Shown here: piece by piece, positions 1-35,434 of the stretch
How the letters are laid out: each line of letters begins with the position of its first letter
Numbering within the stretch: position 1 is the stretch's first letter
Assembly: GCA_030528885.1 (NCBI GenBank)
Contig: JAUMXY010000029.1
Coordinates: 1 to 35,434, forward strand
Direction of reading: 5' to 3'
DNA: 35,434 bases
Source: Bacteroidales bacterium
GTDB taxonomy: Bacteria > Bacteroidota > Bacteroidia > Bacteroidales > Bacteroidaceae
Made by a program: the position numbers and the translations under genes
The notes under the pieces: generated by a model
Database searches by the model: none
Told to the model about the DNA's origin: nothing
The model's input: the letters and a program-made list of their open reading frames with translations, nothing else

Positions 1-10
1 CCTCCGGATA

Positions 11-58
11 GGTCAGAGTCTTACCTCTGGACAGGTGAGACTCTCACCACTTTTGGGG
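11..58. repeat. 23-bp-period palindromic repeat array (locus A)
   Basis: Two imperfect 15-bp palindromes of the type GGTGAGAGTCTCACC lie at 11-25 and 34-48, exactly 23 bp apart with an 8-nt spacer. They are followed by CCACTTTTGGGG. The same palindrome, period, spacer length and right flank recur at 13407-13487. The array may continue left of the window. It lies downstream of the lipoprotein gene terminator, outside any gene. Function unknown; it could be a REP-like element or a set of protein-binding sites. Confidence 0.75.
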
Positions 59-131
59 CAAAAAAAGAGGGGTTTTACAGCAATGATAAAATGACATGAG
101 AAACAAGGTTCGGTCAAGGGGAAGATGAATT

Positions 132-165
132 AAAAAGGTGGAACCTAGATAGGCTCCACCTTTTT
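132..165 (-). terminator. Intrinsic terminator of the lipoprotein gene, possibly bidirectional
   Basis: A hairpin with 15-bp arms and one mismatch (AAAAAGGTGGA-A-CCT paired with AGG-C-TCCACCTTTTT) and a 4-nt loop starts 18 nt after the stop codon of the minus-strand lipoprotein gene. The arms carry an A tract on one side and a T tract on the other, so it could stop transcription in both directions. Confidence 0.85.
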
Positions 166-182
166 AGACAACTTTTCTGTTT

Positions 183-3100
183 TTAATTATTGGGACGTAT
201 ATATATAGCTTTGGGAGCAAGAGTGTTTCCTCCCCAATAAACATCATTTTTACCTGATAGTATTGACGCATCTATTACAAATGATAGTTGACGGGTAGTC
301 TCATCCCATACACACTTTTCACCATTAAATGAGGTATTGCTTCCTTCTGGCTTTATTGTAACCGTATTGGCGTTCCATTTATGTCCATAAAAGAAGTCAT
401 TAATTCCATAAATACCAGAATAATCAAAAACCAAAACAGCACCTTCTGTAGCATAATTAGGCAAAACAGCCTCAATATCAGCGAAAGGAACATACCACCA
501 TGTTTTTCCTTCTTTTGCAATATTATAAGTATCAGGAAGGGGATTCGCTAATTTAAGTTCTAATTGTACTAATTGGCTACCCGCATTGCTCTCATTATTA
601 TTGGTGTCATCAGAGCCTGCATTGCCGCCCGAACCACCAGTATCACCGGAGTTATTGTCATCAGAGTTGTTGTCATCCGAACCGCCAGTATCGCCAGAGC
701 CTTCATTACCCGTATTGCTGTTATCTTCTCCACCAGAGACGTTGGTGCTTCCGCCCTTTGGACGATTCACGGTATTGGTTGTAACCCAAGTTCTTGCCCA
801 ATCCGTCCAACTCTTGTCCTGCACCCAATCGGTAAATTCAGGATAAGCATCAGTGATAGCGACATTCTCGCGCGGCCACTCCCATTCGCCCGGCAGCAAG
901 ATAATCTGCGGAGCTGTGCTGCTCATGTTGGGAGCCGTCACAAAGTGAGAAGTACCATTGTCACCAACCACTTTCACTCTGAAGTTGTTCTTGATGTCAT
1001 TGATGTTTGTTGTTGCCGTGATAGTTAGGTCGGGGATGACCAACTCGACAGACGGTGTTGTAACCTGTGCCCCAACATTTACCTGATGATAGAGGTTGTT
1101 GCCTACAGGCTGCTGGCCAAACAGTTGATGAACATTGCCCAGACATTTCTCATTATAATACAGTTCAACAGGAAGCGTACCACCGGCAGCCAAGAGGCGC
1201 ACCTTTCCTGCCACAAACTCCTTTGTTGTAGTAGAAGAAGAAACACCGTTCTCTGTCGTTGTTGTAGTGGTAGTCTTATATTCCTTATACACTTCCCACA
1301 CCACATCATTGAAGTCATAGTCAAACAAGCCGCCAAGGTCTTCACAAGCAAAAATCCAAGACTCGCTTTCATTGTTGGTAGCAACTTCCACTTCCACCAA
1401 TTCCTGATCGGCTTCAAACTCACCTTCAAGCCAGAAGACAACATCGTTCAAGTCTTCATCACGACCGCCATCCTCAAATCCAAGAGCCGTAATGCCATCT
1501 GCTTCCCAAGCAACAGCCTTTACCGCACCAAGGGGAGCCTTACCTTGCTGATACGTGAGGGAACTTGTATTACTATAATAATGTCCAATACGTGCATTCA
1601 GTTCAGGAAGAGAATAATTAAAATCACCTATAGCATAACCAGCCATGGTGTCAGAGCCTGGTGTGGCATCACTTGGACTAATAAAAAATACAATGTGATA
1701 ACCTTCCGGGAACTCGTATGTAGCCGTCTGGTCATGATTTTCTCCAAAGAAAACAAGTTTGTATTTGGTACCATACACTTTTGTTTCAGGATCTTTACCA
1801 TATAATGTTTTATATTCTTCAGACCAATTAGAAAGCTCCATATTCCAAACAGCCTTCCCCGAATTAGCCCAACCTTCAAAATAAATATTTGCCTGAGGGG
1901 TAGCATTGTCCATTAATACATAATGTGGCTGTTTCAAAGGGTCCTGTCCTTCTTTATAATAAACATATCCAAACTGGTCATAAAGACCTGTCGCACCATA
2001 AATAAACGGCAGTTCTATCTCACCGCCTTTTGTCGTAACCGAAAAACCAGACTCTATCTTTTGAAGAATTTCTAATTGTTCATCAAAAGTCGAACCATAA
2101 AGCACTGTTTTCTGCTGATCAAAATAATATACTGATTCTTTAAAAAATCCTCCATATCCAAATAGCTGTGCTCCAACAGAAAGAGTCCATGGGTCAGCCG
2201 CCCATTTCTCTACACCATTGAGGTAAGTGAGATTTATATAGAAAGATTTATCTATAACTTCTTGCTGCAAAGAAACTTTGGTTAAATCAACTGTTGCATT
2301 AGTGAAATCCAAATGAGTAGGAATGACACAATTTAAGAAAGGCCCATTGGATTCTTGGTAATTCGCTGGTTCATTTTTTTCCAGCATATCCACTAATGAT
2401 TCCCAAGAATAAAATTTATCATCATATACTATTGTGTTAGCCGTTATCGGACGAGCAACAGACTCATTAACAGTAGCATTATCAAAATTCAATTCGTTGT
2501 CAACAACAGTAATGCCATTGAAAAGATTTCCACAATAATATTGCGCACCCAAACCGTAAGTTTCCTTTACAAACTGCTTTAATTCATCTAAAGAAAAGAT
2601 GGTTTTTATATTTTGATTGTCTTTATTATAAACATGATAATAACCTTCTTTTTCTGCAACATAAGTATTTGACTCATTAAGTGTTGCGTTAGAGAAATCC
2701 CATGCTGCTGGCACTATACAGTCTGCATTAAAAGGAGCATAATAGCTTTGATTAAGATTAGGATTATTAGTAGCCCATTCTCGCAACTCTTCTAAAGTGT
2801 AATATGAGCCATTATAGTAATATTTTTCTCCTAACGACTCTGATTCAGCAACCTTAATCAAATTTTCTTGTACTCGCCCTTTCGTCACATTGCTTGCCGC
2901 ACGTGTTGCAAGAGCCTTTGCCTCCTTTTTCTTTACCGGCTTGTCGTTGATGCTGACAGCGTTGTCTTTAAGATCGTAGTATCCCTGCACAACAGCCTTG
3001 CCTTGCGCGTCTCGCACAATGGCATAAACCTGTTCGGTGCCATCCACCACGTTGAAAGCCAAAGCGGAGCCGCCAAGCTTGGTGCTGAGAAGAAGCTTGG

Positions 3101-3350
3101 AGGTAGCAATAGCGGGCGCTCCTGAATAAATCTCAAGGTAACTGCCAGAAACGGCGGTGTTCACCTTCACTACATTTGCCATCGACCAATCTTGCTTGGG
3201 GTCTGCCAAACCGAAGATGGACTCGAAGTCTTTGCCAAACTCGATGTCTTTCTCTGTAAAGCCATTGTCATAATCAGAACAGCCAGAAACAGAGAACATA
3301 AGTGCTGCCATGCCAACAGCAAGCACCAGGTTAAAAAGATTCCTTTTCAT
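183..3350 (-). CDS. LruC/DUF4842-like surface lipoprotein with internal repeats
   Basis: A predicted outer-membrane lipoprotein of 1055 aa: signal peptide with lipobox VSGC (Cys24). Residues 41-56 carry the segment GLADPKQDW, which I associate with Bacteroidales surface proteins. Three repeats of about 60 aa follow (roughly 177-227, 238-297, 308-357), each ending in a version of DFSNATVNES. Residues 620-690 hold two acidic motifs (EDGGRDEDLNDVV and EDLGGLFDYDFNDVV), and 818-850 holds an EWPRE...AYPEFTDW stretch, both as expected of LruC/DUF4842 proteins. A Gly/Ser/Asn/Asp-rich linker (868-926) separates this from a C-terminal domain (927-1055) that may bind carbohydrate; that role is inference. 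The gene is monocistronic, with a terminator at 132-165. Precise function is unknown. Confidence 0.8.
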   Translation of the reverse strand: MKRNLFNLVLAVGMAALMFSVSGCSDYDNGFTEKDIEFGKDFESIFGLADPKQDWSMANVVKVNTAVSGSYLEIYSGAPAIATSKLLLSTKLGGSALAFNVVDGTEQVYAIVRDAQGKAVVQGYYDLKDNAVSINDKPVKKKEAKALATRAASNVTKGRVQENLIKVAESESLGEKYYYNGSYYTLEELREWATNNPNLNQSYYAPFNADCIVPAAWDFSNATLNESNTYVAEKEGYYHVYNKDNQNIKTIFSLDELKQFVKETYGLGAQYYCGNLFNGITVVDNELNFDNATVNESVARPITANTIVYDDKFYSWESLVDMLEKNEPANYQESNGPFLNCVIPTHLDFTNATVDLTKVSLQQEVIDKSFYINLTYLNGVEKWAADPWTLSVGAQLFGYGGFFKESVYYFDQQKTVLYGSTFDEQLEILQKIESGFSVTTKGGEIELPFIYGATGLYDQFGYVYYKEGQDPLKQPHYVLMDNATPQANIYFEGWANSGKAVWNMELSNWSEEYKTLYGKDPETKVYGTKYKLVFFGENHDQTATYEFPEGYHIVFFISPSDATPGSDTMAGYAIGDFNYSLPELNARIGHYYSNTSSLTYQQGKAPLGAVKAVAWEADGITALGFEDGGRDEDLNDVVFWLEGEFEADQELVEVEVATNNESESWIFACEDLGGLFDYDFNDVVWEVYKEYKTTTTTTTENGVSSSTTTKEFVAGKVRLLAAGGTLPVELYYNEKCLGNVHQLFGQQPVGNNLYHQVNVGAQVTTPSVELVIPDLTITATTNINDIKNNFRVKVVGDNGTSHFVTAPNMSSTAPQIILLPGEWEWPRENVAITDAYPEFTDWVQDKSWTDWARTWVTTNTVNRPKGGSTNVSGGEDNSNTGNEGSGDTGGSDDNNSDDNNSGDTGGSGGNAGSDDTNNNESNAGSQLVQLELKLANPLPDTYNIAKEGKTWWYVPFADIEAVLPNYATEGAVLVFDYSGIYGINDFFYGHKWNANTVTIKPEGSNTSFNGEKCVWDETTRQLSFVIDASILSGKNDVYWGGNTLAPKAIYIRPNN

Positions 3351-3451
3351 AGTCTGCTAATCTTTTTTCTAACAATATGTTTTTCTATACAGGTAACATT
3401 AGGGGTCTTCTCCCGGTCAAGGAAGAGGGCGGCTACATGTGTGCCTTCATG

Positions 3452-3459
3452 CAAAGATA
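3452..3459 (-). promoter_or_regulatory. Possible -7 promoter box for the lipoprotein gene
   Basis: TATCTTTG on the minus strand matches the Bacteroidetes -7 consensus TAnnTTTG and sits about 100 nt upstream of the lipoprotein start. No convincing TTTG -33 box is seen at the right distance, so this is a weak call. Confidence 0.4.
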
Positions 3460-3564
3460 TGATTATTTTCCCTCACGATGAACTTTTTTGATAAAAAAAT
3501 ACATTTCCACCTTAATAAAGAGACAAAAAAGGAGCATTTTACCATCAATATAGAAAAAAAGTGC

Positions 3565-3572
3565 TAAATTTG
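3565..3572 (+). promoter_or_regulatory. Possible -7 promoter box for the response-regulator gene
   Basis: TAAATTTG fits TAnnTTTG and lies about 80 nt upstream of the start of the membrane-anchored regulator. A clear -33 box is not visible. The rest of 3351-3652 holds no gene that I can support. Confidence 0.4.
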
Positions 3573-3652
3573 CAAGTCAGTACCATTACACGCGCTATCA
3601 TATCAAGAATATGATTTCGTGTTGGTTGTAACAACAGAAAAAGTTTAATCCG

Positions 3653-5038
3653 ATGGAAATAGCATTCATTACAGGACAGGTGGCAGCAGGAGCGACAGGA
3701 GAATCGGTGCTGCACATCTCTATGTGGGCGGCATTGTTTTGTGTGCTGCTGATAATATTTGGCATGTATTTCGTTTGCCGGCTGATTATCAGGCGAGAGC
3801 ATAAGAAGCTGGAAGAAAGGCTGAGGAAACAAGAACGGAAGCAGGAAGAGGAACTGAAAGAGCAGAAGCTGCAGACACTGACCAGGGTGAGCCGAGAACT
3901 GCAAACGCCCATAGCCATGATTATCGCGCCTCTGCAGCAGATGGCCAACGAGCCTTTCTCGGACGATGTGCGTCTGAGGGTGCAGATTGTGCTGAGAAAC
4001 GCGCAGGTCATGCTGCACCAAATCAATATGCTTCCGATTGACACGAAGGCAAGCGTGATGCCGCTGGAGACGACTTTGCCGCAGATGCCGATGAGCGTTG
4101 AGACGAAACCTGTACAACCTGTCACGCCATCGCCTGCTCCAACACCTGCAGCAGAAACACACGCTACGTCAGGTGTTGATGACAGCAACGCCGCTAAGGT
4201 GGCTTTGGCTAACGAAGCTCTGAGTGACGAAGATCTGAACGAGAAGAATCACCAGTTTACGATGCTGGTTGTGGACGACAGCGCTGACATGTGCCGTTTT
4301 GTACGCGACTACTTCCGTGGCGAATACAACGTGATTACTGCTGCCGACGGCGAACAGGCGGTCAAGCAGTTGCAGGACAACGATAACATCGACCTCGTGG
4401 TCAGCGACGTGACGATGCCTAAGATGGACGGACTGGAGTTGTGCCGCTATGTGAAGACAAACCTGAGGTGGTCGCACATTCCTGTCATTCTGCTGACGGG
4501 AAGAACCAGCGAGGAGATGGAGATGGAAGGTCTGAAGCTGGGCGCTGACGACTACATCACGAAGCCTTTCAACGTGGAGATGCTTCGCCTGAGAGTGAAG
4601 AAGCTGATCGAGAAGAAAGAAAACCGCCAGAAGCAATTCCGCGAGAAGATTGATGTTGCCCCAAGCGAAATCACCATCACTTCGGTGGACGAGGAGTTCA
4701 TCCAGAAGGCACTGAAGATTTGCGAGGAGCATATCTCTGACACGGAATTCTCGGTAGAGGTGTTAGGTCAAGAACTTTCGCTGAGCCGCACCTATCTGTA
4801 CAAGAAGCTCATCAATATCACAGGCAAGGGGCCTGCTGAATTCATACGCACCATCCGCATGAAGCGTGCCAAGCAATACCTGGAAAGCGGGCAAATGCAG
4901 ATTACAGAGATATCGGCAGCCTTAGGTTATAACAGTCCGAAGCGCCTCACAGAGAACTTCAAGGCTGAATATGGCATGTCGCCATCGGAATACCTGAAGA
5001 AAATCAAGAACGAGAGAAACGGAAAACTGAAGATTTAA
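3653..5038 (+). CDS. Membrane-anchored response regulator/AraC protein (reduced hybrid two-component system)
   Basis: A 461-aa transcription regulator. A single membrane segment lies at about residues 23-46, followed by a charged coiled coil (47-75). Residues 73-100 (LTRVSRELQTPIAMIIAPLQQ) match the dimerisation/phosphoacceptor helix of hybrid two-component kinases, but the usual His of SHELRTP is Arg81, and no HATPase domain follows. A Pro/Thr/Ala-rich linker (150-175) leads to a complete receiver domain (acidic pair Asp208/Asp209, phosphoacceptor Asp252, Thr282, Lys304) and an AraC-type DNA-binding domain (about 350-452). No periplasmic sensor domain is present. Full hybrid regulators often control polysaccharide loci, and GH67 lies two genes downstream, but that link is inference. 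The receiver must be phosphorylated by another kinase or work unphosphorylated. Confidence 0.85.
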   Translation: MEIAFITGQVAAGATGESVLHISMWAALFCVLLIIFGMYFVCRLIIRREHKKLEERLRKQERKQEEELKEQKLQTLTRVSRELQTPIAMIIAPLQQMANEPFSDDVRLRVQIVLRNAQVMLHQINMLPIDTKASVMPLETTLPQMPMSVETKPVQPVTPSPAPTPAAETHATSGVDDSNAAKVALANEALSDEDLNEKNHQFTMLVVDDSADMCRFVRDYFRGEYNVITAADGEQAVKQLQDNDNIDLVVSDVTMPKMDGLELCRYVKTNLRWSHIPVILLTGRTSEEMEMEGLKLGADDYITKPFNVEMLRLRVKKLIEKKENRQKQFREKIDVAPSEITITSVDEEFIQKALKICEEHISDTEFSVEVLGQELSLSRTYLYKKLINITGKGPAEFIRTIRMKRAKQYLESGQMQITEISAALGYNSPKRLTENFKAEYGMSPSEYLKKIKNERNGKLKI

Positions 5039-5076
5039 GCCTTATATAAAGATTTCACACATACAGATACAGAACA

Positions 5077-6351
5077 ATGAAAGAGCTAAAGGATATCAAG
5101 ATTGCAGTAGCAGGAACTGGATATGTAGGACTCAGTATCGCCACTTTGCTGGCACAGCACCATCAGGTGGTGGCTGTGGATGTCGTGCCTGAAAAGGTTG
5201 ACATGATTAACAATAAGAAGTCGCCCATTCAAGACGAATACATCGAGAAGTTTCTGTCTGAGAAGGAGCTGAATCTCACTGCCACTCTGGACGGGAAGGC
5301 GGCTTATGCCGATGCTGACTTCGTCGTGATTGCAGCACCGACTAACTACGACCCTGTGAAGAATTACTTTGACACGTCGCACGTAGAGGAAGTCATTGAC
5401 TTAGTGCTGGAAGTGAATCCTAATGCCGTGATGGTCATCAAGTCCACCATTCCTGTAGGCTATACGGAAGGACTGTACAATAAGTACGGCTATGCGATGA
5501 AACTGCTCTTCTCGCCTGAGTTCTTGCGCGAAAGCAAAGCGCTGTATGACAATCTTTATCCCTCACGCATCATTGTCGGTTCGCCCAAGCGCATTGAAGT
5601 GAAGAATGCAGAAGAGCTGCAGGAAGCTGCTGCCACCTTTGCGGCACTGCTTCAGGAAGGCGCCATCAAGGAGGACATTGAAGTGCTGCACATGGGGCTG
5701 ACAGAGGCAGAAGCGGTTAAGCTGTTTGCCAACACTTATCTGGCATTGCGCGTTTCCTACTTCAATGAACTGGACACCTATGCTGAGGTGAAGGGGCTGG
5801 ACGCGCAAGCCATCATCCAAGGAGTCGGCCTCGACCCGCGCATCGGCACCCACTACAACAATCCTTCATTTGGCTATGGAGGCTATTGTCTCCCTAAAGA
5901 CACCAAGCAGCTTTTGGCGAACTATCAGGATGTGCCACAGCAAATGATGACCGCCATAGTTGAAAGTAACCGTACCCGCAAAGACTTCATCGCAGACCGC
6001 GTGCTGCAGATGGCTGGATACTACAGTTACACCAACCGCATACGTTGGAACGAGGAAGTGGAGAAAGACGTGGTCATTGGCGTATTCCGCCTCACGATGA
6101 AGAGCAATTCTGACAATTTCCGCCAGTCATCCATCCAAGGCATTATGAAGCGTATCAAGGCAAAAGGCGCTACGGTCATCATCTACGAACCCACCCTGCC
6201 CGACGGAACAACCTTCTTCGGATCTAAGGTTGTCAACAACCTGGAAGAGTTCAAGAGCAAGGCTCAAGCCATCATCGCCAACCGCTACGACAGCTGTCTG
6301 GACAGCGTGCAGGAGAAGGTTTACACGCGTGACATCTTCAGAAGAGACTGA
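5077..6351 (+). CDS. ugd: UDP-glucose 6-dehydrogenase
   Basis: Oxidises UDP-glucose to UDP-glucuronate with two NAD+, a cytoplasmic step feeding capsule, exopolysaccharide or lipid A sugar synthesis. The 424-aa protein has the N-terminal Rossmann motif GTGYVG (residues 13-18), the substrate-loop motif SPEFLRE (146-152), the central-helix region [16 protein letters not shown], and the catalytic cysteine in [15 protein letters not shown] (Cys271). It closely resembles the short enterobacterial Ugd type (about 388 aa); the extra length is mainly inserts near residues 168-185 and 308-330. It starts 38 nt after the regulator gene and has no promoter that I can see, so it may be cotranscribed with it. 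Confidence 0.95.
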
Positions 6352-6408
6352 TGAACTTTTCCTATAGACACATCTAACCATCTATAAACCGCAAACGAAC
6401 AAAGCCTA

Positions 6409-8154
6409 ATGAGAAAACTTTTATTCCTTGCACTCGTGCTGAGCGCATGCCAGTTGGTATGGGCTGAAGACTTTGAACTGCGACTGCTTAACCATTGGGA
6501 CAACCCCAACGGCACCATTGAACGAGGGTATGCAGGAAGGTCTATCTGGAAGTGGGAAGAGATTCCCGCCAACAAAAAGAAAATGCCAAAAGCACTGAGA
6601 CTGCGCTACGAAGAGTACGGCCGCATCAACCAAGAATATGGCATCAACGGAACCGTGCTGAACAACGTGAACGCCAAGCCCATGATGCTGACAAGCGACA
6701 TGCTGAAGAAAACAGCAAAGATTGCAGATATCTTGCGCCCCTACGGCATCAAGGTGTACCTGTCCATCAATTTCGCCTCGCCCAAAGCATTGGAAGAAGT
6801 GGAGACAGCCGACCCGCTGAATGCCGATGTGCAGGAATGGTGGGCTAAGAAAGCTAAGGAAATTTACAAGCTGATTCCTGACTTCGGCGGTTTCTTGGTG
6901 AAGGCCAACAGCGAGGGAGAGCCTGGACCTATGGACTACGGCAGAACCCATGTGGACGGAGCCAACATGCTTGCCAAGGCACTGAAGCCTTATGGCGGCA
7001 TCGTCATGTGGCGTGCCTTTGTCTATTCAGCAAAGGGAGGAGACCGTGCCAATCAGGCGTATGAAGAGTTCATCAACTTCGATGGCCAGTTTGCCGACAA
7101 CGTCATCATACAAATCAAGAACGGACCTATCGACTTCCAGCCCCGCGAACCCGTATCACCGCTGTTCTTTGCGCTGAAGAAGACCAAGATGATGGTAGAG
7201 TTCCAAATCACTCAGGAATACACAGGCGGCAGCATCCAGACCTGCTTCCTTGCCCCCATGTGGCGAGAATTCTTCGACACGCTCGACATGGTGGCAGACC
7301 GCCAGAAACTCGTGGGAGTGGCTGGTGTGGCAAACATCGGAGATGCCGACAACTGGACAGCCAACGACCTTGCCATGGCTAACTGGTACGCTTTCGGCAG
7401 ATTAGCCAATGACACCAAGGCTTCATCCAAGGAGATAGCAGAAGAATTCCTGAAGAAGAACTACAGCACCGACGAGCGTTTCGTGCGCCCTATGACCCAG
7501 TTGCTCCTGAAGAGCCGCGAGGCTGTGGTGGACTACATGATGCCGCTCGGATTGCACCACATCTTTGCAGGAGGGCATCACTATGGACCGGAACCTTGGT
7601 GCGACCCCAAAGGTTGGCGCGAAGACTGGCTGCCCAAGTTCTACCATCGTGCCGACACCATCGGACTGGGCTTTAACCGCACAGACCACACAGAGCCATG
7701 CCTGGCTGGCAACGAAGGCTCCAACAACGTAGGTCAATACCCGGAACCTCTGCGCAGCATGTACAACAATATCAAAACTTGCCCGGAAAACCTGTTGCTG
7801 TGGTTCCACCACGCATCATGGGACTACACCATGAGCAACGGTCTGTCCATGTGGGACAATCTCTGCTACACCTACGACCGCGGAGTGCGCCAAGCTGCCG
7901 AGTTTGTGAAGACATGGGAAGCTGCCAAGCCCTATGTGGACAGCACACGCTACGAACGCCAGCTGAAACGTTTCCAGCGTCAGGCAAGAGACGCACAATG
8001 GTGGCGCGATGCCTGCCTCCTCTACTTCCAGCAGTTCTCAGGCCAACCGCTGCCCCCCGACAGCCCAGCCCCTCAGTTCAAGCTGCAAGACCTGATGAAC
8101 TACACTCTGCACATCGACAACTACACAGCCGCGCCAATGGACAAACTTCCATAA
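6409..8154 (+). CDS. GH67 alpha-glucuronidase lacking the N-terminal domain
   Basis: Removes (4-O-methyl-)glucuronic acid from the end of xylo-oligosaccharides. The 581-aa protein has a signal peptide ending near WAE (residue 20) and then begins at once with the GH67 catalytic-module motif LLNHWDN...IERGYAGRSIW. The catalytic set is present: acid Glu169 in KANSEGEPGP, and Asp242 (PIDFQP) plus Glu270 (ITQEY) as the base pair. The spacings of 73 and 28 residues are the same as in Cellvibrio GlcA67A (E292, D365, E393, recalled from the literature). The C-terminal GH67 domain follows (HHYGPEPW onward, about 385-560). The usual N-terminal alpha/beta domain of about 120 residues is missing, and the 57-nt gap to ugd leaves no room for it. 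Probably periplasmic; activity is likely but not certain. Confidence 0.88.
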   Translation: MRKLLFLALVLSACQLVWAEDFELRLLNHWDNPNGTIERGYAGRSIWKWEEIPANKKKMPKALRLRYEEYGRINQEYGINGTVLNNVNAKPMMLTSDMLKKTAKIADILRPYGIKVYLSINFASPKALEEVETADPLNADVQEWWAKKAKEIYKLIPDFGGFLVKANSEGEPGPMDYGRTHVDGANMLAKALKPYGGIVMWRAFVYSAKGGDRANQAYEEFINFDGQFADNVIIQIKNGPIDFQPREPVSPLFFALKKTKMMVEFQITQEYTGGSIQTCFLAPMWREFFDTLDMVADRQKLVGVAGVANIGDADNWTANDLAMANWYAFGRLANDTKASSKEIAEEFLKKNYSTDERFVRPMTQLLLKSREAVVDYMMPLGLHHIFAGGHHYGPEPWCDPKGWREDWLPKFYHRADTIGLGFNRTDHTEPCLAGNEGSNNVGQYPEPLRSMYNNIKTCPENLLLWFHHASWDYTMSNGLSMWDNLCYTYDRGVRQAAEFVKTWEAAKPYVDSTRYERQLKRFQRQARDAQWWRDACLLYFQQFSGQPLPPDSPAPQFKLQDLMNYTLHIDNYTAAPMDKLP

Positions 8155-8205
8155 CGCCAAGCGGCCAGAGGCAGCACAGCCTCGCCGCTCCCCAGAAGAC
8201 AAAAC

Positions 8206-8245
8206 AATGCAGGAGGCATCCCCATATTGGCATGCCTCCTGCATT
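8206..8245. terminator. Bidirectional terminator between GH67 and M6 protease genes
   Basis: Perfect 14-bp inverted repeat AATGCAGGAGGCAT / ATGCCTCCTGCATT with a 12-nt loop, in the gap between two convergent genes. The plus side continues into CTCTTTAT and the minus side into TTTTGTC, so it can serve both. Confidence 0.85.
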
Positions 8246-8318
8246 CTCTTTATGCCGCGACAGATGCAGAAACTCAACGGCAAAAGCCTCACCGCATGAG
8301 AACCCGCAACCGTTCAAG

Positions 8319-9866
8319 CTATCTCACAAACAGTTTTTTCACTTGTCCGTTGCTATACTTCACAATGTTCAAGCCCTTCTCCAAAGCAGGCATCTCCACA
8401 CCTGTCAGCGAATAGACAGCCACAATCCTTCCATTCCCTGTCAGCACCTTGTCAATAGCATCAGCCACAGGGTCTCCCCCATTGATGTCCAGCGTCACCG
8501 TGCCGTCCTCGTGCTCAACGATATTGCTGACGGTCGTGCCCCAGTCGCCACCCGTAAACACCGCATACGAAGACATCTCCGTCACGTTCGCGCTGCCAGG
8601 ATAGAGGTCTGCACGCAGCGACAGCGCCCAGTCCTCCAACGCCGAAGTCAAGTTCGGATAAAGCACCTTGTCAGCAGGCACAATCGTCATGCGCTGATGG
8701 TCAGCATTAGCGTTCACCCTATTGCCGCTCCACGCACTCCTCGTATAGTCCACATGCGTAATCTGCAAGCCATGCACGGTCTCATACTTCGACACCATCG
8801 ACGATGCAGCATGCCCCAGATACTTGTCAAAGCCCACATTCTGCCTGTTCTCCAAGATAAAGTACTCATCAGGATTCTCCTTATTCACAATCTTATAGCC
8901 CACGCCCTTCTCCTCTATAGGCAGGAGCGTCAGGCTGCACGCCGTGTCAGGACTCAGCTCCACCAGCTTCTTCCATCCCATGAAGTCACGCTCATACGCC
9001 GACATGCAGCAAGGCTGGTAGCCGTTAATCTGGTAGCATCCCGAATCCATAATGTCCAGATAGTCCAAACCGAAAGCATCGCCCACCGTATCATAAAAGT
9101 CAGGCAAGCCCAACGCATGGCTCAGCTCATGCACCATCGCCCCAATGCCATCCTGCTTACCCTTAAACAGCTCGTTCGTGCAGCCAAAAGCCGCAAACGT
9201 GATGGTCTTGTCATCATACTGCACAGAGGTAGAGTTCACGCTCTCCTTCGGCCAGATAGTATCATCATCATCAGAGGCATTCTGTCCCTCGCCGGCATAG
9301 ATGAAGAACACAAAGTCCACCACCCCATCGCCATTGTTGTCAAAGTCACTCCAGTCCGCCAGCTGCTGCGCCGCCAGCTTGCATGCCTCCGAATAGAAGT
9401 AATCTATGTTGACATCCTTGCGCACAGCACCATCCTCGCCATAGTACTTATAGCTCTTCGATAAAGTGACAGGACCCACCACCTCAAACTCAGGCGTAAA
9501 CTGCCCGTCCGACTGCTGGCGGAAATACTCCTTCACCGAGCCAAACGACGACGGGTTGCCCGGATGCACCCCCTCGCCAGCATTGAAGAAATCCCCATAC
9601 ACAGCCCTCGCCTTCACACTGTCCTCTGCCACCGTAAACTTCAGGTCGTCAAACTGCACCAGCACCACAGGCACCCTCGGGCTACCCATGCACGCCAGCG
9701 GCGCCTCGGCAGCCACACCCAGCGCACGCTGCTTAGCAGCCACCACGCCGTCCGCACTACCTGTCACATTCTCTATACGCCCACGCCTCCACGAAGAGCC
9801 CTGAGCCATCGCCGATACAGCCACCACCACAGCAGCCATCGTCATCAAACATTTTCTTATTGCCAT
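8319..9866 (-). CDS. Secreted M6-family metalloprotease with T9SS sorting domain
   Basis: A 515-aa secreted zinc endopeptidase of the immune-inhibitor-A-like M6 family. It has a signal peptide (cleavage near AMAQG, residue 22), a possible calcium loop DFDNNGDG (about 174-181), and the zinc-binding helix HELSHALGLPD (His246, Glu247, His250, Asp256). The last 38 residues (VYSLTGVEMPA...KGLNIVKYSNGQVKKLFVR) look like a type-A C-terminal sorting domain, which sends proteins through the type IX secretion system to the surface. The gene starts 18 nt after the trmH stop and is probably cotranscribed from the trmH promoter. Substrate is unknown; nutrient or host-protein degradation is a guess from the family. 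Confidence 0.88.
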   Translation of the reverse strand: MAIRKCLMTMAAVVVAVSAMAQGSSWRRGRIENVTGSADGVVAAKQRALGVAAEAPLACMGSPRVPVVLVQFDDLKFTVAEDSVKARAVYGDFFNAGEGVHPGNPSSFGSVKEYFRQQSDGQFTPEFEVVGPVTLSKSYKYYGEDGAVRKDVNIDYFYSEACKLAAQQLADWSDFDNNGDGVVDFVFFIYAGEGQNASDDDDTIWPKESVNSTSVQYDDKTITFAAFGCTNELFKGKQDGIGAMVHELSHALGLPDFYDTVGDAFGLDYLDIMDSGCYQINGYQPCCMSAYERDFMGWKKLVELSPDTACSLTLLPIEEKGVGYKIVNKENPDEYFILENRQNVGFDKYLGHAASSMVSKYETVHGLQITHVDYTRSAWSGNRVNANADHQRMTIVPADKVLYPNLTSALEDWALSLRADLYPGSANVTEMSSYAVFTGGDWGTTVSNIVEHEDGTVTLDINGGDPVADAIDKVLTGNGRIVAVYSLTGVEMPALEKGLNIVKYSNGQVKKLFVR

Positions 9867-9884
9867 ACTATGATAAAAAAATAA

Positions 9885-10694
9885 TTACCCATTCAACCGC
9901 TGCCGCACCGCCTCAAACAGCAGCACCGCCGCACTTACCGACACATTCAGCGAGTCCACCCTTCCCAGCATCGGAATGCGGATATGCGCATCCGCTGCCC
10001 TGCGCCACCTGTCCGTCAGCCCTGTCGCCTCCGTGCCCATCACAATTGCCGTCCCACGCTTCATGTCCACATCATAATACACGTCCGAGTCCTGCAACTG
10101 CGCCGTCAAGATACTAATGCCCTGTTCCTTCAGAAACGCAATGCACTCCTCCGAATCACACGCCACACAAGGCACCCTAAAGCGCGCGCCCACCGAACTG
10201 CGAATCAGATTCGGATTGTAGAGGTCTGTCAACTCATCACACACCACCACTGCATCCGCGCCAGCCGCCTCCGCACTCCGCAAGATAGCTCCCACGTTGC
10301 CAGGCTTCTCTACGCCCTCCAGCACCACCAGCAGCGGATGCTCACCCAGCTGCAAGTCCTGCAAACCCATCCTCACCCCTCTCACCACAGCTATCACCCC
10401 CTCCGTGCCGCCACGATACGCCATTTTGCCATACACGCCAGCCGTCACCTCCACCATGCCCCTCACAGGCACCACCCCTTCTAGCAAGCTCCACGCCTCA
10501 GGCGCATCACCCACAATCTCAGGACACACAAACAGCGAGTCCACCGCCATGCCAGCCTCCACACAGTGCTGCAGCTCTCTCATCCCCTCCACAACAAACA
10601 GCCCCGTCTTCCTGCGCTCCGCTGCCTTCTGCTGCAACGCCAGCACACCTTTCACCCTCGCATTCTGCGCACTAGATATGATGTCTTTATCCAT
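9885..10694 (-). CDS. TrmH/SpoU-family RNA 2'-O-methyltransferase
   Basis: Methylates a ribose 2'-OH of tRNA or rRNA using S-adenosylmethionine; the exact target site is not predictable here. An N-terminal substrate-binding domain (VVEGMRELQHCVEAG) is followed by the SPOUT core with its three motifs: GVEKPGNVGAILRSAEAAG, IVMGTEATGL, and IPMLGRVDSLNVSVSAAVLLFE, the last two forming the knot. An in-frame ATG exists at 10709, but the promoter -7 box ends only 5 nt before it, so the transcript would begin about there. I therefore prefer the internal ATG at 10694 (protein MDKDIISS...), which gives 269 aa. Confidence 0.88.
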   Translation of the reverse strand: MDKDIISSAQNARVKGVLALQQKAAERRKTGLFVVEGMRELQHCVEAGMAVDSLFVCPEIVGDAPEAWSLLEGVVPVRGMVEVTAGVYGKMAYRGGTEGVIAVVRGVRMGLQDLQLGEHPLLVVLEGVEKPGNVGAILRSAEAAGADAVVVCDELTDLYNPNLIRSSVGARFRVPCVACDSEECIAFLKEQGISILTAQLQDSDVYYDVDMKRGTAIVMGTEATGLTDRWRRAADAHIRIPMLGRVDSLNVSVSAAVLLFEAVRQRLNG

Positions 10695-10714
10695 AAATCC
10701 TACATTCATAGCTG

Positions 10715-10745
10715 CAAAGATAGTGCAAATCGAAGACAGAACAAA
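10715..10745 (-). promoter_or_regulatory. Promoter of the trmH-M6 protease operon
   Basis: On the minus strand TTTG (10745-10742), a 19-bp spacer, then TATCTTTG (10722-10715): a full match to the Bacteroidetes sigma-ABfr promoter. The expected transcription start falls near 10709, which helps choose the translation start of trmH. Confidence 0.75.
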
Positions 10746-10863
10746 ATAAACATGTTTATTTTTTATGTTGAGATGAAGCCTATCTTATCTAAAGATAACA
10801 CACAATCTGACTAAACGAACAGAGAACAAATATTTTTCAGAGAAAGGAAAGAGAGAACAAAAA

Positions 10864-10888
10864 GAGCCGATGCGCAATGCACCGGCTC
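10864..10888 (-). terminator. Terminator of the FISUMP-domain protein operon
   Basis: Hairpin GAGCCG-A-TGC, loop GCAAT, GCA-C-CGGCTC, placed 31 nt after the minus-strand stop at 10920, followed on that strand by TTTTTGTTC. The rest of the gap to trmH holds only the trmH promoter. Confidence 0.75.
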
Positions 10889-10919
10889 CTATCATGTCCG
10901 TCCTCAATGCCGACAGACT

Positions 10920-12533
10920 TTAGTCCATAACAGGACGAATTGTGAGACCTCCCGAACGCATTGTTTTCCACTTATCCACCGTAAAAGACCTATCATCAAA
11001 ATAGAAATAGGATGCATCAGTAGATGACCAATAACAACCCCTATAACTATTATCGTTAGAAAGCCCTATTCCCAATCGGTAGCCTGTAGCAGGAAGAAAT
11101 ATACTATTCCCATTCCCTTTGATAAGATAGCCTAATACCCCATTATATTCTGTCCAAGTCCAATCACACTTCTCCCGTAATTCCTTAAATTCCTCTAATG
11201 TAGGCATTCGCCATTTCCCTCCCCAATTTAATCGAGCCGCATCGTATTTTTCAACACCACTAATATCAGAAGTGCCCAAATCATCATCAAAAGGAACTAT
11301 ATCAATATACCCTTTTTCACTATCATAATATTTATATGATACCTCTTTATACATATTTTTCTCTTCCGTCTCTCCCCATGAAAAATAACCACCAGGCTCC
11401 TCTGGAGAAGTTGCCCCCACATTCCAACTTGCCCACTTAACACTTAAACCTAAATCAACAGCATCAGATGGCTGGGAGTGAACGGCTGTTGTAAAACTAT
11501 AAACTTTCCCATAAACATAATTGCCATTCTTTTTTAAGAAAGAACGATAATAGTAAGTCGTACCACTTGATAGTCCTTCTAGAGAAACAGAAAATTTTCC
11601 AACTTTCAATGGAACATCCGAAAAAACAACGGTTGAATTATCTGCAACAGGATTGTCTTTAGTATTATAACAAACGCCCACGGAAAAAGGCTCTGAATTA
11701 TTTTCAAAATCCACATGACCTGAAAGCACCGCACTTTTTGTTGTAATGGAGGTGGCTGCCCCTGTCTTTATTCCATTTCCTTCTGAAAAAACAGGACGAA
11801 CTGGACAGCCATAGCAACGAGGAGCATTATCACTAAGAAGAGTACCTTTTAAGCTGTAAGCGTGATTACTATCGCCATTAACTAATGATGTAGAGAAATA
11901 GAAAACTGAATTCCCAACATTTTGGATATCCTCCTCATAACGACAACCTGCTGCAGGAAGAAAGATACTATTACCATTAGGTCCTGTGACAAGCTGGCCA
12001 CTAGTTCCATTATAATCGGTAATATATTCCCATTTACAAATGGACATAAGTTCTCTAAACTCTTCCTCTGTAGGCATACGCCAACCTCCACCCCACATTG
12101 TATACGCTACATCATCGGACAACTCAAGAACGCCTTTATTATCAACTATTCCAAACCAATCATCTTCACAATATTTAGTAAGTGAACCATCTTTGTACCA
12201 TTTATAATTTTCCCAATCATATACACTTTTCTCCTCCATCTCGCCCCAAGCATAATATCTCCCATAACCTTCTGGTGAATTTGCCCCAACATTCCAGCTA
12301 GCCCAGTTAACACTTAGACCCAAATCAACAATTTCTGCTACAGGAAAATCTGTTGGCCTAAAATCTTCATCAACACTCTTATCCGAGAACACAATACTAT
12401 CTACATCAGTATGAAAAAAATCATAACGTGAACCATCTTTGGTATAAACTTGGAATCCTTGAGCACAGAGATTCAGACAGAAAAAACAAGCCATTAAAAA
12501 AGCTGATTTTCGATTGATTGTTAAATTTTTCAT
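10920..12533 (-). CDS. Secreted protein with two FISUMP-like domains around an FN3-like domain
   Basis: A 537-aa exported protein (signal peptide to about residue 25). Two copies of the same domain, residues 68-250 and 358-537, each start with VDLGLSV.WASWNVGA and contain a WRMPT.EEF.EL motif and NSIFLPA.G.R. This is the Fibrobacter-succinogenes-major-paralogous (FISUMP) / DUF1566-like fold seen in surface proteins. Between them (258-350) lies a fibronectin-III-like domain with SSGTTYYYRSFL. Residues 26-51 carry the short VYTKDGSRYDFF...DSIVFSD element that I associate with Bacteroidales exported proteins. It overlaps the preceding gene by 4 nt (ATGA), so translation is probably coupled. No C-terminal sorting domain is visible. 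Ligand and role are unknown. Confidence 0.8.
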   Translation of the reverse strand: MKNLTINRKSAFLMACFFCLNLCAQGFQVYTKDGSRYDFFHTDVDSIVFSDKSVDEDFRPTDFPVAEIVDLGLSVNWASWNVGANSPEGYGRYYAWGEMEEKSVYDWENYKWYKDGSLTKYCEDDWFGIVDNKGVLELSDDVAYTMWGGGWRMPTEEEFRELMSICKWEYITDYNGTSGQLVTGPNGNSIFLPAAGCRYEEDIQNVGNSVFYFSTSLVNGDSNHAYSLKGTLLSDNAPRCYGCPVRPVFSEGNGIKTGAATSITTKSAVLSGHVDFENNSEPFSVGVCYNTKDNPVADNSTVVFSDVPLKVGKFSVSLEGLSSGTTYYYRSFLKKNGNYVYGKVYSFTTAVHSQPSDAVDLGLSVKWASWNVGATSPEEPGGYFSWGETEEKNMYKEVSYKYYDSEKGYIDIVPFDDDLGTSDISGVEKYDAARLNWGGKWRMPTLEEFKELREKCDWTWTEYNGVLGYLIKGNGNSIFLPATGYRLGIGLSNDNSYRGCYWSSTDASYFYFDDRSFTVDKWKTMRSGGLTIRPVMD

Positions 12534-13021
12534 CTCTTTATTAATATTTTATGTACTATACTTTTCGTTTTTACTATATAAACTCCTGCAGAAAGAGAGC
12601 TAATAGAGATAGAAGAGGAACCATCGGATGCTATGTTGCATACAACTTCTTGGCGACCATCTATATTATAAATTGAAACCTTTTCATTTGGACTAAAATC
12701 ATTGAAAATAAGAGTTTTATCTTGCTGTTGAATCTTACCTGCTGGGGAAGAAACTTCATCAACACGTGAAACCTTGCTTGTTCCAAATGTAAACTTATGA
12801 AGGTCCGCCAATGGGTAATTAATAGAAATATCTTCCGTTGTAATTACAAGATTATCCCCAGAATATGTTACCACAGGTCTCTCGTTTAAGCCATAAATTA
12901 TCTTTTCTCCATTGTGTGTCCAAACTTCTAATGTAACCACAATTGCCTCTTCTGCTCTTATTGCTAACGAGAAACTTAGCAAAAAACAGAGGAAAACACA
13001 TGTTTGACGAAAACTTTTCAT
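12530..13021 (-). CDS. Small secreted protein with T9SS-type C-terminal sorting domain
   Basis: About 163 aa starting at the ATG at 13021 (MKSFRQTC...); an upstream in-frame ATG at 13075 would put an AT-rich repeat before the signal peptide and is unlikely. It has a signal peptide (to about AIRAEE), a short beta-rich region with WTHNGEKIIYGL and LADLHKFTFG, and a C-terminal region (VSIYNIDGRQEVV...LSAGVYIVKT..IVHKILIKR) typical of type-A sorting domains. It is first in a two-gene operon with the FISUMP-domain protein and may share its surface function. No enzymatic motif is visible. Confidence 0.7.
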   Translation of the reverse strand: MKSFRQTCVFLCFLLSFSLAIRAEEAIVVTLEVWTHNGEKIIYGLNERPVVTYSGDNLVITTEDISINYPLADLHKFTFGTSKVSRVDEVSSPAGKIQQQDKTLIFNDFSPNEKVSIYNIDGRQEVVCNIASDGSSSISISSLSAGVYIVKTKSIVHKILIKR

Positions 13022-13072
13022 TCTAATTAAATTATTAAGGTTATTAAGGTTAAAAAACATCATTATTAGATA

Positions 13073-13087
13073 CAAATCTATAGATTT
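13073..13087 (-). promoter_or_regulatory. Possible -7 box overlapped by a perfect palindrome
   Basis: TAGATTTG (13080-13073 on the minus strand) fits TAnnTTTG and lies 52 nt upstream of the small secreted protein start. It overlaps AAATCTATAGATTT (13074-13087), a perfect 14-bp palindrome that could be an operator. No clear -33 box is seen. Confidence 0.35.
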
Positions 13088-13348
13088 TTTAGAACATCTT
13101 TTCTTTTAGAATGATTAAAAATTGTTAAATACAGAAAAACAAGTAAAAAAGGAGGGTTGGGTTCTTACAATTAGTCTTTTCAATTTAAATTGTCTCCGCT
13201 ATTATAATGTGGCTGGCTTGCTCATGCTGTTTCCACTGTCAAAGGATGGGGAATGCAACAAAAAATGTTTATTTGCAAAGTGGAAATTGCAATTGGAGGT
13301 GCCATACATGGTGCAAATGATTTCTGTCAACCCAACCACTTTTTCACC

Positions 13349-13376
13349 TCTTGGCGAAGGGGTGAAAATGGGCTTT
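13349..13376. repeat. Inverted repeat TTTTCACC / GGTGAAAA
   Basis: In the non-coding stretch left of the palindrome array, TTTTCACC and GGTGAAAA face each other across about 12 nt. It could form a hairpin, but no T tract marks it as a terminator. Function unknown. Confidence 0.4.
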
Positions 13377-13406
13377 TTCCACACCTCATTTTTATGCCTG
13401 CTCAGT

Positions 13407-13487
13407 CCCCAAAATCGGTGAGAGTCTCACCGACACAGAGGTAAGAGTCTCACCGATTCATAGGTGAGAGTCTCACCACTTTGGGGG
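13407..13487. repeat. 23-bp-period palindromic repeat array (locus B)
   Basis: Three 15-bp palindromes start at 13417, 13440 and 13463: GGTGAGAGTCTCACC, then a one-base variant, then a perfect copy. The period is exactly 23 bp with 8-nt spacers. The array is framed by CCCCAAAA on the left and CTTTGGGG on the right, so the whole block is also one large inverted repeat. The same unit occurs at 11-58. The surrounding 13088-13628 stretch carries no gene that I can support; open frames there lack recognisable features. Confidence 0.85.
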
Positions 13488-13599
13488 TGATTGGTGCAAG
13501 GTGAAAAGGGGAGTTGTTTCTATGCAACAAATGCTTGCTTTTTGGTAACATACGACCTTTTTCCCGACTTCAACGGATGGGTGTTCGGAGAAAAAGATT

Positions 13600-13607
13600 T
13601 ATATTTG
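13600..13607 (+). promoter_or_regulatory. Possible -7 box of the esterase gene
   Basis: TATATTTG fits TAnnTTTG and lies 28 nt upstream of the chosen ATG at 13635. No good -33 box is seen. Confidence 0.45.
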
Positions 13608-13634
13608 CAGAAAATCCATTAAATCTGCATGACA

Positions 13635-15566
13635 ATGAAGAAGATTCTTTTGCTGACCACAATGCTGGTTGCCTGCACGCTGTTGCAGGCGCAAGAAGGG
13701 CGGCTGCAGATGCCTCAGTTCTTTGCTGACGGCATGGTGATGCAGCGCGACGTGAAAATTCCCGTATGGGGCAAGGGCTTGGCAGGCGAGGAGGTTGCCG
13801 TTTCGCTGAATGGCAAGACGGCGAAGACGAAGGTGAAGGCTGATGGCTCTTGGAAGGTGTATCTCCCTAAGATGAGGGCAGGAGGCCCTTACACGCTGGA
13901 GGTGCTGTCGACGAGAGGGAGCGATGTCTATCGCCAGAAGATTGAAAATGTGCTGGTTGGCGATGTATTTCTCTGTTCGGGACAGTCAAACATGGAACTT
14001 CCCATTCGCCGCTGCATGGATGCGGTGGCACAGGAGGTGAAGAACTATACCAACGACCGGATTCGTTATCTGAAGTTTCCTCATCAGTTCAACTATGTGC
14101 GCCCCAACGACGACGTGAAGGCGCTTCCATGGCAGAGTATCACGCCTGAGAACTGCGCCGAGGTGAGCGGCATCTGCTACTTCATGGCGCGCGAGCTGCA
14201 GGCGAAGCATGGTGTACCTATCGGCATCATCAATTCGGCTGTGGGCGGCACGCAAGTGCAGGCTTGGATGCCCGGCAAGACGCTGGCTGCCTTTGACGGC
14301 TATGCGGAGGAGCTGGCCAAGCAGAAGTATCATCAGGAGAACTGGGTGGACTCTGTGCGCGCTGCTGAGAACAGGGCTGGACAGGAGTGGGAACGCCAGA
14401 TGATGGCGAACGACACGGTGGCGAACCGCTGGAAGGCTGAGGGCTATTCCTTTGCAGGATGGAAGACGGTGGATATGTTCTCCAACTGGAGCGGCGGCAA
14501 GAACGGCTCATACTGGTTCCACACAACGGTGACACTGCCTAAGGAACTGGCTGGGAAGCGCGGCGTGCTGCGTTTCGGAGCGATGAAGGATGCAGACACC
14601 ATCTATGTGAACGGCCAGTATGTGGGCAACACAACCTATGAGTACCCTCCCCGCGTGTATGGAGTGAAGGAGGGTGTGCTGCGCGAGGGCGAGAACGAGA
14701 TTGTGGTGCACCTGATGTCGCAGAGCGGCATGGCAAACTTCACACGCGGCAAGCTGTATCAGCTGGAGGTAGGCGAACTGGTGTTCCCCATCGCAACCGA
14801 GCTACAGATGGCAGTGGGCAGCACCATGCCTCGCAAACCTGCCAGCACCTACTTTGTCGATACGCCAACAGGACTCTACAATGCGATGATTGCGCCGCTG
14901 CAGGATTTCCCTGTGAAGGGCATGCTGTGGTATCAGGGCGAGTCGAACGTAGGACAGCCTGCTACGTATGCCGCCCTGCTCGAGGCGATGGTGGGCGCAT
15001 GGCGCAAGCAGTTCAAGAGCAAGTTCCCTGTCGTCATCATGCAGCTGCCTGGCTATATGTCTAAGCATGAGCAGCCAGTGGAGACGGGGTGGACGCGCAT
15101 ACGCCACCAGCAGTATCTGGCAGCACATAACATCAAGAATGCCGCATTGGCTCCAACTATCGACACAGGCGAATACAATGACATTCATCCGCAGGACAAG
15201 CTGACGGCTGGCAAGCGTGCAGCGCAGCAAATGAGCAAGCTGGCATACGATGACGACAGCGACGCTTGCGATGTGCCGATGCCTGAAACAGCGCAAGTGA
15301 AGGACGGAAAGGTGCTCATCGACTTCGACGGCGAAGCAGATGGACTGAGGGTGAAAGGCAAGCAGCTGAAGGATTTTGCCGTGCTGGTGAATGGCAAATA
15401 CCAGTGGGCAGAAGCGTCTATCGTTGACGACGACATGGTTGAGGTGGCGCTGCCTCGCGGTGTGAAGGCTACCACTGTCCGCTATTGTTGGGACGACTAC
15501 CCTGAACCTTCGCTTTTCAACTCCGAAGGGGTGCCAGCTCCTCAGTTTGAGATACAAGCGAAATAA
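13635..15566 (+). CDS. Sialate O-acetylesterase-type carbohydrate esterase (SASA family)
   Basis: An exported SGNH-fold esterase that removes O-acetyl groups from sugars, either sialic acids or xylan/pectin-type glycans. From the ATG at 13635 it has 643 aa with a signal peptide ending near LLQAQE; the ATG two codons earlier is also possible. Residues 25-105 form an N-terminal beta domain. The nucleophile motif is SGQSNM (Ser118), followed by NSAVGGTQVQAW and WYQGESNVG, and the catalytic Asp/His are probably in EYNDIHPQDK. A jelly-roll domain like those in GH2 enzymes is inserted in the middle (about 285-375, YWFHTTVTLP...ADTIYVNGQYVG). Given the GH67 and GH9 genes nearby, plant-cell-wall acetyl groups are a plausible target, but the substrate cannot be read from the sequence. 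Confidence 0.88.
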   Translation: MKKILLLTTMLVACTLLQAQEGRLQMPQFFADGMVMQRDVKIPVWGKGLAGEEVAVSLNGKTAKTKVKADGSWKVYLPKMRAGGPYTLEVLSTRGSDVYRQKIENVLVGDVFLCSGQSNMELPIRRCMDAVAQEVKNYTNDRIRYLKFPHQFNYVRPNDDVKALPWQSITPENCAEVSGICYFMARELQAKHGVPIGIINSAVGGTQVQAWMPGKTLAAFDGYAEELAKQKYHQENWVDSVRAAENRAGQEWERQMMANDTVANRWKAEGYSFAGWKTVDMFSNWSGGKNGSYWFHTTVTLPKELAGKRGVLRFGAMKDADTIYVNGQYVGNTTYEYPPRVYGVKEGVLREGENEIVVHLMSQSGMANFTRGKLYQLEVGELVFPIATELQMAVGSTMPRKPASTYFVDTPTGLYNAMIAPLQDFPVKGMLWYQGESNVGQPATYAALLEAMVGAWRKQFKSKFPVVIMQLPGYMSKHEQPVETGWTRIRHQQYLAAHNIKNAALAPTIDTGEYNDIHPQDKLTAGKRAAQQMSKLAYDDDSDACDVPMPETAQVKDGKVLIDFDGEADGLRVKGKQLKDFAVLVNGKYQWAEASIVDDDMVEVALPRGVKATTVRYCWDDYPEPSLFNSEGVPAPQFEIQAK

Positions 15567-15590
15567 AGGAACTGAAAGTTGACAGAAAAC

Positions 15591-15629
15591 AAGATGAGGG
15601 ATGTGCCAATCAGACACATCCCTCATCTT
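15591..15629. terminator. Bidirectional terminator between esterase and CinA-like gene
   Basis: Perfect 15-bp inverted repeat AAGATGAGGGATGTG / CACATCCCTCATCTT with a 9-nt loop. It lies 24 nt after the esterase stop and overlaps the last codons of the convergent CinA-like gene, whose stop (15610-15612) falls in the loop. The plus side continues into TTATTATTTAT and the minus side into GTTTTCTG. Confidence 0.9.
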
Positions 15630-16065
15630 TATTATTTATAGGTTTTTCTGTAAGATTCCTCAAATAGCTGTCGAACTCGCTCAGCACTCGGCGTGTGGCT
15701 TCTTCCACATTGGCGACTCGCCCTAAGTCGTGGCGCAGGCACAGGGAGTGCACGTCGGTGGCGCTGCCCCAAGCTATCCAGATTTCGACGGGATGCCCCT
15801 CCCATGCTTCGGCATAGCCTGTGGAGGCAAGGGCATAGTCGGTGTGGAAGAGGGCGCAAGCGCCTCGCACCATCTGTTCTGCCACTTGCCGGGATACGAC
15901 GCCATAAGTGCTTATCATTTGGGGTGTAACTCCCAAGAACTGCTCTTTCACGTCGTTCTGGTAGGCTACGAGGCTGCCCCGAAAGTAGCGGCTGGCTCCG
16001 CTGCGGGCTGTGATGGCGGCGGCTATTCTGCCGCCTGTGCAGGATTCGGCTGTGGAGAGGGTCAT
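15610..16065 (-). CDS. CinA C-terminal-domain (PncC-like) protein, divergent
   Basis: Related to nicotinamide-nucleotide amidohydrolases (PncC/CinA), which recycle NMN to nicotinate mononucleotide. The motif STAESCTGGRIAAAIT, the segment YFRGSLVAYQNDVKEQFLGV, and GVVSRQVAEQM are clear family features. From the ATG at 16065 the protein is about 151 aa and lacks the helix that normally precedes TAESCTGG. A longer frame to 16125 overlaps the GH9 gene and gives an unlikely Pro/Ser-rich start. The family's GIAGP...GG loop is replaced by GYAEAWEGHP, so activity is uncertain. It is the last gene of the U32-ruvB-phosphatase-GH9 run, and its 3' end is inside the terminator hairpin. Confidence 0.75.
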   Translation of the reverse strand: MTLSTAESCTGGRIAAAITARSGASRYFRGSLVAYQNDVKEQFLGVTPQMISTYGVVSRQVAEQMVRGACALFHTDYALASTGYAEAWEGHPVEIWIAWGSATDVHSLCLRHDLGRVANVEEATRRVLSEFDSYLRNLTEKPINNKDEGCV

Positions 16066-16072
16066 GGGCTTC

Positions 16073-17809
16073 TTAGTTGCTGAGGGGGGAGTTGAGCAGG
16101 GCGGCGAGGGCAACGAGGGCTGCATTCCAGTTGATGGCTATCTCGTTGCTGGCATAGCTGTTCTGATTGTCCATGTAAGACTCGTCGGCAAAGTGGCTGT
16201 CGTAGGTGAGGTTCTCTCCTTTGTCTTGCTGACCGGGGTTGGGTCCTCCTGCCAAGAATCCAGGCAGTGCACCCTCGGAGGTAGCGGCAAGACGGTGGTG
16301 AGGATGAAGGGGAGATTTTGTACCAAAGCCTGTCACGTAGCAGTAGCCTGTGGCGTTCTGTCCCAGCAGGTAGTTCATGCACTGGAGTGCTGCTTCCCGA
16401 TAGGCGGGGTTTCCGGTCAATAGACAGGCATACATCATCTCTGCTCCGCGCCACGCTACGGACTCGGCATTGCAGCCCCAATAGAAATCTCGTGCCGCAT
16501 TGCCGCAGGGTGATTGGAAACAGGATGTTTCAACCTGCTGCAAGAAGGTGTCGAGATGTGCCAGCAGCTTGCCCTTGATGGCAGCTGCTACTGCTCTGTC
16601 GGCATCGGCGAGGGGCTTTATGAACAGCCACTCCAGCATGCCCAGCTCCGCCACGTTTCCCCATGAGGCGGAGGTGTATGCCTGGGGCATGTGCTGCAGG
16701 GCATCTTCACGGTAGGCAGGATTGCCCGTGGCGAAGTACAGTTCTGTGGCAGCCCAGAAGAATTCGTCACTGAAACGTCGATCGCCATACTCGCCTGTCA
16801 CGACATCGGGGTCGTATTGCCCGTTGATGACGTGCTGGCTATAGAACACATTGGGGTTGGACTTGGCCCACGCATAGGCTTTTTCTGCCTGCTGCAACGC
16901 TGCTGAGGAGAATCCGGGATAGGCCTTTTCGTATTTCTGATAGTAGCGTGACGCCATGGCCATGCTGGCTACGAAGTCCAACGTGGCGCTGGTTGACTTG
17001 GCTACGACGTAGCGCTGCTGACGGCACTCTGCAGGGGGGATGAATCCCTCGAAGTTGGGGGTGGTCAGCTTGTGGTACACGCCGCCATCCTGGTCCTGCA
17101 TGGTGAGCATCCACTTCAGGTTGTAATGGAGTTCATCGAGCAGGTCGGGAACTCCGTTACTGCTCTCGGGGATATTTGTGTCGAGCCGCTTGAAGTAGCG
17201 CTCGCATCTGTCATACGCTCCCAGCATCACACCGATGGAGAAGGCAGAGTTGACAATGTACTTGTTGTAGTCGCCTGCATCATACCAGCCGCCGTTACTG
17301 CTGATGAGAGTGCCGGCTGGACGGTGAGAGGTGGCTGCGCTGGGATGGACGGCTACGGCGGTGTCGGGGTGGGCGGCTGGTCGTGCCCAACGCCCAGCAT
17401 AGGCTTCTTCTATTGGCATGCCTGAACGCTGGTAGTAGAAGGCTTTGACGGCGGCTCGGGACAGGTCGGCAAAGGGGTGTTCGCATATCTTGACGTTCAT
17501 CTTCTCCTGCCCGACCACCAGCAGATAGTCACCTTTCTTGCTGAACGGGGTGAAATCGACGATTTGGCGCACCTTGCCAGAGATGGCGGATGTGGCCTTG
17601 CGATGCGCCTTGCCGCGCCACACTTCTTTGCCTGTCTTCTGACAGAGAAGCACAGCTTCCGCCCAAGGGGCATCGGCTGCGCTTTCTATAGTGGCAGTCT
17701 TCTGAGCCTTGGGCTCGAAGCCGACCTGGTTGATGCGGATGCTGCCTGTCTGTGCCAGAGCTGAAAGTCCCCAAACAGACATCATGGATAGGATTACCGC
17801 CTTTTTCAT
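16073..17809 (-). CDS. GH9 family glycoside hydrolase (endoglucanase-type)
   Basis: An exported inverting hydrolase, probably cutting beta-1,4-glucan or a related plant polysaccharide. The 578-aa protein has a signal peptide (to about ALAQ, residue 20), an N-terminal Ig-like CelD_N domain (about 22-110, RINQVGF...), and the (alpha/alpha)6 catalytic domain. Catalytic-site motifs are GGWYDAGDYNKY (Asp177 and Asp180), SPLHPHHR near the C-terminus, and YASNEIAINWN with the acid Glu556. No sorting domain or lipobox is visible, so it is probably periplasmic. Its start codon overlaps the stop of the alkaline phosphatase gene by 4 nt, and it is followed 7 nt later by the CinA-like gene. Confidence 0.92.
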   Translation of the reverse strand: MKKAVILSMMSVWGLSALAQTGSIRINQVGFEPKAQKTATIESAADAPWAEAVLLCQKTGKEVWRGKAHRKATSAISGKVRQIVDFTPFSKKGDYLLVVGQEKMNVKICEHPFADLSRAAVKAFYYQRSGMPIEEAYAGRWARPAAHPDTAVAVHPSAATSHRPAGTLISSNGGWYDAGDYNKYIVNSAFSIGVMLGAYDRCERYFKRLDTNIPESSNGVPDLLDELHYNLKWMLTMQDQDGGVYHKLTTPNFEGFIPPAECRQQRYVVAKSTSATLDFVASMAMASRYYQKYEKAYPGFSSAALQQAEKAYAWAKSNPNVFYSQHVINGQYDPDVVTGEYGDRRFSDEFFWAATELYFATGNPAYREDALQHMPQAYTSASWGNVAELGMLEWLFIKPLADADRAVAAAIKGKLLAHLDTFLQQVETSCFQSPCGNAARDFYWGCNAESVAWRGAEMMYACLLTGNPAYREAALQCMNYLLGQNATGYCYVTGFGTKSPLHPHHRLAATSEGALPGFLAGGPNPGQQDKGENLTYDSHFADESYMDNQNSYASNEIAINWNAALVALAALLNSPLSN

Positions 17810-19224
17810 TTGAGCTTCAATCCTGCAGCCTCTGCTATCTTGGCAGGTATTTCGGTATTGTCGATGCGATGGCAGAACTGCTCTGCGCCGACTCCGATGG
17901 CGAAGACGGGCACGTAGCCGTTGGAATGGCCTCCGCTGGTCCAGCCTACCATAGCGATTTCATTGAGTATCTCTTTGGCTACAGTGGCGAGGCGCTCGTC
18001 TTTCTGGTATTCGCTCTCGTCGAGGGCTGGCTCCTGATTAAGGAAGGTGGACTCGAAGGTGCGACGCAGGCGCGCTTCTTGACGCTCGTTGGGCTTGACG
18101 TCTCCGAAGAGTCCGAAGTGCTGCTTGAGGGCTTTCTGTGCCATTTCCCAAGTAACTTTGTTGGCGGTCTTGCGGCGCAACTCGTTGAGCTGTGCGCTGA
18201 GCTTGTTAACGCTCATGCGCTGGTATTTCAACACTTGCAGGTTCTGTGCATAAGCACCTGTACCCAGCGCGATGCCGCCTGTCTCGTGGTCGGCAGTGAT
18301 GACGATGAGTGTCTCGTCGGGGTGCTGCTCGTAGAATTCGTAGGCTACGCGGATGGCGTTGTCGAAGTCAATGACTTCTTCAAAGGCTGTAGCAGCATCG
18401 TTGGCATGGCATGCCCAGTCTATCTTGCCGCCTTCGACCATGAGGAAGAAACCTTTGTCGTTATCCTTGCTAAGGAAGTTGATGCCTGCACGGGTGATGT
18501 CGGCAAGGGCGAGGTCGTTCTTTTCGCGGTCGATGGCATAGGGGATGGAGTTGCGGTCGCGGCGGCTGGCTTCTTCGCTCTGGAAGAGTATCATCTTGCT
18601 TGCCAGCTTGGACTTCTTGCGATAGTCTTTGTAGCCGCGTGCTATGGTGTAGCCTGCTTTCTCGCATTGTTCATACAGGGTTCCCTCTTCTTTCGCCTTG
18701 TTGTTGACTGGGTTCAGGAAGTCTGAACCTGCATAGAAGTCGAAGCCTGTGCGTGGCAGGTCTTTGCCTATGTCGTAGTAGTTGTTGCGGTCGGGCACAT
18801 GAGCATAGAAGGATGCCGGGGTGGCGTGGTCAACGCTGACGCTGGTGGCTATGCCTACTCGCATGCCTGCTTCCTTGGCTTTGACGGCAACGCTGCTGAC
18901 GGGTGTCTGCTGATCGGCTTGCATGCCAATGACGCCATTCTTGGTCTTGATGCCTGTGGCTAAGGCTGTGCCAGATGCGGCAGAGTCGGTCACGCCGTTG
19001 GTGCCAGAGTAGGTCGTGACCATGGTGCCATAGGGGAAGCTGGCGAAGAGGAGGGGGGTGGTGCCAATGCGCCCCTCAAGCTCTGCACGGTAGGCTTCTG
19101 TTCCGTTCACTTGGTTCACTCCCATGCCGTCGCCGATGAAGTAGAACACGTACTTGGCTTGCTGCGCCCATGCTGGCATGATGGCCAGCACCAGCAAGCA
19201 TACTAAAAGAAGGTGCTTTTTCAT
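17806..19224 (-). CDS. Alkaline phosphatase
   Basis: A periplasmic phosphomonoesterase releasing phosphate from organic esters. I use the ATG at 19224 (MKKHLLLVCLL..., signal peptide ending near AWAQ, residue 20), giving 472 aa; the open frame runs 33 codons further up without a signal-like start. Features of the family are the metal-site motif FIGDGMG (Asp32), the phosphoserine motif GVTDSAASGTALATG (Ser81), DHATPASFYAH, and the second metal motif TADHETGG. It lies 41 nt after ruvB and overlaps the GH9 gene by 4 nt, so it is probably in the same operon. No Pho-box-like element is seen. Confidence 0.92.
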   Translation of the reverse strand: MKKHLLLVCLLVLAIMPAWAQQAKYVFYFIGDGMGVNQVNGTEAYRAELEGRIGTTPLLFASFPYGTMVTTYSGTNGVTDSAASGTALATGIKTKNGVIGMQADQQTPVSSVAVKAKEAGMRVGIATSVSVDHATPASFYAHVPDRNNYYDIGKDLPRTGFDFYAGSDFLNPVNNKAKEEGTLYEQCEKAGYTIARGYKDYRKKSKLASKMILFQSEEASRRDRNSIPYAIDREKNDLALADITRAGINFLSKDNDKGFFLMVEGGKIDWACHANDAATAFEEVIDFDNAIRVAYEFYEQHPDETLIVITADHETGGIALGTGAYAQNLQVLKYQRMSVNKLSAQLNELRRKTANKVTWEMAQKALKQHFGLFGDVKPNERQEARLRRTFESTFLNQEPALDESEYQKDERLATVAKEILNEIAMVGWTSGGHSNGYVPVFAIGVGAEQFCHRIDNTEIPAKIAEAAGLKLK

Positions 19225-19225
19225 A

Positions 19226-19257
19226 AAGTTAGTTTGTATTATTAAGTTAGTTTGTAT
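19226..19257. repeat. Direct repeat before the alkaline phosphatase gene
   Basis: ATACAAACTAACTT (read on the minus strand) occurs twice, at 19239-19226 and 19257-19244, with an 18-bp period, filling nearly all of the ruvB-phosphatase gap. It sits where the ribosome-binding region would be. It may bind a regulator or be a slipped duplication. Confidence 0.6.
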
Positions 19258-19265
19258 CGATGTGT

Positions 19266-20318
19266 TTATGCCATTGTGTCGAACAGGTTGCCCATGCCGC
19301 TTTTGTCGTTGGGATTGAGCCACGGATTGCGTCCCAGATGGCGATAGGCAAGCTCTGTTACTTCGCGTCCGCGAGGAGTGCGCTTGATGAAGCCTTCCTT
19401 GATGAGGAACGGCTCATACACTTCTTCCACGGTGCCTGTATCTTCGCCTATGGCGGTGGCAATAGTGCCCAGTCCGACGGGACCGCCCTTGAACTTGTCG
19501 ATGATGGTGGTCAGTATCTTGTTGTCTATCTCGTCAAGCCCGAAGCGGTCGATGTTGAGCGCTTCGAGTGCCAGGTGAGCTATGGAAAGGTCGATGGTTC
19601 CGTTGCCTTTCACCTGGGCGAAGTCTCTGACTCGGCGCAGGAGCGCATTGGCGATACGCGGCGTGCCTCGGGAGCGGCTGGCAATCTCGGCTGCAGCATC
19701 GTGTTCGCAAGGAACGCCCAGCAGTCGTGCTGAACGGAGGATAATCTTGGAGAGCACATCGGCGTCGTAGTATTCGAGATGAAGATTGATGCCGAAACGG
19801 GCACGGAGTGGCGCGGTCAGCAATCCGCTGCGTGTGGTGGCACCTACCAAGGTGAAGGGGTTCAGGTCTATCTGGATAGAACGGGCTGAAGGCCCCTTGT
19901 CTATCATGATGTCAATGCGATAGTCCTCCATGGCTGAGTACAGGTATTCCTCAACAATTGGGGAGAGGCGGTGTATCTCGTCGATGAAGAGCACATCGTT
20001 TTCCTCAAGAGAGGTGAGGATGCCGGCAAGGTCGCCAGGCTTGTCGAGCACTGGACCTGATGTGACTTTGAAGCCCACCCCCAGCTCGTTGGCTATGATA
20101 TTGGAAAGCGTTGTCTTGCCAAGTCCTGGAGGACCATGAAGAAGGGTGTGGTCAAGGGGCTCGCCACGGAAACGGGCAGCCTCGACAAAGACGCACAGGT
20201 TCTCCACCACCTTGCTCTGTCCGCTGAAGTCTTCAAAGCGGAGCGGGCGGAGGGCGTTCTCAAACTCCTTGTCCTTGCTGTTGCGCTGCTCGCGTATGTC
20301 AAAATTATCGTCTGTCAT
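19266..20318 (-). CDS. ruvB: Holliday junction branch-migration ATPase RuvB
   Basis: With RuvA it drives branch migration of Holliday junctions during recombination repair. The 350-aa protein has the usual length and shows [12 protein letters not shown] at the start of the AAA+ core, Walker [10 protein letters not shown], Walker B VLFIDEIH, sensor-1 [11 protein letters not shown], the arginine-finger segment PLRARFG, and the C-terminal winged helix with [18 protein letters not shown]. It starts 7 nt after the U32-family gene, so the two are cotranscribed from the promoter at 21588-21617. Confidence 0.97.
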
Positions 20319-20325
20319 TGTCTTT

Positions 20326-21582
20326 CTATTTTTGTGTCAATCTGTCGGCTGGCTGAAGCACATACAGCTTGTCGTTCACCCGCACCCGCTCATCAACCTT
20401 GATGCTGACGTGCTGCCCTTTGGTGGCTGTCTGCACGGGAGCCAAGTCGAAGCGTATCTCGTCGCACGTCTGAATGAGTGCGCCTGTGGTCGTTCCCGTA
20501 ATGAGAATCTTGTCGCCTGCATGCAGGTCAACATTCTCGATAAGGAATTCTGCCACGCCTATCTTGGAGAAGTATTTCATGCACTTGCCCACATACACTT
20601 TCTTCTCTGTGGCCTTGCTGCCATACACCTCACACCACTCGCCCAGCTTCTGCCCCTGATAGTAGCCATCCCAGAAACCGCGGTTGAAGACGGTGGAGAG
20701 CTGTTCATCCCAAACCTCTTTCTCAGCATCAGTGAAACGGCCGTCAAGTACAGAATTGATAGCCTCATCATAGGCTTTCACCACTGTATGCACATACTCA
20801 GGACCACGCGCCCGACCTTCAATCTTGAACACTCGAACGCCGGCGTTCATCATCACGTCGATGAAACGTATGGTCTTGAGGTCGCGCGGCGACATGATGT
20901 ATTTGTTATCGATGTTCAGCTCGGTGCCTGTCTCGAGGTCGGTCGCTGCATAGCCGCGACGGCATATCTGCACGCACTCGCCTCGGTTAGCGCTTCTGCC
21001 CGCATTCTGAAGCGACAGGTAACACTTGCCGCTGATGGCCATGCACAAGGCGCCATGGCAGAACATCTCAATGCGTATCAGCTCTCCCTTGGGACCGCGC
21101 ACATCCTGCTCGACAATCTGCTGATAGATGTCACGCACCTGCCACATGTTCAGTTCACGAGCCAGCACCACCACATCGGCAAACTGGGCATAGAACTTCA
21201 GTGCCTCGATGTTGGATATGTTCAGCTGGGTGCTCAGGTGTACCTCCTGCCCCACTTCGCGACAATAGGTCATCACCGCCACATCGCTGGCAATGACTGC
21301 CGAGATATTGGCCTCCTTTGCCGCATCAATAATTTCATGCATGGTAGGGATGTCCTCGCCATAGATAATCGTGTTGACCGTCAGATAAGACTGCACGCCA
21401 TGCTCATGACAGATAGCTGCAATCTCCTTCAAATCGTCAATCGTAAAGGCATTGGCACTGTGGCTGCGCATATTCAGCTTGCCGATGCCAAAGTATATGG
21501 AATTGGCGCCAGCCTTGATGGCGGCTGCCAGACTTTCGCGGCAGCCAACAGGAGCCATGATTTCAAAATCAGAACGTTTCAT
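20326..21582 (-). CDS. Peptidase U32-family protein (RNA hydroxylation type)
   Basis: About 418 aa. Members such as TrhP (YegQ) and RlhA (YdcP) hydroxylate tRNA or rRNA bases rather than cut proteins. Seen here are the TIM-barrel-type N-terminal half ([20 protein letters not shown]) and the family signature [19 protein letters not shown] followed by clustered cysteines (GECVQICRR), which fits an iron-sulfur or metal site, then a C-terminal beta domain. I place the start at the ATG at 21582 (MKRSDFEIM), because the promoter -7 box ends 5 nt before it and the longer frame starts upstream of that promoter. Which RNA is modified cannot be told from the sequence. Confidence 0.88.
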
Positions 21583-21587
21583 AGCGA

Positions 21588-21617
21588 CAAAGTTACGAAA
21601 TAATTGAGAATTGACAA
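21588..21617 (-). promoter_or_regulatory. Promoter of the U32-ruvB operon, probably leaderless
   Basis: On the minus strand TTG (21617-21615), 19-bp spacer, TAACTTTG (21595-21588). Only 5 nt separate the -7 box from the ATG at 21582, so the transcript likely starts at or next to the start codon. Confidence 0.65.
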
Positions 21618-21727
21618 CGGACAAACGACATTTTTTATAAAGAAGTGGCGCCAGCTATAGCGCCTACAGCTGTTTTCTGCAAATTCCACACAAAAGCCAT
21701 AGACCTATAGGACGGAGCACATTAGCC

Positions 21728-22939
21728 CTAAAGGCACTGCTTGCGGCACAGCAGCAACTGTTCGCCTTCGTCTCTCACCTTCACGCCAAACATATACACG
21801 TCGCCGCCATCTCTGATGCCTGTCCGCTTTCGCAGTTCATCGGCTGTCAGGAGGAAATTGCGAGTAGCGATATTGGCTTGAGGGCACTGCCGCTTGATGC
21901 GCTTAATCAGCTTGGAAGAGAAGGGCATCTTTTCCGTTACTTCAAAAATACGGCCAGGGAAATCGGTCACCAACACATCTGAGGTCATCAAGTGAGTGTC
22001 GGCTGCCAGCTGCTGCACAGCATAGCGAGCACAGAGGCTGCCGAACACACCCGCTTTCATGAGCGTAACATCTGGCTCATAGAGATAACGCTTCACGCCA
22101 TTGTCGGTCAGAGGCACTGCAGTTTCTTCAACTAAAGGAAACACGCATTCTATCTTTCCTGACGACAAGAAATCAACGCAATGAAAGGTTTTCATCACCT
22201 TTGAGCCAGCTTCATCACAGGAATCAGCAGGAGAGAGCGACTGCTTCACCAGCACCTCCTTGCACTCATTCTTCACTCCAACAATATGCACTTCACGCAC
22301 TCCCTTCAGTTTGCGCAAGACATCAGTAATGTCCACCATCGGAGAGAGCTTCACCAGCACGGTTCGGGCATGCTGCAAAAGGGCATCCTGCCACTCCACG
22401 ACATTAGGTTCGCAATCCTCCATCGCATACACTCGACTGCCATCGCCAGCGCGACGAGCCGGGTCAAGATAGATGACATCTACCAACGGAACGGGCAACA
22501 TCCTGCCATCGCCACAGCGCACCTCCGCCTCTGGGTGCTTATCATCTTTCAGCACCTGAAAATTATGCCTTGCCACCTCACAAAGGGAGTCACTCCGCTC
22601 AGTATAGATGGCGCGCTCCATCCCCTCGCTCATATACCAGAAGTCAACACCCATGCCGCCTGTCATATCACACAGGCTTTCGCCCTCAACAATGCTTCGT
22701 TTATAACGTGCCGTCAGCTCAGAGCTGCACTGCTCGGCTGGCACGCGGCCACCCATGATAAGGTCAGAAAGAGCATACCATTCAGGCAATTTCCCCTTCA
22801 GCCGCTTCCTTGCCTCAATCTGCTCCACGGCAAAAGGCACATCGACGCCCTGATACTTCCGAGCCGCCAGCAACAAGTCAGAAGTATCGTCATCAATATG
22901 CTTCTGGATAAAATCACGTAATTCAGGAGTCCATTCCAT
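21728..22939 (-). CDS. THUMP-like domain class I methyltransferase
   Basis: A 403-aa SAM-dependent methyltransferase, probably acting on nucleic acid. The Rossmann core shows motif I CDMTGGMGVDFWYMS (around residue 90), an acidic end of strand 2 (IYTERS), and the catalytic-type motif YLDPARRAGDG. The C-terminal part (VTDFPGRIFEVTEKMPF...NIATRNFLLTADELRKRTGI) matches the THUMP-like domain of this Bacteroidetes family (PG_1098 type). It is a single gene with its own promoter at 22977-23008. Substrate is unknown. The gap 21583-21727 holds the divergent operon's promoter and only a weak hairpin (GGCGC...GCGCC) near 21650 as a possible terminator. Confidence 0.85.
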   Translation of the reverse strand: MEWTPELRDFIQKHIDDDTSDLLLAARKYQGVDVPFAVEQIEARKRLKGKLPEWYALSDLIMGGRVPAEQCSSELTARYKRSIVEGESLCDMTGGMGVDFWYMSEGMERAIYTERSDSLCEVARHNFQVLKDDKHPEAEVRCGDGRMLPVPLVDVIYLDPARRAGDGSRVYAMEDCEPNVVEWQDALLQHARTVLVKLSPMVDITDVLRKLKGVREVHIVGVKNECKEVLVKQSLSPADSCDEAGSKVMKTFHCVDFLSSGKIECVFPLVEETAVPLTDNGVKRYLYEPDVTLMKAGVFGSLCARYAVQQLAADTHLMTSDVLVTDFPGRIFEVTEKMPFSSKLIKRIKRQCPQANIATRNFLLTADELRKRTGIRDGGDVYMFGVKVRDEGEQLLLCRKQCL

Positions 22940-22976
22940 ACAACATTATCGGCATGTTTCTGATAAAACCTCACGA

Positions 22977-23010
22977 CAAAGATACCTGTTTTTGCCAACT
23001 ATGGCAAAAA
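22977..23010 (-). promoter_or_regulatory. Methyltransferase promoter with overlapping inverted repeat
   Basis: Minus strand TTTG (23008-23005), 20-bp spacer, TATCTTTG (22984-22977). A perfect inverted repeat TTTTTGCCA / TGGCAAAAA with a 4-nt loop (22989-23010) covers the -33 box and half of the spacer, so it could be an operator. Confidence 0.7.
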
Positions 23011-23145
23011 ATGCCATAGAAAAGTAAGAAAAAACAAGATTGCAGAATTTATTCCCCTGTATATAGCATCACGTTCCAGACTTTAGCACCTCTGAAAATA
23101 ACCCCTATGGAAAAGCTGAAGCTTCAAGAAAATTGAGAAATAACC

Positions 23146-23178
23146 ATTACCCGCTGGCGGAATTCGCCAACGGGTAAT
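23146..23178 (-). terminator. Terminator of the BspA-like gene
   Basis: ATTACCCG-C-TGGCG, loop GAATT, CGCCA-A-CGGGTAAT, starting 6 nt after the minus-strand stop at 23184. On that strand it is followed by a T-rich tract (TTATTTCTCAATTTTC). Confidence 0.85.
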
Positions 23179-23183
23179 TTGTC

Positions 23184-24167
23184 TTATTTTACTATGAATT
23201 TCTTGCCACCTTGGATATAGATGCCGCTGGGGAGGTTATCCGCATCCTTCATCCGTACACCTTGCAGGTTGTAGATAGGAAGATTAGAGGATTCTGTATC
23301 AAGAACGACATCTTCAATGCCTGTAGGATCATACTCTTTGATTTTCATAAAGTATTTCCACACATTGGCAGTTTGGTATGCAGCCAGTGAACCTTCGGGT
23401 ACATAGAGAGTGGTATAAATATAGTTGATAGTACCAAAACTGTTTTCGTACACTGAAGCAGGAGGTACAGGCGATGCCATAGTAAGGCTGGCAAGATTAC
23501 CGCAACCGTCGAAAGCATTCTCTTCGATGCCTGTTACGGAAGCGGGGATGAAGACGCTTGTAAGATTCGTATTATCACGGAATGCACTGTTTCCTATCAT
23601 GTATTTCTCGTCATTGTAATCCTCTGGCAGCGCCAATTCACTTTGGTTTCCAACGTATCCAGTCAACGCTGTTTTATAGAAAAAGAAATCGCCAATTTGT
23701 CCATCGACATTTACCACCTTATCGGCATAATAAGCAACGTCTCCATGACTGGCTGAGCCAGCAGAAATGTCAAGGGAGGAGCGGTTAATGACGGTTTTAA
23801 GTCCTATACATCCACCGAATGCATACTGTTCAATGCTTGTCATGGAATTTGGAATAGTGATGCTGGTAAGACCTTTACAGCCATAGAATGCTTGGATTCC
23901 AATGCTTGTCACACCTTCTGGAATGGTAATGTTGGTAAGTCCTGTACAATAAGCGTATTTGCAACTTGTTGTGTACCAATTTGTTTTGATTAAAACGGTA
24001 GGAAAGTGATTGCATGGATTTAATGGAGGATGAAAAAGACGAAGATTTAACGTATTTAACTTTTGTAAACCACAAAAATGGAGATGGTGTGCATATTTTG
24101 TACAGAAGTTATTCTCGCAAGGAATAACTCTGGCTATCTCCGCTCTTTTGTTGCCTACAAGGCACAA
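23184..24167 (-). pseudogene. BspA-like leucine-rich-repeat protein, 5' end lost at island border
   Basis: The frame encodes 327 aa, but only residues from about 71 on look like a real protein: LRR_5/BspA repeats (CTGLTNITIPEGVTSIGIQAF, GLTSITIPNSMTSIEQYAF, NLTSVFIPASVTGIEENAF), a VPEGSLAAYQTANVW segment, and a C-terminal sorting-domain-like tail (LPIYNLQGVRM...LPSGIYIQGGKKFIVK). The first 70 residues have no signal peptide, are rich in Cys/His, and do not fit the repeat. The break is at about 23,950. The gene therefore seems to have lost its start and export signal where the accessory island begins. Its own terminator remains. Intact relatives are surface adhesins. Confidence 0.75.
24014..24127 (+). 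CDS. Possible 37-aa gene remnant at the island's left edge
   Basis: A short plus-strand frame (MDLMEDEKDEDLTYLTF...ending SYSRKE) lies opposite the non-LRR part of the BspA-like frame. Its composition looks like a real protein end (acidic start, FVNHKNGDGVHILY), but no family is recognised and a promoter is not seen. It may be the tail of a gene cut during island formation, or chance. Confidence 0.25.
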   Translation: MDLMEDEKDEDLTYLTFVNHKNGDGVHILYRSYSRKE

Positions 24168-24246
24168 GAACTCTTAATAATTTTAAAAAACACATTCATA
24201 AATGTCTTTTCTGAATGAAATTTCTTATATTGTCGATTATTTTGTG

Positions 24247-24254
24247 TATCTTTG
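24247..24254 (+). promoter_or_regulatory. Promoter -7 box for the HTH-YhcG pair
   Basis: TATCTTTG, 24 nt upstream of the HTH gene start. A TTTC at 24221-24224 with a 22-bp spacer is a possible -33 box. Confidence 0.55.
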
Positions 24255-24278
24255 CGTTCAAATTAAAGATATTTAAAA

Positions 24279-24479
24279 ATGAAAGATTTGAATCGCATCA
24301 AAGTTGTACTCGTCGAAAAGAAACGGACGGCGAAGTGGCTTGCAGAGGAACTTGGTAAAAATCCGGCTACAGTCAGCAAATGGTGCACCAACGTTTCACA
24401 ACCTGACCTATACACATTAGACAAGATTGCAACACTGCTTGATATTGACAAGCGAGAACTCATAACAGGTAAAGATTAA
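24279..24479 (+). CDS. Small XRE-type HTH regulator
   Basis: A 66-aa protein that is a single helix-turn-helix domain: IKVVLVEKKRTAKWLAEELGKNPATVSKWCTNVSQPDLYTLDKIATLLDI. It resembles small controller proteins next to restriction-type or YhcG nucleases. It ends 4 nt before the nuclease gene and is probably its transcriptional controller; which DNA it binds is not known. Confidence 0.85.
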   Translation: MKDLNRIKVVLVEKKRTAKWLAEELGKNPATVSKWCTNVSQPDLYTLDKIATLLDIDKRELITGKD

Positions 24480-24483
24480 AGCT

Positions 24484-25536
24484 ATGACAGATATTGTACA
24501 GATTCAAGAATCAGTGTATGATGCAATTCTGCGACAGGCTGTCGCAGTTATTGACAGGACAAGAGCAATGGTGGCAACAACGGTGTGTTCCGCCATCGGT
24601 ACCGCTCATTGGGAAATAGGAAAAATACTTCACGACAAGAAGATTGAAAGTAAGCATGGAAGCGGTGTGGTAAATCGTTTGTCCTTTGACTTAAAGCAAC
24701 GTTATCCACAGATGGGAGTTTCTCCAAGAAACCTGTGGGACATGAAGAAGTTTTATGAACGGTTCTGTGGCAGCGATCCAAAACTGCGACAAGCTGTCGC
24801 AGTTTTACCATGGGGACATACTCTGACCTTGATGCGCAAGTTTGGAAACGATGATAATACCATATTATATTACGCGCAGGAGATTACTTCAAAAGGGTGG
24901 AATCGTGAACTTCTTTCCAGTGCCATCTCTTTGCAGATGCACAAGAGAAAGAATGAGCCATCGGACAACAACTTTGAGCAGACACTACCTGCCTCTCAGG
25001 CAATGTTTGCCAATGAAGTGTTCCGAAGCGGTTATAATCTGGGATTCCTTGGGGTTAAAGACCCCATCTTGGAAACGGAACTTGAAGCCCGACTGGTAGA
25101 GAAGGTAAAGCAATTCCTTTTGGAACTTGGCAAAGGCTTCACTTATATTGGTAATCAGCATGTACTTGAATATAATGGAAAACGAAGCAAAGTTGACATG
25201 CTTTTCTTCCATCGTGGACTACACTGCCTTGTTGCCATTGATTTGAAGATTGGTGAATTCAGACCAGAATATGCAGGCAAAATGAATTATTACTTGTCAT
25301 TGCTTGACCGTCTGGAACGCAGAGAAGACGAAAATCGCTCTATCGGCATTATTCTTTGTGCTGAGAAAGATCGTGTGGAGGTGGAGTTAGCATTGGAGGA
25401 TATGGGCAAACCCATTGGGGTGGCAGATTATCAACTGATTCTGCCACAAGAAGAATTAAAGAAAGTAGTAGCAGAAGAAATGGAAGCTTTTGGTAAGGAA
25501 CATCCTATTCAAATCGAAAAGGAGGAAAATTCATAG
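24484..25536 (+). CDS. YhcG-family (DUF1016) PD-(D/E)XK nuclease
   Basis: A 350-aa protein with the DUF1016 N-terminal helical domain (about 10-170, including WEIGKIL, LSFDLKQRYP, SPRNLWDMKKFY, LPWGHTLTLMRK) and a C-terminal nuclease domain (about 180-340). The PD-(D/E)XK core is KVDMLFFHRGLHCLVAIDLKIGEF, with the first Asp in VDML and the D-x-K in IDLKIG. Such proteins are common in restriction and defence islands. The gene contains a short repeat at protein level (LRQAVAV twice, near residues 16 and 101) that comes from two near-identical DNA palindromes (24529-24547, 24781-24805). Biological target unknown. Confidence 0.88.
   Translation: MTDIVQIQESVYDAILRQAVAVIDRTRAMVATTVCSAIGTAHWEIGKILHDKKIESKHGSGVVNRLSFDLKQRYPQMGVSPRNLWDMKKFYERFCGSDPKLRQAVAVLPWGHTLTLMRKFGNDDNTILYYAQEITSKGWNRELLSSAISLQMHKRKNEPSDNNFEQTLPASQAMFANEVFRSGYNLGFLGVKDPILETELEARLVEKVKQFLLELGKGFTYIGNQHVLEYNGKRSKVDMLFFHRGLHCLVAIDLKIGEFRPEYAGKMNYYLSLLDRLERREDENRSIGIILCAEKDRVEVELALEDMGKPIGVADYQLILPQEELKKVVAEEMEAFGKEHPIQIEKEENS
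24529..24547. repeat. Palindrome in YhcG gene, copy 1
   Basis: CTGCGACAG-G-CTGTCGCAG, perfect 9-bp arms around one base. A near copy lies 252 bp downstream in the same gene and the same reading frame. Confidence 0.6.
24781..24805. repeat. Palindrome in YhcG gene, copy 2
   Basis: AAACTGCGACA, loop AGC, TGTCGCAGTTT: 11-bp arms. The core differs from copy 1 by one base. Confidence 0.6.
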
Positions 25537-25644
25537 AAATAAGGTGCTCATTCAATTATCGCAAATGGTTAGATTGGTGCCATGTAACTTCTTGTCTATA
25601 TAGTTCATAATTGATGTAACGGATGAATCTTCAATAATAGTGAT

Positions 25645-26700
25645 ATGAACATTCCTCAAAATATTATTGTTCGTTTAAATGAACTTCCCATCGAAGAGGT
25701 AGCTGAAAAACTTGGTTTAGAGGTTAGAAGGCATAAAGCTCTTTGTTTTAAGCATAGCGACCACAATCCCAGCATCACATTCTCCACGTCTAAGAACATA
25801 TATAGATGTTGGGTATGTGGAGTTGGAGGTGGTACTATTAAACTGGTACAGGACAAGGAGGGATGGAACTTCCAAGAGGCATGTATATGGCTTGGTCAAA
25901 ATTTTAATGTCTGGTGGCCTGAAGGACAAACAGAAAGAAATATCATTAAAAAAACGCCTCTTCAAAAAGTACATATAACCAAGCATAAAGAAGAAACTCT
26001 GGTGTTTGATAAAGAGATTTATACTTGGATAATCAATAACACAACGCTTCTAGAACCTGCTAAATCATTTCTATATAAAGAACGGCATCTTAATGAAGTC
26101 ATTGTGCAGAACCTGCGAATTGCCTCAGTTGTTAATTCTTTGGATATGGTAGATGCTCTAGTCAAGAGGTTTGGGGAGGAAACTTGCTTGAAAACTGGAC
26201 TTATTAGACGAAGTAACTATGGGATGCACTTTTATTTCTACACACCGTGCTTATTATTTCCCTACTACGATCAGGATGGGAGTCTAATTGGGATACAATC
26301 AAGATATTTGGGCACCAACGAAAAAGCCCCACGGTTTCAATTCATGTCATCACAAAAGACAAGATTGTATAATTTACCAATACTAAACAGTCTTAATAGA
26401 GGTGATAAACTGTACATTAGTGAAGGAATTACTGACTGTTTGGCTTTATTATCGGATGGTTTGAATGCGGTAGCGATACCCAGTGCAACGATTCTGCCGT
26501 TGGAAGATTTGATATTGTTAAAAAACTACGAATTACATATGTATCCAGATCGAGATGAAGCAGGACAAAAAGCTTTTATGGCTTTACGGCGTTTCTTCAT
26601 CAATCACTATTCAACGGTAAGAGCTGAAGCTTTACCCGAGGGAGTTAAAGATTATTGCGATTATTATATCAAAAAGCAGGAAATATATGGAAAAGAATAA
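25645..26700 (+). CDS. DnaG-like primase (CHC2 zinc finger plus Toprim)
   Basis: A 351-aa minimal primase. The zinc-binding set is Cys34, His37, Cys55, Cys58 with spacing C-x2-H-x17-C-x2-C, the same as in bacterial DnaG. Next to it are NPSITFSTSKNIYRCWVCG and VGGGTIKLV, as in DnaG zinc domains. The Toprim domain has the metal-binding Glu260 (ISEGITD) and Asp302/Asp304 (YPDRDEAG), all present. The DnaG C-terminal helicase-binding domain is absent. The stop overlaps the next gene by 14 nt, and that gene overlaps the reverse transcriptase by 14 nt, so the three form one operon. A role in making primers for the RT is inference; a mobile-element replication primase is the alternative. The 108-nt gap before it shows no clear promoter or hairpin. 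Confidence 0.88.
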   Translation: MNIPQNIIVRLNELPIEEVAEKLGLEVRRHKALCFKHSDHNPSITFSTSKNIYRCWVCGVGGGTIKLVQDKEGWNFQEACIWLGQNFNVWWPEGQTERNIIKKTPLQKVHITKHKEETLVFDKEIYTWIINNTTLLEPAKSFLYKERHLNEVIVQNLRIASVVNSLDMVDALVKRFGEETCLKTGLIRRSNYGMHFYFYTPCLLFPYYDQDGSLIGIQSRYLGTNEKAPRFQFMSSQKTRLYNLPILNSLNRGDKLYISEGITDCLALLSDGLNAVAIPSATILPLEDLILLKNYELHMYPDRDEAGQKAFMALRRFFINHYSTVRAEALPEGVKDYCDYYIKKQEIYGKE

Positions 26701-27376
26701 CAAAAAGGCTGATGTGAAAAGGGTAAATTATTCCTTTGACATGCTGCGTAATGACATACTAACAGCGCCGACAGAGGACAATGAAAAGCTTGAGACTGGC
26801 GACAAATATCTGCGTGAGTACCAATCGAAGTTAATTGTGGCTCAAATGCTGTCTTATTTGGCAGAATCATACGAAACAGAAAACTATAAAGATAACGAAC
26901 TGTTAAGAAATGCTATTGAAACAAAAGTGGATGGCGACGAACAATTGTCTGGTTTCTTATTTTTTGTTTCTCAAAATCCACAATTTGACTATTCGTGGAA
27001 TTACATGAGGAAATGCAGAACTAACTATATAGAATTTCTTGTTAATTCTATTCGCTTTCTTAATAATGTACTTGTTGACATTAATTTGCTAACTGGTAAA
27101 CCATGGTCCGGAAACAACATTCATGTGGTATTTCATAACATTCTGGATGTAGAACTTACTAGTGAAGAACCATTTGTGAAGGCTCGTTTGCTTTGGGAAA
27201 ACTTTTATCATTTGGTAACGGTTAAGAACGATTATGATATTATTGTAAAAGCCAACGATACTTTATTAAAGGCCAGTGGTAGGAAAGAGCCCTCTGATAT
27301 GAAAAAGCTCATAGATTCTGTTTTTGAAATGGTAAATAACGAATCAAAGAAAATTACAGAAAATGAAAATGTTTGA
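26687..27376 (+). CDS. Unknown 229-aa protein between primase and RT
   Basis: I do not recognise a family. The protein is mostly charged and probably helical, without signal peptide, membrane segment, or cysteine motif. Notable stretches are DKYLREYQSKLIVAQMLSYLAESYE, a QLSGFLFFVSQNPQFDYSWNYM segment and IHVVFHNILDVELTSEEPFVKARLLWENFYHL. It overlaps both neighbours by 14 nt, which suggests translational coupling and a role as a partner or adaptor of the primase or the RT protein. No catalytic residues can be suggested. Confidence 0.75.
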   Translation: MEKNNKKADVKRVNYSFDMLRNDILTAPTEDNEKLETGDKYLREYQSKLIVAQMLSYLAESYETENYKDNELLRNAIETKVDGDEQLSGFLFFVSQNPQFDYSWNYMRKCRTNYIEFLVNSIRFLNNVLVDINLLTGKPWSGNNIHVVFHNILDVELTSEEPFVKARLLWENFYHLVTVKNDYDIIVKANDTLLKASGRKEPSDMKKLIDSVFEMVNNESKKITENENV

Positions 27377-30300
27377 TAAGATATTAGACGAACGGAATAT
27401 CTTCAATTCGATATTCTGCATGGAATCGTATGTGTTCGATAAAGGGTTATTGGACACATCGAAACCTATATATCTCCATAATGAAGGCAATGTGGAGGAA
27501 ACGATTGCAGCCAATGATCTCGAATTATATTATGCACTCGCTGATAAGCATAATATAGACTTGATTTCTAAGGTTATAAAATGTTGCCATCAACAGTTGG
27601 AATGGGTGTTGTCAGACAAGAAAAACTTGTTTGATGTAACAGTATATTTCAAAATCAAGAAATACGAAGAAAACAAATTGGACTTCCGTCCGATGCACAC
27701 GGCAAGACTGATAGATTTGATTTGTATGGTAAGTATCTTGAACTGTTTGATGTTTGATGACGACTTAGATAAAGGGGTTAGAAAACTATCAGACTTGTCT
27801 AAATTGCTGCCCCATAATTTCTATGGAAATATTCCTTGTACGAATGTTCAGTATTTATTTCACAAGTGGCAGACAAAATACAAAGAGTATACCGATGAGA
27901 TTATAGAACACTGTAGGGCATACCAAAAGAACCACAACTATCTGACAGAAGTAAGTTTAGATATCAAAAATTTCTTTCCATCTATTTCTCCTAAGATGCT
28001 GTATGACTACATTACAAGCAAACTATCAAAAACTTACAAGGACGACAAAAAGGAACTAAGCACAGCAGTAGTCAAGTTATTGTATTTCAACATATCAAAA
28101 GAGAACATCGAGCCATGGAAAGAGTATTATTATCCTGAAGGGACTGACTTATTTGGCACGAATCAATATATGAATTATGGAATACCACAAGGGTTGCCTC
28201 AATCATACTTCTTTGGCAACCTTTGCATGATAGAGGTTAAACGTCTTTTGATGCAAGACAAGACCTTTAGAGGAGATGCCTATTTCTATGTTGACGACTC
28301 AGTAATATATATCCAGTCTAAATTGGATGAGGATAAGTTTAAGAATAGAATTGATGCACTTAATGATAGCTTAAAAGAGAAATGCGAGAATGCAAAAAAA
28401 GACAATAATACACTCCCATATTATGTCAATGAAGACAGCCTTGCTTTTCAATCTAAATTAGATTATACGATTAAATTCCACGAAAAAGGGAAAAGTACTT
28501 TTACTCATATAGATGATGCGGACAACCAATATGGGCCAATAGCAAATATAACTCGGGAAACATACATGAATTCGGATCTATCGTATAATTTGGATGAGAT
28601 AGACGATCATGTGTCTTTAGTGAAATTGAAAGCTCTAGATAAAGTTATTTCTCGTGAAATTGGCAAACTTGTCGATAAACAGGATAAAGCAGAAAAAGAA
28701 GGAAAGAACGGTGATGCGCTCGCTTCTAAACTTAAACTTTTGCGAAGGTTTAAGAAGTTTTTCCTTTATCGCAATCGGCTATTGAAAATCAGAGAAGAAG
28801 GTAATCCAGATTTAGACAATTTCAGTGAACGTTTCTTAGAGAATGCTACTGATCCCGAAAAATTCTTCGAACAGTATGAAGAGGATATCTTCCAGACGGA
28901 ATATCGTCTTATTATCCAGAATCTTAGGAAAGAAGAGGCTGAAGATTTCAAGGAGAAGATAATTGAGTTCGAAAAACAGTTACTATCTAAATGTAATGTT
29001 AATATACAAGGGATACAAGATTCCTTGTTCTATGCTAAAGATGTTGAGACATCTTGTAAAATAAAATCAATGTCCCAGGATTCTTATGTTTCGCTGATAC
29101 GATGGGCCAGAGAGAACTTTAAGGGGCTAAAATGTATGGAGTCAGATAAGCAATTGGGTAAGTTGCGGGGATTTATGTCTAATGTAAAGACGGAGGCCAA
29201 AGGCACAAAAACCAAGGACTGCATATACAAAATGCAAGAACAAGGCTTTGAAGAGGCACATTTTACAAAATTTGTGATGAATGCCTCAGCAGAATATCAG
29301 CGTAAGATATTGAATGTGTTTTTTTCAGAAATCATAGATGTCATTCCTTCGGATTCACTGGCATTATCAAAAAGGAATGCCAGACGATTTAAGTATGTAG
29401 AACTTAGAATATTAGCCTATTTAAGGAATAAAAACTTTGATTTAGAGCGATTTGAAGAGTTTGTAGAACATATCAATGAAAAAGACATCTCCAACCAAAT
29501 GGGAATTGATATTGGAGTGCTTGAAGTATTGAATATCTTCATCAAGAATGTACGTAATCCAGAATGGGTGGATTCGTTGATTGTGACCCATCGACTCACG
29601 AAAGGATTGTGGTACAATGGTTCTAAATTTTTAAATTCATATACGCTCCATAATGAGGAACATGCAGTGACTCTTATCACAAAATCGTTAGAACTAACGA
29701 ATAGAATAGACTATTTTGCACTAAAGAATGTGGACTATTATATTCTTTTTCTGGCGTGCTATTTGCACGACATCAGCATGGTCATTCATCCAGATTTGGG
29801 TAGGTTAAGTTCTGAAAGTGGAAAGAATATGACTTTGATTTCGGACTTAATGAGTCAAATGCAAAATGAGGTCAGAAAATTTGATTCGATAGACTATACT
29901 GGTAAAAAGGACTCTCGTTATAAAGATGTTGGTAATTTCTTAATCAAGGTGTTCAATGAGGTGTATGGGTATTTCGAGGCTTTGGTTAGAGATAACCATG
30001 CCAAGGATAGTGCCAAGTTTATTCGTGAACGATCAAACTCTTTATTAAACTATTTAGAGCCGACATTGTTGTCTTTTGTGGCAAAAGTATCAGAGAGCCA
30101 TGGATATGATGTAATGGATGTTTATGGTCTCAAGTCTAGGGCTCAAGATGATACTGTAAGTTTGAAATACTTGATGATTCTCATCAGATTGGCAGACTTA
30201 CTTGATGTGGCAAATGATAGAGTAAACTATCATTTGTTGAAACAAAATTTGAGAAATTTGTCAACCACATCAAAGTTTCATTGGATATCACATCTGGTGA

Positions 30301-30734
30301 CGGATAAAATAGTACTAAAAACAGATTATATCACCGATGAAAATGCTGAAATGGGAGACAAACCTATTACCGAGGAAATAAACATAGAACTTCACTTGAA
30401 TGTGAAGCAATTGACAGTGTCTAAAAACACCAAAAAATGTAATGGGTGTAAATTAGAAGAAAGCGAAAAGAAGGATGATTGCCTTCATATTAGAATTGTA
30501 GGTGGTCTTGATTCTTCTGATGAGTGTACAGAAAAATTTTGCACCGTGCTCTGTCGCTGGATGATGCGGAAGCATGACTGGTTAATCAAAGAACTGATTG
30601 CGTTGAACGATTATCTCTATTCGGTAAATAATTCGTTGTTCAAAACAAAGATAAACTTCATTATATACTATCGTGATGAAATGAGGTTAGATGCAGATAT
30701 GTTTGACAGTGTTCAAGAGTATTTAGAAGAGTAA
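27363..30734 (+). CDS. Reverse transcriptase fused to HD phosphohydrolase domain (defence-type RT candidate)
   Basis: A 1123-aa fusion. The RT domain (about 60-420) shows motif A VSLDIKNFFPSI (Asp200), motif B GIPQGLPQS (273-281) and motif C FYVDDSVIY (Asp311, Asp312), so it should be catalytically complete. It resembles the Abi/unknown-group RTs used in anti-phage defence rather than group II introns; no maturase domain is seen. Residues 420-740 are helical and unassigned. The C-terminal HD domain (about 745-1000) has His763 and His767 (TLHNEEH), His802-Asp803 (YLHDIS), His879 (DNHAKDSAKFI), His913 and Asp945 (RLADLLD), the pattern of HD-CE-type conflict-system hydrolases. Numbering is from the ATG at 27363; 27369 is also possible. 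I cannot place it in a named DRT type. Confidence 0.88.
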   Translation: MKMFDKILDERNIFNSIFCMESYVFDKGLLDTSKPIYLHNEGNVEETIAANDLELYYALADKHNIDLISKVIKCCHQQLEWVLSDKKNLFDVTVYFKIKKYEENKLDFRPMHTARLIDLICMVSILNCLMFDDDLDKGVRKLSDLSKLLPHNFYGNIPCTNVQYLFHKWQTKYKEYTDEIIEHCRAYQKNHNYLTEVSLDIKNFFPSISPKMLYDYITSKLSKTYKDDKKELSTAVVKLLYFNISKENIEPWKEYYYPEGTDLFGTNQYMNYGIPQGLPQSYFFGNLCMIEVKRLLMQDKTFRGDAYFYVDDSVIYIQSKLDEDKFKNRIDALNDSLKEKCENAKKDNNTLPYYVNEDSLAFQSKLDYTIKFHEKGKSTFTHIDDADNQYGPIANITRETYMNSDLSYNLDEIDDHVSLVKLKALDKVISREIGKLVDKQDKAEKEGKNGDALASKLKLLRRFKKFFLYRNRLLKIREEGNPDLDNFSERFLENATDPEKFFEQYEEDIFQTEYRLIIQNLRKEEAEDFKEKIIEFEKQLLSKCNVNIQGIQDSLFYAKDVETSCKIKSMSQDSYVSLIRWARENFKGLKCMESDKQLGKLRGFMSNVKTEAKGTKTKDCIYKMQEQGFEEAHFTKFVMNASAEYQRKILNVFFSEIIDVIPSDSLALSKRNARRFKYVELRILAYLRNKNFDLERFEEFVEHINEKDISNQMGIDIGVLEVLNIFIKNVRNPEWVDSLIVTHRLTKGLWYNGSKFLNSYTLHNEEHAVTLITKSLELTNRIDYFALKNVDYYILFLACYLHDISMVIHPDLGRLSSESGKNMTLISDLMSQMQNEVRKFDSIDYTGKKDSRYKDVGNFLIKVFNEVYGYFEALVRDNHAKDSAKFIRERSNSLLNYLEPTLLSFVAKVSESHGYDVMDVYGLKSRAQDDTVSLKYLMILIRLADLLDVANDRVNYHLLKQNLRNLSTTSKFHWISHLVTDKIVLKTDYITDENAEMGDKPITEEINIELHLNVKQLTVSKNTKKCNGCKLEESEKKDDCLHIRIVGGLDSSDECTEKFCTVLCRWMMRKHDWLIKELIALNDYLYSVNNSLFKTKINFIIYYRDEMRLDADMFDSVQEYLEE

Positions 30735-30832
30735 AAGCCAGTCGCTTTGAAAAACTAAATGTTATTAATAGCATCAATGTCGTGATAATTTGAGATGTAT
30801 AAAACCTAGTTTGATGATAATGATTCATTGCT

Positions 30833-31096
30833 ATGACACATCTACCGAATAAGCACTTTAATTCCTACAAGGAGGGGCTGGACCTGGAGTTCCTGCGGGC
30901 GTACTGCATGGAGTATGGGGAACGGCGGTCGTTCGAGCGGGGCGAGACGCTGGAGGAGGCCGGGAGAGCCGGCGTAGTGGGTGGGCCTACGTGGCGCGGA
31001 TGCTTCAAATACGTGACGCGTGGCTACTGGCTACAGCAAGGCTGGCACCAGAACGCATCAAGGGCAACGTTTTTGATGGCCGTAAGCATCCGTTGA
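30833..31096 (+). pseudogene. Crp/Fnr-family regulator, decayed 5' fragment (copy 1)
   Basis: The first 62 or so residues (NKHFNSYKEGLDLEFLRAYCME...ERRSFERGETLEEAG...RGCFKYVTRG) read like the N-terminal cyclic-nucleotide-binding fold of a Crp/Fnr protein. Around residues 47-53 the expected RWVGYVAR-type segment is present only in another frame, which points to two compensating frameshifts. After VTRG the sequence stops resembling the family and ends at a stop codon. The 5' 60 bp repeat at 35094-35153 with one mismatch. It is much more GC-rich than the RT operon just upstream. It cannot make a working regulator. Confidence 0.75.
30854..30913 (+). repeat. 60-bp direct repeat, left copy
   Basis: Matches 35094-35153 in 59 of 60 positions (single mismatch at 30900). 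It lies in the 5' end of the Crp/Fnr-like fragment and, with its partner, brackets a 4.2-kb block of three genes. Confidence 0.9.
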
Positions 31097-31115
31097 AACA
31101 CCTATTCAAATCAAC

Positions 31116-32012
31116 TTATATGACATTTGCGATTTCGTCTCTATTCAAAAATTTGAATATCGTATGAGGATACAACTTATAATGTTTCCTATCCAATAAG
31201 AACGACGGATCAATGTTTTCCAAGAAATGCGTTTCATCAAGTATCTCTCTAAAATAATAATGACCTTCCTTATTTTTGCCATATTTCGAAATGGCATCAT
31301 AGAAAATCAAACAGAGTTCTTCGTTCGATAGCTGAGCTTGTAGAAGGTTCAAATATCTGTCTCTCAATTTAATATCATTCTTGTTGTATTCATCGTCAAC
31401 TACAAACTTAATTGTATTGAAGATATATCTATACATGTATCCAACATTACAATCGATAGACTCTATATAGCTTTCATATTCTGCTGCCAACAATCCTTGT
31501 AACTGTTCAATGGAAGCAATGTTGGCGCTAACAGGAACAAATGAAGATGTAAATTCGGCCAGATTGTTATCCGAGTTGAGATGAGTTCTATACGAGTCCC
31601 TGAAGTTATTGTAATACTCAATCAGGTTCCTAGCATTAGTATGATTATAGTTTGAACAAATATTTGCATTTACGGTATCTTGTACCTGTTTGAGCATTCC
31701 TAGAATATTGAAATAGGTGGTTTCAAAACGCGCTTTATCACTTTGCTCTTTGGTTACGCGGAGTTGTTCTCTCTGTTCCCTGAATGTAATGAATAAAAAT
31801 AATGTGGCAGTAAAAGTAAATATAATTCCTATAGTGCCCCACAAGAAATCACCTATATTGTCAGATAATTGTTCATACACATTGTCACTAACAAATGCCC
31901 AAGAATAACCATGTAACTGCCATTGTTTAAAAACAATATAAGAATAGAAGCCCCAAAGTACAACTCCTATAATAATACTTGCTAATGCAATCTTTGTCAA
32001 CAAATTTTTCAT
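31116..32012 (-). CDS. Putative phage abortive infection protein (PutAbiC-like), membrane-bound
   Basis: A 298-aa protein with two membrane segments (about 8-28 and 55-78), then a charged coil (FREQREQLRVTKEQSDKARFETTYFNILGML) and a soluble helical domain containing YMYRYIFNTIKFV and LSNEELCLIFYDAISKYG. This layout and the coil-to-FETTYFN sequence match the putative AbiC family. The start codon lies 4 nt after the stop of the preceding gene, so the pair is a transcriptional unit. Anti-phage function is inferred from the family and the island; no assay-backed mechanism is known to me. Confidence 0.75.
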   Translation of the reverse strand: MKNLLTKIALASIIIGVVLWGFYSYIVFKQWQLHGYSWAFVSDNVYEQLSDNIGDFLWGTIGIIFTFTATLFLFITFREQREQLRVTKEQSDKARFETTYFNILGMLKQVQDTVNANICSNYNHTNARNLIEYYNNFRDSYRTHLNSDNNLAEFTSSFVPVSANIASIEQLQGLLAAEYESYIESIDCNVGYMYRYIFNTIKFVVDDEYNKNDIKLRDRYLNLLQAQLSNEELCLIFYDAISKYGKNKEGHYYFREILDETHFLENIDPSFLLDRKHYKLYPHTIFKFLNRDEIANVI

Positions 32013-32016
32013 GTTT

Positions 32017-33021
32017 TTATCTTACATTGAATTGTTGTTGAATGAAACTAATCAACTCGTTGGCCTTACCGTCTACAAAAGAATATGTAGGATACCTGTT
32101 CGGTCCTAGAACTACATTGGTTGAAATGTCCATACTCATACCTAAAGATTGAACATCTTGTAGTGAAAGGACTTTGTCTTGTCCATCTATTTTTACAGTT
32201 ATCGCAATATCACTACAAGACAAGTCCTCCTCTATCACATAGAGTGTATTAGCGTCATTTCTCTTATTTCTAATCCAATTGAGAAATTCAGAAATGCGCA
32301 TATATTGATTAATTCCAATATTATATGTTATTGTCGTAGAGATACCTTCGTTGTTTATTGTATTACCAGATATTCTTGAAATACTAAGGTCGTCTTTGGT
32401 AACTTTACGCAATTCTATCTTTTTTGCTTCATATCGAAGTGTTTGCATCTTTCGTTGGACTAATGCATCTATTGATAGAGGAGCTATTCTTAGAGTATAT
32501 AGTCCGTCACTTGGACTTGCTTGATAAAACTTAAGAATCGCATTATTCAATACTGTCATTATTCCATAATTACTGATTTTTTCAATCAAAAGAAAACCAA
32601 TATTTGAATTCTCTGGAATATAGAACATGAAATAGAATGGTTTCATTAACGCCTCTCCAGCACCTTTTTGAAATTTTAGCTCGCCTGTTGATATGTCAAC
32701 CCCATCTTCTTGAGTACCATAATCCCCAGATTCAATTATACCAGATAAGTAACGACCTCTTCGGTATAAATGATATGTGCCGTCAGGCTTACGCGAAAGT
32801 CTATAAGCGTTACCTTGTTGCGCATTGGGTTCAGCATCAGTATTAACTGGAACATGTTGATCGCCACGTGCCACATCTTGTTTCCACGATGTTATCATAG
32901 TGTCCATATACTCCAAAAAATCTTGTCCATTGTTAAAGTCTGATAGAACTTGTCTATCATTCTTATTTCCATATGTATGGATTGTGATTGCGTAAACCGC
33001 TAATGAAAATGTTTTAGCCAT
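32017..33021 (-). CDS. Unknown partner of the AbiC-like protein
   Basis: About 334 aa from the ATG at 33021 (MAKTFSLAVYAITIHTYG); an ATG 7 codons upstream is in frame but less likely. I do not recognise a family. It is probably soluble and of mixed alpha/beta type: a start resembling a beta strand, then GNAYRLSRKPDGTYHLYRRGRYLSG, a central FYFMFYIPENSNIGFLLIEKIS...TVLNNAILKFY, and a C-terminal part with NIGINQYMRISEFLNWIRNKR. No signal peptide or metal motif. Being first in the two-gene unit, it may be the sensor or regulator of the membrane protein; that is inference. Confidence 0.7.
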   Translation of the reverse strand: MAKTFSLAVYAITIHTYGNKNDRQVLSDFNNGQDFLEYMDTMITSWKQDVARGDQHVPVNTDAEPNAQQGNAYRLSRKPDGTYHLYRRGRYLSGIIESGDYGTQEDGVDISTGELKFQKGAGEALMKPFYFMFYIPENSNIGFLLIEKISNYGIMTVLNNAILKFYQASPSDGLYTLRIAPLSIDALVQRKMQTLRYEAKKIELRKVTKDDLSISRISGNTINNEGISTTITYNIGINQYMRISEFLNWIRNKRNDANTLYVIEEDLSCSDIAITVKIDGQDKVLSLQDVQSLGMSMDISTNVVLGPNRYPTYSFVDGKANELISFIQQQFNVR

Positions 33022-33087
33022 AATAATAAATTTTAATATCAACGCAGTATTGTTCTGCGCATGTCGTCATATTGAAAGAGAAAAGAA

Positions 33088-33111
33088 CTGAGGGCTTGTT
33101 TCATCCCTCAG
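33088..33111 (-). terminator. Terminator-like hairpin upstream of the AbiC-like module
   Basis: CTGAGGG, 10-nt loop, CCCTCAG, followed on the minus strand by a pyrimidine-rich tract (TTCTTTTCTCTTTC). It stands 67 nt before the unknown partner gene, so it is either the terminator of a lost upstream gene or an attenuator. The rest of 33022-33501 has only short, unrecognisable frames (for example 33121-33216 on the minus strand). Confidence 0.5.
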
Positions 33112-33501
33112 CCGGCCGATTCAGCCTTTGATTATCTGTCTGATGTAGTGGTATATTGTTCTGATATCGTCTGGAACGGATATCATTTCCATTATATCTG
33201 GCTTGCCAACATATAACTACCCACCTACATAAAGTAGATGCAATATTGAACATACAAACTTCGCAGAGTCTTCAAAGCTCTGCCCTTTCACTCTTTGAGC
33301 TAGTTGGGCAAACATTTGCCCAATCTAGCATAAAAATTTTTTTGTTTTCATAATTAAAACTTATTTTTATTCCTGCAACCTATGTCCCGCAGTAAGGACT
33401 TCATGAATATCTCCTTCAACTGTCCGCCCATCCACCCAGCTCTTGCAGTCTATCCAGAGATTTCAATCTATTTTCTGTGACAATGGATACGGCTTTAATG
33501 T

Positions 33502-34890
33502 TTACACGTTTTTAGAAGCTACGTACATCATCCACGCCCCATCATTATCCTTGCCTTCATGCTTCAGAATACCTTTCTTCTGCATTGCAGAGAGGTCACG
33601 TTCGATGGTGCGTTGGCTCACCGACAGCATCTCCGACATTTTTCGGCCTGTTATTGTCGGAGACTCTTTGATAAGATTGAGTATTTTCTGCTGACGCTCA
33701 GTGAGTTTCGTCTCCGACACGTCTCCGTCATGGTATCCGACATTCGGAGTGTCGGAAGAGGCAAAGATGATGGTCTGGAATTGGGTCGGAGTAGATTTGA
33801 ACTTGGGTTTCAGTTCGTCTTTATATCCTTCCAATGCTTTGGTCTCATTACAAATGCGTGTGAGTCCGCTGCCTCGCTTTTCCATATAATCAAGCTGAGC
33901 CATTACGTTTGCAAGGATAGGATTACGCCTTTCGGAAGAAACGTCTGCGATGTCTAAGTTCTGAATCAGCATACCATTGTACATTCCACCAGGGGATGTA
34001 ACGGTGAGACGGTCATCGTAGATGTCAAGATGCACTTCGCCACCCATTACTGTGTAATCACGATGGATGAAGTGGTTTACCATTGCCTCCAGAACAGCTC
34101 GTTCCGCATACTCTGGTTTGTTCTTTCGCCCATTAGGTAACTTCTCCCAGCCTTTCTTCGTGTTGGACTTCACAAAGTTCATAGCCTCACGAAGCAACAT
34201 GAGGACATTGCCTGTAAACTCTGCATCGTTGATGGCGTCGCCCTTTTCTTTTCCATCCCAACGAGTGCAATAAAGACGAGACTGCCAGAGTGGGCAATCA
34301 TCGGCAAACAATGCGCCAGCATTCGTTAGGTTCCCAGCACCTGTTACCAGTCCAAACGACAAGAGATATTTCTTGTCCCATTCTTGTTTGGTGCGGTCTT
34401 TGAACGAGTTCGCCAATATCGTGAAAGAATAGTCTTCAACTTTATAATCCGTATGAAGGGAATCAAAAGTTTTGTTGGAACCTTTCAGTACCAAACGTAC
34501 CATCTGTTCTGCCGTGGCAGGAAGACTCTCATCACCGACACGGACAAAGGCTATGCGCTGACCATCACCAACGTAGTAATATGGGGTATAATGTCCGACG
34601 TTGACTTTGAGTTGCAAGATGTGTAGTCCATCTATATCATGGGGAATCATCTCCACCTCTGGCAGGGGATCCATGTAATCACGAATCTTACTACTGACAG
34701 CTTCGCAAACATGCTGCACGTCATCAAGACCTTTGACGATGCCATCATTATCAACGCCAAAGAAAAGGGAACCACCCAAACCATTAGCAAAGGCGCTTAC
34801 GCTCTTCAACCAACTCTTAGGTTTCTTTTCTTCAAACATCACCTTGAAGTCGTATGCAGTACATTCCACTATCAGAGTCTTTAATTCCAT
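33502..34890 (-). CDS. AlbA_2/ATP-binding protein with C-terminal winged helix
   Basis: A 462-aa protein of the divergent AAA-4/AlbA_2 (Schlafen-like) type. The N-terminal AlbA_2 domain (about 15-135) has KSVSAFANGLGGSLFFGVDNDGIVKGLDD and FVRVGDESLPAT. The middle part carries a GHKL-like (HATPase_c_4) region: EAMVNHFIHRDYTVMGGEVHLDIYDDRLTVTSPGGM and RRNPILANVMAQLDYMEKRGSGLTRI. The C-terminus (about 395-455) is a winged helix (TERQQKILNLIKESPTITGRKMSEML...RTIERDLSAMQKKG). Such proteins are frequent in genomic islands and may act as transcription regulators or nucleic-acid-binding switches; exact role unknown. Confidence 0.85.
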   Translation of the reverse strand: MELKTLIVECTAYDFKVMFEEKKPKSWLKSVSAFANGLGGSLFFGVDNDGIVKGLDDVQHVCEAVSSKIRDYMDPLPEVEMIPHDIDGLHILQLKVNVGHYTPYYYVGDGQRIAFVRVGDESLPATAEQMVRLVLKGSNKTFDSLHTDYKVEDYSFTILANSFKDRTKQEWDKKYLLSFGLVTGAGNLTNAGALFADDCPLWQSRLYCTRWDGKEKGDAINDAEFTGNVLMLLREAMNFVKSNTKKGWEKLPNGRKNKPEYAERAVLEAMVNHFIHRDYTVMGGEVHLDIYDDRLTVTSPGGMYNGMLIQNLDIADVSSERRNPILANVMAQLDYMEKRGSGLTRICNETKALEGYKDELKPKFKSTPTQFQTIIFASSDTPNVGYHDGDVSETKLTERQQKILNLIKESPTITGRKMSEMLSVSQRTIERDLSAMQKKGILKHEGKDNDGAWMMYVASKNV

Positions 34891-34918
34891 TCTATATAAA
34901 TTCTGGCATATTACCTTG

Positions 34919-34926
34919 CAAAGGTA
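34919..34926 (-). promoter_or_regulatory. Promoter -7 box of the AlbA_2 gene
   Basis: TACCTTTG on the minus strand, 28 nt upstream of the start codon at 34890. No clear -33 box at the usual spacing. Confidence 0.5.
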
Positions 34927-35043
34927 CTCTTTTTTTTTCGAAAGTAAGGAGTTTGTTCATCATTTCGCGCGTAATTTAAGCAAATTTTATCTAAAACAAG
35001 GCTGTGGTATAACAAAAAGAAACGAATTGTGATGAAAAATGAC

Positions 35044-35051
35044 TACCTTTG
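35044..35051 (+). promoter_or_regulatory. Promoter -7 box of the Crp/Fnr-like copy 2
   Basis: TACCTTTG, 27 nt upstream of the ATG at 35079. It suggests this copy was once an expressed gene with its own promoter; the left copy lacks an exact match. Confidence 0.45.
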
Positions 35052-35078
35052 TACCCACAAATCAGATAATTGGCGAAT

Positions 35079-35434
35079 ATGACACCAAACAAACACTTTA
35101 ATTCCTACAAGGAGGGGCTGGACCTGGAGTTCCTGCGGGAGTACTGCATGGAGCACGGCCTTCGCGATATGCTTGTGCGCCTTCGAGGGCGAGTTCGTTT
35201 CCGACTTCCCCTATTGCCTCGACGGCGACTTGTCGGAGGTGAGCATCGAGGCGGACATGCCGTGCGAGGTGCGCGTCATCAGCGGACAGGAGCTGCAGGC
35301 CCTGATTGACAACGACCCGAAGATGGCGAAGATGGACGTGAAGATACTGAAGAACCTGTTCAAGATGGTCTATGCCCGCGACCTCGACCACTACCGCTAC
35401 ACCGCCCGCAGCCGCTACCGTCGGCTCATCGACC
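35079..35434 (+). pseudogene. Crp/Fnr-family regulator with internal deletion (copy 2, runs off window)
   Basis: The first 27 codons (MTPNKHFNSYKEGLDLEFL...YCMEHG) match copy 1 at 30833. Then the frame is lost. From 35170 a different frame reads CAFEGEFVSDFPYCLDGDLSE, then VSIEADMPCEVRVISGQEL, then LKNLFKMVYARDLDHYRYTARSRYRRLID: the rest of the cyclic-nucleotide-binding fold and the linker to the DNA-binding domain of a Crp/Fnr protein. Roughly 45 codons between the two parts (the segment that copy 1 still holds) are missing, with a net frameshift. The gene continues beyond the window; its HTH part is not visible. Non-functional unless a later start is used. Confidence 0.75.
35094..35153 (+). 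repeat. 60-bp direct repeat, right copy
   Basis: Partner of 30854-30913 (one mismatch, at 35140). The two copies are 4240 bp apart in the same orientation. Confidence 0.9.

Follow-up and report, generated by a model that had tools for sequence, protein, structure and literature searches.

A UG24-type, class-3-like reverse transcriptase cassette of a Bacteroidales bacterium, with a DnaG-like primase gene that may be exchangeable

Class 3 of the UG/Abi DRTs is defined by a reverse transcriptase (RT) combined with a nitrilase or a phosphohydrolase (PMC13275509). As described there, the class 3 systems DRT1 and DRT5 carry out protein-primed, template-free DNA synthesis; DRT1 requires the active sites of both its RT and its nitrilase, and the DNA adduct on the protein sets its oligomer and effector state. 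The priming serine 402 of DRT1 is not conserved across the other class 3 DRTs (PMC13275509). DRT7 (UG10) brings together an RT and a primase within one system, the primase being an RT-fused primase-polymerase, and DRT2, DRT3 and DRT9 contain ncRNA (PMC13213688). Retron-Eco2 has an RT with a Toprim partner (PMC12405507; also named in PMC13275509). UG24 is a family already held in PADLOC (PDLC03762) and is named in one relevant paper, within a table of classifier results (PMC8934634). A literature search, with the group-defining paper (Mestre 2022) lying outside it, found no study of, or phage experiment on, UG24; nor did it turn up a published account of how any phosphohydrolase-bearing class 3 DRT works.

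The stretch of DNA analyzed here (the window) comprises 35,434 nt from a Bacteroidales bacterium and carries three plus-strand genes at 25645-26700, 26687-27376 and 27363-30734, with a 14-nt overlap at each junction. The original prediction of a trio formed by a DnaG-like gene, a small gene and an RT-HD gene joined by such overlaps was confirmed, and every residue it had named was found in its place. The features are as follows.

25645..26700, + strand: gene 1, RT-associated type of DnaG-like primase, 351 aa (PADLOC RTasDnaG-like, 371 bits; Pfam CHC2/Toprim)
25744..25818, + strand: gene 1 CHC2 zinc ligands C34, H37, C55 and C58 (full set in 11/12 alignment rows)
26413..26664, + strand: gene 1 Toprim domain, residues 257-340, with catalytic E260, D264, D302, D304 and D336 (Pfam Toprim_2; five residues invariant in 12/12 rows)
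26687..27376, + strand: gene 2, small protein of 229 aa (precedes the RT gene in 26/26 assessable loci)
27363..30734, + strand: gene 3, UG24 RT, helical region, HD-CE phosphohydrolase and Cys cluster, 1123 aa (PADLOC RT_UG24)
27960..27962, + strand: gene 3 RT catalytic Asp200 (invariant in 26/26 rows)
28287..28298, + strand: gene 3 RT catalytic YVDD, residues 309-312 (invariant in 26/26 rows)
28563..28565, + strand: gene 3 residue 401, candidate protein-priming hydroxyl (Ser or Tyr in every row)
29637..30323, + strand: gene 3 HD-CE domain, residues 759-987, with H763, H767, H802, D803, H879, H913 and D945 (Pfam PF24391; residues invariant in 26/26 rows)
30438..30554, + strand: gene 3 cysteines C1026, C1055, C1060 and C1064, probable zinc site (alignment conservation)

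Gene 3 matches PADLOC RT_UG24 (PDLC03762, labeled DRT) over its full length at 1211.9 bits, residues 2-1122 aligning with positions 3-1035 of the 1036 in the model, HD part included, and its HD-CE domain is recognized by Pfam PF24391 (E 3.3e-26); both matches support the earlier reading of an HD-bearing RT of the Abi/UG type. The claim that the trio is undescribed did not hold. Gene 3 is RT_UG24 and gene 1 matches RTasDnaG-like, an RT-associated protein of PADLOC, both being labeled DRT, so that by HMM names the RT falls largely to a named DRT type that includes a primase and an HD domain. With the RT group and its DnaG-like associate already listed in PADLOC, the trio does not represent a novel kind of system. 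The PADLOC RT_UG29 model also starts with a DnaG-like stretch. The window's small partner is not recognized by PADLOC.

The domain combination that defines class 3, an RT joined to a phosphohydrolase, is present in gene 3 via HD-CE, and UG24 may be called a class-3-like DRT, a placement that comes from domain make-up, while matches to the other RT models, none above 38 bits for gene 3, are mixed: UG17 (38.0 bits), Drt1a (37.4), a CRISPR-type RT model (32.8) and a retron model (31.8) for gene 3, and a CRISPR-type model (39.6), Drt1a (37.6) and UG6 (29) for the RT of a related locus, L059. UG24 resembles DRT1 (UG1) in having an RT and a hydrolase in one protein, and Drt1a is among its far weaker PADLOC matches; DRT1, however, has a nitrilase where UG24 has HD, and is not known to have a small partner or primase. 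With DRT7, UG24 shares an RT and a primase, but the UG24 primase is DnaG-like, separate and optional, and no primase-polymerase domain of the AEP kind fused to the window's RT was found in a Pfam scan. Retron-Eco2 differs in being an ncRNA-based retron whose Toprim effector lies within one protein. It is not known to contain a CHC2 or HD part.

Altogether, 27 distinct UG24 loci were assembled (the window, L038-L045, L046, L047-L059 and L100-L103), 18 of Bacteroidota type, as assigned by organism label or place in the RT tree, and nine from Bacillota. A single scan of genome contigs, limited by pattern, supplied 20 of the loci, and duplicates were merged (L006 with the place of L049, L008 with L046, L096 with L057, L097 with L059). 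The loci are not independent, because L049, L058, L039 and L051, all four of Bacteroidota type, are near copies of one another (92-98% nt). Since L046 has no upstream sequence and L041 holds only part of the small gene, 26 loci could be assessed for the small gene and 25 for the DnaG-like gene. A first RT alignment had 23 rows, 22 of them different; in the final alignment of 26 rows, L006 was dropped and L100-L103 were added, L058 (broken RT) and L046 (a copy of L008) being in neither. In the window's family, three of 201 genomes, among them the window's own, matched the UG24 profile over all or nearly all of its length; at E 0.001 the count was 22 of the 201, the others matching through RT or HD parts. 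A phylum sample of 395 genomes yielded a single match, which was again the window's genome, and the family of L059 yielded six among 387 genomes, including two known before. A UG24 RT was present on two viral contigs; none was found by tblastn in the phage and plasmid collections.

No family was assigned above cut-off to gene 2 in Pfam, PADLOC and further profile scans, and its AF2 model (pLDDT 79.7) gave no Foldseek match at E<=0.001. A small gene stands directly upstream of the UG24 RT in all 26 loci where the place is visible, overlapping the RT gene in most; it is broken in L051 and cut by the contig end in L041. The PADLOC model RTas1299 was matched by 5 of the 19 small partners scanned; among those scanned singly, three from Bacillota match it and three from Bacteroidota do not, and the window's protein gave no match to this model. 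Comparison of the Bacteroidota and RTas1299-type small proteins by hhalign was weak (three runs gave E 0.044, 0.009 and 0.003, at probabilities of 1 to 11%), with 0 of 200 column-permuted controls reaching that score. The small protein of L052 groups with those of Bacteroidota (E 5e-7, profile comparison), and distances between RTs correlate with distances between small proteins (r 0.94, 19 rows). Gene 2 is probably a divergent relative of RTas1299. Presence in every assessable locus, the same place, the L052 link, the permutation controls and the correlated distances suggest that the small protein is a constant partner of the UG24 RT.

The active-site residues of both RT and HD do not vary across the 26 aligned RT rows, and the core pair of small protein and RT-HD protein, as judged from sequence comparison, is inherited together with these sites intact. 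Residue 401 is serine in 21 rows and tyrosine in 5, and lies in a loop (395-413) with pLDDT <50 in the structure model; it is perhaps a protein-priming hydroxyl, only a guess because other class 3 DRTs do not keep the priming serine of DRT1 (PMC13275509). Toward the C-terminus, C1026 is kept in 26/26 rows and C1055, C1060 and C1064 in 25/26, with one gap (the frameshifted L051 was the gapped row here in an earlier alignment), and the four cysteines form a probable zinc site. In L051, L058 and L008 the UG24 RT copy has a split frame or an early stop, close to the N-terminus, suggesting occasional loss of the system, or else assembly errors.

Gene 1 contains the CHC2, RNAP core and Toprim parts of a replicative DnaG, with DNAG_N at 25.4 bits against a cut-off of 26; in the Pfam scan it has no C-terminal helicase-binding part, the protein stopping 11 residues past the Toprim match. 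Rather than being a copy of the host dnaG, it belongs to a kind of its own, as it scores 371 bits with RTasDnaG-like against 139.8 for the host's own DnaG, encoded on another contig (open frame 716 aa). With the equivalog TIGR01391, gene 1 reaches 109 bits, below the cut-off of 283.6, and the host gene 447. The DnaG-like gene is under purifying selection (dN 0.10 vs dS 0.64), and its distances follow those of the RT (r 0.92, 11 rows). Among side findings, L093 (7697-8782, minus strand) encodes a stand-alone DnaG-like protein of 361 aa (189 bits with RTasDnaG-like), apparently in a mobile element; the primase of the UG24 loci may derive from a protein of this type.

The original prediction expected the three-gene order to be conserved across genomes. 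The operon is kept in relatives, with the small gene in 26/26 loci, but the DnaG-like gene is found in only 14 of the 25 assessable loci, namely 14 of 16 of Bacteroidota type, so that it is the rule there, and 0 of 9 from Bacillota. The 11 loci that lack it are L042 and L052 from Bacteroidota and all nine from Bacillota. Seven of these 11 genomes, those of L100-L103 not included, were searched whole and hold only full-length DnaG elsewhere (open frames 594-706 aa). L042 has an RT 89% identical to that of the window, yet no DnaG-like gene. On the RT tree, which has an arbitrary root and some long branches and omits L100-L103, the DnaG-less rows require three changes, at least two of them forced by well-supported branches. 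These patterns suggest that the DnaG-like gene is an exchangeable extra of the UG24 cassette, and it matters in Bacteroidota-type loci, as indicated by purifying selection, co-inheritance and its presence in 14/16.

Other genes can stand in the first place. All four Lachnospiraceae loci L100-L103 encode before the small gene a protein of about 290 aa (42-44% identity to that of L102), with invariant R, S-x-S and E-x-E-x-LL reminiscent of an ADP-ribosyltransferase (ART). Its frame overlaps the small-gene frame in 4/4; counted from ATG starts, L102 has a 4-nt overlap, and in L100 and L101 its stop comes 29 and 119 nt ahead of the first small-gene ATG. One of the four gave an ADP-ribosyltransferase match in Pfam, below cut-off (E 0.012), and a PDB search with the protein gave no match; this ART-like gene was likely swapped in for the DnaG-like gene, the ART assignment being weak. 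A RES-like gene lies 36 and 39 nt upstream in L057 and L059 (E 0.017 and 0.045, below Pfam cut-offs) and a TIR gene 120 nt upstream in L054, exchanges that are treated as leads. No such enzyme was recognized by eye ahead of the small genes of L042, L052 and L055. Upstream of the DnaG-less pair of L042 (4978-8200), two radical-SAM-like genes and two short ORFs, one of them His-rich, were seen by eye. Beyond the RT gene in L045, a HEPN_RES + RES protein (12373-13596) starts 4 nt past the RT stop codon and is perhaps an added effector.

Comparison with relatives at the DNA level marks the limits of the cassette. DNA similarity between the window and L040 covers 25636-30736, from 9 nt before gene 1 to 2 nt after gene 3, and with L042 it covers 26686-30738, that is, the small gene and RT only, both blocks ending at most 4 nt from the RT stop; the block with L043 is 25644-30736, and between L045 and L053 only the operon is similar. 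Other pairs share more, with about 100 nt upstream in L044-L045, about 1.5 kb upstream in L057-L059, and kilobases of flank within the L049 group of near copies. Between the window and L040 or L042, no conserved ncRNA can be seen in the flanks, similarity ending <=10 nt from the common genes, and Rfam gave no match within 23000-33500 of the window. An ncRNA may still lie inside a reading frame or be too diverged for alignment.

In support of the original prediction, genes of defence families (PDC-S02, putAbiC and Schlafen-AlbA) adjoin the operon. A DUF1016/YhcG (PDC-S02) gene lies just upstream (24484-25536, + strand); a similar gene (82% nt) precedes the operon of L043, separated from it by a gap that does not align. 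Downstream are putAbiC (31116-32012, - strand, 2.8e-8), an unrecognized 340-aa protein (32017-33042) and an AlbA/Schlafen-HATPase gene (33502-34890, - strand), these downstream genes forming, by their predicted families, a small defence island. In one scan of hand-picked neighbor genes, used without a control set, 6/10 matched a PADLOC model at 1e-5, in some cases weakly. By eye, the UG24 operon of L039 and L049 stands among several tyrosine-recombinase-like genes, and a group II intron-type RT lies downstream of that of L039.

Taken together, the operon is tentatively read, at somewhat less than even confidence, as a UG24-type class-3-like DRT cassette in which a core of small protein and RT-HD protein, probably with protein-primed DNA controlling an HD effector, is accompanied by a swappable partner enzyme. 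This mechanism is proposed because UG24 follows the DRT1 plan (PMC13275509), with HD in place of the nitrilase, and because near relatives have no conserved flanking RNA in common. By analogy with DRT1, the RT would make template-free DNA attached to itself, without a dedicated ncRNA and perhaps on residue 401. The adduct, or an oligomer driven by it, would hold or arm the HD phosphohydrolase. The small protein may gate or sense, phage infection probably being read through it, and infection would release HD activity on nucleotides or nucleic acid, leading to cell arrest or death. The DnaG-like protein would be a captured mobile-element primase acting on the single-stranded product of the RT, by making a second strand or RNA patches; alternatively, it may be an extra effector, and an obligatory primer source it would not be. 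That UG24 is a modular immune machine, in which various enzymes have become attached to a small protein and an RT-HD switch and, in the window's branch, the mobile-element primase copies or decorates protein-linked DNA so that a second-strand or RNA-DNA product trips the HD domain, is considered doubtful.

The original prediction had the primase make an RNA primer from which the RT starts, with the HD domain as effector. The retention of the Toprim residues (12/12 rows) and zinc ligands (11/12), purifying selection, co-inheritance with the RT, the operon overlaps, the presence in 14/16 Bacteroidota-type loci and the DnaG-like start of the RT_UG29 model are all consistent with it. A fixed primer supplier is, however, hard to reconcile with a gene that is absent in 11/25 loci, seven of whose genomes hold only full-length DnaG, that is missing beside the 89% identical RT of L042, that lacks its zinc finger in L038 and that is replaced by another gene in four loci; class 3 RTs tested so far are, moreover, protein-primed (PMC13275509), and this explanation is considered improbable. 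Even less probable is ncRNA-templated cDNA synthesis as in class 2 DRTs and retrons, which the ncRNAs of DRT2, DRT3 and DRT9 (PMC13213688) and the flanks common to some relative pairs would allow, but which fits poorly with similarity confined to the genes in the window-L040 and window-L042 comparisons and with the empty Rfam scan.

Gene 1 could instead be an exchangeable effector as in retrons, the small protein and RT-HD protein acting as sensor and switch and the DnaG-like or ART-like protein being toxic. The same place does hold either a DnaG-like gene (Bacteroidota type) or a conserved ART-like gene (L100-L103), with weak RES-like genes in L057 and L059 and a TIR gene in L054. The ART and RES assignments, however, are below Pfam cut-offs, and inspection by eye showed no such enzyme in L042, L052 and L055, yet no row departs from the HD active site, which argues for HD itself as the effector; this role of gene 1 is regarded as rather unlikely.

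A constant small protein, an optional primase, an ART-like exchange and missing flanking RNA were not found in the literature searched, and parts of this may stand in Mestre 2022. For the preferred reading, that of a core pair with a swappable partner, the locus set defines the smallest unit (small protein + RT-HD) and names its key residues, and it suggests that the first gene of a UG24 cassette can be replaced. Natural versions with and without the primase exist in the window and L042, and the need of a DRT for a primase is therefore directly testable. If the primase does copy or decorate protein-linked DNA, UG24 would be a DRT whose single immune signal is assembled jointly by an RT and a primase of the bacterial replicative type.
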